Source: Nakamurella antarctica | GTDB taxonomy: Bacteria > Actinomycetota > Actinomycetes > Mycobacteriales > Nakamurellaceae | Length of the DNA: 64,000 nucleotides | Direction of reading: 5' to 3' | Assembly (NCBI RefSeq): GCF_003860405.1 | Contig: NZ_CP034170.1 | Span: 2,976,001-3,040,000, forward strand | In this document: positions 1 to 64,000 of the stretch, one piece after another | How the letters are laid out: the number at the start of each line of letters is the position of its first letter | Numbering within the stretch: the stretch's first letter is position 1 | Translations under genes and position numbers: made by a program | The notes under the pieces: model-generated | What the model saw: the letters and a program-made list of their open reading frames with translations, nothing else | Database searches by the model: none | What the model was told of the DNA's origin: nothing

Positions 1-699
1 CAGATGCAGGTGCGTCATCCGAGAGCCCATGCGGCCCAGCATTTCCAGTGCATCCGATTCTGCGGTCGCGGTATGCGAAAGATCCAACGTGTAGTACTGA
101 TGCCCGGCTCCGCCCACTGCCGGGTCCCAATGCGGCCGGTAGGTAGAGATCACGGATCCCCGCACTCGCGCCGGGAACATGTTCTCCACAGCGATCTTCA
201 CCGCTGTCCTGGTCTGGAGTTCGGCGACGGCAGCTGAGAAGTCCAGGGCCGCAGCGCGTTGCCACACGAAGGGCGGATGCGTCACCACCGTGGAGGCACC
301 CAAAGCCTCGGCCATTTCAATGGATCGCGCAAGCTTCACCAGTGGGTCGGTCGACCACACGCGCGACGTAATCACCACGCACGGTGAATGCACTGACAAC
401 ACGGGAATTTGGTAGGTCTGCACGAGGTCGCGGAGCTCGCTGACGGACTGCGAGACGGCGTCCGTCCAAACAAAGACCTCTACCCCGTCGTAGCCCAGTT
501 CGGCTGCGCGCCGGAAAGCGAGCCCGGTCGGTTCGGGATACACCGACGCGGTCGAAAGCCCCACGGGCGCTTCGGGTAAGCGCACCAAATCGCGGACATC
601 AGCAAACGGAGCCACATCAGCCACTGCAGCCGAGTCAGCAAACGGAGCCAGGTCCGTGGCGGCAACACCGTCGGGCAATGGACCATCAAACTCGCTCAT
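1..699 (-). CDS. Sugar phosphate isomerase/epimerase family protein, 3' end outside window
   Basis: A TIM-barrel AP-endonuclease/xylose-isomerase-like protein. I translated it back from the ATG at 699; it stays open to the left edge, so the C-terminus is missing. After about 45 residues of Ala/Asp-rich leader with a repeated APFAD segment come barrel features: VGLSTASVYPE, a strand with GYDGVEVFVW, SVHSPC, THPPFVWQ and AVENMFP, which gives the usual acidic metal-ligand region, then YTLDLSHTA. The start codon overlaps the stop of ppx (ATGA), so it is translationally coupled. Mycobacteria carry a similar gene (Rv0498) near ppx. The substrate cannot be told from the sequence. Confidence 0.8.
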   Translation of the reverse strand, partial: MSEFDGPLPDGVAATDLAPFADSAAVADVAPFADVRDLVRLPEAPVGLSTASVYPEPTGLAFRRAAELGYDGVEVFVWTDAVSQSVSELRDLVQTYQIPVLSVHSPCVVITSRVWSTDPLVKLARSIEMAEALGASTVVTHPPFVWQRAAALDFSAAVAELQTRTAVKIAVENMFPARVRGSVISTYRPHWDPAVGGAGHQYYTLDLSHTATAESDALEMLGRMGSRMTHLHL

Positions 700-1619
700 C
701 GGCCGAACTCCAACTCGTCCAACTGCCGAAAGATGACGCCTTCGCGCAGGGCCCACGGGCAGATTTCCAAGACCTGCGCCCCCGTAGCGGACAGTGCGGC
801 GCGCGCCACTAACGCACCTGCCAACAGGTGCGGCGCCCGCTCCGGCGAGACGCCATCGAGCCCAGCAACATCCGCGATGCTCATTTTAGAGACACGCGAA
901 ATCACCTGGTCCAAAGATGCGGCTGTCAGAACGCGGGGATCTCCCAGCGACGAAGCTGCGCCAAGCCGGGCCAACGTTCGGAATGTTTTGGAGGTGCCAA
1001 CGACGTGGTCGATGGGGCCGGCGTGGGCGATCTTTTCTTTCAACGGCGCCATCTCCTTTGCGAGACGCTTTGCAAGAGCGGCTGCTTCGGAGCGTTTTGG
1101 CGGATCTGCCATACCAGCTTCGCGGGCTACCCGAGCGGCGCCCAGCGGCACGGACATCGCAAGATCTGGTTCCTCGCCAGTGCCGCCGGCGAATTCGAGC
1201 GAACCACCACCGATGTCGAGCACGAGCAATGCGCCACGGCTGAAGCCGTACCAGCGTCGCGCGGCCAGAAACGTCAGCCGCGCTTCGTCTTCGCCGGACA
1301 TTACGCGCAGATCCACGCGGGTCTGTGCGGCAACGTCGGCGACGATCTCTGCCCAGTTGGTCGCCTCGCGCACCGCGGACGTGGCGAAGGCAAGTAGTTG
1401 TTCGCAACCTGCGCGGGCTGCAGCGAGCGCCGCTTCGCCTATTGCGTACAGCAGGGCTTCTTGGCCGTCGTCACTGAGGCGGCCGGCACTATCAATGTGC
1501 TCAACGAGCCTAAGAACGGAACGCTTTGAATTCAGCGGCTCCGGTTTCCCGCCCCGATGTGCATCGACCACCAGCAGGTGGACGGTGGTGGATCCAACAT
1601 CGAGAACTCCCAGGCGCAT
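696..1619 (-). CDS. ppx: Exopolyphosphatase/pppGpp phosphohydrolase (Ppx/GppA family)
   Basis: A 307-residue member of the ASKHA ATPase-fold Ppx/GppA family, which removes terminal phosphate from polyphosphate or converts pppGpp to ppGpp in the cytosol. The N-terminal phosphate-1 loop is visible as LDVGSTTVHLLV and the phosphate-2 loop as LVLDIGGGSLEFAGG near residue 135. The length matches the short single-domain actinobacterial form (Rv0496-like), which lacks the C-terminal HD extension of E. coli Ppx. It lies 20 nt downstream of regX3 and overlaps the next gene by 4 nt. Linkage to SenX3/RegX3, which senses phosphate in mycobacteria, supports a role in polyphosphate turnover. Confidence 0.92.
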   Translation of the reverse strand: MRLGVLDVGSTTVHLLVVDAHRGGKPEPLNSKRSVLRLVEHIDSAGRLSDDGQEALLYAIGEAALAAARAGCEQLLAFATSAVREATNWAEIVADVAAQTRVDLRVMSGEDEARLTFLAARRWYGFSRGALLVLDIGGGSLEFAGGTGEEPDLAMSVPLGAARVAREAGMADPPKRSEAAALAKRLAKEMAPLKEKIAHAGPIDHVVGTSKTFRTLARLGAASSLGDPRVLTAASLDQVISRVSKMSIADVAGLDGVSPERAPHLLAGALVARAALSATGAQVLEICPWALREGVIFRQLDELEFGR

Positions 1620-1639
1620 TCTTGCAAATCTACCCGCCG

Positions 1640-2320
1640 TCAGCTTTCGAATTTGTAGCCCAGCCCGCGGACGGTCAGCAAGTAGCGTGGGTTCGCCGGG
1701 TCGGGTTCGAGTTTGGCTCGCAGCCGTTTGACATGCACATCAAGGGTTTTGGTATCACCGACGTAGTCAGCTCCCCACACCCGATCAATTAATTGACCCC
1801 GGGTCAACACCCGGCCGGAGTTTCGGAGCAAATACTCAAGAAGGTCAAACTCCTTGAGTGGCAACGAGATCGCTTCCGCGTTGACCGTCACCACATGACG
1901 TTCGATGTCCATCCGGACGCGGCCCGCGGTAAGTACCGCAGCATCTGGTTCTTCAGCGTCCGTGCCGCGGCGCAATACTGCACGGATCCGTGCGATCAAC
2001 TCCCGCGCGGAGTAGGGCTTCGTGACGTAGTCGTCGGCGCCCAACTCGAGGCCGACCACCTTGTCTATCTCGTTGTCGCGGGCGGTCACCATGATGATCG
2101 GCACGGCGCTGCGCGCGCGGAGTGCCTTGCAGACCTCTGTGCCACTCATCCCCGGCAGCATCAGGTCGAGGAGGACGATGTCTGCGCCGGTGCGGTCAAA
2201 TTCGACGAGGGCGTCGGGGCCGGTGAGTGCGATGCTAGTTTCAAAACCCTCTTTGCCGAGTAAAAACGCTAGAGGCTCAGCGATGGATTCCTCGTCCTCG
2301 ACGATGAGCACCCTGGTCAC
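1640..2320 (-). CDS. regX3: Response regulator RegX3, OmpR/PhoB type
   Basis: A 226-residue two-component response regulator. The receiver domain (about 1-120) has the acidic pair EDEE at the start, phospho-acceptor Asp52 in LLDLMLPG, Thr80 and Lys102 (VTKP). The C-terminal winged helix (about 130-226) has SLPLKEFDLLEYLLRN and the recognition region DTKTLDVHVKRLRAKLE. Its ATG overlaps the stop of senX3 by 4 nt. In mycobacteria RegX3 controls the phosphate-starvation response. The assignment rests on sequence, order gpm-senX3-regX3-ppx and strand, all as in mycobacteria apart from the overlap; M. tuberculosis has a repeat-containing spacer between senX3 and regX3. Confidence 0.96.
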   Translation of the reverse strand: MTRVLIVEDEESIAEPLAFLLGKEGFETSIALTGPDALVEFDRTGADIVLLDLMLPGMSGTEVCKALRARSAVPIIMVTARDNEIDKVVGLELGADDYVTKPYSARELIARIRAVLRRGTDAEEPDAAVLTAGRVRMDIERHVVTVNAEAISLPLKEFDLLEYLLRNSGRVLTRGQLIDRVWGADYVGDTKTLDVHVKRLRAKLEPDPANPRYLLTVRGLGYKFES

Positions 2321-3486
2321 ATTTCTCCCTGCACACCGTTGATCGTTGCTCTGGTCACAGGCTTGTGTGTAACAGCGTCAGGTGAACCGGAGGTGGACGG
2401 CAGTTTGAGAGTAAACGTCGATCCGATTCCCACCCGCGAGAACAACGTGACCTCACCGCCATGGTTTGCCGCGACATGTTTGACGATTGCCAGCCCCAAG
2501 CCGGTGCCCCCCGTATTGCGCGATCGAGCGGGGTCTGCGCGAAAGAAGCGTTCGAAAACCCGCTCCTGGTGGGCCGCGGCGATACCTGTCCCGCGATCGG
2601 TGACGGAGATTTCGACTCCGCCCTCCCGCGAAACTCTGCTGATGCTGACGGGTGTGGCCGCCGGGGAATAGTGAATGGCGTTGTCCACCAGGTTGGTCAG
2701 GGCAGTGACTAGGAGGGTGCGGTCGCCGGTAATCAAAAGCCCTTCGGTGCCGCCGACGCTGACGTCGACGCCGGCGGCTTCAGCGATAGTGGCGGTCCGA
2801 TTCAGCACGTCGCCGATGACGCTATCGACCTCGACAACGCTGTGATCCAGCTGAGTTTCGCCGCCTTGCAGACGGGAGAGCGCAATTAATTCGGTGACCA
2901 GAGCGCCCAGCCTCGTTGATTCGCGCACCATTTTTCCAGCAAATTTGCGCACCATTTCGGGCTCGTCCGAGCCATCCATCACCGCCTCGGCAAGCAACGA
3001 GATCGAGCCGATGGGGGTTTTCAACTCGTGGGAAACGTTGGCGATGAAATCGCGCCGGATGGCCTCCACGCGGGCTGCGGCCGACTCGTCAGCGACAACA
3101 ACAAACACACTCCCGTCGGAAAGTGCCCTCACCTCAGCCTGAATAACGGACGGTCCGCCGCGACCCGAACGGTCCGCGAGCTGGACGTCGATGACGTCGC
3201 CCGAGAGGGCAGCCCGCTCCGCCGCATCGAGAATCCGGCGGTCGGCCATCCCGGCGCGCACCACCCCAAGTTCGCCGGCCCGCGCGTTTGCTAGAAGCAC
3301 GTGGTTCTCGGAGTCGAGAATCGCGTAGCCCGTGCGGGACTCGGCCAGGACAGTGTGGGCGTATTTATCTCGCACGGTGGTGTCCGGGATGAGATCCGGG
3401 GTCGACCTGCGCACCACCAGCAGTGCGCCGATCCACCCCAGCAGAATGCCAAGTACGGCAAAAACGATCGCCACGGCAGCGTTCAC
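2317..3486 (-). CDS. senX3: Sensor histidine kinase SenX3
   Basis: A 389-residue membrane kinase. One strong N-terminal transmembrane helix (about 3-25) is followed by a PAS-like domain (about 40-135). The dimerisation domain has the H-box NVSHELKTPIG with His153. The HATPase_c domain shows the N box (LTNLVDNAIHYSP), G1 (VTDRGTGI), the F region (FERFFRAD) and G2 (GGTGLGLAIVKH). It lacks a large extracytoplasmic loop, as is known for SenX3. It begins 20 nt after gpmA, so it has no obvious private promoter and probably shares the upstream one. Confidence 0.95.
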   Translation of the reverse strand: MNAAVAIVFAVLGILLGWIGALLVVRRSTPDLIPDTTVRDKYAHTVLAESRTGYAILDSENHVLLANARAGELGVVRAGMADRRILDAAERAALSGDVIDVQLADRSGRGGPSVIQAEVRALSDGSVFVVVADESAAARVEAIRRDFIANVSHELKTPIGSISLLAEAVMDGSDEPEMVRKFAGKMVRESTRLGALVTELIALSRLQGGETQLDHSVVEVDSVIGDVLNRTATIAEAAGVDVSVGGTEGLLITGDRTLLVTALTNLVDNAIHYSPAATPVSISRVSREGGVEISVTDRGTGIAAAHQERVFERFFRADPARSRNTGGTGLGLAIVKHVAANHGGEVTLFSRVGIGSTFTLKLPSTSGSPDAVTHKPVTRATINGVQGEM

Positions 3487-3506
3487 GGAAACAGTCGCGA
3501 GTCGCT

Positions 3507-4268
3507 CTAGCGGCCCTGGTTGGCAACAGCGTTGATAGCAGCCTTGGCGGCATCCGGATCCAGGTACACACCGCCCGGGGTGATTGGCTTCAAATCCGCA
3601 TCCAGGTCGTATCGAAGCGGGATGCCGGTCGGGATGTTCAGGCCCGCGATGTCCTTATCACTCACGCCATCGAGCAACTTCACTACGGCACGGAGCGAGT
3701 TGCCATGGGCGGTCACGAGTGTCACTTTCCCAGCTCGCAGATCGTCCGCGATGGGTCCGTAGAGGTACGGCTCCAGACGGACCACCACGTCGGCCAAGCA
3801 TTCCGTCTTCGGCGCCGCGTCACCAAGATCGGCGTACCTCGGATCGCCGGCTTGGGAATATTCGTTGGTGTCACTGATCTCTGGCGGCGGCGTGTTGTAC
3901 GAACGTCGCCACAGCTGGAACTGCTCCTCGCCGTACTCCTGCAGCGTGGACTTCTTATCCTTGCCCTGCAGGTCGCCGTAGTGCCGTTCGTTGAGCCGCC
4001 ACGAACGGCGAACATCGATCCAGTGCCGGTCCGCTTCATCCAGCGCCAGCTGCGCGGTGTTGATCGCTCGACGCAGCAGCGAGGTGTGCAGCACATCGGG
4101 AAGCAGGCCGGTTTCCTTCAACATCTGCCCGCCCCGGATAGCTTCGGCGTGGCCCTTCTCCGACAGCGGAACATCGACCCAGCCGGTAAACAGACCGAGG
4201 TCGTTCCACGTGCTTTCACCGTGGCGAAGAAGTATCAGTGTCGAAGAGGGCGCTGCAGGGGATGTCAT
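3507..4268 (-). CDS. gpmA: 2,3-bisphosphoglycerate-dependent phosphoglycerate mutase
   Basis: A 253-residue glycolytic enzyme interconverting 3- and 2-phosphoglycerate in the cytosol. The phosphohistidine motif LLRHGEST (His16) is followed by [14 protein letters not shown], the acid/base glutamate region [12 protein letters not shown] and the second catalytic histidine in [12 protein letters not shown]. The length is normal for dPGM. The start overlaps the stop of the upstream DUF4349 lipoprotein by 4 nt. In mycobacteria gpm1 lies between the ybjN-like gene and senX3. Here the senX3 side is conserved, but the ybjN-like gene is about 44 kb away. Confidence 0.96.
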
Positions 4269-5278
4269 GACCCAGGATTCTGCCTTAAAAGCTGACGCTT
4301 GCGGTAGCTTCGGCGCACCATGTACAGCGCGAGGCCGGCCACGAGGAGCAGCGGCGCGAAGGGCAGGAAGGTTCCGACCACCACCGCGACCCAGGTCGCA
4401 AAACTCACCACGGCGTCCCAGCCGTTGGCAAGCCCACCGGTGAAACCGCTGCGCTCGGCGATTGGCTCCGCATCGGTCCGCACCTGAACTGCGGTGAACG
4501 TGACCGAGATCGTCGACAGGCCAACCTGATCGGAGAGAACTTTGAGCTGACCCTGCCAGGATTCGAGATCAGACTGCCGGCTGGTCAACTCTGACTCAAT
4601 AGAGATGATGTCGGCAACGCTGACCGCTTCGGACAGCAGCGTGCGTAATCTGTCGACGCTGGTCTGCAGTGACGCGATTCGACTTTGCGCGTCGGTGACC
4701 TGGGCGGTGACGTCCTGCGCACTTTCAGTGAGACGGGTCACCTTTCCGGCGACGCTTCGAATGTCCGTCAGCAAGGCGTCGTACTTGTCGACTGGGACGC
4801 GCAGCACCATAGTGGCGCTCGCGCCGGATTGCTCCAGGCTTCCGACGAATCCGCCAAGGACGCCGGCACGCGCGCTGACCTGAGCGGCGGCCGCGGCCAC
4901 CGCGTCACGTTTGACGTCGGCCGACTGCTCTCGAGGTGTCTGGGGGTCGATGGTCAACTCCAGTTGCACGTCAGCAGTTTTGATCACCTGCCTGTCCTGC
5001 GTCGGGCCAGGCGCCGTAGCTGGGACGCTGCCCGGTTTGCCGCCGGCGCCGCTTCCTGAACTGCCCGACGCATTGCCGTCCGGGCTGCTCTCCGGATTGC
5101 CTTCTGCGCTGGCGTCGAAACCGGGTGCAGCTGCTGCCGCGCTAGTCTGAGCTGGCGCGTTCTGCGGAGCCTCGGCGAAACTCGACATCGCTGCGCTGCC
5201 GGAATCCTGCGAATTCGAACATGCCGCAACGGCTGCCAACAGCGCAATGCCTACCAGGGCGAATCGTTTGTGTCTCAT
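4265..5278 (-). CDS. DUF4349 domain lipoprotein with C-terminal membrane anchor
   Basis: A 337-residue exported protein. A signal peptide of about 19 residues ends in a lipobox (LAAVAAC), so Cys20 should be lipidated. A Gly/Ser/Pro-rich linker runs to about residue 95. The DUF4349 body (about 98-270) starts at [13 protein letters not shown], holds a coiled-coil stretch around [18 protein letters not shown] and ends in a transmembrane helix with a basic tail ([11 protein letters not shown]). The biochemical role of the family is unknown. It is the first gene of the gpmA-senX3-regX3-ppx transcription unit, coupled to gpmA by a 4-nt overlap. A lipoprotein in front of a sensor kinase operon could be accessory to signalling, which is inference only. 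Confidence 0.85.
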
Positions 5279-5411
5279 GGGCTTCAGACGGGACTGCGGC
5301 GCGAAGTGGTTGCAGGGCCGCTAGTTACAGTTCGGTCTCAGGGCACTGCGCCCACTGGCTCAGTCCGGCGAGCCGGCTCGTAAAAACCCCCACTGTGGGA
5401 TATTCACTGTC
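5279..5411. promoter_or_regulatory. Divergent intergenic region, DUF4349 operon / cobK
   Basis: A short divergent gap that should hold promoters for the minus-strand gpmA-senX3-regX3 operon and for cobK on the plus strand. A short inverted repeat (CCCAC-T-GTGGG) lies about 15 nt before the cobK GTG. I looked for cobalamin-riboswitch landmarks (GCCACTG and a B12 box) and saw none, unlike the regions before cobN, cbtB and the chelatase gene. Confidence 0.4.
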
Positions 5412-6158
5412 GTGATCTTGATACTCGGTGGCTCGTCGGAGGCTAGAGCTCTCGCACTGGCACTCACCGCAAAGTCGGTGCCCATCATTTCGTCGTTGGC
5501 GGGCCGCATCAAAGACCCCGCCCTGCCAGCCGGCAAAGTTCGCATAGGCGGGTTCGGCGGCGTCGACGGTTTGACGAAGTACCTGCGCGAGAACGCCATC
5601 CAGGCCGTCATCAATGCCACCCATCCCTTTGCCGCAACCATCAGCGCTTCCGCGGAAGCGGCATGCGCAAAAAATTCGGTGCCACTCCTGAGGCTGCTGC
5701 GGCCCGGTTGGGATTCACTTCCCGGGGCAGCCAGCTGGCACTGGGTTCTGGATACACAGGAGGCGGGCGCTGTCGCCGCTGAACTCTCGGACCGAGTGTT
5801 TCTGACCACAGGTCGACAGACTGCGCATGAGTACATTCCAGCGTTGGGTTCCCGCTTTACTGCCGTTCGCGTGGTGCAGGCTCCGTCGGAACCTCTTCCC
5901 GAAACGTGGGAAGTGATCACAAGCCGAGGACCATATTCTCTTGGAAGCGAACGAGAGTTCATGTCCAGCAGGCGAGTTGGAGCGCTCGTGACGAAAGATT
6001 CGGGCGGCACCTACACCAGCGCGAAGCTCACCGCCGCAACCGAACTCGGCATTGACATCGTCATCATTCGCCGCCCCGAGCCAGGACAGGCGCGGCGAGT
6101 CGAGTCGGTGGACGGGGCAGTGAGCTGGGTTACCGCGCTTTCCGCGCTGCCACACTAG
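5412..6158 (+). CDS. cobK: Precorrin-6A reductase
   Basis: A 248-residue NADPH-dependent reductase converting precorrin-6A to precorrin-6B in corrin-ring synthesis. The family N-terminus MILILGGSSEARALA is present, followed by GRIKDPALPAGKVRIGGFGG, the substrate-region motif INATHPFAATIS, and the C-terminal segments VTKDSGGTYTSAKL and IIRRPEPG typical of CobK/CbiJ. The start is GTG, chosen because it sits directly before the conserved MILILGG. The 3' end overlaps the convergent cobD by 29 bp, so the two transcripts are antisense at their ends. Confidence 0.95.
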   Translation: MILILGGSSEARALALALTAKSVPIISSLAGRIKDPALPAGKVRIGGFGGVDGLTKYLRENAIQAVINATHPFAATISASAEAACAKNSVPLLRLLRPGWDSLPGAASWHWVLDTQEAGAVAAELSDRVFLTTGRQTAHEYIPALGSRFTAVRVVQAPSEPLPETWEVITSRGPYSLGSEREFMSSRRVGALVTKDSGGTYTSAKLTAATELGIDIVIIRRPEPGQARRVESVDGAVSWVTALSALPH

Positions 6159-7092
6159 CCGACAGAACAGTCGCCAACACTGCCGACAGAGCAGCCGCCA
6201 GCCCCGCGGATGCCACACCCACCGCGGCCGCAAGTGTTGCCGTGCGGCTGATGTCGGCAACATCAGGCTCCGGTCCGGTGCCTAGCCTTCCGCGGTTTTC
6301 GGTGTGGCCGTCATAGACGTTGACGCCGCCGAAGGTTCGACCCAGCGCGCCTGCGAAGGCCGCCTCGACGAGCCCCGCATTCGGACTCGGATGGCCCGGA
6401 CCATCCCGAAGTGCTGCTCGCACAGCCTCTTTCGCCGAGCCGCCGACCATCGGTGCGCACCCGGCGATCACGAGGACCCCCAGCCGCGCTGGTAGTAGGT
6501 TTGCGACGTCGTCCAGTCGCGCTGCTGCCCACCCGAAGTTGCTATAACGGGCGCTGCGGTGGCCGATCATCGCGTCCAACGTGTTGATCACCCGATACCC
6601 GAGCAGCCCGGGCAAACCCGCGACCGCACCCCACAACAGCGGCGCCACAACAGCATCCGCCGTATTCTCTGCCACCGATTCGCAGGTCGCCCTCGTGATT
6701 TCGGCAGCATCCAGCTCCTTCGTGTCCCGGCCCACCAGGTGTGTGACCTGGATGCGAGCCGCTGGCAGGTCGCCGGCCTGTAGCTGGCTCGAAATCGTGC
6801 GCGCCTCACGCTCAAGAGATCGCCCGCCCAACACCGACCAGGTGCCCAGCGCCACTAAGCAGGTGCGCGCCCACGCGGGCTTCGCCGCCCGTTCCAACAT
6901 CGCAGCACCGACCACTACCCCGCCCACCAGCGCCGCGACGTGGAAAATGCCGGCTCGCTTGCTATCTGCGTAGGTTGCTTTCTCCAGCGCCCCAGCAAGT
7001 TGTCCGAAGCCGGCCACTGGGTGCAGCCGTCGCGGATCGCCGAAGAGGCGGTCGGCGCCCACACCGATCAACAGGCCTGCTGCGGAAGTCAT
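6130..7092 (-). CDS. cobD: Adenosylcobinamide-phosphate synthase (CbiB/CobD membrane protein)
   Basis: An integral-membrane enzyme that attaches the aminopropanol arm to adenosylcobyric acid. I start it at the ATG at 7092 (TSAAGLLIGVGADRLFGDP), because the longer open frame upstream runs through divergent cobU. Family features are the GDPRRLHPVAGFGQ segment, several hydrophobic helices, VGRDTKELDAAEITRATCESVAENTADAVVAPLLW and a C-terminal helix ending in basic residues. The product is about 320 residues, normal for CbiB. Only about 22 bp separate it from divergent cobU. The name follows the aerobic-pathway convention; this is not the CobD decarboxylase of Salmonella. Confidence 0.93.
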   Translation of the reverse strand: MTSAAGLLIGVGADRLFGDPRRLHPVAGFGQLAGALEKATYADSKRAGIFHVAALVGGVVVGAAMLERAAKPAWARTCLVALGTWSVLGGRSLEREARTISSQLQAGDLPAARIQVTHLVGRDTKELDAAEITRATCESVAENTADAVVAPLLWGAVAGLPGLLGYRVINTLDAMIGHRSARYSNFGWAAARLDDVANLLPARLGVLVIAGCAPMVGGSAKEAVRAALRDGPGHPSPNAGLVEAAFAGALGRTFGGVNVYDGHTENRGRLGTGPEPDVADISRTATLAAAVGVASAGLAAALSAVLATVLSASVAARKAR

Positions 7093-7114
7093 CACAACTG
7101 TCAATAATAGGGAC

Positions 7115-7675
7115 GTGACCGCCCCCTCCCCTGCCCCTACCGCGCACCGCACGCTTATTACCGGCGGCGCCAGGTCCGGCAAATCCGTGGTTGCCGAGCA
7201 CTTGCTATCTGGGGTGCCCCAAGTCGCCTGCCTCCTTCCCGGCCCCATTCCGAATGCGGAAGCCGACCCGGAATGGGCGGCGCGCATTGCGATCCACCAG
7301 GCCCGCCGGCCCGCACATTGGCTCACCGTCGAGACATCAGACTTGGCAACGGGTATCGCCGAGGCGCGGGGGGCTGTGTTGATTGATTGCCTGGGCACGT
7401 GGGTCACGGCCGTCATGGACGAGCTGCAGGGGTGGGACGCGCCAGAAAGTCAGTGGCGCAACGCTTTTGATGCCCGACTCGCGGGCTTCATTCGGCAGTG
7501 GACTCTCGCTGCCGGACCCCTGGTTGCTGTGACCAACGAAGTGGGGATGGGGCTGGTGCCAGACTATAAGTCGGGCCGGCTGTTCCGAGACCTGCTGGGG
7601 ACCGTCAACCAGGCCGTAGCGGCGGCCAGCGATGACGTTCTGCTGGTGGTCGCTGGCCGCACGCTCAGGTTGTGA
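7115..7675 (+). CDS. cobU: Adenosylcobinamide kinase / guanylyltransferase
   Basis: A 186-residue bifunctional enzyme (CobP in Pseudomonas naming). It phosphorylates adenosylcobinamide and then makes GDP-cobinamide, the substrate of cobalamin synthase. The Walker A loop GGARSGKS lies near residue 20. The conserved RIAIHQARRP segment carries the histidine that accepts GMP, and VLIDCLGTWV and VTNEVGMGLVP are the usual later motifs. The start is GTG. A hairpin covers its stop codon before the convergent uxuA gene. Confidence 0.95.
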   Translation: MTAPSPAPTAHRTLITGGARSGKSVVAEHLLSGVPQVACLLPGPIPNAEADPEWAARIAIHQARRPAHWLTVETSDLATGIAEARGAVLIDCLGTWVTAVMDELQGWDAPESQWRNAFDARLAGFIRQWTLAAGPLVAVTNEVGMGLVPDYKSGRLFRDLLGTVNQAVAAASDDVLLVVAGRTLRL

Positions 7676-7689
7676 CGGCTTCGCGTCAC
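7672..7689. terminator. Hairpin between convergent cobU and uxuA
   Basis: A perfect 6-bp stem, GTGACG with CGTCAC, around a GCTTCG loop. It spans the 10-bp gap between the cobU stop and the uxuA stop. There is no clear T-tract, but it is the only candidate terminator between the two convergent units and could work in both directions. Confidence 0.45.
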
Positions 7690-8749
7690 TGAGGCTCTAC
7701 ACCCTCCGGCCGGTTGGTAGGGAAGCCCGGTTTGCCGTAGATGGCCTGTTCCAGCCCGCGGATATAACCGATCGCGAACAACCGACCGAGAGTGCCATAC
7801 GCCGGTCGCTCGTTCGATTCGCCGTGCATTGTGGGCACATGATCTGGCCGCATCGGACCGTTGAAGCCGACCTCGGCGTAGGCCCGCATGCACTCGGGCA
7901 GGTCCGTCTGCCCCTCATCGTGGAAGGTTTCCTCAAAGTCGTCTGCCGTGCCACGGACGTCGCGAAAATGCACGAACGCGATCTGGTCGCAGCTACCGAA
8001 TTCCCTGATCAGCGAAGGCAGGTCCGCTTCCATCAGTGCGAAATTGCCTTGGCAAAAAGTGATGCCATTGCTCGATGATGGCCGGAGCGAAAGCATGCGT
8101 CGAAAGGCGTCCGGCGATCGCATGATGTGCGGAACGTTGCGGCCCATCATCCGCGGCGGGTCGTCAGGGTGCATCCCCAGTTGCACCCCAGCGGCTTCGG
8201 CAACGGGGATCACCGCGTCAAGGAAGTATTGCAATCCGCCCCAAAGCTGGTCGTCGGTGACCTCGCCCGGCGCTGCCAGGGCGGCAGCGCTTCTGAGTCG
8301 GAAGCCCGGAATCCGGTGACAAGAGCGCCGCCGCGGCCAACAATGTCGACACTGGTTCGACCCCAGCTCGAAATAGCCATCCAGTTGTAACAGAGCGTCG
8401 GAATCCCCAGGCGACCCATGGCCTGAATCTGGGTGATCACGTTCTCAATCTGCTCGTCGCGGCCGTCGAGCCCGAGACGCACTTTGTCTAGGGGCGCGGT
8501 GTCTTCAATGGCGATCACTTTCAGGCCGTGATCTGCAAACAGGTCCATATCCCGTTTGATGGCCTTTTCGCCCCAGGGAATGTCATCAGCTTCGGCCCCC
8601 TTGAACCCGTCTTTGCCGACGGAGGCGAACATGCGCTGGTCTTGTTCGGCTCCGTTGAGAAGCGCGACCACGTTGTCTACCCCGCACTGCTTGACCAGCT
8701 TCCACAAGGGGTCGGGTCGGGGGGAAAGCATCTCTGACAGTTGGATCAT
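7686..8749 (-). pseudogene. uxuA: Mannonate dehydratase, frameshifted in this assembly
   Basis: The two halves of one mannonate dehydratase are in different frames. Residues 1 to about 155 read MIQLSEMLSPRPDPLWKLVK and run through LCYNWMAISSWGRTS. The rest continues in the next frame with APGEVTDDQLWGGLQYF, MHPDDPPRM, FCQGNF, FVHFRDVRG and the end of the protein. The break is near 8272-8290, inside a perfect 8-bp inverted repeat, and adding one base restores a 354-residue product of normal size. The enzyme turns D-mannonate into 2-keto-3-deoxygluconate. It is the last gene of a sugar-acid operon. Whether the deletion is real cannot be settled here. Confidence 0.85.
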
Positions 8750-8813
8750 GGTGCGTGCCTTTCGATTAAGGAGAAACAGGACCTGCGGGCGATGCTTAGG
8801 GCATGCCCGCGCT

Positions 8814-9622
8814 TTAGCTTTCTTTCAGCGGCAGAGGCGCTGCAATTCGGGCCAGCAGGCCACCGTCGACCCGAATATCGGCGCCGGTGACGAAGCTTGC
8901 ACGGGGGCTCGTGAGGAAGGAGATCACTTCGCCAATTTCCGAGGGACGGGCTATTCGGCCGAGCGGGTGGGCCGTCCCCCAATTCGCCAGGACCCGTTCG
9001 GCGCCGTCGTCCGACCCGTCACCGAACAACGCGGCGGACTGGCGCAGCATGGGCGTATCGACTGATCCGGGGCTGACGCTGTTGACGCGGATACCGTATT
9101 CCGCCTCGTCAACGGCCATCGATCGCGCTAACGAGTGCAAAGCACCTTTGCTGGCGGTGTAAGCCGCAACCTGGTTCTGGGTCGCGGCCGCCTGCACGGA
9201 GGCAACAATGACGACGCTGCCCGACGGGCTTTGCCGCAGGTACGGCAGCGCCACGTGGGCGGCCATGTACACGCCTTTGACGTTCACATCGAAAACCTCA
9301 TCCCACGTCTGCTCGGACGTGGAGACAACATCGCCGTAGCGTTGAATTCCCGCGCACGTGACCAGCGTGTCCAAGCGGCCAAAGCGTGCGATTGCCAGCT
9401 CGACGGCCTTCTTGCTCGTGTCCGGGTCGTTAATCGCGCCCGCGACGCTCACCGCTCGGCCCCTGCGTCGATGAGCTCCCTCGCGACATCCTCTGCCTGC
9501 TCAATGGTTTGACCGTGCACCACCACTGCAGAGCCCTGGCGTGCCAGCTCCAGAGCGACCCCTCGGCCGATGCCCTGGGACCCGCCCGTTACCAGAGCAA
9601 CGCGCCCCTCGTGTTCGCCCAT
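8814..9622 (-). pseudogene. SDR-family oxidoreductase, frameshifted in this assembly
   Basis: A short-chain dehydrogenase/reductase in two frames. From the ATG at 9622 the first frame gives VALVTGGSQGIGRGVALELA, the NAD(P)-binding TGxxxGxG motif, and stops at about residue 57. The second frame gives VTCAGIQRYGDV (NAG-like), ASVQAA, the catalytic YTASKGAL (YxxxK) and VNSVSPGSVDTPM. One extra G in the run of four at 9460-9463 (minus-strand G) restores the classic SDR join DAGGRAVSV and a 269-residue protein. Position between uxuA and an aldose epimerase suggests a sugar or aldonate dehydrogenase, possibly mannonate oxidoreductase. Confidence 0.83.
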
Positions 9623-9624
9623 CT

Positions 9625-10599
9625 TTATTCGCTCCTGTCGTGTGGTTTCAAGCTGTGTCTCGTCGCGGACTCCAACGTCACGCTGATGGGTATTTCTACG
9701 CGAACATTCGCCCCCAGGCGCAGGACACTCCGTCGTCCCGGACCACTCGTCTGCATACTCGCCGGTTCGATGGCAACAGCCCTGGCGCGTTTGTACCAGG
9801 GAAACTCATCGCTCGCGTTGAGCTCTTGCCAGAGCCAGGCGTAGGGCAGAAGTTCGCCGTCCCACTCGATGCGGGCTGTGAGATCCAGATCCAGGTTGGT
9901 GATCGACGCCCAATGGGCCTGGAAGTCGTGCAACCAGCCAAACAGCTCTCGCGGAGATCCAGGGGCAGGAATTTCGCGCAAGTCAAGACGGTCGCCAGAG
10001 GTTGCCACCGCATACGGCCATTGATGCTCAGAACCAGGATTGCGAATGGAGGTGGTCTGCTCGTCGCTGGTGAATCGTCGGGCGCCGGTTTCGATCCTGC
10101 ACGTTCCGTCGAGAAACGCACCTCCGAACGCCGGGTGGTGCGAGTAGTCGAACTCCAGAGCGGTGGTGCTCAGATTGGTGAGGGTGTCGATGATGCTGAT
10201 GGTCGGGCCGGTGAGCCTGATCGTCCGGTCGATGCGCACGGGCACGGAAAAAAGTTCAACATGCAGACGCGCCGTGTGTTCTGTCTTGTCATCGACACTC
10301 CACGCTGCGACGGACGCTTCACCATGGAAGGCCAGGGGCGCACCGTGCACCTGCCGCGGGTCCCCGGCGTTCGGCGCCAGAGTCTGCCAGCCGCCCCTGT
10401 ACTGCTCGAGCCAGCCAGCTTTCGTATCGAACGTGGACGGCTGTTGCCCGTCCCGAATGGCATCCGCCCGCTCCCGCCAGGGGGTGCGAAAAAGCACATC
10501 TACCCCGGTGCGCCGATCTGTGAGGGAGAGAATATCTGCCCCGCGCTGCGGGTCGATGGCGACAAACAGATCAGCGGTGGAGAGATCAAGGGTCTGCAC
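9625..10599 (-). CDS. Aldose 1-epimerase-like protein
   Basis: A 324-residue beta-sandwich protein of the galactose-mutarotase superfamily. Recognisable pieces are the N-terminal RGADILSLTDRRTGVDVLF, the substrate-side GGWQTLAPNAGDPRQVHGAPLAFHGEA with a histidine, FDYSHHPAFGGAFLDG and WLWQELNASDEFPWY near the C-terminus. It lies 2 bp before the SDR gene and 2 bp after the SMP-30 gene, clearly one operon. The probable role is anomer interconversion of the sugar fed into this pathway. The exact sugar is unknown. Confidence 0.8.
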   Translation of the reverse strand: MQTLDLSTADLFVAIDPQRGADILSLTDRRTGVDVLFRTPWRERADAIRDGQQPSTFDTKAGWLEQYRGGWQTLAPNAGDPRQVHGAPLAFHGEASVAAWSVDDKTEHTARLHVELFSVPVRIDRTIRLTGPTISIIDTLTNLSTTALEFDYSHHPAFGGAFLDGTCRIETGARRFTSDEQTTSIRNPGSEHQWPYAVATSGDRLDLREIPAPGSPRELFGWLHDFQAHWASITNLDLDLTARIEWDGELLPYAWLWQELNASDEFPWYKRARAVAIEPASMQTSGPGRRSVLRLGANVRVEIPISVTLESATRHSLKPHDRSE

Positions 10600-10601
10600 G
10601 A

Positions 10602-11441
10602 TCAGCCCGCAAAGGCATGCACTGGGACGCCACGAGTGGTGGTGCTGAGCGCAAACACTGAGCCAGCAAGGGGTTGCTGGAGCAGATCAGCTTCCGAGAG
10701 GCCCGCCGAGGCAGAGGTGATATACAACGTCCCATCGTCTGCGAACGCGCAACTTGACGGCTTCTCCACCGGCATGGGCACGCGCCCTATCAACCGACCC
10801 GTGCTGTCGTAGCGGTGCACGGCGTAGCCACCCCACACCGCGAGCCACACGCATCCGTCCATGTCGACGGCCAGCCCGTCCGGAAGCCCCGGGCTGACTT
10901 CGCACAGTTGCGTGAATTCGCCGAGATCTTCTTCGCCGCAGCGGTAATCGGCTTTAAGAAGCTGGTGAGTCATGCTATCTGCAAGGTACATGACGGTGTC
11001 ATCTGCATTCCAGCCGAGGCCGTTGGGGAGCGAGAAACCAGAGGCCATCACTGTGCTTTCTGCGCGGCCGTCCCAACGATGGAGGGCCCCCACCCCCGGC
11101 ACAAACTCCTTGTGGGTACTTCCCGCCCAGAGGCGACCCTGGGAGTCGCACTTCGCGTCATTCATCCGCCGGTAGCTTTCTGGCAGCACCGGGTCGACGA
11201 GTTGCAGCTCACCATCGACAAACAGCCCGAACCCGCCTTCGACTGCCACGGCGAACCCCCTGTTATTCAAGCGGGGCGCCGCTGCCCCCAGGAGCGTGGG
11301 CATGGACGAGACGATCTGCTCGCCCGTCGTCAGGTCGTTCTCGAAGAGCAGTCCGTTGTCAATGTCCACCCAGCACAACCCTCCGGAGCGTCGGTCGAAG
11401 ACCGGCCCTTCGCCCACTGTGGCCCGAGCGCGGATCACCAC
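10602..11441 (-). CDS. SMP-30/gluconolactonase-type sugar lactonase
   Basis: A 279-residue six-bladed beta-propeller lactonase. The metal-binding residues of the family are in place: Glu in GEGPVFD, Asn in NDAKCDSQGRLWAGS, Asn in PNGLGWNADD and Asp in LPDGLAVDMDG. It should open an aldono-lactone to the free acid, upstream of the dehydratase step. Start choice is open: GTG codons at 11441 and 11444 lack a good ribosome site, while an in-frame ATT at 11474 has AGGGAA about 8 nt upstream. It is the first gene of the four-gene sugar-acid operon. No transporter or regulator is adjacent. Confidence 0.85.
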   Translation of the reverse strand: MVIRARATVGEGPVFDRRSGGLCWVDIDNGLLFENDLTTGEQIVSSMPTLLGAAAPRLNNRGFAVAVEGGFGLFVDGELQLVDPVLPESYRRMNDAKCDSQGRLWAGSTHKEFVPGVGALHRWDGRAESTVMASGFSLPNGLGWNADDTVMYLADSMTHQLLKADYRCGEEDLGEFTQLCEVSPGLPDGLAVDMDGCVWLAVWGGYAVHRYDSTGRLIGRVPMPVEKPSSCAFADDGTLYITSASAGLSEADLLQQPLAGSVFALSTTTRGVPVHAFAG

Positions 11442-11474
11442 TTCAGGTGGGGCAAAAACTTCGACGGTAGTAAT

Positions 11475-11868
11475 AGGTCGTTCCCTTCAAGAGGTCCGAG
11501 CCGAGCTAGTAGATACGGGAATCGCTGCGCGTCACGTGGGAGCAGGCTAACGCCTCTGAGGCGCTCACTCCCTGTTCGATAGTGTGGCGCACCACATTCT
11601 TCGTACTTACCGTGGCGCGCGCCTGCACAAGAACTGTGGGGAAACCCTGTCTGGACTCGGTCGGCCCCGATACGAGTGAACAAAATCTGGCACTCGGTTT
11701 TATGGTTCTGCTGCTGGTGATTCTGCCTGCCGCTGCGACGTCAGGCGAGTGTCTGGCCGCGCCGAACCCGCCAGGCGTTCGCCGGCAGGCGCTCACCGAC
11801 CCTGCATTGTTGAAGAGGAGCGCTTCAGCCCCTTTGCGCTTGAGGTTAAAGCATCCCGCAAGCGTTGT
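11475..11868. other. Intergenic region upstream of the sugar-acid operon
   Basis: About 390 bp without a convincing gene. It should contain the promoter of the minus-strand operon starting at the SMP-30 gene. Open frames here are short, have no recognisable domain and do not agree with each other. I found no clear operator palindrome. A decayed regulator gene cannot be excluded. Confidence 0.4.
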
Positions 11869-12615
11869 TTACGGCGACGCAGTGTCCTGATGCCCGCTGC
11901 TGTGGCGGTTAGCTACTCGGGCTGAGCGCAAAATGGTGAAACCCAGAATCAGGAAGACGACGAGCGTCACCGCCACCGCGGCGTCTGGAACGGGCTGCAC
12001 GGAAAGGATCGTCGTAAAATCTGCGGCCGCGTGCACGACGATCAGCGGCGTAACCCATCGGTATCGGAACTGGAACGCGGCGAGAACGAACCCGTAGCAC
12101 GACGAGGCGACAACATTAAGTGCGACGTCGTCCAAGGTTCGACTCGTCGTCGCCAGCGCGGACAAATGTTGTAAGCCGAAGAGTGCTGCGGTCACGGCAA
12201 CTGATGCCAGCGGCGGGAAAGATCTGCGCATTCTTTCGAGCACCACTACTCGGCTTGTCAGCTCTTCATTCACTCCGACCAGCACGAGCGTGAGCGCCCA
12301 CATGCCAAACCCGGGTTCGTCATTGCGCAAGCCCGACGGTAAAGCCCACACCAAAACTTCGGCGAACAGTGGCAGCAGAAATAGCAAAGCGAGCCTGCCG
12401 CGCCAGGCCACGAGGATGCCCGACGTACGCCACAGTTTGCGAGCGGTAACGATGGAGACCGCGAAGATCACGCAGGCAACGTTCGCAGCCAGACCTAAGT
12501 ACCAGCCGGAGATACCGACAAGGGGACCGAGAGTAAGCGCGCCGATAATGACGAAAAAACGAGCCAGATGAATGCCCACGCCAAATCCGAATGCACTCCA
12601 CCGATCCTGGTTCAC
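11869..12615 (-). CDS. CPBP-family intramembrane metalloprotease (Abi domain)
   Basis: A membrane protein with several hydrophobic helices and the three family motifs in order: NEELTSR (EExxxR), FGLQH (FxxxH) and VHAAAD. These residues bind the catalytic metal in Rce1-like CPBP proteases, which cleave within the membrane. The start is uncertain. GTG at 12615 (NQDRWSAFGFG) or TTG at 12624 fits the hydrophobic onset; the frame is open further upstream to 12810 but looks non-coding there. A good ribosome site (AAAGGA) lies before a GTG at 12652 in another frame, so a small frameshift near the N-terminus is possible. The substrate is unknown. Confidence 0.75.
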   Translation of the reverse strand: MNQDRWSAFGFGVGIHLARFFVIIGALTLGPLVGISGWYLGLAANVACVIFAVSIVTARKLWRTSGILVAWRGRLALLFLLPLFAEVLVWALPSGLRNDEPGFGMWALTLVLVGVNEELTSRVVVLERMRRSFPPLASVAVTAALFGLQHLSALATTSRTLDDVALNVVASSCYGFVLAAFQFRYRWVTPLIVVHAAADFTTILSVQPVPDAAVAVTLVVFLILGFTILRSARVANRHSSGHQDTASP

Positions 12616-13027
12616 CCCGAGCAATATACGGAGCGGGTACGAAAGGTTCCACTTCGCTGATCCTTTACAGGCTGTCCAGGGGCTAGCTAGAGGCGATGCC
12701 ACGCAGGGTGGTCGCAAGGGGACCACCCACGAAGCCCGGCCACATTTTGACGGTGCGCATCGGAACGCCCACTCCACAGGTCCGGAAGTACCTCCAGATG
12801 GCACGCACAAGCGATGAACACCGCGGCGGCGCTTATGCGTGCGCCTGACCTGGCCGAGGGCCCGCCTTGGTCAGCGGTGTCCAACGGTCCCTACAACGAA
12901 CGTCTACCGGTTGCGCTAAGCGGTCAATTTTAGGTCGCGGAGGATGATCAATTTCGTCCCGATCGGGGATCGCTGAGTGGTCATTAGTCTCCCAGTGGGC
13001 CTCGGGGTGGTGCGCGTTTGTGGTGGG
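12616..13027. other. Intergenic region with no supported gene
   Basis: About 410 bp between the CPBP gene start and the end of the ABC membrane subunit. It probably holds the CPBP promoter and the 3' end of the ABC operon. Small open frames on both strands have no recognisable features and I do not call them genes. Confidence 0.4.
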
Positions 13028-13672
13028 TCAGTTGCGGCGACCGGCGACCTGGTGTGCGAGTGCGCCGCAGCCGAGCAGAATCGCGACGGCGGCTACATCC
13101 AGGGCCAGGATTATCAGGGTCGAGGGGTTTTCGCTGGACATTGCCCGCAGGAGCGGGTTGACCGGGGATGCGTGTGGAATGAGAACTGCCAGCATCACCA
13201 ACATCATTGCGGTCAGTACCGCGTACCCGGGGCGGGGCAGCATCCAGTTGCAGCACAGCATGGCGATGCCAATACCGGTGCAGGCGCAGCCCAACTGCGC
13301 CGCGGCGCCGAGCAGCAATACTGCTGGGGTGATCGTATGGTGTCCGACCGCGAGCGGTAGGGCGAGGCCGATAGCGGTTAGGACACCGCAGCCGAGCATC
13401 GCGGCTGCGACCTGTGAGGCCAGCGCACGTCGTCGTCCGACGGAGACCACGATGATCGCCCGTTGTGCTGAGTCGTCCAGGTTCAGGATGGCCATGCCCA
13501 ACCAGGTCGCAGCGACCAGCAGCACCCCGGCGCATATCGCGTACAGCGGCAGTAACGGTCCGTTGTCATTCCAGGTGGCGATACCTACGCCAACAATGAA
13601 TAGCACCGCCGGGGCAACCCAGCGTTGGGAGCGCGAAAGGGTGACCAATCGGTAACGCAGCAGCGCTGTCAT
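13028..13672 (-). CDS. Membrane subunit of an ABC transporter
   Basis: A 214-residue protein with about six hydrophobic segments (for example VAPAVLFIVGVGI, AICAGVLLVAAT and LDVAAVAILLGCGALA) and no soluble domain. It overlaps the adjacent ATPase gene by 4 nt, so it is almost certainly the permease partner. I recognise no specific family beyond an ABC-2-like layout, and the substrate is unknown. Confidence 0.7.
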   Translation of the reverse strand: MTALLRYRLVTLSRSQRWVAPAVLFIVGVGIATWNDNGPLLPLYAICAGVLLVAATWLGMAILNLDDSAQRAIIVVSVGRRRALASQVAAAMLGCGVLTAIGLALPLAVGHHTITPAVLLLGAAAQLGCACTGIGIAMLCCNWMLPRPGYAVLTAMMLVMLAVLIPHASPVNPLLRAMSSENPSTLIILALDVAAVAILLGCGALAHQVAGRRN

Positions 13673-14484
13673 CGCAGGTACGTTTCGGGGTTGACGGAGC
13701 GAATCGACCAGCCGCGGGACAGGGCCGTGCTCAGTACTTCATCACAGGCTGCAGCGCTCACCAGCAACCGCACTTGATCGGCGGTGACGGTAACGGTAAG
13801 CACTCCGGGCAGCTCGCCCCACACTGGTTCAGCCGCCGGCATCCCGGAGCCGTGGACCAGCAAGACGGTCACCATACCGGTGGCGCCGACCGTGAGGCGA
13901 CCCCCGACCAGCTCGTGAACAACAGCTCCCGGTAATTGGCCGCGATGATCGGTGAGCACCACCGCCGCACCGTCGGCGGCCGCCTGTAACAGCATTCGGG
14001 TCAGCACCGCCGCGCTTACAGCATCTAAACCGTCGAAGGGTTCGTCGAGCACCAACAACTCCGCGGGAACGAGGAACGCCTGCGCGATGACCGCCTTACG
14101 CTGCGTCCCGCCCGACGCAGTCGCCAACTCCGCATCCCGACCGGTACCCACATCCAACCGATCGAGCAGCACCTCGGCCCGCCCGCGGGCCGCCCGGGCG
14201 GTCAAGCCCCGTATACGGCCCAACTGCGATAAGTAGGAGTGCGGCGACAAGCCCCGGTGAACACCGCCTGACTGCGGAACATACCCGCAGATCCGGGGGC
14301 GGCCCAGCACCTCCCCGGAAGACACGCCGCTCACCCCCGCCAGGATCTGCAGCAACGTCGACTTTCCCGCCCCGTTGCCTCCAACAACCTGCAGTAAGAC
14401 GCCAGCAGGCACCTCAAGATCAACACCGGCCAGCACCGGGGCGGCCCGACCGTATCGCTTCACCACCCTCTGCAACCTCACCAA
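13669..14484 (-). CDS. ABC transporter ATP-binding protein
   Basis: A 271-residue nucleotide-binding subunit. Walker A is GGNGAGKSTLL, the Q-loop region is GYVPQSGG, the signature is ASGGTQRKAVIAQ (a variant of LSGGQ), Walker B is LLVLDEPFDGLD and the switch histidine lies in LTDHRGQ. The C-terminal 80 residues are an extra domain of unclear role. It is coupled to the membrane protein downstream by a 4-nt overlap. Single ATPase plus single small permease suggests an exporter. Confidence 0.88.
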   Translation of the reverse strand: MVRLQRVVKRYGRAAPVLAGVDLEVPAGVLLQVVGGNGAGKSTLLQILAGVSGVSSGEVLGRPRICGYVPQSGGVHRGLSPHSYLSQLGRIRGLTARAARGRAEVLLDRLDVGTGRDAELATASGGTQRKAVIAQAFLVPAELLVLDEPFDGLDAVSAAVLTRMLLQAAADGAAVVLTDHRGQLPGAVVHELVGGRLTVGATGMVTVLLVHGSGMPAAEPVWGELPGVLTVTVTADQVRLLVSAAACDEVLSTALSRGWSIRSVNPETYLR

Positions 14485-14620
14485 GACTTTCTACGCCCTC
14501 ACGCTCGGCGAAAGTAACCCGTTCGCAAACACGATCCCGCCTACCAACGTCGTGCGGCGCCGGATTCGTGCGCCTGCGCTGTTGACGACCAAGATCACGA
14601 CATTTCCGCAACGAATCGAC

Positions 14621-14909
14621 CTACGGGACGGCTCTGAAGTGTTCGACTGTGAGAACGGCTCGTAGGAGTGGTGCAGTAGCCGCTTGCAGTCTTGGTAATC
14701 TTGGACGTTCTGAATCCGTCGATGTGCGCCTCGATGCTGTCCCTCTCGACGAGCAACAGGTACGAATTGGGCGACTCGTTTAAACGTGATGTCGAGAGCT
14801 TGCAGAACCCGGGCTGACAGCAGATCAGGTGACGGGCTTGCTCGAAGGCCGACTCGAACTCGGCCTCTTCGCCAGAACGCACTGGCAGGATCGCGTGTTC
14901 AAGAATCAC
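14621..14909 (-). pseudogene. Antibiotic biosynthesis monooxygenase (ABM) family, two frameshifts
   Basis: A small dimeric alpha-beta barrel protein of the ABM family. The first frame gives MILEHAILPVRSGEEAEFE, FCKLSTSRLNESPNSYLLLVE and HIDGFRTS. The family C-terminus is split over two further frames: DYQDCKRLLHHSYEPF and then TVEHFRAVP with a stop at 14621. Two single-base gains, near 14700 and near 14660, would restore a 96-residue protein of normal size. Such double damage beside an insertion-sequence relic suggests real decay, but sequencing error is not excluded. Confidence 0.75.
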
Positions 14910-15047
14910 AATCCCAGCTTTTCACATGATGCCCGTTTCGGGATCCCCAATCGGGACGAGAACTATCTTGGTCGCCGGGCAGCTGAATCGCAGCCGAGGA
15001 GTTTCATTTGATCGGAAGGCAATTCTCGCTGGAGCAACCGAGGCTAG

Positions 15048-15063
15048 CCTCGGGCTTTCATCG
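15048..15063 (+). repeat. IS1380 left terminal inverted repeat
   Basis: CCTCGGGCTTTCATCG. It matches the inverted right end with two mismatches over the first 14 bases. Confidence 0.75.
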
Positions 15064-15167
15064 AATTGGTTGATCGGGTCGTGTCCAGATCAAGAAAAGG
15101 TGCTCTGATCTGCGATAATAAGGGTCTCTTAGGTCCAAATCGTCGCTAGTTCAGGAGCACCTTTCCG

Positions 15168-16607
15168 ATGCAGAAGCCTACCGGTTCTTACCCGTCGTTG
15201 CTTGTGGACACCACCGGCAAGGACTTGGTGTCGCAGGCCGGTGCGGTGGTGCTTGTCGCAACAGCCCGCAAGGTCGGCTTGGACCGGGAACTGAGCGCGG
15301 CGTTGCGGCCCTGGAAATCACCGTGGGCTGTGATCGATCCTGGAAAGGCGTTGCTGGATATGGCTTTCGCCGTCGCGTTGGGCGGGGATTGCCTCGCTGA
15401 CCTGGCGGTGGTCAGGTCCGAACCGGCTTTGTACGGACCTGTCGCGTCGGATCCGACGATGTCACGACTTGTCAGCGCACTTGCTGTCGATCCTGGTGCG
15501 GCTTTGATAGCGATCAACACCGCCCGCGCGAAGGTGCGGACCAGAGCGTGGAAACTCGCCGGGAGCACGCACCAGACCACAACATTGATGCTCGGCGGCC
15601 ATTGGTGATCGATTTGGATGCCACCCTGATCACCGCCCACTCCGAAAAGGAACAAGCCGCACCGACGTTCAAACGCGGATTCGGTCACCACCCCTTGGGG
15701 GCGTGGATCGACCACGGCGCCGAGGGGACAGGTGAAGCGGCAGCGATGCTGCTACGCAAAGGCAACGCCGGATCCAACACCGCCGACGACCACATCACCG
15801 TGACCAAGCAAGCGTTGGCGCAACTACCATCTCATCGCAGCGGGGGCGGGTCGGGAAGAAAGTGTTGATCCGCACCGACGGCGCCGGCGGCACCCACAGA
15901 TTCGTGGAATGGCTGACAGGGCAGGGGTTATCGTACTCGGTGGGGTTCACCCTCACCGACACCCCTGGTCTGTGAGGGGCCGAGGAACTGGCGTTGATTC
16001 CGCAAAAGGCGTGGACCCCGGCCTACGACGCGGACACCACCCCCCGCGATGGTGCATGGGTGGTGGAACTGATCGAGATGGTCGATCTGACCGGGTGGCC
16101 GCCCGGGATGCGGATCATCGTCCGCGCCGAACGGCCGCACCCCGGGGCGCAACTGCGGTTCACCGACATCGACGGAAACCGGCTCACCGCGTTCGCCACC
16201 AACACCACCCGTGGGCAACTAGCGGACCTGGAACTACGCCACCGCCGCCGGGCCCGCTGCGAAGACCGCATCCGGGCGGCGAAGGATCCCCCAGCCCCAA
16301 AGGGCCGGGAGGTGCCCCCACCGGTCTGCGGGACCTTCCGCTGCACGGATTCAACCAAAACCAAATCTGGCTCGCCGTAGTCGCACTGGCCACCGATATC
16401 ACCGCCTGGTCCCAAATGCTGGCCCTCACCGGCACCGCGGCCCGCAGGTGGGAACCCAAGCGCCTACGCCTGCTGCTGTTCTCAATTGCCGGATACATCG
16501 CCAAACGATCCCGAAGGGTCCACCTACGGCTCTCCGGACACGCACCCCACCGGGCACTGATCGCCGCCGCACTAGCCCGCCTTCATAACCTACCGAACCT
16601 GGCCTGA
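15168..16607 (+). pseudogene. IS1380-family transposase, multiply broken
   Basis: DDE transposase fragments in order. Residues 1-146 begin MQKPTGSYPSLLVDTTGKDL. Next, in another frame, come PLVIDLDATLITAHSEKE (first catalytic Asp region) and KRGFGHHPLGAW. After another shift at a five-G run near 15840 come VLIRTDGAGGTHRFVEWL (second Asp region) and YSVGFTL. An in-frame TGA follows at about 15974. Further on, an insertion of about 32 bp near 16289 displaces the join before TGLRDLPLHGFNQNQIW, and the end is LAVVALATDITAWSQ to HNLPNLA. The mixture of deletions, a stop and an insertion marks true pseudogene decay. Confidence 0.88.
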
Positions 16608-16763
16608 CCAGCCACAACAACCAACCCCAGCAACCCGAAGCAACAGGACCGGCACGTGGAACCGGCGCCCACCCAGCGACCCAAGGCCCACCAGACCTAC
16701 CCACAACAGAAACGAGACCCCAAAACGACCAAAAACCTCTTCAACCAAGAAACCCCAACCACC

Positions 16764-16779
16764 CCATGAAAGATCGAGG
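16764..16779 (-). repeat. IS1380 right terminal inverted repeat
   Basis: On the minus strand this end reads CCTCGATCTTTCATGG, matching the left end over the first 14 bases with two differences. Confidence 0.75.
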
Positions 16780-17073
16780 CTAACCCGTACCCCCGCTCAC
16801 CCCCCCGCCCCGGGGCAGTCGATGGTTATCGACGTGCGCCATCAGCAGTCTCAAAGTAGGTCCAAATAAACTATTGAATGATCGTAAGCCACGCGATTTA
16901 AACAATTTACATGAGCACCTAGGAATTGATTTTCTTGATGACCTTCCCGCTTAACCATCGCAACTACATAATCGGGCGTTTCGAAGTGCCAGATTGCGAA
17001 TGAAAAAGAACATTTTCGGTAAGTCTGAGGTAGTCATTACCAGTTCCCGCTCGCTACCTTGGCATCAATGGAA
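16780..17073. other. AT-rich intergenic region downstream of the toxin-immunity operon
   Basis: About 290 bp whose composition changes from GC-rich next to the insertion sequence to clearly AT-rich toward the barstar gene. I see no gene. The change in base composition matches that of the immunity gene and toxin tip, so this is probably part of the same imported DNA. Confidence 0.45.
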
Positions 17074-17532
17074 CTAAAAATGTTGTAATAGAGTAAATAA
17101 AGGGCCTTGATTGCCCGAAAATACAGTGTTGAATGGTACTTCACCGCTCCCCCATTCAGGGCCTTTGCCAAAAGAGTTAGCCCAGGAGTGGCCTGCAATT
17201 TGTAGGTGTTTGATGAAGGTGGGCAATTCAGCTGGTTCAGATTGAAGAACACAATCCGCTTCGGTAATTATAGTTAGGTAGGCTTTTGCCGGTAGATCGG
17301 AGAGGTCAGTAATGCATTCATTAAAAGCCGGCCAGTTTCCTCCAAAGTAGGAAGGAAATCTAAAAATCTCGGCATATCGCGCAAATAGTGAATCGAGATT
17401 TTTCATGTCCTTCCCATCAATTTTGATAGTTATTCCGAGCTTGTCGGTAACTACGGGCAGGTGCGCCTTTTGCTGATCGAGAAAGTGAACCCAAGGGCCA
17501 CTGCGATCCTTCAAATTATAGTCAGCCATCAT
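17074..17532 (-). CDS. Barstar-family immunity protein
   Basis: A 152-residue protein with the barstar fold signature: IKIDGKDMKNLDSLFARYAEIF then FPSYFGGNWPAFNECITDL. Barstars bind the active site of barnase-type RNases and protect the producer in the cytosol. The RHS gene upstream ends in a barnase-like domain and its stop overlaps this ATG (ATGA), so toxin and antidote are translationally coupled. Compared with barstar of Bacillus amyloliquefaciens, the position of Asp35 is Pro and Asp39 is Glu, so the interface differs. The gene is visibly more AT-rich than its neighbours, as expected for exchangeable immunity cassettes. Confidence 0.88.
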   Translation of the reverse strand: MMADYNLKDRSGPWVHFLDQQKAHLPVVTDKLGITIKIDGKDMKNLDSLFARYAEIFRFPSYFGGNWPAFNECITDLSDLPAKAYLTIITEADCVLQSEPAELPTFIKHLQIAGHSWANSFGKGPEWGSGEVPFNTVFSGNQGPLFTLLQHF

Positions 17533-20500
17533 GGAACCCTCACGAAGCTTTTGTAGTGGTCAGGCGAGTAATAATATGATCCATCCGAACCAGTGACGAT
17601 CCGTTCTCCTCCGGCATTAATGTTACCCGTTGCCGGTACCGTGCCCCACTCGCGGTAGGTGATCTTTGAGCCGTTGGCATCTGTTTGAGGGAGAATGCTG
17701 CTGCCTGACCGGCCATCATTTTGGAAAATCTTGGGAACGGATGGACCCTTAACGCCTGATTGCCAAATCACGCCGTTGGTTCGGATGCTATCGATCACGG
17801 CCTTTGATTCGGCAGGGATCGGCGCGCGAGCAGATACGGCTTTCCCTGCTGAGCTTGCATATTTGATGATGAATCCGGCCGCGAGGCCGAAGCCGGCACC
17901 TTCCGCGGCGGCTATCACTTGATCTCTGACGCTGGCACCGTTGTATGCGCTGCCGGACCAAGTGGCGGTGGCGCTTGCTAGGACTACGCACCCAACGACC
18001 ATTGTTCCAGCTGTTGCAAAGGTGCAGGTCGCCGATGCAAGGGCCCCTGAAGTAGTTACAACAGCAATGGTGAGGACTGCGTTGACGAGCGGGTCTAGGT
18101 CGCTTGCGAAATTTGCTACCACCGAGACCTGAGCCCCCCAGGCTTCCCGCTGCAAATCATATTTGACGACAGCATCCGAGTAACACGACCAACTTTGGCA
18201 GCCTATAAATAGGCGCCAAAGTTCCTGCCCACTGAGCCTGGTGTCGAGTGCGAACTTAGCCACCCATTTGTTGTATTTGTCTTGTGGAAATGGGTGGGTG
18301 ACTGAGACGTCACCCGCCTTGACTGGTGCATTTCCACCTGCTGGGGAGGTAACCGCGGGGACTTTACTGGGGCTACTCGAACGAATTTTGGAGGCGCTCT
18401 TTGCGCCTACAACGATGTTGTCGGACACCAGCGGTGGTGTGATTCTTACTGATGAGAGGTCTCCGGCTGACTGGGGGTCTCTGAGGAGCGCTGTGTGTCT
18501 GACGGGTTTGGGTTGGCCTCCGCAGCGGGGGCCGCCTGTGAAGTCGCTGGAATTGAGTGGGCAGTAACCGAGGTAGTCCGTGTTCGTAGTGGGGTTGCCT
18601 GCGACGAATGCGTACCTGTTTTGGGATTGCGACGCGAACACTGACCCCTGGTAGGGGTCCGGGCTGAGCCAGGTCGCGGTGACGGGGTCGTATTGGCGGG
18701 CGTAATAGGAGCTCAAATGGATGGTGGGATCAGTGATCTCGCCGCCGAACCCAACCCTTGCATTCCACCCAGGGGTGTTGAACGTCTGATTCCCATAGTC
18801 ACCGTAGGTGGCTTGTTCGGTGACAGTTGCGCCGATTGTTTGGGCGATGGGTGAGCCTTGGGCATCGGTGAGGTTCCACCGCACCCCGGTGCCTGGGGTG
18901 GTGAGGGTGGAGGCTTGGATAGCGACGTTGCCGGTGATATCCCGAACCATGTTGGTGGTTCCGGAGGCGGGGTTGGTTTGCGACAGGACACTCAGGCCGT
19001 CCCAGACACTGGAAGTCACAGTGGGTTGCCCCACAGGGCTCCCCGCATTGCCGCCACCCGCGCCGCTGCTGGCGTTACCTGTGCTGCCGGTGGTGGTGGT
19101 GTCGGTGCTGGTTTGGAGGCGGCCGATGCCGTCGTAGGTGTTGTCGGTGGTGCGGCCGTCTCTGGTGATGTGGGTGAGCCGGTTTTGCGGGGACCACCCG
19201 TAGTTGGTGGTGGATCCGTCGACGGTTTCGGTGGTGCGTTGCCCAACCCCGTCGTAGCTGTAGGCGGCGGTGTGGGTGCCGGTGGCGGAAATGATTTGAT
19301 TCAAGTTGTTGAACGTCGCGTTGGTGGTGGTGGGGTCGGCGCCGGTGGTGACTGCGGAAACCCGGTTCCCGGCCGCGTCATACCCATAGGTGGACGCCCC
19401 ATCCCCACCCGCACCGGCTGCTGCAGCTCCGCCAGCACCTGCTCCGCCAGCATCTGCTCCCGTTGCGCCTGTCGTTGCGCCAGCACCTGTGTTGGTGGTG
19501 GTTGTTGCGGTGAGCCGGTTGAGGGGGTCGTAGGTGTGGGTTTGGGTGTTGGACGTGACTGGTTTCGCTGGGCCTGCGGCGACCCCGGCGACAGTCGTGG
19601 GCGTGAGCAAAGCGGCCAGCCCAGCCCGAGGGTCGATGCCGCTGGTGGTGACGGTATTGGTTTCGGTGGTGACGTTGCTGCGGGTGTCATACCCGTAGCC
19701 GAGAACAATTTTGCCGCCCGCCGGTACCTGCCCTTGCGCGGTCGGAACATCCCACCCGGCTAGGTAGTCACCGGGGGCGATCCCACCAGCTGGGTTCCCG
19801 CCGCTGCCGGGGACCACAGGGCCCAACGGTGTGGGGGTGGGGTCGGTGGGGAGTTGGTGGGTGATGGTGGTGACCCGACCAGCTTTGTCATACCCGAAGG
19901 TGGTGTTCACCCCATTCGACCGATCCTGCGACACCAAGCGCCCAGCTTTGTCGAAGGCGTATTTCAACTCCCCAAACGGCGACTTCTGCGCCACCGGCAA
20001 CCCAGCCGCGTCGAAGGTGGTGGTGAGGGTTTCACCGGTGGGGTAGGTCAAGGCGGTTTGTTGGCCAGCTTTGTTGTAGGCGTGGGTGATGGTGGCGCCG
20101 GTGGGGTTAGTTTCGGTGAGGAGCTGCCCAGTGGGGTCGTAGGTCCAGCCGGTGACACCGACACTGTCGGTCATCGCGATGGGTCGACCTACTGCATCGA
20201 ACTCCCACCCCACCGTCGTATCAGGTGCCGGGGCCTGTCCAGGTGCGGCGCCGGTGTTGGCGAACTTTTGCTGGGTGCGCAGTCCGGCAGGGGTGTAGGT
20301 GTTGGTGGTGGTGTCCCCATTGCCATCCACCGAAACCAGCACTTCCCCGACCGGGTCGAAAGTGTTTTTGGTGGTGACAACACCAGCGGCGTTCCTCACC
20401 TGGGTGGGTCGGGACAGGGCATCGAAGTTGGTGGTGGTGGTGTTGCCGTTCGGGTCAGTAACCGAGGTGCGGTTCCCAATTTTGTCGTACCCGTATGTGG

Positions 20501-23500
20501 TGGTCACATTCGCGGCCGCCCCCGCAATGCCGGTGGGGGTTGCTGCTTCGATGAGTGTGGTGAGTTGCCCGACCGGGTCGTACCCGAATGTGGTGACGGT
20601 CCCGGCGGGGTCGGTGACGGTGACGGGTTGCCCAGCTGGGTCGAACCCAGTGGTGGTGACGGCTCCCATCGGGTCAGTAACAGTGGTGACCCTCCCGGCG
20701 GGGTCCAGGGTTTGCGCTGTTACCGCGCCGAGGGGGTCGGTGGCCGTGAGGGCCCGACCCGCTCCGTCGTAGGTGAAGGTGGTGGTGTTCCCAGCGGGGT
20801 CGCTCGCCCCGGTGACGAGGCCCCTGGAGTCGAGGGTTTGGGTGCTGGTGCGCCCCAACGGATCCGTCGATGACGTTAATCGGCCGGCGGTGTCGTAGGT
20901 GAAGGTGTTCACCGCACCCAACGCATCCGTCACAGCGACGAGGTGGCCGCGGGTGTCGTAGGTGTAAGAAGTGACCTGCCCCGCCGGGTCCGTGACCGTC
21001 TTCACTTGCCCGGTGGGGGTGTAGGTGTTGGTGGTGACCCGACCATCGGGGTCTGTGACCGAGGCGATTTGCCCGTTCACTGTGTAGGTGTAAACGATTT
21101 CCGACCCGACAGCGTCGATGGTTTTCACCACCCGGCCCAGCACGTCGTAGATGTAACCGGTGACACCACCGGCGGCGTCGGTGGAAGCAATAACCCGGCC
21201 GACATTGTCGTATTCGGTGGTCCACACCCCACCCCGGGGGTCGGTCACTGTGATGACGCGGCCGTTGGCGTCCACAGTGTTGGTGGACACCGCACCCAAC
21301 GGATCCGTGCTGCTGGTGACTTGCCCGGTGGCATCGAACCCGGTGCCCCAGGTGTTGCCGTTCGGGTCGGTGACACCCACCACCCGATACAGCTGATCCC
21401 GGGTGTATTTGGTAACCGCACCCATCGGATCAGTGGTCGCGGTCAAATTGTCTTCGGTGTTGTATTCAAACCCGGTCACCGCGCCGGTGGGGTCGGTGAC
21501 GGAAGCCATCCGGAACAGCACGTCCCACACGTAAGAAGTGACTGCGCCCGCTGGGTCGGTGGAGGTCAGGACATGACCGTTGCGGTCATACGTGTATGAG
21601 GTGACTGCCCCCGCCGGGTCAGTGACTGTGGACAGGTTCCCGGCGGGGTCGTAGCCGAAGGTGGACGTGTTCCCCGCCGCATCCGTGGTACTCACGGCTT
21701 GACCGGCGTTGTCATAGCCAAGGGTGGTGATGTTCCCGGCGGGGTCGGTGCTGGACGTTAACTGCCCCACCGAATTCCACGCATACAGGGTGGTTTCCCC
21801 ACCCGGATTAGTTTGAGACAGGACGTTCCCCGCCGCATCGAACGTCGCCGCAGTTGTGGACCCATCCGGCAGATGCGCACCGGTGACCAAACCCTGCGAG
21901 GTGACATCGAAGGTGGTGGTCCGGGTGGCGCCGCCCACCCCGCCGGTGTCAGTGCTGGAAGTAACCGTCCCAGTCTGGGAGTACGTAAACGACGTGACTG
22001 TGCCGTCGGGTTGGGTGATGCTGGTGGTGTTTCCGGCGGTGTCGAAGGTGTAATTCCAGGTCCGGCCCAACTGGTCGGTGGAGGCCACCACATTGTTGGC
22101 GCCGTCGTAGGCGAAACGTTTCACCCCGCCAGCAGCATCGACAATGGCGGTGACTCGGGAGGCGGTGTCGAATTCGTAGGTGGTGTTGTTGCCTTCGTTG
22201 TCGGTGTAAACGGTGCTGCCAGCGTTGTAGGTGAAGCGGCGGATGTTGTTTTGGGCGTCGCGTTGTTCCACGACCCGACCCGCGGTGTCGTAGGTGTTCA
22301 CCAAATACAGCACATTTAGGGGGTCGGTGGCTGTCAGCAACTGGTGGGCGCCGTCGTAGGTGAAGGTTCGCACCCCACCGTCCGGGTAGGTGATGGATGT
22401 GAGGTCACCCGCGTTGTAGGTGAAACCCCACACCCGCCCGCCCGGCACCGTGTATGAGGTGATGTGACCGGCGTCGTCGGAGCCGACGGTGATGACTTGA
22501 CCGTTGGTGTCAGTGATCGAAGCTAGGGGTAGGAACTGGGCGTTCGCCGAAGGGGCGCCGTATTGCAGGGTGTAGCCGTGACCGCGGGCATCAATGTATG
22601 AGGCGAGCTGCCCGATGCCTTCCACACCTGCGGCATCAAAAACCCACGTCCGCCCATCCGGGGACGTCATCGTTAACCGGCCGCTGCCAGTATCAGCCAA
22701 GGCAAGGTTCGCCCCTGGGTCCGAGGTGAAACCACCAGCCCCATCAGGGTTGAAGACGTAGGACGCGCCGTCGCCACCGGCCATCATCACCGACCCGTCG
22801 ATGAACCGCTGCACATGCGCGCCCGGCCCCATCGACCACCCGGCGCCGTTTCGGGTGAGGCGGCCGTCTTGGGAGTTATACGTCAACCCCACATCCACCC
22901 CGCTGTCACCGGGCAGGCTGTAGATGGGCAGCTGCTCAATCAGGTTCCCGGTGGTGAACGCCACCGGCTCGGCCCCATACGTTTGATAGTTGTGCACACC
23001 CAGCTGCCGCCACCGGGCTTTCTCGGCATCCGAGGGTGGGGCCGGCCAACCAGTGGTGGCGGGGGTGCCGCAATCAAACCCCGCCCCCGTCAAGTACTGC
23101 GCGAACGAGGCGAACAAACCGTTGGCGATCGATTGGAACCCGTCGTGGATGACCGCCCAGTCGTAGTTGTTGTCCAAGTTCAACACCTCAAGGTGCGTGT
23201 AAGCGCCAGCAATATTCGCAAACGCCGCATGCGGCACCCCATTAGGTAGGGCGTTCCACTTCTGGGCCGGGCGACCCGTGTATGTGGGCAGACCAGCGAT
23301 GATGTTCCCGGCCAACGCGTCATCAGCGGGGCGATTGAAGTTGAAAACCTTCGTCCCACCCTGCGACGGATTGGTGCCCCAGGCATGCCCCTCCGGGGCG
23401 TCGAAAGCGATCGTGGCGGTCAAAGCCGGATTCGCCGCCGCCGCAGTAGCCGCCCGCATCGACTCCGACACCACCCTCGTGTTCGGGTCATCGCGGGTGA

Positions 23501-24520
23501 GCGTCACCGTCGCTAAACACTGCTGCTCCAACAACACCTGCACGGCCTTGGACAACGCAATGTTGTAAGGCAACTCCGACGCCACCACACCCGGTGAAGT
23601 CGTGTTCGCCACACCATCATCAGGGTCCAACACAATCGACGGCCCAACAGGGGCAACGAACGGGAAACCGATCACCACGAACTGCGACAAATGCGCAGAC
23701 TCCCCCACCACCCTGCCCGACCCCGCAGCCCCCGACCCCGCATCAAACCGGGACGCCAACGCAATCCACGGGTCGCCGGTGTTTTCGCGGGTGAAGATCT
23801 TCACCGTGGCCGGGTCCACCCCAGCCGCGGCCAACTGTGTTTTATCCACGTCGAAGGTGACAGTGACACCTGGGTCCACCGACGTCACAATCACCGGGCC
23901 GTCAGGGACTTTCACCGTCGTCACCGCAGCCTCAAACCGCGTCACCCCCACCCCAGCACTATCAGTGGCAGTAACTTCCACCGGCGCTGACACCGCAACA
24001 CCATCCACCGCAATAGCCGCAGCCTCAGAAACCGTCACCGGTAACTGCGCAACATCAACGGCCAACACACCTGCGGTTTTCTCACCACCAAAAACGATCG
24101 ACGCACCCACCGCATCAGCAGACACCATGTCACCAGACCCCGGGGTGACCCGACCGGAACCAACAACAACATCCCCACCCACACCGCCTGTGCCAGAGCT
24201 ACCGGAACTGCCGAGGGTTGCAGGATCCGTACCAGCAGGACCGGTGCCAGTGGGGTCGGTGCCAGCCGGATCAGCGGGGCAGAACGGATGTTCGCAGCCG
24301 CCGCGGCCCGCACCTTCGCCAGCGTCACCACACCCGCCGCCGCTGTCCGTTCCTTCACGGCTTGGGCTGCGATACCGGCGTAATCAACGACCGGAATGGG
24401 GAACGCCTGCGCCGGAGCGACAGCAGAAACCACCAACGCTGCGGCAATCACCCCCGCCAACACACCGCGCATCCCACCCACACGCACACGAGCACCCACA
24501 AACCCCGAAGCTGCCCGCAT
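17529..24520 (-). CDS. RHS-repeat polymorphic toxin with C-terminal barnase-type RNase, frameshifted near N-terminus
   Basis: A secreted RHS giant of about 2330 residues. From the ATG at 24520 there is a signal peptide (hydrophobic GVLAGVIAAALVVSAV, cleavage after PAQA). About 50 codons later the frame must shift; one missing base, most likely around 24350-24380, restores the join, and the rest is one open frame of over 2217 codons starting before 24182. It then has a Thr/Gly-rich Cys-containing linker, a beta-rich N-domain, and dozens of YD/RHS repeats (YDxxGxxxxxTDPxG) up to a core end YDPVTATWLSPDPYQG. A variable tip with hydrophobic stretches follows, then a barnase-like domain (last ~96 residues). 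Its YREW, GERIVTGSDG and SPDHYKSF match barnase Glu73, Arg87 and His102 with near-identical spacing (here E2178, R2194, H2209 in the main frame). Confidence 0.9.
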
Positions 24521-25379
24521 CAGATCGAACCCATTTCATCAGAAGACGCAGAACCAGCACCAGCACCCGCAGAGCCGTTTGGCCCACCGTCGGGCCGGCG
24601 GCGCCGAGACACCGCCAACAACCCAGCACCCAGCAACAACAGCACCCCAGCCAAAACCACCCACACCGCCACATTCACACCCGTCACCGGCAACGCACCC
24701 CCACCGGAACCGCAAACACACCCACAGGTCTCACCACACCGCCGCCGCTGGCAGCAACACCACCACCCGCACCACGGCTAGCCTGCGCGTCACGGCTAGC
24801 CTGCGCGGCGGCAGCAGCCGCGGCCGCTGCAGCGGTGTCATCAAACAGTTTTTTCAGCTGCTTAGCATCCGAAACACCGTCGGCGTTGAAGTCCTCAGAC
24901 CCCACAGCGCAAGTCACGTCGCCGCAGATCAACACCTCCACCCAATCGGGGATACCGTCGGCGTCAGCGTCAGCGGAACCGTCCTCACAACTAGCGCTCC
25001 CACAGATGATCTGTTCCACATAATCAGGAATGCCATCGGCGTCAGCGTCAGCCTTCGGGTCAGCACATACCGCCGTGCCGCACGCCCGCAGCTCCACCCA
25101 ATCAGGAACACCATCCCCATCACTGTCCTGCCCCGGCGTCAAACACGTCGCAGTACCGCACACCTGACGCTCAACAACATCAGTGATCCGATCACCATCA
25201 GAATCGCACTTTGTGGCATCCACCCCCACACACGACACCGACACATCACCAAGCGCTGCAGAGACGCCCAAAGGAGATCTCGCTGAGGCAGCGATAGGCG
25301 TATCTGCGACAGCAGTGCTCACTGGTAACGCAAAAAGAACCATCAACACACTGGTGACACCCAGTAAGAACTGACGCAT
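24520..25379 (-). CDS. Sortase-anchored Ca-binding repeat protein (TSP3-like, LPVTG), frameshifted near C-terminus
   Basis: A surface protein of about 286 residues. I start it at ATG 25379: signal peptide MRQFLLGVTSVLMVLFALPV with cleavage near AVA-D. Residues about 58-180 hold four 26-residue repeats and a partial fifth, each DxDxDGxxDxVE followed by CGxxxC, the thrombospondin-type-3 Ca-binding pattern. An Ala-rich helix and Gly linker follow. The frame then breaks near 24731-24750; one added base leads into CGETCGCVCGSGGG, the sortase signal LPVTG, a membrane helix and a RRRR tail. Its stop overlaps the RHS start by one base (TGATG). It likely presents on the cell wall beside the RHS toxin. 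Confidence 0.85.
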
Positions 25380-25455
25380 GATCGCCTCATTAGTCGAGTG
25401 ATTTTCACCCCGAAGAGACGCATACAGACGAATCAAATGGGAATTGCTTGTGAAT

Positions 25456-25476
25456 GTAGCGCACCTTTGGCGCTAC
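25456..25476. promoter_or_regulatory. Inverted repeat upstream of the toxin operon
   Basis: A perfect 7-bp inverted repeat (GTAGCGC / GCGCTAC, 7-nt spacer) about 77 nt before the start of the LPXTG gene. It could be an operator or an attenuator hairpin in the leader of the toxin operon. No T-tract follows on the minus strand. Confidence 0.4.
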
Positions 25477-25544
25477 CCCTTCCACCAGTTAAGCGTTGTG
25501 CGTCGAAAGCTCCATGCATTCTTCACTTACGAGACACCTGCCTT

Positions 25545-25568
25545 TGCCCCCTGGGTCCCAGGGGGGCA
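25545..25568 (-). terminator. Strong hairpin downstream of cobS
   Basis: A GC-rich stem of 11 pairs (TGCCCCC-TGGG against CCCA-GGGGGGCA, one bulged base). It sits about 50 bp past the cobS stop and before the promoter region of the toxin operon. It probably isolates cobS transcription from the toxin genes. No clear U-tract. Confidence 0.55.
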
Positions 25569-25618
25569 CGGGCCGGTCGTGCTCAAAACCTCAGCCGCCG
25601 AATCACGCACAGCAACTA

Positions 25619-26428
25619 TCAAAACCCCGCCGCCGCTACCACCAACAAACTAGCTAGCGCGGTTTCGATGCTGGCGCCGAGAACATCGCCGGTGATCCCG
25701 CCGAACCTCTTTACGCAGCGCCCCGTCAGCGCCGCCACCGCCAGCGAAGCGATAACCACGGCGAGTGCGCCCTGCCACCACGGGCGCCCAGTCGGGATCA
25801 TCGTCGCGCATATGAGGCCAACGGCGACTACAAACCCAAACGCTGCAACAGCTTTCGGCACGACGCCAGCAACCACAGCGCCGAGACCTCCGGGCCTGGC
25901 AGCCGGAACCCCCACGGCGCACGTGAACCAGAGCGCCATTCGGGACACACAGATCACGACACCCACCAGCACCGGCGCCCACGGCAGGAGCAGCACCGCA
26001 GCGAGGGAACTCACCTGGATTCCGAGCACGATCACCACAGTTGCAGCGCCCATCGGACCAGTGTCGCCTCTGCGCATAATCTCCAGCGCCCGCTCGCGGT
26101 CATACGACGCGGAGAGTCCGTCTGCAGTGTCCGCAAGGCCGTCCAAATGCAGGCCTCGGCTCCCCAACGCCACCGTCCCCACAACAAGAAATGCCACCAG
26201 CAATGACGGCAAATGAGCCAGGCCACCCAGGTACGCAACAATCCCAGCAGGCACCGCAATGAGAGCGGACGCGAAGGGAGCCAACACCATCGCGGCGCGA
26301 GCCGTCGAACGATCGATGGTACTGGGGCCCCGGACCGGGACGGCCGTCAAAGTGCCGACAGCCATGGCAAGCCCGTTCTTCAACCAGCCTTTCGGCTCGC
26401 TCTCCTCCATCAGGTCGTCCTCCATCAA
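25619..26428 (-). CDS. cobS: Adenosylcobinamide-GDP ribazoletransferase (cobalamin synthase)
   Basis: A 269-residue membrane enzyme (CobV in Pseudomonas naming) joining GDP-cobinamide to alpha-ribazole in the last assembly step. The family motif DGLADTADGLSASYDRERALEIMRRGDTGPMG is intact (residues about 95-127), followed by several hydrophobic helices and the C-terminal GGITGDVLGA. It lies 36 bp after cobT on the same strand and ends the cobC-like/cobT/cobS unit. A strong hairpin follows. Confidence 0.95.
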   Translation of the reverse strand: MMEDDLMEESEPKGWLKNGLAMAVGTLTAVPVRGPSTIDRSTARAAMVLAPFASALIAVPAGIVAYLGGLAHLPSLLVAFLVVGTVALGSRGLHLDGLADTADGLSASYDRERALEIMRRGDTGPMGAATVVIVLGIQVSSLAAVLLLPWAPVLVGVVICVSRMALWFTCAVGVPAARPGGLGAVVAGVVPKAVAAFGFVVAVGLICATMIPTGRPWWQGALAVVIASLAVAALTGRCVKRFGGITGDVLGASIETALASLLVVAAAGF

Positions 26429-26464
26429 GTGGTTCCCATCAGGTGGTCCTCATAGGGCGACCCG

Positions 26465-27511
26465 TCACGGTGCCAAGTCCGCAAGCAGCGCCATATCGCC
26501 GGCAAGCCGAGCGGCCGCCCGCACCAAAGGCACTGCGGCGACGGCGCCCGTACCCTCCCCCAGCCGCATCTTCAGATCCAATAGTGGCTGCAATTCCAAA
26601 GCTTCGAGCGCCAACTGCTGCGCGGGCTCCGTGGAGCGGTGCCCCGCGGCGAACCAGGCAACACAATTGGCCGAGAAGGCCTGGGCCACCAGCGCTTCGG
26701 CTACCGAAACGATCCCGTCGAGCAGCACGGGCACCCTGCACGCAGCCGCGGTCAGCATAAATCCGACCCCTGCGGCTATGTCGGCGCTGCCCACGGCCGC
26801 GAGCAGTTCTATCGGCGTCAGGTCGTGATCTGAAACCCGTTCCAGCGCTTGGTTTATCAGAACGGACTTGGCCGCCAGCGCGGCATCATCAATCCCGGTG
26901 CCCCGGCCTACCACCTGCGCCGCAGGCAGTTCGAGAAGCGCCGCGATCAGGGTCGCCGCGACCGTGGTGTTGCCGATCCCCAAATCACCCACTATCAACA
27001 GGTCTGCGCCGGCGGCGATCTCTTCCAGCGCGACCTTGGCGCCGACCTCCAGAGCGAGCACGATTTCGCTAGTGCTGCAAGCGTTTTCGAGGTGGATGGG
27101 GCCACTAGATCGACGCACTTTATGAACAACAATCGCGGGATCAACGCCATCGAGGTCGTCGTCAACGGCAACGTCAAGTACCCGGAGGGCGATATCGTTG
27201 GCTGCGCACAGAACGGAGATGCCCGCTTTCCCAGCAGCAATGGTTCGCACCATGGCGGGTGTAACCTCGCGTGGGTAGGCCGAAACCCCGAACTGGGAAA
27301 TGCCGTGGTCGCCGGCAAACACGACAGCACGTGCCTGGTGCGGCGCTGTCGGCGGGTTGTGGTCCTGACATCCGGCGAGCCAGACAGCAATCCCTTCGAG
27401 ATCGCCCAAGGCCCCCAACGGTTTGGCCAAGGCATCGATGCGGGTTCGCGCGGCCTTGGCGGCTTGTGCCGATGGGCGATCAATGGCGGGCACAGCCCAA
27501 GAAGAAGTCAC
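26465..27511 (-). CDS. cobT: Nicotinate-nucleotide:dimethylbenzimidazole phosphoribosyltransferase
   Basis: A 348-residue enzyme forming alpha-ribazole phosphate from nicotinate mononucleotide and dimethylbenzimidazole (CobU in Pseudomonas naming). I place the start at GTG 27511 because it makes a GTGA overlap with the upstream gene and begins just before the family segment RIDALAKPLGALGDLE. Other motifs are VFAGDHGISQFGVSAYP, LLIVGDLGIGNTTVAATL and the Ser/Gly-rich DAALAAKSVLINQAL. The C-terminal region has PLLDLKMRLGEGTGAV with the catalytic glutamate region. Confidence 0.94.
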   Translation of the reverse strand: MTSSWAVPAIDRPSAQAAKAARTRIDALAKPLGALGDLEGIAVWLAGCQDHNPPTAPHQARAVVFAGDHGISQFGVSAYPREVTPAMVRTIAAGKAGISVLCAANDIALRVLDVAVDDDLDGVDPAIVVHKVRRSSGPIHLENACSTSEIVLALEVGAKVALEEIAAGADLLIVGDLGIGNTTVAATLIAALLELPAAQVVGRGTGIDDAALAAKSVLINQALERVSDHDLTPIELLAAVGSADIAAGVGFMLTAAACRVPVLLDGIVSVAEALVAQAFSANCVAWFAAGHRSTEPAQQLALEALELQPLLDLKMRLGEGTGAVAAVPLVRAAARLAGDMALLADLAP

Positions 27512-28071
27512 CGCGCTGAGGATAGTCGACCTGCCGACAGCGGTCCGAGGCTCTGCAAGTTCCATCGTCCGTTCTTGCCGCTCAGCACAGCGGTCGTCAA
27601 GGGCCCAACGTCGAGGCGATGGAAGAGCGTCATCGGCATCTCCAGCAGCGCCACCAACGAAGCCCGAACGACCATGGCAGACGCCACAACCACGGTCCGG
27701 CCCTCCCCCCACTGCTGCTCTCCCAGCCAGCTGCCGACCCTCGCAACTACATCCGGAAGCGACTCACCCTGGGGCGCAGGGGTTTCGCCAGCCAGAAACG
27801 GGCCAAGCAATTCCAGCGGCAGATCTTCCCACGCTTGGCCAGCCCAGGTACCCGCTTGCAAGTCTGCCAATTCGGTCGTTACTCGCGGCTGCAGACCAAG
27901 CCCCTTCGAGGTCTGTACGTTTGCAGGTTCCGGTCCGCACACAGCAGTCAACGCCCGGATGCCGAACCCCTCTAACAACTCGGGCCGCGCGAGGCTTTCC
28001 CCAGCCGGAAAGGCCATTCTCGTAGTCGCCGAGGTGGCCGCGTGGGCCACAAACTGCAGCTTCACCGTCAT
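27508..28071 (-). CDS. Degenerate histidine-phosphatase-fold protein coupled to cobT
   Basis: A 187-residue protein with the outline of a phosphoglycerate-mutase-like phosphatase: KLQFVAHAATSAT at the N-terminus where active members have RHGxT, an AGESL segment, TELADLQAGTWAGQAWEDLP, GESLPDVVARV and VVVASAMVVRASL where active members have SHGxxIR. Arg and the second catalytic His are not conserved, so phosphatase activity is doubtful. It overlaps cobT by 4 nt and is the first gene of the cobT-cobS unit. A role in the lower-ligand pathway is likely from context only. Confidence 0.7.
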   Translation of the reverse strand: MTVKLQFVAHAATSATTRMAFPAGESLARPELLEGFGIRALTAVCGPEPANVQTSKGLGLQPRVTTELADLQAGTWAGQAWEDLPLELLGPFLAGETPAPQGESLPDVVARVGSWLGEQQWGEGRTVVVASAMVVRASLVALLEMPMTLFHRLDVGPLTTAVLSGKNGRWNLQSLGPLSAGRLSSAR

Positions 28072-28103
28072 GCGCGCCTTTCCTCTGAGCCTGAAACGAT
28101 TGA

Positions 28104-28122
28104 CCCTACCGACCGGGTAGGG
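28104..28122. promoter_or_regulatory. Inverted repeat in the divergent region cobT operon / cbtBA
   Basis: A perfect 7-bp inverted repeat CCCTACC / GGTAGGG with a 5-nt spacer, between the start of the cobT-operon gene and the cobalamin riboswitch of cbtBA. It could be an operator shared by the two divergent promoters or a structural part of the riboswitch leader. Confidence 0.4.
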
Positions 28123-28140
28123 ATAAGTTCGAACAGTTAT

Positions 28141-28265
28141 AGTTCTGCTCGAGGAAGCCGGCGAGAATCCGGCACGGTAGCGCCACTGTGTGAATCAATG
28201 CGGGTCACGGGTCAATGCTGATCATTGATTGGTTTTGATTCGAGTCAGACCCTTGTTCACGAACT
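28141..28265 (+). ncRNA. Cobalamin riboswitch upstream of cbtBA
   Basis: Family landmarks in order: GAGGAAGCCGG, GAGAATCCGGC, the near-invariant GCGCCACTGTG near 28180-28191, and a B12-box-like AGTCAGACCC near 28243. AGTTC at the 5' end can pair with GAACT at 28261-28265 as a closing stem. The ribosome site AGGAGG of cbtB follows 30 nt later, so B12 probably represses cobalt uptake by hiding it or by termination. Confidence 0.9.
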
Positions 28266-28310
28266 TCCGCTCCACATACGGGACGCTTAATCCCACAGGA
28301 GGTTTCACAG

Positions 28311-28532
28311 ATGTCACAGGCCCTCACCGCAGCTCCGGGACTACCCGCCGTCGCGATTCCCAGTATCCCGGTGCGCGAATTGCTGCCGTGGGCATTCTTC
28401 TTCGGACTACTCGCCATGATCATCGTCTACTTCGTCGGCGCCGAACAGGGCGCAACCTCACTGTTCGCAGGTACCGACATTCACGAATGGGTCCACGACG
28501 GCCGCCACTTGCTCGGCTTCCCCTGCCACTGA
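28311..28532 (+). CDS. cbtB: Cobalt transporter subunit CbtB
   Basis: A 73-residue membrane protein with one central helix (LLPWAFFFGLLAMIIVYFVG) and a conserved C-terminal histidine cluster HEWVHDGRHLLGFPCH, thought to bind cobalt. It has a strong ribosome site (AGGAGG, 8 nt before the ATG). It is directly controlled by the cobalamin riboswitch and followed by cbtA, as in other bacteria. Confidence 0.93.
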   Translation: MSQALTAAPGLPAVAIPSIPVRELLPWAFFFGLLAMIIVYFVGAEQGATSLFAGTDIHEWVHDGRHLLGFPCH

Positions 28533-28572
28533 CCGAATCGCTGACCCAGCAACAGATTCGGGACACCCACAC

Positions 28573-29412
28573 ATGAATGCCACCAACGTTCTTTCTGCGC
28601 GCAATTTTCTGATCCGCGGACTTCTAGCCGGCTTCATCGCTGGCATCCTCTCGTTCGGCGTCGCCTACCTTGTTGGCGAGCCTTCGGTAGATGCCGCTAT
28701 TGCGATCGAGGAAGCTGGCTCAACTACCGATGCTGCACCCGCACCGGCTGCGCAACATGCCGATTCCGACCATCACGACGGTAGCGAGGCCGCCGCTGGC
28801 CACTCCCATGGCGAAGAAGCGGTCGTATCACGTGCCACCCAATCCACCTGGGGCCTCCTGACGGCTACTGTCCTGTTCGGCACCGCACTGGGCGGCATTG
28901 TCGCGCTTGCGGCTGCCTTCGCGGCAGGCCGAGTCGGCAGGTTGCTGCCTCGAGCCTCCACCCTGGTGGTCGGCGCGGTCGGTTTCGTCGCCGTCTACCT
29001 CGTGCCGTATCTGAAGTACCCACCCAACCCGCCGGCTGTCGGCAACCCGGACACCATCGGCCCGAGGACCAGCCAGTACTTCATCATGTTGGCGGTTTCG
29101 ATTGTTGCCGCCGTCGTGGCAATGGCGATCGTCCGCAAGATAGCCGCGCATCTGGGTGGGTTCAATGCCGCATTGATCGGAATTGCCGGCTTCGCCGCGG
29201 TGACCTTGGTGACGGCCAAGCTGCTGCCCGTGATTGATGAGGTTCCTGCCAGCTTCCCCGGCGATCTGCTCTGGAGCTTCCGGCTCGGATCCATCACGGT
29301 GCAAGCAACTCTCTGGCTTAGTCTCACAGTGATTCTCGCGGTTTTGGTGCACTCGATGACGCAACCTCGCGACGTCGCACTCCCACCCTCGCGGCCTGTC
29401 GCCTCGCTTTAG
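28573..29412 (+). CDS. cbtA: Cobalt transporter subunit CbtA
   Basis: A 279-residue membrane protein with about five helices. After the first helix there is a histidine-rich loop (QHADSDHHDGSEAAAGHSHGEE) likely to bind cobalt. The conserved YLKYPPNPPAVG motif of CbtA lies near residue 150. It is 40 bp after cbtB under the same riboswitch. CbtAB supplies cobalt for the corrin ring built by the surrounding genes. Confidence 0.93.
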   Translation: MNATNVLSARNFLIRGLLAGFIAGILSFGVAYLVGEPSVDAAIAIEEAGSTTDAAPAPAAQHADSDHHDGSEAAAGHSHGEEAVVSRATQSTWGLLTATVLFGTALGGIVALAAAFAAGRVGRLLPRASTLVVGAVGFVAVYLVPYLKYPPNPPAVGNPDTIGPRTSQYFIMLAVSIVAAVVAMAIVRKIAAHLGGFNAALIGIAGFAAVTLVTAKLLPVIDEVPASFPGDLLWSFRLGSITVQATLWLSLTVILAVLVHSMTQPRDVALPPSRPVASL

Positions 29413-29444
29413 CTGCAGCAAACCCGGTGTGACAGGCTGGCACC

Positions 29445-30314
29445 ATGCGTAACCTCAGAACATCCGGTGCCAGCCTGGCCGCCTGCTGTGTCGTTCTGCT
29501 CAGTTCCTGCAGCTCAAGTGAAGAAGGCCGAGCCACTGCTACCCCTTCCCCCAGCAGATCTGAATCAGCAACCTCAACGATGGTTCAACCGCCTGAGGTT
29601 GAAACGACATCTGTGGACAGCGCGCCCGAAGAGACCACCACCGTGCCCACCACCACCGTTCCCACCACCACCGTACCCACCACCACGATGTCGTCCAGCT
29701 CCACCTCCAGCACACCCGACCCCACTACCGAGCAATCGAACTTCCCCAGCGCGACGGTAAACACCAATTCACCCGAAGCCATCGACTTCACGAAACGTCT
29801 GAAGGCCGCGCTCCTTACGGCCGAGGAGGTAGGCGCCGGGTTTGAAATCCGGGACTACGCATCACCGACGGCAGAGCAATCTGTGAACGTGCCCTGCGGC
29901 CAACCAGCCACCTTTCTACAATTCCCGAACGTCCTGCGCGCAGGGACCAACGTGGTGCTCGGACAAAGCGTGCAGTTTCAGGAAGCCGTCAACCTCTATG
30001 TCGATGCTGCCACCGCCAGCGCTGCCTACGATTATGCGGTTGCCGGTCTGGCGTGCGGGGACGGCAAAATTGGCAGCACCGCAGTCACCATCTCCGAACC
30101 TGAGGATGTGACAGCGACTGTCGGCGGTGACTCCGCGACTACGTGGACAGTTGGCATCGAGGGCGAAACAGGCGTGCTGGTTTCTGTTCTCAGCGGGCCG
30201 CTCATCATTAATTTCACCTTCATCGCAGCCGCGGGTGCCGACAGCTCCGCCCTGCCCGACCCGCTGGAACTCGCGAAGGCCGCTACCGCAAAACTGATCG
30301 CCGCAGGCGGCTGA
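29445..30314 (+). CDS. Secreted lipoprotein with Thr/Pro-repeat linker
   Basis: A 289-residue lipoprotein: signal peptide with lipobox LLSSC (Cys about 22), then a Ser/Thr-rich stalk containing four TTTVP/TTTM units, then a globular domain from about residue 105 (EAIDFTKRLKAALLTAEEVGAGFEI). The domain resembles the extracellular sensor-like domains of mycobacterial lipoproteins (PknH_C/LpqQ-like), with two cysteines that may pair. It lies 32 bp after cbtA, so it may be read from the same riboswitch-controlled transcript. Function unknown. Confidence 0.75.
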   Translation: MRNLRTSGASLAACCVVLLSSCSSSEEGRATATPSPSRSESATSTMVQPPEVETTSVDSAPEETTTVPTTTVPTTTVPTTTMSSSSTSSTPDPTTEQSNFPSATVNTNSPEAIDFTKRLKAALLTAEEVGAGFEIRDYASPTAEQSVNVPCGQPATFLQFPNVLRAGTNVVLGQSVQFQEAVNLYVDAATASAAYDYAVAGLACGDGKIGSTAVTISEPEDVTATVGGDSATTWTVGIEGETGVLVSVLSGPLIINFTFIAAAGADSSALPDPLELAKAATAKLIAAGG

Positions 30315-30328
30315 TCTTCTTCGCGGAA

Positions 30329-30880
30329 TTACAGCACCACAGTGTTGATCTCGCAATTGCCAACGGGCCGCCACGCCATATGACGTAGTTGCTCCCCGGC
30401 GTGGTCTGCGAGTGCGACGCGGATGGTGTCTCCATGGGACACCAGAACCACGTCAGATTCCTCCTGCCACAGGGTTTTCAGGAGTTTGCGCACCCGCCCC
30501 AGCGCATCTGTGAACGATTCACCGCCCGGCGGAGCGAGGTTCGGATCGAAGTCGGCGCCGTTGGACGCGTTTACCTCCCACCAGGCAGACGCCTGCGCCG
30601 AGGTACCTCCTTCCAGGCTGCCAAGACATATCTCTCTCAGCAGCGCGTTGGCCTCCGGTTCGATACCGGTTGCTGCGCCGATGATCTGCGCCGTTTGCTG
30701 GGCCCGCTGTAGGTCGGAGGTGATAATCCTGCGCACCGGGTACACCTGCAATGCTGCGGCAACTTCGGCTGCTTGCTGCAGTCCCACGGTGGTGAGCCGT
30801 GCCTCGTCAGACTGGCCTTGCAGCCGGCCCGCCAGGTTCCAGTCGGATTGACCGTGTCGCACCCAATGGATCCTTGTCAC
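30329..30880 (-). CDS. Histidine phosphatase, probable alpha-ribazole phosphatase
   Basis: A 183-residue phosphatase with an intact active site: WVRHGQSDWN with phosphohistidine, EICLGSLEGG with the catalytic acid and LVSHGDTIRVAL with the second histidine. It overlaps the upstream cobC by 4 nt. In B12 pathways a member of this family dephosphorylates alpha-ribazole phosphate. Linkage makes that the best guess, but the fold is used for many phosphoesters. Confidence 0.8.
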   Translation of the reverse strand: MTRIHWVRHGQSDWNLAGRLQGQSDEARLTTVGLQQAAEVAAALQVYPVRRIITSDLQRAQQTAQIIGAATGIEPEANALLREICLGSLEGGTSAQASAWWEVNASNGADFDPNLAPPGGESFTDALGRVRKLLKTLWQEESDVVLVSHGDTIRVALADHAGEQLRHMAWRPVGNCEINTVVL

Positions 30881-31920
30881 ACAGCCACTTTCAGCGCTTC
30901 GACGGCGGCCAGGAAGGAGCGCATGACCGCGTCATCGCGGACCGCAATACGAATCCAGTCCGGGCCCAGGCCCGGAAAGCTCTCCCCACGCCTGACGGCA
31001 AACCCAGCCTCTCGCAACGCGAGTCGCATCCAGCCCGGCTCTCGACCGGCCACGCGCGTATCAACCACAACGAACGGTGTCTGCGGGTTTGCCACCACGC
31101 CGTATCCGAGATCAGTGAGGCCACAGACCAGCCGATCCCGAATCTCCTGCATGTAAGGCACAGCAGCGGCCGCCTCACGTATCGCAGACTCGGCGCTGCA
31201 CGCCACCATCGCCGCCAGCGCAGGAGTGGAAACCGACCACGGCGGCTGCTGCTTCGCCAGGTCTGAGATTAACGCGGCCTCACCCAGCACATAGCCGGCC
31301 CGCAGCCCGGCGATACCCCACGTCTTCGTCAACGACCTGAGCACCAGCAGGCCCGGAATCTGCTCCGCCGCAAGGGATTCCCGCTCTCCCGGCACCGAGT
31401 CCATAAACGCTTCGTCCACCACCAGCGTTCGGCCGGGCCGGGTGAGAGCACGTAACAGTTCTGCCCGGTGCAGCACGCCCGTGGGGTTGGTGGGGTTGCC
31501 GATCATGACCAGGTCGGCCGGTTCAGGAATATCAGTGGCCGCGAGCCGAAACCCTTTTGCTGCAGTCAGAATCACCCGATCCACCCGGTGCCCCGCGGCC
31601 ACCAACGCCGCCTCCGGCTCGGTGAACTGCGGATGAACCACCACAGCATGCTGCGGCGCGAAAGCGCGAGCAATCAACGTGAAAGCCTCCGCCCCACCGG
31701 AAGTGGGCAGCACCTGATCCAGTGGCCTGCGGTGCCGCTCGGCGATCGCAGCCCGAGCCGCCTCTGGCTGTGGGTAGGTGGCGAGGTCTCCCACGGTCGC
31801 GACCAGCACATCCTGCAGCCATTGCGGCGGCTCCGATAGCCGGACGTTGACCGCGAGATCCACCAAGTTCTCGGCGATGTCGCGGTCGCCGTGGTGCAAC
31901 AGGTCCACTTCGTCGCTCAA
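30877..31920 (-). CDS. cobC: PLP-dependent aminotransferase-like CobC (threonine-phosphate decarboxylase type)
   Basis: A 347-residue fold-type I PLP enzyme of the CobC/CobD family that provides the aminopropanol linker. The N-terminal HHGDRDIAENLVDLAVNV is typical of CobC. The active site includes NPTNPTGVLH, VVDEAFMD and the PLP lysine in SLTKTWGIAGLRAGY, with the C-terminal arginine region WIRIAVRD. It overlaps cobB and the downstream phosphatase by 4 nt each. Confidence 0.92.
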   Translation of the reverse strand: MSDEVDLLHHGDRDIAENLVDLAVNVRLSEPPQWLQDVLVATVGDLATYPQPEAARAAIAERHRRPLDQVLPTSGGAEAFTLIARAFAPQHAVVVHPQFTEPEAALVAAGHRVDRVILTAAKGFRLAATDIPEPADLVMIGNPTNPTGVLHRAELLRALTRPGRTLVVDEAFMDSVPGERESLAAEQIPGLLVLRSLTKTWGIAGLRAGYVLGEAALISDLAKQQPPWSVSTPALAAMVACSAESAIREAAAAVPYMQEIRDRLVCGLTDLGYGVVANPQTPFVVVDTRVAGREPGWMRLALREAGFAVRRGESFPGLGPDWIRIAVRDDAVMRSFLAAVEALKVAV

Positions 31921-33386
31921 AGGCTGGGCAAAGCTTCGATGGGAGCGTGCGCTTGGGTTTCAGCTTGGGCTTGGGCTTGGGCTTGGGCGAAGTCCTTGAC
32001 GGCGCAGGCGAATTGGGCGGCGAGCTGGGGATATCCCGCCCAGTGTGTGTGCAGATACGAAGCGTGCACTGTGGCCCGGCCGGTGTCAGCTGGGTCCAAC
32101 GCAAAACCCATTTCGGCGTCGCTGCGCACCCACGCGGGCACTTCCGACTGCGCCGGTTCGACGATGGTGCGGTGGAACTCGTGGCCTGTCACGGTCAGTC
32201 CCAACGGCGCCAGCGCGCTCATCGCCGGGGCTTTCGCCTGCCGGTACGACAGGGTCAGCTTCGGGCTCATCCTGCCGTCCGCTGGTACGGCTCCCACCAT
32301 CTCCGTGCCGTCCAAGCTCCGACACAAGTACAGCAGTCCCGCACATTCGGCGACGGTCGGCATCCCCGAATTGATTGCTGCCAGCAGGTTTTCGCGCATG
32401 TGTGCGTTGCCAGCTAGATCTGCGGCGTGCACTTCCGGAAAACCGCCGCCAAGGTAAATACCCGCCGTCCCCGCTGGCAGCTCGGTATCCGTCATCGGGT
32501 CGAACACGACAGGATCCAGCCCGGCAGCACGCAGAAGCTCGTCTGTCTCCGGGTAGCGGAAGGTGAAAGCGCGCCCGCCAGCGATAGCTACCACCGGCCT
32601 TTGCGCACCTGGATACACCTGCAGCGCAGCCATTTCGGCCGCGGGATCCCACGGCGTCGCTTCCACTAGGGCGGCCCTGCCTGCAATGGCACGCACGGCG
32701 TCCAGATCAACGCCTGCGGCGACCTGGGCGGCGAGCAGGTCGAGCGCGAACTCAGCCTCCCCGCGCTCGGCCATCGGGATCAACCCCAAATGCCGTGAGG
32801 GCGCGGAGATTCCGTCATCACGCTTCAACACTCCGATGACGGGAATACCGGTAGCAGCCATCGCCCTGGTGACCTCGTCGGAATGCCGCACCGACCCGGC
32901 TTTGTTGAGGATGACGCCGCCAATGCGAATGCCCGGCTCAAAGGTGGCCAGCCCGTGGACCATCGCCGCGATCGTTCGCGATGCCGACGAGATGTCCACC
33001 ACCAGAATTATCTCGGCACCCAGCACCCGCGCCACGTGCGCCGTGGAGGAGAACCCGTCGGTCCCGATAGCGCCGTCGTACAAACCCATCACGCCCTCAA
33101 TGACGGCGATATCGGCTTGTACCGGGGTTGCCGCTCCGTGCAGCAGCAACGGCGCCAGCCGCGATTCGCCGACCATGTGGGCATCGAGGTTTCGGCCGGG
33201 CCGACCGGTCGCGAGCGAATGGTAGCCGGGGTCGATGTAGTCGGGGCCGATTTTGTGGCACGACACCACCAGCCCGGTGCGACCCAAGGCGGCCATCAAA
33301 CCCGTTGCCACTGTGGTCTTCCCATGCCCCGAGGCGGGCGCCGCAATTACTACTCGAGGTAGCACGGTGCGTACTGGCTCTACCAT
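31917..33386 (-). CDS. cobB: Hydrogenobyrinic acid a,c-diamide synthase
   Basis: A 489-residue ATP-dependent glutamine amidotransferase amidating side chains a and c before cobalt insertion. The N-terminal P-loop-like motif is APASGHGKTTVATGL, followed by HKIGPDYIDPGYHS. The glutaminase domain (about 245-450) contains VAECAGLLYLC with the nucleophilic cysteine. The C-terminus ends in a low-complexity Ala-Gln tail encoded by a 6-bp repeat (31951-31987). Overlaps cobO by 7 nt and cobC by 4 nt. Confidence 0.95.
   Translation of the reverse strand: MVEPVRTVLPRVVIAAPASGHGKTTVATGLMAALGRTGLVVSCHKIGPDYIDPGYHSLATGRPGRNLDAHMVGESRLAPLLLHGAATPVQADIAVIEGVMGLYDGAIGTDGFSSTAHVARVLGAEIILVVDISSASRTIAAMVHGLATFEPGIRIGGVILNKAGSVRHSDEVTRAMAATGIPVIGVLKRDDGISAPSRHLGLIPMAERGEAEFALDLLAAQVAAGVDLDAVRAIAGRAALVEATPWDPAAEMAALQVYPGAQRPVVAIAGGRAFTFRYPETDELLRAAGLDPVVFDPMTDTELPAGTAGIYLGGGFPEVHAADLAGNAHMRENLLAAINSGMPTVAECAGLLYLCRSLDGTEMVGAVPADGRMSPKLTLSYRQAKAPAMSALAPLGLTVTGHEFHRTIVEPAQSEVPAWVRSDAEMGFALDPADTGRATVHASYLHTHWAGYPQLAAQFACAVKDFAQAQAQAQAETQAHAPIEALPSL
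31951..31987 (-). repeat. Hexanucleotide repeat at the 3' end of cobB
   Basis: Repeats of GCTTGG (plus-strand sense), one copy changed, that encode alternating Ala-Gln residues near the CobB C-terminus. Length is a multiple of three, so copy changes keep the frame. The tail lies beyond the conserved glutaminase domain. Confidence 0.7.
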
Positions 33387-33994
33387 TCGATCCCCCGTTG
33401 GCCCTTTTGACCCACATCCATCGGGTGCTTGATCTTCGTCATCTCGGTGACCAGGTCGGCGATCTCGATCAGCTTCGGGTCGGCTCTGCGGCCGGTGATC
33501 ACGACGTGTTGCTGGCCCTGCCGTCCGGCGAGAGTCTCCACCACATCGTCAATGTCGACCCAACCCCAGTTGATCGGGTAGGTGAACTCGTCGAGCACGT
33601 AGAGCTGGTGGGTCTGGGCCCGGATACGCCGCTTGATCTCCGCCCATCCCTCCGCGGCCTCCGCCTGGTGGTCATCGGCGCTGCCAGCTCGACGCGACCA
33701 CGACCAGCCGGAGCCCATCTTGTGCCACTCCATCGGCCCGCCGATGCCCTTTTCGGCATGCAGCTCAGCCAGGGTCTCCACCGCTGTTTGCTCGCCGATC
33801 CGCCACTTGGCGGATTTGACGAACTGAAACACCCCGACCGACCAGCCCTGATTCCACCCACGCAACGCGAGACCGAAAGCTGCGGTGGACTTTCCCTTGC
33901 CGTCGCCGGTGTGCACCATCAGCAGCGGGCGATTGCGCCGCTGACGGGTGGAGAGTCCGTCATTCGGGACGGCGACCGGTTCCCCCTGCGGCAT
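33380..33994 (-). CDS. cobO: Cob(I)yrinic acid a,c-diamide adenosyltransferase
   Basis: A 204-residue enzyme of the CobA/CobO/BtuR class that adds the adenosyl ligand to cobalt. The ATP loop is VHTGDGKGKSTAAFGLALR, followed by KSAKWRIGEQ, KMGSGWSW and YVLDEFTYPINWGW. I start it at the ATG at 33994, which overlaps the stop of the chelatase gene by one base (TGATG); the frame extends upstream but inside that gene. Confidence 0.95.
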   Translation of the reverse strand: MPQGEPVAVPNDGLSTRQRRNRPLLMVHTGDGKGKSTAAFGLALRGWNQGWSVGVFQFVKSAKWRIGEQTAVETLAELHAEKGIGGPMEWHKMGSGWSWSRRAGSADDHQAEAAEGWAEIKRRIRAQTHQLYVLDEFTYPINWGWVDIDDVVETLAGRQGQQHVVITGRRADPKLIEIADLVTEMTKIKHPMDVGQKGQRGIEW

Positions 33995-36072
33995 CAGGCG
34001 GCGCTCGCGGCTCGGACCACATCGGTGAGACCAGCGGCACCGACCTCGCCGAGCGCGATGTACTGCGCTCGCATTGCCTCCGAAAGTCCGGCGGCCAGAC
34101 CCATCCGGAAGCGGCCGGTCTCGCAATCCACCACCACGCCAGCGACGTGCGAGTCTGCAAGCAGCCCGCCAGCTTGTAGGGAGCGCGGAAGCGCTCGCGG
34201 GCCGAAGGTTGCGCGGCCGTCGGTGACGACCACCAGGAGTGCGCGCCGCTTCGGATCCCGAATGCGTTCAAGCCGCAGGGTTTCGGCCGCCATCAGCAAG
34301 CCTTCGGCCAACGGCGTACGCCCACCTGCGGGAAGCTCCTGCAACCGGCGGGCGGCAACTTCCACCGACGACGTCGGCGGCAGGGTCAGTGTCGCGCCGT
34401 CGCCCCGGAAGGTGATCAGTCCGACCTTGTCACGTCGCTGGTAGGCATCCATCAGCAGCGACAACACCGCGGTTTTCACCTGTTCCATCCGGCGCCGCGC
34501 CGCCATCGAACCCGATGCATCGACGCAGAACAGCACGAGGTTCGATTCGCGGCCCTCGCGAACTGCAAGGCGAAAATCGTTGGGGCGCAGCATCAAGGCC
34601 GTCCCCACCCGGCCGCGAGCCACCTGATGCGGTGCGGCTGCTCGGATGGTGGCCAACAGGTGGACCGGTCCGCGATGGCCCGCCGTCGGGGTGGACCCCA
34701 CGGTTCTGCCCAACGTGGTGATCGCGCGGGATCGTCGCCCAGCCTCGCCCGCACCCAGGCCCGGAGCCTTGAACAGCTTGGTGCGCACAGGGTCTGCCGC
34801 AGATGCGGTGGTGTTGGCCGGCGCCTTGCCGTTGGCCGGGGCCGGTGTCGACTGTGGTTCCGCGGCTTCCGGCTCTACGGATTCGGCTTCGCTAGCCTTT
34901 GAATCGTTCGCCTCGGGTTCCCCCGGAGCCTTGTCCGCGGGGCCTGACTGCGGTGCATTTGCAGATTGCTGATCTGCGCTGTCGTCGCCGGAATCCGTGG
35001 CGTCCGGTGGGGTGGGGGCTGGTGGCTCCGGGTCGGGCTCTGGGTCGGGCTCTGTGTCTCCCAGAATCTGGTCTAACAAGTTCTCGTCGAGCCCGGGGGC
35101 GTCAAAGGGGTTGCGGCGCCGCCGATGTGGCAGGGCCAGCCGCGCCGCGGCCCGGATATCCTCGCGAAGCACCCGTAACCGGCCATGCCACGCCGCGTGC
35201 GCGACGGCGGCCCGGGCGGTGACGATATCGGCTCGCATGCCGTCCACCTCGAAGCCGGCGCAGACCTCGGCGATCTTTGTAATGGCCGCGTCGGAGAGCT
35301 GGACGTGCGCGAGCGCAGCCTGGGCGGCAATGATTCTCGCCGAGAGAGCCTGTTCCATGTCAGCAAAGCGATCGGTGAAGGCGACTGGGTCCGCGTCATA
35401 GGCCAGACGTCGACGCACCACCTCGGCGCGTACCTGCGGGTCCCGCGGAGCGGAGATTTCGACCGTCAAACCGAAGCGGTCAAGCAGTTGCGGACGTAGC
35501 TCGCCCTCCTCGGGGTTCATGGTGCCCACCAACACAAACCGCGCGGCGTGGGCGACAGACACGCCCTCTCGTTCCACAGTGGAACGGCCCATCGCGGCGG
35601 CGTCCAACAGTAGATCGACCAGGTGATCGTGCAGCAGGTTCACCTCGTCTACGTAGAGCAAGCCCCGGTGTGCAGCAGCGAGTAGCCCCGGCTCATACAC
35701 CGTGCTTCCGGTGGCCAGCGCCTGCTGAAGATCAAGAGAGCCGATGACGCGGTCTTCTGTGGCGCCGACGGGCAATTCCACCAGCCTGGCTGGCCGGGTA
35801 TGGCCAGATGCTTGGTGACTGTCGGCGTCAGGGCAACGGGGGTCCGGGGCGCTCGGGTCGCACGAGAAACGGCAACCCGCAAGCACACTGACAGCAGGCA
35901 ACAGCGCCGCCAACGCCCGTACTGCGGTCGACTTCGCTGTGCCCTTTTCCCCCCGGACCAACACCCCGCCTACAGCAGGCGACACGGCGCACAGTGCGAG
36001 TGCCAGCGCCATATCCTCGCTTCCGACGATGGCGGTAAACGGGAAACCTGTTGATGCAGAGGTGCTCGTCAT
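33994..36072 (-). CDS. Magnesium-chelatase-type ATPase/VWA subunit for cobalt insertion (ChlID)
   Basis: A 692-residue fusion of an AAA+ ATPase (ChlI-like, about 10-330) and a VWA domain (ChlD-like, about 500-692). Walker A is GEKGTAKST, Walker B is LLYVDEVNLL, and the MIDAS motif is CVDASGSMAA. The two parts are joined by an acidic Pro/Glu/Asp-rich linker. In actinobacteria this protein works with CobN as the aerobic cobaltochelatase instead of separate CobS/CobT chelatase subunits. A cobalamin riboswitch lies in its leader. It heads the unit chlID-cobO-cobB-cobC-phosphatase. Confidence 0.9.
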   Translation of the reverse strand: MTSTSASTGFPFTAIVGSEDMALALALCAVSPAVGGVLVRGEKGTAKSTAVRALAALLPAVSVLAGCRFSCDPSAPDPRCPDADSHQASGHTRPARLVELPVGATEDRVIGSLDLQQALATGSTVYEPGLLAAAHRGLLYVDEVNLLHDHLVDLLLDAAAMGRSTVEREGVSVAHAARFVLVGTMNPEEGELRPQLLDRFGLTVEISAPRDPQVRAEVVRRRLAYDADPVAFTDRFADMEQALSARIIAAQAALAHVQLSDAAITKIAEVCAGFEVDGMRADIVTARAAVAHAAWHGRLRVLREDIRAAARLALPHRRRRNPFDAPGLDENLLDQILGDTEPDPEPDPEPPAPTPPDATDSGDDSADQQSANAPQSGPADKAPGEPEANDSKASEAESVEPEAAEPQSTPAPANGKAPANTTASAADPVRTKLFKAPGLGAGEAGRRSRAITTLGRTVGSTPTAGHRGPVHLLATIRAAAPHQVARGRVGTALMLRPNDFRLAVREGRESNLVLFCVDASGSMAARRRMEQVKTAVLSLLMDAYQRRDKVGLITFRGDGATLTLPPTSSVEVAARRLQELPAGGRTPLAEGLLMAAETLRLERIRDPKRRALLVVVTDGRATFGPRALPRSLQAGGLLADSHVAGVVVDCETGRFRMGLAAGLSEAMRAQYIALGEVGAAGLTDVVRAASAA

Positions 36073-36109
36073 GCACGCCTTCCAGTCCGGCGGGTGTCCG
36101 CGCCCGCGC

Positions 36110-36235
36110 AGTTGTTGATGCGGGCGGCTTGCGAAGATCTGACTCCCGCAGGGCTTGCCCGCGGTCACAGTGGCTCAGACCGCTCCGGATTCGCACCGGA
36201 TTCCACCCAAACCGTCCACCCACATGGTCCCACAG
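36110..36235 (-). ncRNA. Cobalamin riboswitch upstream of the chelatase operon
   Basis: On the minus strand the landmarks run GGTGGAATCCGGTGCGAATCC, then GAGCCACTGTGACCGCGGGC around 36155-36178 and the B12 box GGGAGTCAGATC near 36137-36148. The ATG of the chelatase gene follows about 40 nt later. It should switch off chelatase, cobO, cobB and cobC when B12 is plentiful. Confidence 0.92.
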
Positions 36236-36280
36236 GCTCGGATCTGCGCGACCTGCTCCGCCGCAAACACACCTTGGGCT

Positions 36281-36652
36281 CTATTCCACCCAGTGCGCCA
36301 AAATTTCCGCAATCCTGGCGACGTCAGAAAGCTTGCCATCGGCAATCTGCATGATGAACTCGTAAGCGGCATCGTTCGTTGCAGTCACCTTGTAGCCATT
36401 GATCCCATAGAAAACGATGACAGCGGCGAGACCCAAGCGTTTATTGCCATCGACCAGTCCATGGTGGGACACCACAGAATGAACCAGCGCTGCGGCCTTC
36501 ACGTGGATAGACGGATAGGCATCTTGGCCAAACACTGTCGCCGAGGGCCGAGCCGCCGCCGAGTCCAAAAGGCCGAAGTCCCGAACCGCAACTTGCCCGC
36601 CGACTACCCGGCGGGCGATCATCAAAAGGTCTTCCAAGCTCAGCAAAATCAC
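36281..36652 (-). CDS. Doc-type toxin (Fic/Doc fold)
   Basis: A 123-residue protein with the Doc signature HHGLVDGNKRLGLAAVIVF, the HxFxDGNKR loop with Leu for Phe. Doc toxins phosphorylate elongation factor Tu and stop translation. Start is GTG at 36652, which overlaps the antitoxin stop (GTGA). Family N-terminus ILLSLEDLLMIARRV and a central RPSATVFGQDAYPSIHVKAA are visible. The gene ends 46 bp before the chelatase riboswitch and runs in the same direction, so the chelatase promoter may lie within it or read-through may occur. Confidence 0.9.
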   Translation of the reverse strand: MILLSLEDLLMIARRVVGGQVAVRDFGLLDSAAARPSATVFGQDAYPSIHVKAAALVHSVVSHHGLVDGNKRLGLAAVIVFYGINGYKVTATNDAAYEFIMQIADGKLSDVARIAEILAHWVE

Positions 36653-36852
36653 TTGCCGAGTCGCTCCAGAGCTTCCGCGAACCGTGGAAGTTCCGAATCC
36701 ATCACTTGGGCGAGCAGAGTAGCTTTCGAGTGGCGTTCGATGTACTCGCGCAACGCTTCTCGCGCAACCTCTTGCATAGATCGCGATTCCAACGTCGCGC
36801 GATCCCGCAGAGCTGTAGTTTCCGCCTCGGTCAGCCGCAATGTCATAGCCAT
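36649..36852 (-). CDS. Ribbon-helix-helix antitoxin partner of Doc
   Basis: A 67-residue protein: MTLRLTEAETTALRDRATLESRSMQEVAREALREYI is a ribbon-helix-helix (CopG/MetJ-like) DNA-binding segment, followed by a short C-terminal tail that should bind the toxin. It overlaps the Doc gene by 4 nt. RHH antitoxins usually repress their own promoter; the 51-bp gap to divergent cobL would then hold that operator. Confidence 0.85.
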   Translation of the reverse strand: MAMTLRLTEAETTALRDRATLESRSMQEVAREALREYIERHSKATLLAQVMDSELPRFAEALERLGK

Positions 36853-36903
36853 GATCCGACGGTATCACCTCTGATACCAGCAGCAATCGAATAGGGTGGC
36901 AGC

Positions 36904-38193
36904 GTGAGAGCCCCTGACCATCCGCGCACCGTTTCCATTGTGGGGCTGCCCGCCGGCGGCTGGGCGGAGTTGGGCGAGCAGGCACGGTCCCGCATCGCCG
37001 CTGCCTCCGTGGTGGTCGGAAGCGCCAGGCAACTCGACCTCGTGCCCACCCATCCCGCGCAGACCCAGCGCGCGTGGCCGTCCCCGTTGCTGCCGGCACT
37101 TGCCGCGATACTGACCGAAAACGAGAACAGTGACGTTGTCGTACTGGCCTCCGGTGACCCGTTGGTCTCCGGCATCGGCAGCACCATCATCGCCCTCATC
37201 GGCGCGGCACGTGTGCACATCCTGCCCGCAGTTTCCTCCCTCGCTCTCGCTCGTGCCGCTATGGGTTGGGCCAGCGAGACCACGGTCGCCGTCACTCTTG
37301 TCGGGCGCGATCCGCACGCAGTGCTACGTGAGCTCGCCCCCGGTCGCAGGGTTATCGTGCTGTCGAGCGATTCGCGCACTCCCCAGCGCGTGGCGGACCT
37401 GTTGGTGGGAGCCGGATATGGGACCAGCACCATCACGGTGCTCGGAAACCTAGGAACAACAAAAGCGTTTCGCGCCAGTGCCTGCGCCGAATCGTGGCCG
37501 AGCGGCGAAGTCCCGGCACTCAACCTGTTGTGCATCGAATGCCGCCCATCTCCCGAAACCGTTCTGCTGGCTGCCGTTCCCGGCCTGCCCGACGACGCCT
37601 TCGAACATGACGGCCAGATCACCAAGCGCGATGTGAGAGCCAGCGCGCTGGCCCGGCTTGCACCGGTTCCCGGCCAGTTGCTCTGGGATGTCGGCGCGGG
37701 AGCGGGTTCAGTCGCCGTCGAATGGGCGCGCAGCCACCCCACCTGTCGAGCTATTGCAGTGGAAAAGAACTCGGAACGCGCACAGCGGATCGCCCGCAAC
37801 GCGAGCATGCTCGGTGTCCCCAGCGTGCAGATCGTCATATCTTCAGCCCCGAGTGGGCTCGCCGATCTCGAAGCGCCTCACGCTGTGTTTGTTGGCGGCG
37901 GCGCCACCGCACCCGGCGTGCTCGAGTCTTGCTGGGAAGCGCTACTGCCCGGTGGCCGTTTCGTCGTGCACGGCGTCACGCTTGAGACGGAAGGTGTTCT
38001 CTTCCAGTGGTTTACGCGCCTCGGCGGCGAACTCATCCAGCTCGCTGTCAGCCGGGCCGAGGCCATCGGAACCTTCACCGGATTCACCCCGGCCCGTCCG
38101 ATCACCCAGTGGTCCATCACCAAGCGGTCAACCAGCCAACATTCGGCCACTCCGAAGCAGGCCAACGAGCAGAACGTCCAGGGAGACTTATGA
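36904..38193 (+). CDS. cobL: Precorrin-6Y C5,15-methyltransferase (decarboxylating)
   Basis: A 429-residue fusion of a CbiE-like methyltransferase (about 1-225; IVGLPAGGWAELGEQ, VVLASGDPLVSGIG) and a CbiT-like one (about 235-400; HDGQITKRDVRA, LLWDVGAGAGSVAVEWAR with the SAM loop, AIAVEKN). It methylates C5 and C15 and decarboxylates the ring. Divergent from the toxin-antitoxin pair; cobM overlaps its end by 4 nt. Confidence 0.95.
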   Translation: MRAPDHPRTVSIVGLPAGGWAELGEQARSRIAAASVVVGSARQLDLVPTHPAQTQRAWPSPLLPALAAILTENENSDVVVLASGDPLVSGIGSTIIALIGAARVHILPAVSSLALARAAMGWASETTVAVTLVGRDPHAVLRELAPGRRVIVLSSDSRTPQRVADLLVGAGYGTSTITVLGNLGTTKAFRASACAESWPSGEVPALNLLCIECRPSPETVLLAAVPGLPDDAFEHDGQITKRDVRASALARLAPVPGQLLWDVGAGAGSVAVEWARSHPTCRAIAVEKNSERAQRIARNASMLGVPSVQIVISSAPSGLADLEAPHAVFVGGGATAPGVLESCWEALLPGGRFVVHGVTLETEGVLFQWFTRLGGELIQLAVSRAEAIGTFTGFTPARPITQWSITKRSTSQHSATPKQANEQNVQGDL

Positions 38194-38942
38194 CGGTCCA
38201 CTTCGTCGGCGCTGGCCCCGGCGCAGCCGACCTCCTCACCCTTCGCGCGGCCAGTATTCTCGGGGCTTCGCCGGTGTGCCTGTACGCCGGGACGTACATC
38301 GGCGCCGCGGTTTTGCAGCACTGTCCTGTTGGCGCACAGCTCATCGACACCCAGCACTTGGATCTTGACGCCATTATCTCTCACCTGGTGGAGGCCGACC
38401 GCGCCGGCCACGACGTGGCCCGACTCTGTTCGGGTGACCCTTCTCTGTATTCGGCGCTCGCAGAGCAGACCCGGCGCCTCGACGACGCCGGTGTGCCATG
38501 GGATGTCACCCCGGGCGTGCCTGCCTACGCGGCGGCAGCGGCCATCCTCGGCCGGGAACTGACAGTCCCCGAACTTGCGCAGACTGTCATCTTGACCAGG
38601 GCGCAAGCACGGTCGACGGCCATGCCCACATCGGAGCGCCTCTCGGAGGTCGCGAAGATCGGCGGTACCCTAGCCCTGCACCTGGCGATCACTCGCACCC
38701 GGGCGGTGATGGCGGAACTACTTCCCGAATATGGACCAGATTGCCCAGTGGCAGTAGTCGCTGATGCATCGACCGACCGCGAGATAGTCTTGCAAGGAAC
38801 GGTTTCCAGCATTGCCGACCAGGTTGAGGCAGCGGGGCTGAAGCAGGCGGCGGTGATTCTGGTGGGACCAGCTCTGGCCCGGCCGGGCAGCGCCGAGTCA
38901 CACCTGTACAGCAAGCGTCCGCGTAGCGGGTCGCCGGGCTAG
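38190..38942 (+). CDS. cobM: Precorrin-4 C11-methyltransferase
   Basis: A 250-residue SAM-dependent methylase. Family motifs: HFVGAGPGAADLLTLRAA, LYAGTYI, RLCSGDPSLY, VPWDVTPGVPAYAAAAA and the C-terminal LVGPAL. The ATG overlaps the cobL stop by 4 nt. Its own stop overlaps the stop of convergent cobI-cobJ by 4 bp, so there is no intergenic terminator between these converging genes. Confidence 0.95.
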   Translation: MTVHFVGAGPGAADLLTLRAASILGASPVCLYAGTYIGAAVLQHCPVGAQLIDTQHLDLDAIISHLVEADRAGHDVARLCSGDPSLYSALAEQTRRLDDAGVPWDVTPGVPAYAAAAAILGRELTVPELAQTVILTRAQARSTAMPTSERLSEVAKIGGTLALHLAITRTRAVMAELLPEYGPDCPVAVVADASTDREIVLQGTVSSIADQVEAAGLKQAAVILVGPALARPGSAESHLYSKRPRSGSPG

Positions 38943-40441
38943 TCGACGTACCGGGGGGTCCACACCCCCTGAGGCGTCACCGAAGTGCCCGACGACCCGA
39001 TGATCAGCAGACACTTCATGTCTACCAATGACGCGTCTAGCTCGCCCAGCGTGGTCACCGTCACCGACTCCTCGGCGCGGCCCACATCGCGGCCAATAAT
39101 CACTACGGTCTCGGCAGACCTGCTGCGCAGCAGTACTTCCCGAGCCTTGGCCACCTGATCCACCCGGGTCTTCGACGCGGGGTTGTAGATAGCAAGGGCC
39201 AAATCGCTCGACGCGACGGCAGCCAACCGGGTCTCGATCACCGACCACGGCTTGAGTTTGTCCGACAGCGACATCACCGCGTAGTCCCCGCCCAAAGGTG
39301 CACCCGCTCGGGCCGCAACCGCCTGCGCAGCAGTCACTCCCGGCAAAACCCTCACTGTGACGCCCGCGTACCGCTCATCCCTGGCAGCTTCCAATACAGC
39401 CGAAGCCATGCCGAACACCCCGGCGTCACCACCGGAAACAACGGCCACCCGTTGGCCCATCGCGGCGAGGTCGAGCGCCTCTTGGGCCCGGTCCAGCTCC
39501 ACGGTGTTGCCCGACGCGTGGCGCGTCAGGCCATCGCGTTGCGGTACTCGATTCACATACGGTGCGTACCCGAACACGTGGTCGACTTCCGAAAGAGCCT
39601 GCGTTACTTCGGGTGTGACCCAGCAATCCGGTCCCGGACCGAGGCCGATGACGAGCAACTCGTGTGGCTCCGCCAAGGATCGGCTCAGATCCACTGGAAC
39701 CGTTTCGTCCGCGATGCGGCGATCCTGGCCCGGTACCAACACGATCGAAAAGTACGGAACCTGCGTGGGGTCCACTTCGGAGACGGGGAGCATCCGCTGT
39801 CCCGCCGACGATGCCCGCTCGACATACACGGCGCGCGCGAGCTGACCTGACTGCGCCAATGCCTCTCGTACAGCGGGAAAAGTGCGTCCCAGCTTCATGA
39901 TTGCCGCGCCTTGGGTGTCTGCCAACCGACGGGCAAGCTCCGGCGCTGGCAAAGTCCCGGGCAGGATCGTGAGCACGTCCTCGTGCCGCACCAACGGCAA
40001 CGCGGCAGCCGCCGATGCGGCCGACACGGACGTCACCCCTGGGACCACTTCGGTGACGAACTCACCGGCCAACCTGTCGTGCAGGTACATGTACGAGCCG
40101 TAAAACAGCGGGTCGCCCTCGCAGAGCACCACGACCGTCCTGCCGACCCGAAGGTGCACGGCAAGTCGGGCCGCGGACTCGTCATAAAATTCGCCCATCG
40201 CGCCGTAATAGCCGCCCGGGTGGTTCGTTCCGCCGACCGTCACCGGGTAGATCAGTGGCTCTTCGATCACATTGGCGGGCAGGAGGTCTGCAGCAATAGA
40301 CCTGGCAATGGACCTGCCGTGGGTTCCCGAGTGGTAGGCCACCACGTCGGCGGCGGCCACCAGCCTCGCCGCTTTCACGGTGATCAATTCGGGGTCGCCA
40401 GGGCCGAGACCGACGCCGAACAGCAAGCCGGGAGTAATCAT
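38939..40441 (-). CDS. cobIJ: Precorrin-2 C20- / precorrin-3B C17-methyltransferase fusion (CobIJ)
   Basis: A 500-residue fusion, as in mycobacteria. The CobI half (1 to about 240) has LLFGVGLGPGDPELITVKA and VLCEGDPLFYGSYMY. The CobJ half (about 255-500) has LLVIGLGPGPDCWVTPEV, VAVVSGGDAGVFGMA, VRVLPGVTAAQA and LAIYNPASKTR. The two SAM-dependent domains act at successive pathway stages with the CobG step between. Its ATG overlaps cobH by 4 nt. Confidence 0.95.
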   Translation of the reverse strand: MITPGLLFGVGLGPGDPELITVKAARLVAAADVVAYHSGTHGRSIARSIAADLLPANVIEEPLIYPVTVGGTNHPGGYYGAMGEFYDESAARLAVHLRVGRTVVVLCEGDPLFYGSYMYLHDRLAGEFVTEVVPGVTSVSAASAAAALPLVRHEDVLTILPGTLPAPELARRLADTQGAAIMKLGRTFPAVREALAQSGQLARAVYVERASSAGQRMLPVSEVDPTQVPYFSIVLVPGQDRRIADETVPVDLSRSLAEPHELLVIGLGPGPDCWVTPEVTQALSEVDHVFGYAPYVNRVPQRDGLTRHASGNTVELDRAQEALDLAAMGQRVAVVSGGDAGVFGMASAVLEAARDERYAGVTVRVLPGVTAAQAVAARAGAPLGGDYAVMSLSDKLKPWSVIETRLAAVASSDLALAIYNPASKTRVDQVAKAREVLLRSRSAETVVIIGRDVGRAEESVTVTTLGELDASLVDMKCLLIIGSSGTSVTPQGVWTPRYVD

Positions 40442-41088
40442 TCCTCCTCCTGCGCAAGAGCATTGACAGCCGAAGCGGCCATGGCGCTGCCACCGCGTCG
40501 GCCGTGGACCACCAAGTACGGGATTTGCGCCGGGTGGTCTGCGAGCGCCTGCTTGGATTCCGCGGCGCCAATAAAGCCCACCGGCACACCGATGATCGCC
40601 GCGGGCCGCGGGCCACCGTCGTCGATCACTTCCAGTAGGTGAAACAACGCTGTCGGGGCATTACCGATGGCCACCACCGCGCCTTCCAGCAGGCCGTCCC
40701 ACAGCGACACCGCGGCCGCAGACCTCGTGGTGCGCCACGCCTTTGCCAGCTCTGGAACCCGGAGATCCCGCAGCAGGCAATGCACCTGGCTTCCGCCGTG
40801 CAGCCGCGCAAGGGTGATCCCCGCAGCCACCATGTTCGCATCGGTCAGGATCGGGGCACCGCTGTGCAGGGCGGCCCTGGCTGCGGGGACCAGTTCGGGA
40901 TGGATGCGCAAATCCGCCGTCAGATCTGTTTGTCCGCTCGCGTGCACCATCCGGACGGCGACCTTTTCGGCATTGGCCGGCACAACGGTGAGGTCCGCTT
41001 CGGCTCGGATCATGGCGAACGACCGGCGATAGATTTCGTCGCCGTCACCCTCGTAGTTGTAGCGGCGGGGCGGCGGGGAGAGCGTCAT
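40438..41088 (-). CDS. cobH: Precorrin-8X methylmutase
   Basis: A 216-residue enzyme moving the C11 methyl to C12 to give hydrogenobyrinic acid. Start at ATG 41088, which overlaps the cobG stop by 4 nt. Motifs: YNYEGDGDEIYRRSFAMIRAEADL, RMVHASGQTDLTADLRI with the active-site histidine, ILTDANMVAAGI, AIGNAPTALFHLLE and PAAIIGVPVGFIGAAESK. Confidence 0.96.
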   Translation of the reverse strand: MTLSPPPRRYNYEGDGDEIYRRSFAMIRAEADLTVVPANAEKVAVRMVHASGQTDLTADLRIHPELVPAARAALHSGAPILTDANMVAAGITLARLHGGSQVHCLLRDLRVPELAKAWRTTRSAAAVSLWDGLLEGAVVAIGNAPTALFHLLEVIDDGGPRPAAIIGVPVGFIGAAESKQALADHPAQIPYLVVHGRRGGSAMAASAVNALAQEEE

Positions 41089-42443
41089 GCAGGAAGGTCC
41101 GCTTCTGTGATGGCCGCGACCAGATCCGGTCGCACGATGGAGGTCAGGGTTCCGCGGTCGTAGGTGGTGTGGCCGGCGAGTACGGCCAGATGACGACCAG
41201 CTGGCGACCCGCAGCGCCGCTCGCAACCGGAGATATGGAGCGGCGACGCGAGTTGGTCCAATTCGGCGGCCAGTTCGGCGGCCAAGAGGTGGGTGTCGGC
41301 TGCCGATTTTGCGCAGCCGGGCGAACCAGTGCAAGCGCTGATCCGCGTCCAGATCGAGCCCTCGTCCATCACCAAACCGGCTGCAGTGAGGCTATCGGAC
41401 GCGGCATCAACGTCGTCGGGGGAGAGGCCTGCCATGACGAAACCCCGCCACGGCGTCAGGATGATGTGGCTCGCGCCCGCGGCGGTGATCGCTTCGACGT
41501 GGCGTGCGGTCAGGACGCCCAGTGGTACGTGGACGCTCAGGGCGACGGTCGCGTCATCGGCGGCGATCCTGCTGGCGGCCCGCGGCACGGATACAGGCAC
41601 AGCGGATACAGGCACAGCGGTAGAAGGCACAGCGTCAGCAGGCCCAGCGGTAGAAGGCACAGCGTCAGCAGGCCCAGCGTCAGCAGGCACAGCGTCAGCA
41701 GGCCCAGCGGCTGGATCACCATCTGTCCCCAGCAGCTCCGTCGCCAGCGGGCCCAGCTCCGCAGCGTCCAACTCCCGCAGATGCCACGCTGTCCCGCGAA
41801 AGCGCAGGAATTCCAGAGCCAGTTCGATCAGCACCCGCGGCGCGTCCGCCAACGACACCACCGCGCCCAGTTGGTCGCCGATCCGGAGTCGGCAGGACAC
41901 GGTGTCGAGAGCGCGTATCGCCAGGTCGGACCGCAAATCTAAAACGTCACCACGGCCGTCATCGACGACGAAGAAGAAGCGCCCCGGCAGCGCCGCCAAC
42001 CTCGGTTCTGCGCACAGGAGGGCATCCAACTGAGCAGCTGTACCGCGAATATCCGCAAGCCCGCCAGCGATTCCGCTCAGCGGGGACAGGCAAATGTTGC
42101 GGACCAATTCGTGGCTCGGGCTGCTCAGCAATCCCGCCGCAACGACCGCCTCGCGCAGCGCCGCGTCCACGTCACCACTGGCATCGAGTGTGATCCCCCG
42201 CATTTGCAGGTTGGCGCGTGAGGTGAGGGCAATGTTCCCGTCGGCATGTAGTGCGGCCGCCTGCGACAGCACACCCAAGGCCGCCAACGAGAGCCGGCCA
42301 CCCGGCACACGGAGCCGCACCAACGCGCCGTCCGCTGCCTGAAACGGCCTGAGAACCCCGGGGCAGGCGTCGGCTGCTGACCGCACATGCGGATGGGGCA
42401 CGGGAGGTTGGGAGACCGGCGGCTGGGGGTTTGGGGGCGTCAC
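41085..42443 (-). CDS. cobG: Precorrin-3B synthase
   Basis: A sulfite/nitrite-reductase-like Fe-S protein using O2 to make precorrin-3B, which marks this as the aerobic pathway. I start it at GTG 42443 (VTPPNPQPPV), after a GGGGG stretch; an open frame further up overlaps the cobN leader on the other strand. Each half has a ferredoxin-like segment, and the cluster cysteines are in CTGSPGCAK and HISGCERRCGSP. Between the halves (about residues 245-290) lies a Pro-Ala-Asp-rich pentapeptide repeat unusual for the family. Length is about 452 residues. Confidence 0.9.
   Translation of the reverse strand: MTPPNPQPPVSQPPVPHPHVRSAADACPGVLRPFQAADGALVRLRVPGGRLSLAALGVLSQAAALHADGNIALTSRANLQMRGITLDASGDVDAALREAVVAAGLLSSPSHELVRNICLSPLSGIAGGLADIRGTAAQLDALLCAEPRLAALPGRFFFVVDDGRGDVLDLRSDLAIRALDTVSCRLRIGDQLGAVVSLADAPRVLIELALEFLRFRGTAWHLRELDAAELGPLATELLGTDGDPAAGPADAVPADAGPADAVPSTAGPADAVPSTAVPVSAVPVSVPRAASRIAADDATVALSVHVPLGVLTARHVEAITAAGASHIILTPWRGFVMAGLSPDDVDAASDSLTAAGLVMDEGSIWTRISACTGSPGCAKSAADTHLLAAELAAELDQLASPLHISGCERRCGSPAGRHLAVLAGHTTYDRGTLTSIVRPDLVAAITEADLPA
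41590..41712 (-). repeat. Pentapeptide-coding tandem repeat inside cobG
   Basis: A 15-bp tandem repeat, about eight units with two alternating versions, encoding GPADA/VPADA/VPSTA/VPVSA pentapeptides. It makes a flexible linker between the two halves of CobG. Copy-number change would keep the frame. Confidence 0.8.
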
Positions 42444-42524
42444 TGCAAGCACGCCCCCATGGTTGCACGAAGGCGGCGGCGGCCGATCCAGCTGGCACCC
42501 GAAAGACGTAGGCTCAGCGGAGAA

Positions 42525-42617
42525 AACCGCAGGAAGTGAGGGAACCCGGTGCAATTCCGGGGCGGCCCAAGCCACTGTGACCGGCAATGCCGGGAGTCAG
42601 ATACCTGACCTGCGGTT
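42525..42617 (+). ncRNA. Cobalamin riboswitch upstream of cobN
   Basis: A full-size cobalamin riboswitch core. A perfect 9-bp closing stem pairs AACCGCAGG (42525-42533) with CCTGCGGTT (42609-42617). Inside are GGGAACCCGGTGCAATTCC, GCCACTGTGACCGG and the B12 box GGGAGTCAGATACC. It precedes the cobN ATG by 43 nt. The start of divergent cobG lies 80 bp on the other side. Confidence 0.96.
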
Positions 42618-42660
42618 CTACCTACGATCCGGGTCTTTGGGCCCCGGCCTGAGGAGCGAT

Positions 42661-45600
42661 ATGCCCCGCGTTGCACTGCTCTCGACCTCCGACACCGACC
42701 TGCTGTCGGCTCGCGCCAGTGCGGCCGACTACGTACTCGCGAACCCCACCAAGATGGATCACGCCGCGCTGCAAGAGTTTGTCGCCGGATCCGAAGTGGT
42801 GATCGTGCGGATCCTCGGGGCGGTCCAGTCGTGGCGCGACAAGCTGGATGCGATCGCGGCAGCCGGGCTGCCGACGATCGTGCTTGGCGGGGAGCAAACC
42901 CCCGACGCGCAGTTGATGGCGCTGTCCACGGTTCCCGTCGGCACGGCCGCGCAGGCGCACCTCTATCTCGCCCAAGGCGGGCCGGTGAACCTCGTGCAGC
43001 TGCACGCTTTTATCTGCGACACCATGCTGCTGACCGGTGAAGGTTTCGAGCCGCCACTACAGCTCGCCGAGTGGGACGCCCTGCCGCGGCCCGCAGGCGG
43101 AACGGGCCCGCGAGTGGGCATCTTGTTCTATCGGGCCCAGTTCACCAGCGGAAATACCGCCTATGTCCACGCGCTGGCCGACGCCGTCGATGCCGCGGGC
43201 GGCATCGGGATGCCGATCTACTGCGGTTCACTACGCAGCGCCCCGTCCGGCTTACTTGCGTTGCTCGGCACGTGTGACGCACTGGTGGTGACAGTGCTGG
43301 CCGCGGGCGGCACGAAGCCCGCAACCGCGTCAGCAGGCGGGGATGACGAAGCTTGGGACGTGGCAGCCCTGGCGGCGCTTGATATCCCGATTCTGCAGGG
43401 ATTGTGTCTCACCAGCGATCGCGCCACGTGGGCTGCATCCGACGAGGGCCTGTCGCCGCTGGATGTCGCCACCCAGGTGGCGATCCCCGAGTTCGATGGC
43501 CGGATCATCACCGTCCCGTTCTCGTTCAAAGAAGTCGATGAAGACGGGCTACCGCGCTATGTCGCGGACCCCGAAAGATGTGCGCGCGTCGCGGGTATTG
43601 CTCTGGGGCACGCGCGACTGCGGCACACCCCGCCCGCCGAACGCCGGATCGCGATCATGCTGTCGGCCTACCCGACCAAGCATTCCCGGATCGGCAACGC
43701 GGTCGGCTTGGACACCCCGGTCTCGGCGATCCGGTTGTTGCGCGCGATGGCCGCCGCTGGTTACGACCTCGGCCCGCTCGATGGCCCGGATGCACTCCCC
43801 GGCCTGGGAAAGCTGGATCCCATCGAAGGCGAGGAGCCGGACACCACCGCGGGCAACGCGCTGATTCACGCGTTAATCGCCGCCGGCGGGCAAGACGAAG
43901 AATGGCTGACCAGCGAACAACTCTCGGGCTCGCCGGTGCGCATCTCCGCCGAGAACTACCGCACCTGGCTCGCCGAGCTACCGGCGGAGCTCACCGACGC
44001 GGTGACCGAAACATGGGGCGAAGCGCCGGGGTCACTCTTTTTGGACACTTCTCGCAACGCAGAGGGTGAGATCGTGCTGGCAACGCTGCAGGCTGGCAAT
44101 GTCGTCATTCTCATTCAGCCGCCGCGTGGTTTCGGCGAGAACCCGGTCGCGATCTACCACGATCCGGATATGCCGCCATCCCACCATTACCTGGCCTGCT
44201 ACCGCTGGCTCGAAAAGGAATTCGGCGCACACGCGGTGGTGCACCTGGGCAAACACGGTAACATGGAGTGGCTGCCCGGCAAAGCGGTCGGAATGTCGGC
44301 CAGCTGCGGTACCGATGCGGCGATTGGCAATATGCCGCTGATCTACCCGTTCCTGGTCAACGACCCGGGCGAGGGTGCGCAGGCCAAAAGGCGTGCACAC
44401 GCCACCATTGTGGACCACCTGATCCCGCCCATGGCCAGGGCCGAATCCTATGGCGACATCTCCCGTCTGGAACAGCTTCTTGACGAGTACGCCAACGTCG
44501 CAGCCATGGACCCGGCCAAGCTGCCTGCCATCCGGGCGCAGATTTGGACGCTGATCCAAGCCGCGAAGCTGGATCACGATCTGGGGATGACCGACTCCGT
44601 CGACCGACCCGCAGACGCAGAGTTCGACGAATTCATCCTGCACGTCGACGGCTGGCTCTGCGAGATCAAGGACGGCCAGATCCGCGATGGGCTACATATT
44701 CTCGGCCAAGCGCCCGTCGGCGAAGCCCGGGTCAACCTCGTGCTGTCCGTGCTGCGGGCAACTCAGATCTGGGGTGGAGCCCAAGGCGCCGTCCCTGGTC
44801 TTCGCGCCGCGCTGGGGCTGAAGGAGAATGCCGAGCTCAAAGCAGTGGATGCCATCGAGACCCAAGCGCGCGCATTGATTCTAGGGCTCGAGGCCGCTGG
44901 TTGGGAGCTCGCAGCCATCCCCGGCGTCATCGCCGAAGTGCTGGGGGAAGTCAGCGATCCAGCGGTCGCCCAGGTTCTGGAATTCGCCACCCTCGAGGTG
45001 GTGCCGCGCTTGGCGGGCACCGCCAACGAACTGACGGCTGTGCTGCACGCGCTCGACGGCGGGTTCGTCCCCGCCGGCCCGTCCGGTTCTCCGCTCCGCG
45101 GGTTGGTCAACGTCCTCCCCACCGGCCGCAACTTCTACACCGTCGACCCCAAGGCAGTGCCGTCGAGAATGGCCTACGAGACGGGGACCGCGATGGCCAC
45201 CTCCCTCATCGACCGGTACGTCAAAGACAACGGCGAGTACCCGCGCAACGTGGGCCTGTCGGTGTGGGGCACCTCGGCGATGCGCACCTCCGGCGACGAC
45301 ATCGCAGAAGTTCTTGCCCTGCTGGGTGTTTCGCCCGTCTGGGACGAGGCATCGCGCCGGGTGAGCCGCCTGGAAGTGATCGAGTTGGAAGAACTGGCTC
45401 GCCCACGCATCGACGTGACAGTCCGCATTTCCGGCTTCTTCCGTGATGCCTTCCCACATGTGGTCAGCATGCTCGATGACGCCGTGCAGATGGTCGCCGG
45501 CCTCGACGAGACGGACGAGCAAAACTACGTCAAGGCTCACACCAATGCCGACATGTTGGTGCACGGCGACACCCGACGCGCGACCACCAGAATCTTCGGT

Positions 45601-46305
45601 TCGCGGCCCGGCGCTTACGGCGCCGGCCTGCTGCCGCTGATCGAGTCCGGAAACTGGCGTGACGACAGGGATCTCGCCGAGGTGTACACCGTCTGGGGCG
45701 GGTTCGCCTACGGCCGCGGTCTCGACGGCGTGCCCGCCCGCGAGGATATGGAAGCCAACTACCGGCGGATTGCCGTCGCCGCAAAGAATGTCGACTCCAA
45801 GGAACACGACATCGCGGACTCCGACGACTATTTCCAGTATCACGGTGGGATGGTTGCCACCGTTCGGTCGTTGACCGGGTCCGAGCCTGCGGCATATATC
45901 GGCGACTCCACCACCCCGGACGCCGTCCGCACCCGGTCCCTCACAGAGGAAACTGCCCGCGTCTTCCGGGCTCGCGTAGTCAACCCCCGCTGGATCGCCG
46001 CCATGCGCCGACACGGTTACAAGGGGGCGTTCGAACTTGCCGCCACCGTCGACTACCTCTTCGGGTATGACGCCACGGCTGGCGTTGTTCCCGACTGGAT
46101 GTACGAAACGCTGGCGAAAACGTACACGCTGGATCCGGAGAACCAGGCGTTCCTGCGTCATGCGAACCCCTGGGCGCTACGCGGCATCGTGGAACGGCTG
46201 AATGAGGCCGCCGACCGCGGACTGTGGGCCGAACCCGACCCGGCAATTATGTCGGCGATGGCGCAGGTATACCTCGACGTCGAAGGCGACCTCGAGGACG
46301 CCTAG
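42661..46305 (+). CDS. cobN: Cobaltochelatase large subunit CobN
   Basis: A 1214-residue corrin-binding subunit that inserts cobalt into hydrogenobyrinic acid a,c-diamide with an AAA+/VWA partner (here the ChlID protein at 33994-36072). I start it at ATG 42661 (MPRVALLSTSDTDLLSARAS), because the longer open frame reads through the riboswitch. Typical CobN/BchH blocks: ILFYRAQFTSGNTAYVHAL, LSAYPTKHSRIGNAVGLD, HLGKHGNMEWLPGK, PLIYPFLVNDPGEGAQAKRR, NFYTVDPKAVPSRMAYETG and ESGNWRDDRDLAEVYTVWGG. Single-gene transcript under its own riboswitch. Confidence 0.97.
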   Translation: MPRVALLSTSDTDLLSARASAADYVLANPTKMDHAALQEFVAGSEVVIVRILGAVQSWRDKLDAIAAAGLPTIVLGGEQTPDAQLMALSTVPVGTAAQAHLYLAQGGPVNLVQLHAFICDTMLLTGEGFEPPLQLAEWDALPRPAGGTGPRVGILFYRAQFTSGNTAYVHALADAVDAAGGIGMPIYCGSLRSAPSGLLALLGTCDALVVTVLAAGGTKPATASAGGDDEAWDVAALAALDIPILQGLCLTSDRATWAASDEGLSPLDVATQVAIPEFDGRIITVPFSFKEVDEDGLPRYVADPERCARVAGIALGHARLRHTPPAERRIAIMLSAYPTKHSRIGNAVGLDTPVSAIRLLRAMAAAGYDLGPLDGPDALPGLGKLDPIEGEEPDTTAGNALIHALIAAGGQDEEWLTSEQLSGSPVRISAENYRTWLAELPAELTDAVTETWGEAPGSLFLDTSRNAEGEIVLATLQAGNVVILIQPPRGFGENPVAIYHDPDMPPSHHYLACYRWLEKEFGAHAVVHLGKHGNMEWLPGKAVGMSASCGTDAAIGNMPLIYPFLVNDPGEGAQAKRRAHATIVDHLIPPMARAESYGDISRLEQLLDEYANVAAMDPAKLPAIRAQIWTLIQAAKLDHDLGMTDSVDRPADAEFDEFILHVDGWLCEIKDGQIRDGLHILGQAPVGEARVNLVLSVLRATQIWGGAQGAVPGLRAALGLKENAELKAVDAIETQARALILGLEAAGWELAAIPGVIAEVLGEVSDPAVAQVLEFATLEVVPRLAGTANELTAVLHALDGGFVPAGPSGSPLRGLVNVLPTGRNFYTVDPKAVPSRMAYETGTAMATSLIDRYVKDNGEYPRNVGLSVWGTSAMRTSGDDIAEVLALLGVSPVWDEASRRVSRLEVIELEELARPRIDVTVRISGFFRDAFPHVVSMLDDAVQMVAGLDETDEQNYVKAHTNADMLVHGDTRRATTRIFGSRPGAYGAGLLPLIESGNWRDDRDLAEVYTVWGGFAYGRGLDGVPAREDMEANYRRIAVAAKNVDSKEHDIADSDDYFQYHGGMVATVRSLTGSEPAAYIGDSTTPDAVRTRSLTEETARVFRARVVNPRWIAAMRRHGYKGAFELAATVDYLFGYDATAGVVPDWMYETLAKTYTLDPENQAFLRHANPWALRGIVERLNEAADRGLWAEPDPAIMSAMAQVYLDVEGDLEDA

Positions 46306-46568
46306 GTCCCGTCAACTCCGCTGGCAGCCGGGTTGGCGTTCCCGAACCCATACACATCTGTCGACCTAGAGATCGAGAAAATCCCGAAGCCGCACCCGCA
46401 CGGATTCAAGACACCCCGGTGCGACTTGTCCCGCGATTGCCGTAATGGGAAGGACAATGACCAGCGCCCCCGCGGGCAGCCTGAATCTTTAACTGGTCTC
46501 GAAGTGCTTTACTCACCTTAATCGTCGTTGTCGTACTTCAGGTATGACAACCGCGTCAAGGAGGCCGT
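46306..46568. other. Convergent intergenic region cobN / cobF
   Basis: About 260 bp between the ends of two convergent genes. Short open frames have no recognisable features. I saw no hairpin with a T-tract, but termination of both units should occur here. Confidence 0.4.
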
Positions 46569-47297
46569 TCACCGCCGGCGGATTAGGTAGGTGTCCATGA
46601 TCCAGCCCTTGCGTTGCTTCAGTTCTGCCCGCAGGATCGCGAGCTCCGCACCTACCTCGGCGAGCGATCCGGAGAGCAAAGCCTCGTCCGCCGTGCCAAG
46701 GTAGGCACCCCAATAGATATCGAGTCCCGACTCGGCGATCTGCAGACACGTCAGATGTGAATCGAGCATGACGACCACGTCATTGAGCTCAGGACCCCAC
46801 TCTGCGAGAAGCCGGCGGCCGGTGGTGATGTGCACCGATTCCCCGATGCGATGCAGCACGATCCGGTGCGCGGCCGTCAATGCCGCAACACTGGTAACGC
46901 CTGGTATCACGGTGATCTCGACCGGGAGGCGGTCCAAAATCCGCAGGGTGCTGTCGTAGAGAGCTGGGTCGCCCCACACCAGGAAGGCGCCAACCTCACC
47001 CGGCGCCAGCTGCGCCAGAGCGGTCTCATAGACCGCCGCGCGCGCGTCGTGCCAAGTAAGCACGGCGGCCGCGTAGTCAGCCGGCTGCCGATCCCGGGGC
47101 ACTTCCGGGATGTCCACCACCCGGTGGCGTCCCGCATACAGCCTGATCATTTCCGACCGCACTGCCACGAGATCCGCTGTGGCATCGCCCTTGTCGAGCA
47201 CGAAGAAGACGTCGACACTGGCCAGCGCGCGCGTTGCTTGGACCGTGAGCTGATCGACCCCACCAGGCCCGATCCCGATCACGAAGATCTGGTTCAT
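46569..47297 (-). CDS. cobF: Precorrin-6A synthase (deacetylating)
   Basis: A 242-residue SAM-dependent enzyme that methylates C1 and releases the acetyl group, specific to the aerobic pathway. Start at ATG 47297 (MNQIFVIGIGPGGVDQLTVQA), overlapping the cobQ stop by 4 nt. Other motifs: VDVFFVLDKGDATADLVAVR, FLVWGDPALYDSTLRI, VIPGVTSVAALTAAH and the C-terminal KGWIMDTYLI. Confidence 0.95.
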   Translation of the reverse strand: MNQIFVIGIGPGGVDQLTVQATRALASVDVFFVLDKGDATADLVAVRSEMIRLYAGRHRVVDIPEVPRDRQPADYAAAVLTWHDARAAVYETALAQLAPGEVGAFLVWGDPALYDSTLRILDRLPVEITVIPGVTSVAALTAAHRIVLHRIGESVHITTGRRLLAEWGPELNDVVVMLDSHLTCLQIAESGLDIYWGAYLGTADEALLSGSLAEVGAELAILRAELKQRKGWIMDTYLIRRR

Positions 47298-48733
47298 GCC
47301 CCTACCGCGGCGAGAAGGGCCGCGGTGTCGAGGTTTTCCTCTACCGCGTCTGCGAGCGTATCGATCATTGCCTCCCGCGCAGCCGCGAAGCCCGGTCCGT
47401 CTGAGGCAACGAACGACGGCGCAACCTCGAGAAGCCACGCACGCCGGAACTTATCGTTTTCAAAGACGCCGTGCCACGTGGTGCCCCATACCGAGCCGAA
47501 CCTGCACCCATCGAGGAACGCTTCGCCGGAGTTCACGGTAGCCACCCCGTGGTGAATCTCGTAGGCCTGCACCGGATGCCCTCGCCATTCGCCGGTGGGC
47601 CGACCCAACACCTTCTCCTCGTGGAAGACCACTGCCGTTGGTAGGAGCGCCAAACCGGAAACCCGCCCGACCTTGGATTCGATCGGATCCTCAATCGATC
47701 CGGCCATCATTTGGTAGCCGCCACAGATACCCAGAATCGGGACGCCCTCCGCTGCGGCCTTTTCGATCACCTCGGCTAAACCCCGCTCCTTCAACCACAT
47801 CAGGTCCGACACGGTCGCCCTGCTTCCCGGGAGCACGATAATCTCGGCGCTAGCCAGCACCAGCGGATCAGTGGTCATGATCAGTTCGACGCCGGGCTCG
47901 CTTGCCAGTGCGTCCAAGTCGGTGACGTTGGACAGCCTTGGTAGTTGTACTGCAACTATCCGAACCCTGGGAGCCGTTGTGGCAACCGGGGTTGCGTCCC
48001 GCCACCGTCCCACCTGCAGAGTGTCTTCGCCGTCGAGCCAGACGTCGGGAAGCCAGGGCAGCACGCCCCAGAACGGCACCCCCGTCATCTGCGTCAGTTG
48101 GTCCAGGCCCGGTTTCAACAGTGTGACATCGCCGCGAAACTTGTTGATAATGAAGGCTTTAATCAAGGCGCGGTCTTGCGCCCCTAAGAGCCCCACCGTC
48201 CCGTAAAGCGAAGCGAAAATACCCCCGCGGTCAATGTCGCCGACCACGACCACGGGCAAGGAGAACTGCCGCGCAAGGCCCATGTTGACATAGTCGCCCG
48301 CGCGTAAGTTGATCTCTGCCGGCGAACCTGCACCCTCACTGATGATCACGTCGTACTTGGCAGCAAGTTCTTCATAAGCCTCAAAAGCCGCCAGAGCCAG
48401 GTGTTTACGACCGGTGGCAAACTCGCCAGCTTCCAAAACTCCATCCGCCCGCCCGCGAACCACCACATGTGAGCGCCGATCGGATCCGGGCTTCAAGAGC
48501 ACCGGGTTCATCGCCGACTCCGGCTCTGCGTTGGCCGCCTGGGCCTGCAAGTACTGTGCCCGGCCAATCTCTGCCCCGTCTGCGCAGACCATCGAATTAT
48601 TCGACATGTTCTGTGCCTTGAACGGCGCCACCAGGATTTTCTGACGACTCAAGAACCGGCAGATCCCCGTAGTAACAAGGGATTTGCCCGCATCCGATGA
48701 CGTGCCCGCGACAAGCAGCCCGCGATACTTCAT
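47294..48733 (-). CDS. cobQ: Cobyric acid synthase
   Basis: A 479-residue amidotransferase amidating the b, d, e and g side chains of adenosylcobyrinic acid diamide. P-loop LLVAGTSSDAGKSLVTTG, the QNMSNNSMVCADG segment, GDIDRGGIFASLYG, and a glutaminase domain with ILGICGGYQMM (nucleophilic Cys). Start at ATG 48733, overlapping the stop of the ybjN-like gene by 4 nt. This links the B12 gene to the mshA transcription unit. Confidence 0.96.
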   Translation of the reverse strand: MKYRGLLVAGTSSDAGKSLVTTGICRFLSRQKILVAPFKAQNMSNNSMVCADGAEIGRAQYLQAQAANAEPESAMNPVLLKPGSDRRSHVVVRGRADGVLEAGEFATGRKHLALAAFEAYEELAAKYDVIISEGAGSPAEINLRAGDYVNMGLARQFSLPVVVVGDIDRGGIFASLYGTVGLLGAQDRALIKAFIINKFRGDVTLLKPGLDQLTQMTGVPFWGVLPWLPDVWLDGEDTLQVGRWRDATPVATTAPRVRIVAVQLPRLSNVTDLDALASEPGVELIMTTDPLVLASAEIIVLPGSRATVSDLMWLKERGLAEVIEKAAAEGVPILGICGGYQMMAGSIEDPIESKVGRVSGLALLPTAVVFHEEKVLGRPTGEWRGHPVQAYEIHHGVATVNSGEAFLDGCRFGSVWGTTWHGVFENDKFRRAWLLEVAPSFVASDGPGFAAAREAMIDTLADAVEENLDTAALLAAVGA

Positions 48734-49215
48734 GGCGCCATCAAATGCTTGAAGGCCTTTAAATTCGCCAGCGATTCGCCGCGGTCGGTGCGCCACGCCC
48801 ATTCGCGACGGATCGAGGACGCAAAGCCCCGTTCCAGGATGGGGTTGAAATCCGCGTCGGATGTCTGAAGAACCACGCCAAGCACGGTGTCGATCTCTTC
48901 TGGCGTTACCGAATCCAAGCCGATCCGGCCGACGAGGTGAATATCGCCCACCGCATCGAGGCAATACGCAACCGAACGCAGTTTGCTGTTGCGCTGCAAC
49001 AGGAACTTGTATACACCCGCGAAATTCTCATCCGGCTTTCGGCACACAAAGGACTCAATCAACAGCTCGTGGTCGCCGATCAGCAGCCACACCAGTGTGC
49101 GATAACGACGCTCCCCCGGCAGGGTCAGCAAGAACGCCCCGTCCTCTGGCTCCGTGTAGTCAACACCCGCAGACGTGAGCGCAGACGTGATGAGTTCTGA
49201 GACCTCTGCACTCAT
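48730..49215 (-). CDS. YbjN-domain protein (Rv0487-like)
   Basis: A 161-residue cytosolic protein with the YbjN/type III secretion-chaperone-like fold: [61 protein letters not shown] and [13 protein letters not shown]. It resembles the mycobacterial gene between mshA and gpm1. Function is not established. Start at ATG 49215, overlapping the mshA stop by 4 nt; the downstream cobQ overlaps its stop by 4 nt. Confidence 0.88.
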
Positions 49216-50530
49216 CGTTGGTCCGCCCTCGCCCGTCGAGGAACTTGCTGCGGCATGGATGTGGAAAGGCCAGAGTTCGCAGAGCGCATCGCCGAGCGAT
49301 AGCTCGCCATCAAAGAGTCCACCGTTGCCTCCCAAGAGAATTGACCCGCATGCGGGGAAGCGCCAGCAGCAAGTCGCGCCTGTCGCGCGGGGTCGAGAAC
49401 CACCGATGCGAGAGCGTCTGCCCACGCCTGGATTTGGTGCCCCTTGACCAACACACCTGAAACGTCATCTGCCACAGCAACAGTGAGTCCACCCACCGCG
49501 GCGGCAACAACGGGAGTGCCGCTGGCTTGGGCCTCCAGCGCCACCAGCCCAAAGGACTCGTTGTAGCTCGGCACCGCCACCACATCGGCGGCGCGGTAGA
49601 GCTGCACCAGGTCGACTGGCGGCATCGGATCGAGGAAGGTGACCTGAGCGGCGATCCCCAAAGACTGGGCAAGCCCCGTCAAGGCGTGCGGCGCCGCCCG
49701 CCCAGTACCGGAGACCCCGCCCACAATGACGATCCGCCACTGCCGATCCGGGTATCTAGCCGCGAGCACCGCTGCAGCCTTGACCAACACATCCGGCGCC
49801 TTCAATGGCTGAATACGACCCACGAAGGCGATGACGATTTCGTTCTCGCCGAGCCCAAACCGGCGCCGGGCAATCCCCCGATCGCCGGGAACGAACACAT
49901 CTGTGTCGACCCCCGGGAACACCACATCGATTCGCGCCGGGTCCGCCCCATACAGATCACGGAGGTCAGCCGCTTCGGCGTGGGTATTCGCGATCAGTCG
50001 ATCAGCCTCAACAACCACCTGATCCTCACCGATCAACCGACCGGCAGGTTCGGGCGAATCGCCGTCGGCCATGGATGCGTTTTTAACCCTTGCGAGGGTG
50101 TGCGCCGAATGCACCATCGGCACCCCCCACCGATCTTTAGCCAGGTAGGCGACCTGGCCAGAGAGCCAGTAATGCGAGTGGATCAGGTCGTAATAGCCAC
50201 GATCCCGACTGGCTTCGGCCCGCATGACCCCGTTGGCAAAGGAGCACAGCTGGCCGGGGAGGTCATTTTTGTCCAGTCCCTCGAAGGGGCCCGCAACTAT
50301 GTGACGGACCAGCACTCCGGGCACCAGTTCCATCACCGGCGGAAGGTCCGATGACGTTGCTCGGGTAAAGATCTCCACTTCGATCCCACGGGCAGCCAAC
50401 CTGCGCGCCGTCTGGTCTACGTAGACGTTCATCCCCCTGCGTCACCGGCGCCAGCCTGCGCCAGTGGGGACGTATGCAAGGAAATGGCGGCAACTCTACG
50501 AACTGGGTCGAAGCCGTTGGTTGACGTCAT
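49212..50530 (-). CDS. mshA: D-inositol-3-phosphate glycosyltransferase MshA, frameshifted near N-terminus in this assembly
   Basis: A GT4 glycosyltransferase making the first mycothiol precursor from UDP-GlcNAc and inositol 3-phosphate. The main frame (from 50432) contains [90 protein letters not shown] and [20 protein letters not shown]. The family N-terminus [23 protein letters not shown] is upstream in another frame from ATG 50530. The two join if one base is added in the five-base run at 50433-50437, which places GG directly before MNVYV as in other MshA proteins and gives 439 residues. Without that base, translation would have to start at 50432 and lack the first, conserved substrate-binding loop. 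Confidence 0.93.
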
Positions 50531-50600
50531 TTCCGCAGGTGTGCGCGGTCTCGGACGCCAACGGTTCTCACCCACAGAACTATACGCGGGCTGCGCAGGG

Positions 50601-51902
50601 CTACAGGGCTGAGAACTTCTTCCACTGGTCGTAGGTATACGACCAGTCGTAGTTGTAATCCGCTGGGCCAAGGTCGGGGGCACCAGGTGAATTACTCACC
50701 GTCACCGGGTCACCGTATAACGCCATGTCGTAGAAAATCTTCGCGTTGGCTGTGCTCATGTTGACGCAGCCGTGGGAAACGTTGGCCACGCCCTGCTGCG
50801 GGATGGTGCTGTCGTTCTCATGGATGAACTCGCCATTGTTATTAATGCGGACGGCCCACTTCACCTTCACGCCGCAGTAATTGAACTGCGTGTTGCACAT
50901 ATCGTAGTCCGGGAATTTCTCCTGCACGATGTGGATGCCGTTGCGAGTGGCCCGCCGCACGTCCTCGGTCTTGCCATAAGAAACTGGGAAGTCCTGCACC
51001 TGGGCTCCGTCTACCGTGACCTTCATCCTGAAGCTGGACACGTTCGCATCCACCCGAAGATCGCGGCCGATGGTGAAGGTTTGGGAGACATCCTCGCGGC
51101 CCCAGGTTCCACCCAGATTCACTCCGTACAGGTTGGCCTTCACCGTTACTGTCGTGTAAGCGGGCCAGAAGTCTTTTGGCCGGAAGTGCACCTGCGACTG
51201 CAGCACCCCAGCGGTCTTGATCTCCTCGTCCTGGAGCCAGCCCCAGCTTCCCTCGACATTCAGCGGCGCTCCACTTTTGTCGACCGCTGTCACTGTCAGT
51301 GCCCGCTGAGCAGCTGCTCGATCCTTCACTTGGCCGTAAAACTGTATGACAATCGGCGCCGCAACCCCAACGGTCTCTCCCTGGGACGGCGTAATGGCGG
51401 CGCGGTTTGTATCTGTCGGCGCGACCGTTGCCATCGTCCCGGTAATGGGAGTCTCAGTGCCGTCGGTGCCCTTGGCTACCCCGACAAAGTTGTAGGTCTG
51501 GCCATATTTCATCCCCTGGCTCAAGGTGAACGTAGCGCCGTCGGCCGAGATATCGCCTTTGAGTGCGGAGCCATCCGAACCGGTAACCGTCATACCCGTG
51601 ATGTCGGCGTTGAACACCGTCACCGTGATCGGGGTGGCCGGCGCCAAGTCCGTGCTGCCGAAGGCGGGCAGGCTAATGATGTTGACCTTCGCCGCTGCAG
51701 GCGCCGCTGCCGAGGCAGCGGGTGCGGATGAGACCGCCACCGATTGCGTGGGCGGAACGGTTACTTGCGAGGGAGCGGGGGCTGCGTTTGCACCTGCGGT
51801 CTGGAATTCGGTGACGACCACGTCCTGACCTGTGCTGGAACATGCGCCCACGGTGAGGACGGCCGCCACACCCACAGCGATGATCGACAACGATCGACGC
51901 AC
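50601..51902 (-). CDS. L,D-transpeptidase lipoprotein (Rv0483-like)
   Basis: A cell-wall cross-linking enzyme of about 433 residues. I use GTG 51902 with AGGA upstream (VRRSLSIIAVGVAAVLTVGAC, lipobox at Cys21), although an open frame extends to 51983. After an Ala/Pro-rich linker come Ig-like domains (about 80-290) and the YkuD catalytic domain. The active site is NVSHGCVNMS, with the His also in GEFIHENDS. The C-terminus DWSYTYDQWKKF is typical of actinobacterial Ldt enzymes. Neighbours murB and mshA keep the mycobacterial order. Confidence 0.92.
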   Translation of the reverse strand: MRRSLSIIAVGVAAVLTVGACSSTGQDVVVTEFQTAGANAAPAPSQVTVPPTQSVAVSSAPAASAAAPAAAKVNIISLPAFGSTDLAPATPITVTVFNADITGMTVTGSDGSALKGDISADGATFTLSQGMKYGQTYNFVGVAKGTDGTETPITGTMATVAPTDTNRAAITPSQGETVGVAAPIVIQFYGQVKDRAAAQRALTVTAVDKSGAPLNVEGSWGWLQDEEIKTAGVLQSQVHFRPKDFWPAYTTVTVKANLYGVNLGGTWGREDVSQTFTIGRDLRVDANVSSFRMKVTVDGAQVQDFPVSYGKTEDVRRATRNGIHIVQEKFPDYDMCNTQFNYCGVKVKWAVRINNNGEFIHENDSTIPQQGVANVSHGCVNMSTANAKIFYDMALYGDPVTVSNSPGAPDLGPADYNYDWSYTYDQWKKFSAL

Positions 51903-52035
51903 GCCACTTTTCCTAGCAAGGAAACCAACAGCCACCAGTATCTCCACTTCACCGAATTTTTTGGATAATAGCTTTTCGCCCACGGTAGCGGCTCAACGTG
52001 TGATCTGCGTGGGATGGTTGAACTGCGCGGATGAC

Positions 52036-53085
52036 TCAGTCGAGCGTCACGCCTACAAAAACCGGTTCTGGAATCAACGTCACACCGAATTTCGCAACAA
52101 CTCCATCGCGGATATATCTGGCCAGGTTCACCAAATCCCTGGTGGTGCCGCCCCGGTTCACCAACGCCAACGTGTGTTTGGTCGAGACACCGGCGCCGGC
52201 GCCGAGGTGGAAGCCTTTGCCGAATCCGGCACGCTCGATCAGCCACGCTGCGGACAGCTTCACCCGGTCGCCGGCGGGAAAGTGCGGATAACTGACATCG
52301 GAGCCAAGCGCCCCGCGAATTCGACCATCCGCCTCCCGGGCCTGCTCGGCGGAGAGCAGCGGGTTGGTAAAGAAGGATCCGGCACTGCGGGAATCGGGGT
52401 CGCCAGGGTCGAGCACCATACCTTTGCTGCGCCGAAGACCCAAGACACACTCGCGGACAACGGCTGGAGGCACGCTCTCCCCCGGCGCAACCCCGAGCGA
52501 TTTGGCAAGCTCGGCGTACTTCACCGGTGTCTCCCGGCGGCTCAGCCGCATCTGGATCCTGAGCACCACCGCCCGATCGCTACCGCGCAGCACGCTGGAG
52601 CGGTATCCCAACTGCAGCTGATCTGTGTGCAGCAGCTGCACGCCGCGCGTCGCCCGGTCGAAGACCGTGACGTTCTCGAGTACTTCGCTGACCTCCATGC
52701 CGTAGGCGCCCACGTTCTGCACGGGGGTGGCGCCGGTAGACCCTGGGATGCCAGAGAGGAATTCGATCCCGGACCAGCCTTCGCCGCAGAACTGCGCGAC
52801 CAGCTCGTCCCAGTTCACGCCGGCTGCTGCCGTCACCAAGAGGTCATCGCCGTCACGAACAGCGCTCACACCCGTGTTTGCCACTTGGACCACGGGCCCC
52901 GCAATACCTTCATCGGCAATTACCAGGTTGGATCCACCGCCCACCACGAGCAGCGGTGCACCCGCAAAATCTGCCTCTGCCACCGCCGCGCAGATCTCGT
53001 CATCGGTGGCCGCAACAGTCAACGACGGCGCCGGACCGCCGAGACCGAGGGTGGTCAGCGTCGAGAGGTTGATGGATGCGGGCAT
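52036..53085 (-). CDS. murB: UDP-N-acetylenolpyruvoylglucosamine reductase
   Basis: A 349-residue FAD enzyme forming UDP-MurNAc for peptidoglycan. The start at ATG 53085 (MPASINLSTLTTLGLGG) fits the family. FAD-binding motifs LLVVGGGSNLVIADEGI and FLSGIPGSTGATPVQNVGAYG are intact, as is RSAGSFFTNP with the catalytic serine and AAWLIERAGFGKG. Divergent from the DUF2505 gene, as in mycobacteria. Confidence 0.96.
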   Translation of the reverse strand: MPASINLSTLTTLGLGGPAPSLTVAATDDEICAAVAEADFAGAPLLVVGGGSNLVIADEGIAGPVVQVANTGVSAVRDGDDLLVTAAAGVNWDELVAQFCGEGWSGIEFLSGIPGSTGATPVQNVGAYGMEVSEVLENVTVFDRATRGVQLLHTDQLQLGYRSSVLRGSDRAVVLRIQMRLSRRETPVKYAELAKSLGVAPGESVPPAVVRECVLGLRRSKGMVLDPGDPDSRSAGSFFTNPLLSAEQAREADGRIRGALGSDVSYPHFPAGDRVKLSAAWLIERAGFGKGFHLGAGAGVSTKHTLALVNRGGTTRDLVNLARYIRDGVVAKFGVTLIPEPVFVGVTLD

Positions 53086-53274
53086 TCGGTCACCGTACCG
53101 GGATGCGGTGGGCCACCGCCGCGAGTTCCGCAACAAGTCTCGAGTTCCACAACAAGTGGCGCGCGAAGTGGCGAATGGTCGGGCTCGAACACCATTGCCT
53201 TCAAGGGCTGCGTGGGAGGAGCCGGATAGTCTTCAACCCAGCACGTTTTTTTAAAACCCACCCAGGAGGCACCA

Positions 53275-53772
53275 GTGTCCACCCAGATGACCGTCACCCA
53301 GCATTACGCAGCCACCCCGGAGAAAGTGTTCGCCCTGTTTGGCAACCCGGTGTTCTTGGCCGCGCGCTTGGCGGCCAGTGGCGGCATCGACCCTGAAATT
53401 GTGTCCCAGACTTCCGACAATGAGACCGTTGAACTCGTGACCCGGCAGGGCATTCCGGCCGCAGTGCTGCCGTCCATCATCGGCTCGTTCATCAGCGGTG
53501 ACCCATCCACCCAGCGCACCGAGAGCTGGAAGGCCAACGACGCGGGCGGCTACGACGCCAATTTTAAGGTCACCATCCAGGGCGCGCCGGCCTCTCTGAA
53601 GGGCACCATGTCACTGGCTGCGAGCGGCGAAGGCTCCGTGCTGCACATCGATGCCGAAGCGATCGTTCCCGTGCCAATGTTCGGCCCGAAGATAGAAAAG
53701 GTCATCGTCGAGCAGGTGTCGGAACTGCTGGCACGCGAGGAGATGTTCACCCAGGGGCAGCTCGCGCAGTAA
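53275..53772 (+). CDS. DUF2505 domain protein
   Basis: A 165-residue protein of the START/SRPBCC-like DUF2505 family. MTVTQHYAATPEKVFALFGNPVFLAARL at the N-terminus is characteristic; beta-rich body with LKGTMSLAASGEGSVLHIDAEAIVPVPMFGPKIEKVI. The ribosome site AGGAGG lies 8 nt before the GTG start. The mycobacterial equivalent sits divergently next to murB. A lipid- or ligand-binding role is assumed from the fold; none has been shown to my knowledge. Confidence 0.88.
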   Translation: MSTQMTVTQHYAATPEKVFALFGNPVFLAARLAASGGIDPEIVSQTSDNETVELVTRQGIPAAVLPSIIGSFISGDPSTQRTESWKANDAGGYDANFKVTIQGAPASLKGTMSLAASGEGSVLHIDAEAIVPVPMFGPKIEKVIVEQVSELLAREEMFTQGQLAQ

Positions 53773-53813
53773 GCGGGACAAGAAAAGGGCAGAGCGCGAG
53801 GCTTCGGATACCC

Positions 53814-54643
53814 ATGGCCGGCCACGGTGATGTCCGGGTTCGGCGCTACGCCGCTGGCAGGGCGCGCACGCTCGGCGCACCCACGCGCGGCACAACCGCG
53901 CCAAACCGGCTGCGGCGCAACGATAACTGGATCGCTTCGTGGCCCGCCGTAGCCGCCGCTCTACAAAAGCCGGATGCGCTTGCCGTGGATCTTGGCTACG
54001 GAGCCAGCGCCGTCACGACGGTGGAGTTCGCCGCCCGGCTCAGGCGGAACCACCCTGGCGTTCGAGTGCTGGGTGTAGAAATCGAGCCCGCCAGGGTCGC
54101 GGCAGCCCAGCCCTTCGCCGACCCCCGCGCCTGGACTTCGCGCGCGGCGGATTCGAATTGGCGGGCCGCCGCCCACAGCTGGTCCGTGCGATGAATGTGC
54201 TGCGCCAGTATGACGAGGAGCCAGCACGGCAAGCATGGGTCGATGTCTGCTCCCGGCTCGCCCCCGGCGGCGTCCTGGTCGAGGGCACTTGCGACGAGAT
54301 CGGCCGTATCGGCTCGTGGGTGCTGGCCTCCATGCATGGCCCCGAGTCGCTGACACTCTCCTGCTCCCTCAGGCACCTCGACCACCCGCGGACTCTCGCC
54401 GAAAGGTTGCCGAAAACCCTGATCCACCAGAACGTTCCGGGTACCGCAATCCATAAATTTGTGCGGGATCTCGGTCTTGCCTGGGATAGCTCGGCGGCGC
54501 TGGCGGTTTTTTCGGCCCGTCAACGGTGGATCGCCGCAGTGAAATCGTTGGGCCACGACTGGCCGCTCCTCGGACCCGAGAGCCGCAGCAGGTTCGGCGA
54601 ACTCACCGTGGCCTGGTCGGCCATCGATCCAGACACCGGCTGA
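53814..54643 (+). pseudogene. Class I SAM-dependent methyltransferase, frameshifted in this assembly
   Basis: A conserved actinobacterial methyltransferase split over two frames. The first part has LGAPTRGTTAPNRLRRNDNW, LAVDLGYGASAVTTVEFAARL (SAM-binding loop) and VLGVEIEPARVAAAQPFADP. After the run of five C at 54122-54126 it continues in the next frame as RLDFARGGFELAGRRPQLVRAMNVLRQYDE, APGGVLVEGTCDEIGR and RQRWIAAVKSLG. Adding one C restores a protein of about 276 residues. The target is unknown. Confidence 0.83.
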
Positions 54644-54652
54644 GCCACACTC

Positions 54653-54692
54653 GGCGTCAGGGCGTCAGGGCGTCAGGGCGTCAGGGCGTCAG
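54653..54692 (+). repeat. Five tandem copies of an 8-bp repeat before purU
   Basis: GGCGTCAG occurs five times head to tail, ending 15 bp before the purU GTG start. The last copy runs into GGATAATTACC, which looks like a -10 element (GATAAT, 54693-54698) centred about 12 bp before the start codon. Copy number would alter the sequence in and upstream of the -35 region. Confidence 0.85.
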
Positions 54693-54707
54693 GGATAATT
54701 ACCCATC

Positions 54708-55607
54708 GTGACTTCCCCCGCAAGAACGCCAGGAACACCACCGGCGTCCTCCGAACGCCGCTATATCCTCACTCTGGCCTGCCCCGACGGTACGGGCATC
54801 GTTGCCCGGATCACCACATTTCTCGCCGACATCGGCGGCTGGATCGTCGAGGCGGCCTACCACTCCGATGACGAATCCGGCCGATTCTTTACTCGCCAAG
54901 AGATCCGCGCCGACTCTCTAGCCATCGACTACACAGAGCTGAGCGCGCGGTTCGCCGAAGTAGCGCAGGCTCTCAAAGCCGACCAGTTCCAAGTCATCGA
55001 CACTCTAGGCCGCAAGAAAATGGTGCTGCTGGTCTCCAAGGAAGGGCACTGCCTCTACGACCTTCTCGGCCGCTGGCATTCGGGCGAACTGGATGTCGAC
55101 ATACCGCTCATCATCGGCAACCACCCGGATCTCGGCCCGGTGGCGCACATGTTCGACATTCCCTTTATGCACGTGCCGATCACGTCAGAAACCAAACCTG
55201 CGGCATTTGCCGAAATCGCCCGGTTGGTCGAGGAGCAGCAGCCCGACGTCATCGTTTTAGCTCGGTTCATGCAGGTTGTCCCGCCCGCGCTGTGCGAGAA
55301 GTGGGACGGACTGCTGATTAACATCCATCACGGATTCCTGCCATCCTTCCGCGGCGCGAAGCCCTACCATCAGGCCTACCAGCGCGGCGTCAAACTGATC
55401 GGCGCCACCTGCCATTACGTCACGGGTGAGCTTGATGCGGGCCCCATCATCGAGCAGGACGTGATCCACGTCGATCACACCGATTCGACGGCCGCCATGG
55501 TGCGTCGTGGCCGCGACATTGAACGTTCCGTGCTCTTTCGCGGCCTGAGCAACCACCTGCAGAACAGAGTGTTCCGCGATGGACTACGGACCGTCGTTTT
55601 TAAGTAG
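54708..55607 (+). CDS. purU: Formyltetrahydrofolate deformylase
   Basis: A 299-residue enzyme hydrolysing 10-formyl-THF to formate and THF. ACT domain (about 15-95; LTLACPDGTGIVARITTFLAD) followed by a formyltransferase-fold domain: RFMQVVPPALC, the catalytic NIHHGFLPSFRGAKPYHQAY (Asn, His), and GATCHYVTGELDAGPII (Asp). GTG start; probably a very short leader if the -10 at 54693 is used. Confidence 0.95.
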   Translation: MTSPARTPGTPPASSERRYILTLACPDGTGIVARITTFLADIGGWIVEAAYHSDDESGRFFTRQEIRADSLAIDYTELSARFAEVAQALKADQFQVIDTLGRKKMVLLVSKEGHCLYDLLGRWHSGELDVDIPLIIGNHPDLGPVAHMFDIPFMHVPITSETKPAAFAEIARLVEEQQPDVIVLARFMQVVPPALCEKWDGLLINIHHGFLPSFRGAKPYHQAYQRGVKLIGATCHYVTGELDAGPIIEQDVIHVDHTDSTAAMVRRGRDIERSVLFRGLSNHLQNRVFRDGLRTVVFK

Positions 55608-55701
55608 AGGCATCATGGAGGGTGCCCGAAGGAATCACTTCCCGCCTTCCGGTGTTTCAACCAGTACTAGCCACACCACTGCAGTCTGCGAAAGGTACGT
55701 C

Positions 55702-56616
55702 ATGCCCCTCGAGCCCGGCGAGTTGTACGAGCTCCATTTGGAGGACTCGCGCATCGAAGATTTGAGCGAGCCCGTTCTGGTGCACGCCCTCGCCGGATTT
55801 GTCGACGCCGGATCTGCGGGCAAGCTTGCCGTCGACGCGATCTTGGAATCGCTCGAGCACTTCACGCTCGCCACCTTTGATGCGGATCAGTTAGTGGACT
55901 ACCGCTCGCGCCGTCCACTGATGACGTTCGAGCAGGACCGTTTCACCGCATTCGAGGCACCGGAGCTCAAGGTTGTTCAGGTTATCGACCGCGCCGGCAC
56001 GCCGTTCCTGCTCCTCACCGGTTTTGAACCAGACTTCGGCTGGGAAGGCTTCGTCGCCGCCGTCGGCCACATCGCTGACCGCTTCGGCGTCCGACTGACA
56101 GTGGGACTCAACGCAATTCCGATGGGAGTGCCCCACACTCGCCCCACTGGGTTAACCTCGCATGCCAACCGTGACGGTCTGCTGACAACCGCACCGTTCT
56201 GGAATGGCTCCATGCAGGTCCCCGGTCACATTGGCGGGCTTATCGAGTTCCGCTTCGGCGAGGCTGGCCGCGACGCCATCGGGTTCGCTGCGCACGTCCC
56301 GCACTACTTGGCCAGAGCCGAGTTCCCCGAGGCGAGTCGCGAACTCCTCCAAGCCGCTTCTGAAGCAGGCGGCTTGGATCTGCCGACCGAACGGCTCACC
56401 GAACTTGCCCAAGCCAATCGCGTGGCCATCGACGAGCAAGTATCGGGGTCCGAGGAGGTCGCCAACGTTGTTCAGGCGTTGGAGCAGCAATACGACACCT
56501 TCATTTCCGCGCGCGGAAAAGGCCTCCTCGCCGACAACGCCCCGCTGCCCACCGCCGACGAGTTGGGCGCCGAATTTGAGGCGTTCCTCGCGGGTCGTAG
56601 CACCGTCGAGGAGTAG
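55702..56616 (+). CDS. PAC2-family (proteasome assembly chaperone-like) protein
   Basis: A 304-residue PAC2 protein, comparable to mycobacterial Rv2125. Features: VLVHALAGFVDAGSAGKLAVDAIL, LVDYRSRRPLMTFEQDRF, VIDRAGTPFLLLTGFEPDFGWEGF, IPMGVPHTRPTGLTSHA and GFAAHVPHYLARAEFPEAS. Start at ATG 55702, directly before PLEPGELYELH. Function in actinobacteria is not established. Confidence 0.88.
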   Translation: MPLEPGELYELHLEDSRIEDLSEPVLVHALAGFVDAGSAGKLAVDAILESLEHFTLATFDADQLVDYRSRRPLMTFEQDRFTAFEAPELKVVQVIDRAGTPFLLLTGFEPDFGWEGFVAAVGHIADRFGVRLTVGLNAIPMGVPHTRPTGLTSHANRDGLLTTAPFWNGSMQVPGHIGGLIEFRFGEAGRDAIGFAAHVPHYLARAEFPEASRELLQAASEAGGLDLPTERLTELAQANRVAIDEQVSGSEEVANVVQALEQQYDTFISARGKGLLADNAPLPTADELGAEFEAFLAGRSTVEE

Positions 56617-56647
56617 AACAGCGCTCAAAGGTCGTAGTGTTGCCCTC

Positions 56648-57748
56648 GTGGCACAGGACAATGACGCGCGGCTCGCGTTTCCGGAACGTAAGCGCGGTCC
56701 GGTGCGCGCCATCTCGACCCGCATCCTCATCGCAATCGGCTGCATCGTTCTCACCGCCACGATCGTGTACTTGGAACGGGCCGGCTATCGCGATGTGGAA
56801 AACGACCACCCGATCGAGGGCTGGTTGGGCAGTTTTTACTACGCCACCGTCACCCTGTCCACCACCGGCTACGGCGATGTCACCCCCTTGTCGGATTCGG
56901 CTCGACTGACCAACATTTTGCTCATCACCCCGCTGCGATTCCTTTTCCTCATCGTCTTGATTGGAACCACCATTGAGGTGCTTACCGAGCGCAGCCGACA
57001 ACAGTTCCGGTATGCCCGCTGGAGGAGACGCGTGAAGAAGCACACGGTAGTAATTGGTTACGGCATGAAAGGGCGCTCGGCAGTCTCTGCGCTGAAAGAC
57101 CAGGGCCACAGCGTCGAAAGCATCGTGGTCGTGGATGCCAGCAACGCCAACATTAAGCTGGCGAATTCTGACGGCTGCGCCGGGGTGGTGGGCGATGCCC
57201 GACGCGAGGAGGTCCTGCGGCGGGCGGAAGTGCCCAGCGCGGACCGGGTCATTGTCGCCACCGACCGAGACGACGTCTCGGTGCTGGTTACCCTTACCGC
57301 CCGGAGGCTCGCCCCCCATGCGACCATCGCCGCGGCTGCCCGCGAGGAGCAAAACATCCCGGTGCTCCGTCAATCCGGCGCTGACGTCGTCATCCCCACG
57401 GCGGAATCTGCTGGCCGCCTGCTCGGCCTTTCCATCGTGGCTCCGATGGCTGGCGAGCTGATCGAGGATTTGTTGGAACCCGTTGCGGGACTTCAGATTC
57501 TCGAGCGGGAGGTGACACCCGCCGACGTTGGTCTCTCGCCCGCACGGCTGACCGCTCAGGGGGAAATTGTGCTGAACGTGGTTCGCAATGGGGTATCCCA
57601 CCGCTTTGATTCCGGCGGCGTGCGCGTTTTCCAGCCCGGCGACCGCATCGTCGTCATCACCGCTAAGCAATCCACGCATCACTCCGCAAACTCACGAACC
57701 GACCCCCAAGATCCGCCACCGTTGAAGCCGGGCCGGTCTCGTACCTGA
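56648..57748 (+). CDS. Potassium channel protein with TrkA-N (RCK) domain
   Basis: A 366-residue two-helix channel subunit. First helix ILIAIGCIVLTATIVYL, pore loop with the K+ filter STTGYGDVTP, second helix LLITPLRFLFLIVLIGTTIEVL, then an RCK domain: VVIGYGMKGRSAVSAL (Rossmann loop), VVDASN and VIVATDRDDVSVLVTL, and a C-terminal TrkA-C-like part. GTG start at 56648, 31 bp after the PAC2 gene. Confidence 0.92.
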   Translation: MAQDNDARLAFPERKRGPVRAISTRILIAIGCIVLTATIVYLERAGYRDVENDHPIEGWLGSFYYATVTLSTTGYGDVTPLSDSARLTNILLITPLRFLFLIVLIGTTIEVLTERSRQQFRYARWRRRVKKHTVVIGYGMKGRSAVSALKDQGHSVESIVVVDASNANIKLANSDGCAGVVGDARREEVLRRAEVPSADRVIVATDRDDVSVLVTLTARRLAPHATIAAAAREEQNIPVLRQSGADVVIPTAESAGRLLGLSIVAPMAGELIEDLLEPVAGLQILEREVTPADVGLSPARLTAQGEIVLNVVRNGVSHRFDSGGVRVFQPGDRIVVITAKQSTHHSANSRTDPQDPPPLKPGRSRT

Positions 57749-57751
57749 CAC

Positions 57752-58732
57752 CTACCAGGTCAGGTCTTTGCACATGCTGTGATCAGCAGGCTCGACCTGC
57801 AGCGTCGCGTGCTCTATCTCGTGTTTGGTGGTGAGCATCTGTTGCGCCGCGTCCAGAACGCGGTGCGCATCCGCGCCGGGCGCGAGCACCAAATGCGCGG
57901 TCGCCACGTTCATCCCCGACGTCAGGGCCCAGATGTGCAGGTCGTGAAGTTCAGCGACCCCCGGCACCTGACCCAGGTCGGCGCTAATCTCTTGAAGGTC
58001 AACCCCTTCCGGGATGTGCTGCCCCAGCACCCGCAACACCGAACGCGATAAGCTGACGGCCCGCACCACCACGAAGGCTCCGATACCGACTGCAACGATG
58101 ACGTCCCAGATCGGGTTTCCGGTAGCGCTGATCAGGATGCCCGCGGCAAGGACCCCGACCGAACCGGCCGCATCTCCGAGCACCTCAATGTAGGCGCCAC
58201 GCATAGTGATCGAATCCTGAGAACCCCTGCGCAGCAACAGCAACGACACCAGGTTGACGACCAACCCGATGACGCCGACGATCATCATCAGCCGCGTTCC
58301 CACCACCGGAGCCGCACCGATCCGGCCCACCGCCTCGATCACGACGAAGACCCCGACCCCGAGCATCAGCAAGCAGGTGAGGCCGGCTGCGAAAACCTCG
58401 GAGCGGTACCGGCCGTAGGTCCGCTTACCCGTGCTATCCGGCCGACCCGCGATGCGGGTGGCGACCAGCGCTGCCCCGAGGGCAACCACATCGGTGGCCA
58501 TATGGCCGGCGTCGGCGATCAACGCCAATGAGTCCGAAAGTAAGCCTGCGACAAGTTCAATGACGAAGAAGCCTGCCGTCAGCGCGAAGGCGATGGCTAG
58601 CCGGCTGGTGTAGCGGGAACCGGTATTGGGGCCTGACCCCTGGCCGACCGGCGGAGCGTGGCTGTGGCCGCCGATACCGTGCGAATGGGAGTGGCCCTTG
58701 GGGGCTGGCTTGGCGGGATGCTCGTGGCTCAT
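57752..58732 (-). CDS. Cation diffusion facilitator (zinc/cobalt efflux)
   Basis: A 326-residue CDF transporter. A histidine-rich N-terminus (HSHSHGIGGHSHAPP) precedes six helices. The transport-site motifs are SLALIADAGHMATDV (HxxxD in helix 2) and the matching helix-5 site. The C-terminal cytosolic domain has ELHDLHIWALTSGMNVATAHLVL. Overlaps the upstream ArsR-type regulator by 4 nt, so it is metal-controlled. Confidence 0.93.
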   Translation of the reverse strand: MSHEHPAKPAPKGHSHSHGIGGHSHAPPVGQGSGPNTGSRYTSRLAIAFALTAGFFVIELVAGLLSDSLALIADAGHMATDVVALGAALVATRIAGRPDSTGKRTYGRYRSEVFAAGLTCLLMLGVGVFVVIEAVGRIGAAPVVGTRLMMIVGVIGLVVNLVSLLLLRRGSQDSITMRGAYIEVLGDAAGSVGVLAAGILISATGNPIWDVIVAVGIGAFVVVRAVSLSRSVLRVLGQHIPEGVDLQEISADLGQVPGVAELHDLHIWALTSGMNVATAHLVLAPGADAHRVLDAAQQMLTTKHEIEHATLQVEPADHSMCKDLTW

Positions 58733-59136
58733 AGCTGGCCCGCGCTCTCGTGCCGGGCATGTTCGCGCGAGAGATCCAGCAGCATCCGTACGTGGGCGTC
58801 AGCGAGACGGTAGAACATCATGCGTCCGTCGCGACGGCAGGCGACGACACCGGCGGTGCGAAGCAGCCGCAGAGCTTGGGACACCGTCGTCTCGGCAACC
58901 GACACGGTGGCCGAGATATCGCACACGCAGAGCTCTCCGGCCTCCAGCAACGAGTAGAGGATGCGCGTCCGCGTGGGGTCGCCCAGCAGCTTAAAAAGCC
59001 CAGCCAGTTCGATGGTTTCGGCCAAGGACGGCCCTGCCTCGCGCGCGAGCGCCACTTTCTCGGGGTGCACCAGCGGCACCACACAGCCGTCGATAACAGC
59101 CGTCGCCGGATCAGACTGGGACATAGCGTTCGTCAT
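58729..59136 (-). CDS. ArsR/SmtB-family metal-sensing repressor
   Basis: A winged-helix repressor of 135 residues from ATG 59136 (the frame is open to 59166). LLGDPTRTRILYSLL and ELCVCDISATVSVAETTVSQALRLLRTAGVV form the DNA-binding unit. Near the C-terminus DAHVRMLLDLSREHARHE has the spacing D-x-H-(10)-H-x-x-H/E of the alpha-5 zinc site of SmtB, so zinc (or cobalt) is the likely inducer. A possible additional site is the two cysteines of ELCVCD. It precedes and is coupled to the CDF efflux gene. Confidence 0.88.
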   Translation of the reverse strand: MTNAMSQSDPATAVIDGCVVPLVHPEKVALAREAGPSLAETIELAGLFKLLGDPTRTRILYSLLEAGELCVCDISATVSVAETTVSQALRLLRTAGVVACRRDGRMMFYRLADAHVRMLLDLSREHARHESAGQL

Positions 59137-59154
59137 TACGCTCCGATCACGATT

Positions 59155-59182
59155 CAATATCTGCACATCTATGCATATGTTG
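59155..59182. promoter_or_regulatory. Candidate operator of the ArsR-CDF operon
   Basis: An AT-rich imperfect palindrome around ATGCAT (CACATCTATGCATATGTTG) just upstream of the regulator start. This placement and composition fit a SmtB-type operator. The symmetry is weak and I did not find a second half-site. Confidence 0.4.
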
Positions 59183-59303
59183 CCCGTAAGTGCGTACGGC
59201 TGTCAACCCTCGACTGTCAACCCCCGCCTGTTCACCCTCGCACCTGTGCAGCTGCCAGCCGGGTACTCGACGGGATGGGTCGGCCACCCGCATAGTGAGG
59301 CGT

Positions 59304-59865
59304 GATGAAAACTCTGATTCTGCTTCGCCACGGAAAATCCGGCTACCCCGAGGGAGTTGCCGACTAGGAGCGCCCACTTGCTGAACGAGGCTGGGCCGAA
59401 GCCGCCGAGGCAGGCCGATGGATTCGACAGCACGTGCTCACCAGCGCCATCCCCGGACGCGCCAGCGCCGAAGCAGCCAGCTCAATTAGTTCGGCGATCC
59501 CATCGTCCGGATTTGCAGCACTCTGCTCGTCTGCGGTCCGCACCCAACAGACGTATGACGCGACCGGATTCACCGGCCCTGTGCGCTTCTCGCGAGCGGT
59601 CTACGACGCCACCCCCGGCGAAATCCTGACCGAGATCGGCCGCACGGCAGCCGATGTGACGACATTGCTCGTGGTGGGCCATGCGCCGGGAATCCCAGGG
59701 CTCGCGGCCATGTTGGCTCTACCCGATTCCCACGAGGCCCACTTGACCGAACTTAGCGTGAAGTTTCCGACATCAGCGATCGCGGTGCTCACCACCGCCG
59801 GAAGCTGGGAGGACCTCGCGGCCACCGGAGCCACGCTCACTCACTTCTACGTCGCGCGGGCCTGA
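59304..59865 (+). pseudogene. SixA-type phosphohistidine phosphatase with in-frame stop
   Basis: From ATG 59304 the frame reads [20 protein letters not shown], then TAG at 59364-59366, then continues in the same frame as ERPLAERGWAEAAEAGRW and on through SSAVRTQQTYDA and LLVVGHAPGIPGLAAMLA to 59865. Without the stop this is a normal SixA of about 186 residues, with both catalytic histidines. The usual residue at the stop is His or Tyr, so one base change (for example TAC to TAG) explains it. Restart at GTG 59434 would lack the catalytic RHG motif. Confidence 0.85.
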
Positions 59866-59893
59866 CCCCTTTTCAAGCCCAGGGCGTCCCTAC

Positions 59894-60511
59894 CTACTTC
59901 GGGTCATTTTTTGCTGTCCGCCGGCCGTGCTGAGCAACGTGATAAGCGAACAGCTCCAGCACCTGCCTGGCCGCCGTCGAATCCTTGCTGACCAAATATC
60001 CCAACTTGAGCCCGTCAACAGTTGATACGACCAAGTGGGTCAGCTCAGTGACCGGACGTTCCCACTTGATGCCGTGGCTCTGGGCGATGGCTTCCAGGAT
60101 CTGCTGAACACACGCGCAGTAGGCCTCGTGCTGCGCCTGGGCAACAGAAATCGGCTCACCGTGTCGCATCCCCGAGAAGGTGAGTTCGTGGGCAGCTTGC
60201 TGGAGTTCAGGGTGTTCCTCGACCGTCGCCCACAACGCAAGCAAAGCCAACCTGACAGTTTCGGTCAAGGAGCGGCGCCGGCTGAGCGTCGCGCGCACGG
60301 CGGCATCCTCCATATGAGCCAACGAAGCTCCGATGTGCAGAAGCAGGCCCCGCCGGTCAGCGAAGAAATCCGTAAAGTCCGCCTCGTCCAGCCCTGCCCC
60401 AGTGCACACCTTGGCAATGGTGGCTGATTCGACGCCTGCGAGATTGATCTGGACCACCGCAGCCTGAACCAGTTGGTTTCGACCTAGCTCGATCATTTCC
60501 GCTTCCATCAC
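59894..60511 (-). CDS. TetR-family transcriptional regulator
   Basis: A 205-residue regulator. The N-terminal helix-turn-helix covers LVQAAVVQINLAGVESATIAKVCTGAGLDEADFTDFFADRRGLLLHI. The C-terminal ligand domain is helical and includes TVEEHPELQQAAHELTF. The start is either 60511 or one of the following ATGs. It is separated from the divergent GH1 gene by about 420 bp, so the two may be regulator and target, but there is no direct evidence. Confidence 0.85.
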   Translation of the reverse strand: MMEAEMIELGRNQLVQAAVVQINLAGVESATIAKVCTGAGLDEADFTDFFADRRGLLLHIGASLAHMEDAAVRATLSRRRSLTETVRLALLALWATVEEHPELQQAAHELTFSGMRHGEPISVAQAQHEAYCACVQQILEAIAQSHGIKWERPVTELTHLVVSTVDGLKLGYLVSKDSTAARQVLELFAYHVAQHGRRTAKNDPK

Positions 60512-60933
60512 GCTTTCCCCATCCAGACGGACCCACGTGGGCCGAACATTCGCCGCATGGGCGACGGTCCTCTGGATATCAAGGGCCGCACCGGCACTGG
60601 CGCACCATTACGGGGCTGGGAGGCAGAAGGTCTTTCCATCACGTGGCCCTGCAAGTAGGTGACTCAGTTCACCATGCTTTAACTCAGAGTATTCGCCATT
60701 CAGCCATGTGGCCTAATCCAGCATCGAGCAGTAGTGGGCAGATTCCAGGACCGAAACCGCGCGGTGGGAGAAAACAGTGTGCTCACCCCCGAGCTCAGCA
60801 ACCCAGAGCACTCTGCCACCCTGGCAAGTTGGCGCGGTGGAAGCCGCAGATCTGCATCCCGCCTTTGGCCCACGCCCGTCACTAGCGAAAGATGGAGGGT
60901 ACTTACAACGTCGGTCACTAGGAAGAGAAGCAC
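60512..60933. promoter_or_regulatory. Divergent intergenic region tetR / GH1 gene
   Basis: About 420 bp without a convincing gene. It should hold the promoters for the TetR gene and the GH1-like gene. AGGAAGAG lies 7-8 nt before the TTG start of the latter. I could not identify a clear TetR palindrome. Confidence 0.4.
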
Positions 60934-62301
60934 TTGACGGAGTCGAATCTGTTGCTCCCACGGGGTTTTGGTTTTGGAATCGTGTCTGCAGCCACGGCCG
61001 TCGAGGGCCTGGATGCCGCACGCCTCGACGACGAGAGCGCCTCTGGGCTCACTCACGCCGGCGCCTCAATCTGGGACGTTTTTGCAGCCTCGCCGGGACG
61101 AATAGTCGATGGCACTACGCGCGCAGACGGTCCTGGTCACCTGCGCAGTTCCGCCAATGTCAGCACTGACGTCGATCTCATCACCCATCTCGGGGTTTCG
61201 CACAGTCGAATTTCACTCTCTTGGTCAGCACTAACGGGAGCCGAATCCGGCAACCGGTACGACCGCTACTCCCGCTATATTGACGATCTGCTCGCCAAAG
61301 GGGTCGAGGTTGTTGTCACTTTGACCCATTACGACATGCCCCTGACGGTAATGACGGACGGCGGGTGGCTCGTGCGTGACACCGCAGAGGTTTTTGGTGA
61401 CTACGCTGCGACGGTCGCCGCCAAAATCGGAGACCGCGTCTCGCGCTGGGTCACCATGAACTCCCCGTTGGTGCATACCGCCTACGGTTACGGGCTCGGC
61501 ATCGAGGCTCCGGGGCTCACGATGCTGGGAGAATCGCTCCGGGCCGGAATCAACCAGCTTGTGGGGCACGGATATGCAACCCAGGCACTGCGTGCCAGCG
61601 GAGCGCAGCAGATTGGCATCGCCAACCATCACACCCGCGTCCGTCCGGCCTCAGAGTCCCGCGAGGACATCGCCGCGGCCGAGCTCTATTCGATCCTGCA
61701 CAACCGCGCCTTCACCGACCCCCTGTTCGGCCTTGGATTTCCAGGGGAATTGGCGGGCCTCATCGCCAGCTCCCCGGATCTGGACTTCGCCAGCGCCGCC
61801 GACGCCCACCTCGTGGCGCAGCCACTCGACTTTTACGGAGTCAACTATCACCACCCCGTGATGGTTGCTGCCGCCACCGACAACGCCACCATCCCGTTCA
61901 CGCTGGTAGAAGATCCCGCTGCCGCCACCGATGACGCTGGCTGGCCCCTCGACCCGTCAGCGCTGACCCAGGTGCTGCTGGAACTCACTGCCCAATACCC
62001 AGCCCTACCGCCGCTGTATGTGACGGAGAACGGAACGCACACGGCGCCTGGCATCGACGACGCCGATAGATGTGAGTACGTGGACCAACACATCACAGCC
62101 ATCGCTGCCGCTATCCGCGATGGCGCTGACGTCCGCGGGTACGACCATTGGACACTGCTCGACTGTTGGGAATTTGGCGAAGGCCTTACACGGCCAATGG
62201 GGCTCGTCGCAGTGGACCCGCTCAGTCAAGACCGAACACCGAAGGCCAGCTACCACCACTACGCTGCGCTTATCGCCGCTCACCGCGCACGCTCGTACTG
62301 A
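60934..62301 (+). CDS. Glycoside hydrolase family 1-like protein lacking the acid/base glutamate
   Basis: A 455-residue TIM-barrel protein of the beta-glucosidase family. The nucleophile motif is intact (LYVTENGTH, Glu365), as are WVTMN, AYGYGLGIEAPG, FYGVNY and HWTLLDCWEFGEG. The acid/base motif, normally TxNEP, is TMNSP (Ser177), and the N-terminal Gln of ATASYQxEG is Val. AAC TCC CCG needs more than one base change from NEP, so this is not a sequencing slip. TTG start with AGGAAGAG upstream. It may be inactive on normal glycosides, use another acid, or have a binding role. Confidence 0.85.
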   Translation: MTESNLLLPRGFGFGIVSAATAVEGLDAARLDDESASGLTHAGASIWDVFAASPGRIVDGTTRADGPGHLRSSANVSTDVDLITHLGVSHSRISLSWSALTGAESGNRYDRYSRYIDDLLAKGVEVVVTLTHYDMPLTVMTDGGWLVRDTAEVFGDYAATVAAKIGDRVSRWVTMNSPLVHTAYGYGLGIEAPGLTMLGESLRAGINQLVGHGYATQALRASGAQQIGIANHHTRVRPASESREDIAAAELYSILHNRAFTDPLFGLGFPGELAGLIASSPDLDFASAADAHLVAQPLDFYGVNYHHPVMVAAATDNATIPFTLVEDPAAATDDAGWPLDPSALTQVLLELTAQYPALPPLYVTENGTHTAPGIDDADRCEYVDQHITAIAAAIRDGADVRGYDHWTLLDCWEFGEGLTRPMGLVAVDPLSQDRTPKASYHHYAALIAAHRARSY

Positions 62302-62442
62302 CCACACCAGCATAACGGGCCACATTCAGCGGCGACCATAGCTACGGAGGGCCACAACGAGGCCAATAGGACACTTTCCGCACCGCCCAGATCTGATGCC
62401 GAGCTCACCCCGATGAGGTGGAGAAACGCGCGGTGCATCGCT

Positions 62443-64000
62443 TTACGAAGTCGTGGCCGCACGCCTACGTGCAGCAGCAAGCACACCGGCCCCCAGCATC
62501 AGCAGGATCGCGCCGACCCACATGAGTCCAATGGTCGCATCGGAGATGCCGGTGCTGGCCAACCGAGATCCATCGGCCTTGTCGGTGGCGCCAGCAGCTG
62601 TCCTTGCTTCTGGCTTGAGCGCGGTGGCGTGGGTGCCAGCCACGGCAATGCTCACAGCCGCGCTCGGCGATGCGCTAGGGGTCACGGAGTCGCTCGTGGG
62701 AGGCGCAGATAGTCCCGGGGCAGCAGCGGGCGCAGTTCGAATCGTGAGTGGAAGACGCACTGTGGTTCCGCTGGGAATCGCGGTGACCTGTAGGCGGTAG
62801 CTTCCACCCAGCGACTTCGGGATTGTGACACTCACTTCGGCGCCACCGTCAGTGACCGGGGTGACGCCCAAGTCGATCGCTGATGACGCAATCAGAATCG
62901 GTCGCAGGCCGCTACCTTCAGCCGCCTCCAAGGACACGGTGATGGCGCTATTTTCAGGAGCCCCGTTGCTGTCCATATTCAACCCGGCAACCTTGAAGGT
63001 CAGGGATTCCCCCGCCGTGACCGATCCGGCATAGCCCGTGACCTGTACAGAGTGCCGCGCAAAGTCCGGTGCTACGAGGGGCTTTGACTCCAGGTAGCGC
63101 ACGAGTGCGTCACCATCGGAAATTCTGGTTGCCACCGAGTCTGTGGCCAAACCGAGCGCAGGGAAGCCTGCGCTGTCCCGCGCCAGCGTCGAGTACGTGC
63201 CGATCCGGTACGTTGCCGCGTTGTCGAGTTCAGCGCCATTAATGGTCACGGCACCGATGCGTGAACCTGCTGGGGCGGCGTCATCAAATGTGTACGTCAC
63301 GTTGTCCGAGAGACCGAACTGCACGTACGACATATCTGCTTGCCATTGCTCTTCGAGCAGTTGCCTGAACTGCGCCCCGGTGAGTACAAACGTGGCGAGC
63401 AAGTCGTTTCTTGGCATCACCGCAGCTGCTTCGCGTGCGGTAACGATTCCGTCCGGAGCCAGCAGCAGGTCGCTACCGATGGCACGCGGGTCGACCAGGC
63501 CGATCTCTGTTGCGTTGTATTGCGGAGCTGCCACTGCGGCCTTCACCGAGTTAGCCAGCAAATTGCCAAGGGCCGATTCTTTGGCAGAATCGCTCGTCCC
63601 GTTGCCTACATAACTGCTGTTGACGTAGCTACCGGCGGTAAAAGCCCTGGTGATATCGGCGGCAACGGACCCAACGGTCCCGTCGGCTGGCACTGATGGC
63701 GGCGCCGGGAGGACTGGGCCCACTGGCACATTAGGGGTGCCCGGACCAGCGGGAACAATCGGCCCAGCCGGGATTACGGGCACAGCCGGGATTACAGGAC
63801 CGGCCGGGATCATCGGGGTATCTCGCTGCGGGCCTGGAAGACCCACCGTGGGAGTGGCCGATGCAAAATCGGCAGCGCTGACGCCGGTGCGGGTGTTGGC
63901 GGCGTCTCGACTTAAAGCCTCCGATGGCCCGGCGGCCTGGGCAGGCGCGAGGACGGAGCCAGCCAACGAGCCATAAAACATATCGTCAAGAACCCCCGTG
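62443..64000 (-). CDS. Cell-wall-anchored 5'-nucleotidase C-terminal domain protein, 5' end uncertain
   Basis: The frame is open to the right edge. A possible ATG at 63981 is followed by an APAQA-like cleavage region, then a Pro/Val/Ile-rich repeat (IPAGPVIPAVPVIPAGP), a 5'-nucleotidase C-terminal domain (about 110-310; ESALGNLLANSVKAAV, FVLTGAQFRQLLEEQW, YRIGTYSTLARDSAGF), an Ig-like region and a Ser/Ala linker. It ends LASTG, a membrane helix and ARRR, the layout of a class-E (LAxTG) sortase substrate. No metallophosphatase domain is visible in the part present, so enzymatic activity is doubtful unless it lies outside the window. Confidence 0.8.
   Translation of the reverse strand, partial: TGVLDDMFYGSLAGSVLAPAQAAGPSEALSRDAANTRTGVSAADFASATPTVGLPGPQRDTPMIPAGPVIPAVPVIPAGPIVPAGPGTPNVPVGPVLPAPPSVPADGTVGSVAADITRAFTAGSYVNSSYVGNGTSDSAKESALGNLLANSVKAAVAAPQYNATEIGLVDPRAIGSDLLLAPDGIVTAREAAAVMPRNDLLATFVLTGAQFRQLLEEQWQADMSYVQFGLSDNVTYTFDDAAPAGSRIGAVTINGAELDNAATYRIGTYSTLARDSAGFPALGLATDSVATRISDGDALVRYLESKPLVAPDFARHSVQVTGYAGSVTAGESLTFKVAGLNMDSNGAPENSAITVSLEAAEGSGLRPILIASSAIDLGVTPVTDGGAEVSVTIPKSLGGSYRLQVTAIPSGTTVRLPLTIRTAPAAAPGLSAPPTSDSVTPSASPSAAVSIAVAGTHATALKPEARTAAGATDKADGSRLASTGISDATIGLMWVGAILLMLGAGVLAAARRRAATTS

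Follow-up and report, generated by a model that had tools for sequence, protein, structure and literature searches.

The locus lies within a 64,000-nt stretch of the Nakamurella antarctica sequence NZ_CP034170.1 (2,976,001-3,040,000), referred to here as the window, and all positions given below are window positions. It is composed of three minus-strand genes, and every feature described here is on that strand: gene 1 encodes a repeat protein, gene 2 an RHS protein, and the third gene (17074-17532) a barstar-family immunity protein. This layout had been proposed in an earlier note on the sequence and agrees with the open-reading-frame list. The stop/start overlaps are likewise as claimed there, with TGATG at 24522-24518 (the interval 24518-24522) between genes 1 and 2, and ATGA at 17532-17529 between the RHS stop and the barstar gene. 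The N-termini of genes 1 and 2 are signal-peptide-like, as judged by eye. PADLOC returned 0 matches for the four proteins submitted.

Gene 1 is open from the ATG at 25379 only as far as a stop at 24684-24686, and this open part (24684-25379) encodes the signal peptide and a series of acidic, Cys-rich TSP3-like repeats. The earlier note had assigned an LPVTG anchor to this gene; the motif, hydrophobic segment and Arg-rich tail are indeed present in a sorting segment at 24693-24523 (24523-24693), but this segment is off-frame from the repeats in the window copy. The frame break is placed at approximately 24702, where homopolymer length differs from that in the paralogues. In gene 2, the signal peptide (24404-24520, its end estimated by eye) reads from 24520 and is off-frame from the RHS body, for which the first listed start is at 24182; here the break lies at approximately 24277, in a homopolymer whose length differs from that of the intact copy at 1.85 Mb. 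All the pieces that the note had joined are present, but those of gene 1 and of gene 2 are not in-frame in the window copy.

The genome carries three copies of the module, located in the window, at 1.47 Mb and at 1.85 Mb, the last being an intact paralogous gene pair. Both window breaks are one-base homopolymer length differences relative to the same-genome paralogues, and the 1.47 Mb copy has one break in its RHS gene, also in a homopolymer. The window copy may be inactive or misassembled. One explanation is that it is a decaying or phase-variable spare in N. antarctica, with the intact 1.85 Mb copy doing the work; the occurrence of all three breaks in homopolymers and the mobile-element remnants seen by eye beside the copies fit this idea, which we consider possible but rather doubtful. 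Two further window genes, a uxuA-like gene and a dehydrogenase gene, also seem broken (by eye) and point to assembly error instead, which is therefore the likely cause of the window frame breaks.

In the intact own paralogue (P0001), the sorting motif, hydrophobic segment and basic tail are in frame, and TIGR01167 (LPXTG_anchor) matches the same segment as the LPVTG of the window at 24.3 bits (cut-off 15.9); TIGR01167 was not listed for the partner proteins of loci L014 and L017. An LAxTG motif is found at 27 of the 30 non-own loci that carry the gene 1 homolog, hereafter the partner. Class E sortases use LAXTG (PMC5148588), and the N. antarctica genome, with three sortase genes, encodes a class E sortase. 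A lipobox was not found in the alignment of the own and L014 partners, where the hydrophobic signal segment lacks a following Cys. The TSP3 label of the earlier note is weak by Pfam, where TSP3_bac reaches 22.8 bits, below the cut-off of 25, but the CGxxxC-bearing acidic repeats are evident and conserved. AF2 modeling of the gene 1 repeats, with L146 left out, gave a pLDDT of 87.8, and the best fold matches of this model were COMP and thrombospondin-2 (E 2.1 and 7.0), with no match at a Z of at least 2.

The RHS protein begins with a ZU5-like domain (23655-24176), whose fold matches 3f59_C (Z 10.9, rmsd 3.1, 129 aligned). A His-Leu-Ser motif at the end of this domain (23685-23693) is present in 30 of 30 rows of the N-terminal alignment, from which the own 1.47 Mb copy was left out because its reading frame is interrupted there. 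The autoproteolytic site type of ZU5/GPS domains is HL or HF before Ser or Thr. The Cys of the CxH motif described for the ZU5/GPS domain in section 8 of PMC3482391 was not found in the aligned RHS ZU5-like domains, where Ser, Leu or Ile stands two residues ahead of the His. Directly behind lies a domain with an Amidase_3 fold (23076-23651), matching 4rn7 (Z 23.5, rmsd 2.0, 177 aligned), 1jwq (Z 21.5) and 7tj4_B (LytH; Z 21.1). By Pfam, Amidase_3 reaches 26.7 bits in L017, just under the cut-off of 27, and is not listed in L014 or L010. Judging from the DPGHGG motif, the first zinc-binding His would presumably fall at residues 186-191, where no His occurs, although nine rows have one at residue 193; the second zinc His position is occupied by A or G in 30/30 rows, and the zinc-ligand Glu203 is kept in all 30. 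This domain thus shares the fold of the Amidase_3 peptidoglycan amidases (4rn7, CwlV, LytH) but differs from them in lacking two of the three zinc ligands in 30/30 rows, and because of this loss it is probably a binding module. In 30/30 rows the RHS N-terminus is thus made up of a ZU5-like domain, its HLS invariant, followed by a degenerate peptidoglycan-amidase domain, a combination newly noted here. ZU5 domains as such have already been described at the N-terminus of RHS toxins (PMC3482391).

The remainder of the protein is composed of DUF6531 (22752-22970; 31.6 bits, cut-off 24.1), an RHS repeat region of approximate limits (19002-22751; PF05593, E 6.4e-158, 27 stretches within 19002-24182) and the RHS repeat-associated core (18567-18806; Rhs_assc_core, 46.2 bits, cut-off 32.5). 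The own copies are 88-93% alike up to 18426, and beyond this point no match of at least 300 bases is found, so that the C-terminal part at 17529-18425 is variable and not common to the two other own copies. A 575-base stretch that recurs elsewhere in the genome was considered as the barstar end and rejected; it is the end of the RHS core, and the tips differ.

The tip itself (17535-17846) matches the ribonuclease family PF00545 (31 bits, cut-off 24), and its Glu, Arg and His, which we take to be the catalytic residues, align with those of the Streptomyces ribonucleases 1py3 (E 1.1e-4) and 1mgr, RNase Sa3 (E 0.011). The barnase-like tip announced in the earlier note is accordingly a ribonuclease by sequence, and the gene directly behind it belongs to the barstar family (PF01337, 62.6 bits, cut-off 23.4), as that note had also proposed; a PDB search with the barstar gave no useful matches. 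Tip and immunity gene are, on these family matches, of known types. Tip cassettes also lie downstream of the other own copies. Among 27 tips scanned with Pfam, Ntox24, HNH, HNH_5, Ribonuclease and DUF6518 were each found in one member; the scan left out L143 (RHS in two ORFs), L146 (contig end) and the tips of the two other own copies.

To place the gene pair in a wider context, homologs of the partner were collected, and 30 of the 31 matches listed were read for neighbours, the fragment G721:C177 being left out. An RHS-like ORF lies directly downstream of the partner at 28 of the 30 non-own loci; L127 and L133, where no RHS ORF follows, were left out of later alignments. Because the pair recurs at these 28 loci, it is not a chance arrangement. 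A stop/start overlap joins 24 of the 28 pairs and in the other four the RHS start lies just past the stop, counts that rest on automatically chosen start codons. Within one family (299 genomes), 13 of 13 TSP3-LAXTG genes are directly upstream of one RHS type, and conversely all 13 RHS genes of this type have the partner. A lack of co-occurrence would, according to the earlier note, have refuted its proposal, and the link seen here runs the other way. The pair was rejected as a genus trait: across 101 genomes (own plus 100 relatives), eight others gave weak partial matches, with a best E of 3.2e-8. A phylum sample yielded the pair in one of 396 genomes, namely the own genome. In each genome these profile searches scored only part of the candidates, between 5 and 9 in the large samples, and misses are possible. 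The idea that TSP3-like proteins generally accompany RHS proteins was also rejected, as only L035 and L057 among 49 weaker matches (L018-L066) had an RHS-motif ORF nearby, counted by regex in DNA stretches of unequal length.

The frequency of TSP3-like repeats in surface proteins without RHS nearby would suit a partner that is an adhesin, bringing the producer to its target without ever touching the RHS protein, so that the link reflects a joint task only. The repeats also weakly match the cohesion and gliding proteins MtsD and CglD, far below cut-off. Against this stand the 13/13 both-way association with a single RHS type that has an N-terminus of its own and the make-up of the mature partner, which consists mainly of repeats; no other Pfam domain passes the cut-off in the own copy and L017, and FG-GAP_3 does so in L014 (29.2 bits vs 26.9). 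We therefore regard a pure adhesin as unlikely.

Identities of the partner and of the RHS N-terminus are correlated over 29 loci (0.87), and unrelated tips (last 120 aa) occur in 12 of 13 close pairs. The partner and the RHS N-terminus diverge together while tips get swapped, as expected of a dedicated delivery partner. Linkage, co-divergence, domain make-up and tip exchange are established for the module. Whether it serves, through sortase anchoring, to display or deliver RHS toxins, with binding, export and killing as inferred roles, is in our estimate an evenly balanced question. Co-divergence is also expected from plain operon inheritance, and we count this against the display or delivery reading. 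On the same side we count the two window breaks, about 430 bases apart; the L145 partner, in which no LAxTG match was found; the absence of a sortase gene within the window; the two partners at L127 and L133; and an RHS gene in G367 that has the dead-amidase domain and lacks both the partner and the ZU5-like domain.

With the known RHS polymorphic toxin-immunity systems (PMC3482391), the module shares the RHS shell, the exchangeable tip, the immunity gene behind it and barnase/barstar as tip and antidote; unlike them, it has a one-to-one upstream sortase-anchored repeat protein and a degenerate amidase behind the ZU5-like domain. The accessible text of PMC3482391 contains none of the words sortase, LPXTG, TSP3 or thrombospondin (0 occurrences), a weak absence, the literature compared being openly licensed PMC papers. 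The Streptococcus suis WapA (PMC12704120) is likewise an RHS toxin of a Gram-positive bacterium that has a signal sequence and is encoded close to delivery genes, but it carries LysM in the toxin and its neighbours are a SecF-like protein and the sortase SrtB, whereas here the neighbour is a sortase substrate. In MafA/MafB of Neisseria (PMC7738311, PMC3482391), too, the polymorphic toxin gene is preceded by the gene for a constant protein anchored at the surface; there, MafA is lipid-anchored in the outer membrane and the toxin carries MafB-N, a domain not among the Pfam matches of our RHS protein, whereas a sortase signal, Ca-type repeats and RHS are found here. In the best reading, the module would work like MafA/MafB without being a member of that system.

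The same gene layout raises the alternative that the partner is an export helper, needed for the RHS protein to cross or leave the thick wall, with no lasting tether. MafA, encoded on the same islands as MafB, is required for MafB secretion in Neisseria (PMC7738311). A sortase signal would, however, fix the partner in the wall, whereas MafA is an outer-membrane protein, and we hold this explanation to be improbable.

Under the display or delivery reading, the constant part of the module would comprise the secreted, sortase-anchored repeat protein and, from an RHS protein exported by Sec, the N-terminus and the shell, and the payload would be the C-terminal tip with its immunity gene, in the window a predicted PF00545 ribonuclease and barstar. 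Both proteins would exit by Sec, and the small partner would become wall-anchored. The N-terminus of the RHS protein, with its ZU5-like and dead-amidase domains, could bind this partner, peptidoglycan or both, and in this way keep the RHS shell, which would enclose the tip, at the cell surface. When a neighbour is touched, the tip would be released and enter it, whereas the immunity protein would let sister cells survive. A bolder version, which we consider quite improbable, is a self-cleaving RHS protein, cut at HL|S within the ZU5-like domain and yet clamped non-covalently to the wall by way of the dead amidase and a sortase-anchored partner stiffened by Ca2+; the loaded shell would come off once a neighbour touches it or pulls on it.

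In our judgement, the way in which Gram-positive bacteria keep RHS toxins on their surface and pass them to a neighbour is poorly understood. The presence of the partner beside a giant, swappable-tip RHS toxin in some actinobacteria suggests a role for this protein in holding or delivering the toxin at the surface. If the self-cleaving, wall-tethered version were true, it would represent a dedicated actinobacterial surface delivery system with changeable payloads. The one-to-one linked sortase-anchored partner and the dead-amidase N-terminus provide concrete, testable parts, and the partner can serve as a marker gene for finding such RHS toxins in actinobacteria.

The three-gene operon at 25379-17074 on the minus strand encodes a secreted protein with acidic repeats bearing CGxxxC (gene 1, hereafter the partner), a giant RHS protein (gene 2) and a barstar-family protein (gene 3), joined by the junctions TGATG and then ATGA. 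Pfam identified RHS repeats and DUF6531, followed at the tip (the exchangeable C-terminal toxin part) by a PF00545 ribonuclease, with Barstar behind. The sole matches of the tip among solved chains were 1py3 (E 1.1e-4) and 1mgr, RNase Sa3 (E 0.011), both Streptomyces ribonucleases, and the Glu, Arg and His of the tip aligned with those of both. In its tip and immunity gene the module is a typical RHS polymorphic toxin; PMC3482391 already lists barstar with tips of the barnase type. Just downstream of the barstar gene, transposase-like gene pieces in several frames were noted by eye at 15168-16607.

The earlier note's description of this operon was right in substance and incomplete on the reading frames of genes 1 and 2, both of which are broken. 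Gene 1 stays open no further than 24684, with LPVTG lying in a different frame, and the signal peptide and RHS body of gene 2 are likewise in different frames. The 3.38 Mb, single-contig genome carries two more module copies, at about 1.474-1.482 Mb and about 1.859-1.851 Mb. Relative to them, two homopolymers of the window copy, close to 24702 and 24277, are each off by a single base. A difference of this kind also occurs once in the 1.47 Mb copy, in the RHS gene, while both genes of the 1.85 Mb copy are open throughout (RHS 2314 aa, partner 286 aa). The broken frames may reflect decay or phase variation of the window copy; however, a uxuA-like gene (7686-8749) and a short-chain dehydrogenase gene (8814 to about 9620) also appear divided over two frames, at G/C-rich positions; their names and breaks were assigned by eye, not from a search. 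Like the toxin operon, these split genes suggest indel errors in the assembly, and assembly error is the simplest reading.

When the intact partner of the 1.85 Mb copy (P0001) was searched against GTDB species genomes, 53 loci were obtained. In all four best-ranked loci (two Microbacterium testaceum, a Microbacterium MAG and a Leifsonia MAG; 49-61% identity over the best segment) the partner overlaps an RHS gene of 2063-2163 aa; the match in an Acidimicrobiia locus (L018, 49% identity) overlaps no RHS gene. In keeping with the earlier note's proposal of a dedicated partner, an RHS-like ORF lies directly behind the partner in 28 of the 30 non-own loci read, the exceptions being L127 and L133. 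Among the 28, where RHS is in two ORFs in L143 and L146 is cut by a contig end, the junction is a one-base overlap in 18, TGATG in 6 and a start just past the stop in 4, with the nearest start codon picked by script. A profile built from six partners matched 13/366 genomes in the genus of locus L014, 12/299 in the family of locus L017 and, in the phylum sample, 1/396, the own genome. The reverse search, starting from an RHS N-terminus profile, gave 13 loci, all within those 12/299 genomes and each lying 390-771 bases behind a same-strand partner match. From the phylum sample it retrieved G367 besides the own genome. The RHS gene of G367 (L167 4063-9891) has the dead-amidase domain and a signal peptide, but neither a ZU5-like domain nor a TSP3-LPXTG partner. 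TSP3-like matches with a large RHS-motif ORF nearby were also seen in a Verrucomicrobium (L057 10001-19104) and a Kiritimatiellae MAG (L035 2969-9466).

The structure model of the partner repeats (pLDDT 87.8) shows helices at 26-residue spacing. It had no significant match among solved structures, the two listed being COMP (E 2.1) and thrombospondin-2 (E 7.0), and a second structure comparison yielded nothing at Z ≥ 2. An LAxTG motif, the signal of actinobacterial class E sortases according to PMC5148588, is found in 27/30 non-own partner loci (not in L127, L133 or L145), and the own copies have LPVTG. The own genome encodes one class E sortase and two matching class F, one of the latter below its cut-off.

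The RHS N-terminus (22623-24182) was modeled from 30 aligned rows with a mean pLDDT of 76.4 (68 to 96 in blocks of ten over residues 1-370) and comprises two domains. Residues 178-369 share the fold of peptidoglycan amidases (4rn7, Z 23.5, rmsd 2.0, 177 aligned; 1jwq, CwlV, Z 21.5, rmsd 2.2, 172 aligned), and the profile alone retrieves the same two chains at 2e-10 and 5.2e-6, respectively. Pfam Amidase_3 scored 26.7 bits in L017, under the cut-off of 27, and was not listed for L014 or L010. This amidase-fold domain is probably not an enzyme, judging from its zinc-His positions: the second is A or G in 30/30 rows, and the expected site of the first, placed from the DPGHGG motif, reads DPD[DN] in all rows, with no His in residues 186-191. 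A His occurs at residue 193 in 9 rows, and two Glu are invariant. At this expected zinc site (23607-23627), the rows have an acidic loop, DPD[DN][DGN], which looks like a Ca-binding loop in many relatives; a swap of metal is possible. Residues 3-176 resemble ZU5 domains (3f59_C, Z 10.9, rmsd 3.1, 129 aligned) and close in 30/30 rows with His-Leu-Ser, placed by the model between the domain's last two strands. PMC3482391 describes N-terminal ZU5 domains of RHS toxins as autopeptidases, but the Cys of the CxH motif that it names is absent here; that this domain might cut itself is therefore only a guess.

Tips have been exchanged among the three own copies, which share 88-93% DNA identity up to 18426 and beyond it have no match of at least 300 bases. 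Downstream of the two other copies lie partial RHS genes (L007/L008, G000:C1:1482861-1489441; L009, G000:C1:1849143-1845768) that have about 0.8-1.9 kb of core in common with the main genes and bear further, different tips, some of them followed by small genes, as in the familiar cassette arrangement of polymorphic toxins. By eye, one of these tip regions resembles a HINT domain.

Across 29 loci, partner and RHS N-terminus identities correlate at 0.87 (0/2000 permutations as high), while the last 120 residues are unrelated in 12/13 pairs, not independent of one another, with >85% N-terminal identity. Four genomes contain two modules each, which are unlike in both genes (0.50-0.54 and 0.57-0.59), whereas a given module type, compared across three of these genomes, is alike in both (0.84-0.98 and 0.86-0.98). 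Judged from these sequence comparisons, the partner is a member of the module's constant part, since it varies together with the RHS N-terminus while the tips differ. Such co-divergence is no proof of partner-RHS contact, as operon inheritance alone can yield the same pattern.

A search of openly licensed PMC papers found none that describes a TSP3-LPXTG partner for RHS. MafA/MafB has a similar layout (PMC3482391, PMC7738311) and Streptococcus suis WapA loci likewise have delivery genes nearby (PMC12704120). By analogy of layout, the RHS module would work like MafA/MafB, yet it is a member of neither system. Linkage supports the interpretation of the wall-anchored repeat protein as a dedicated partner of RHS, with a putative role in its delivery.
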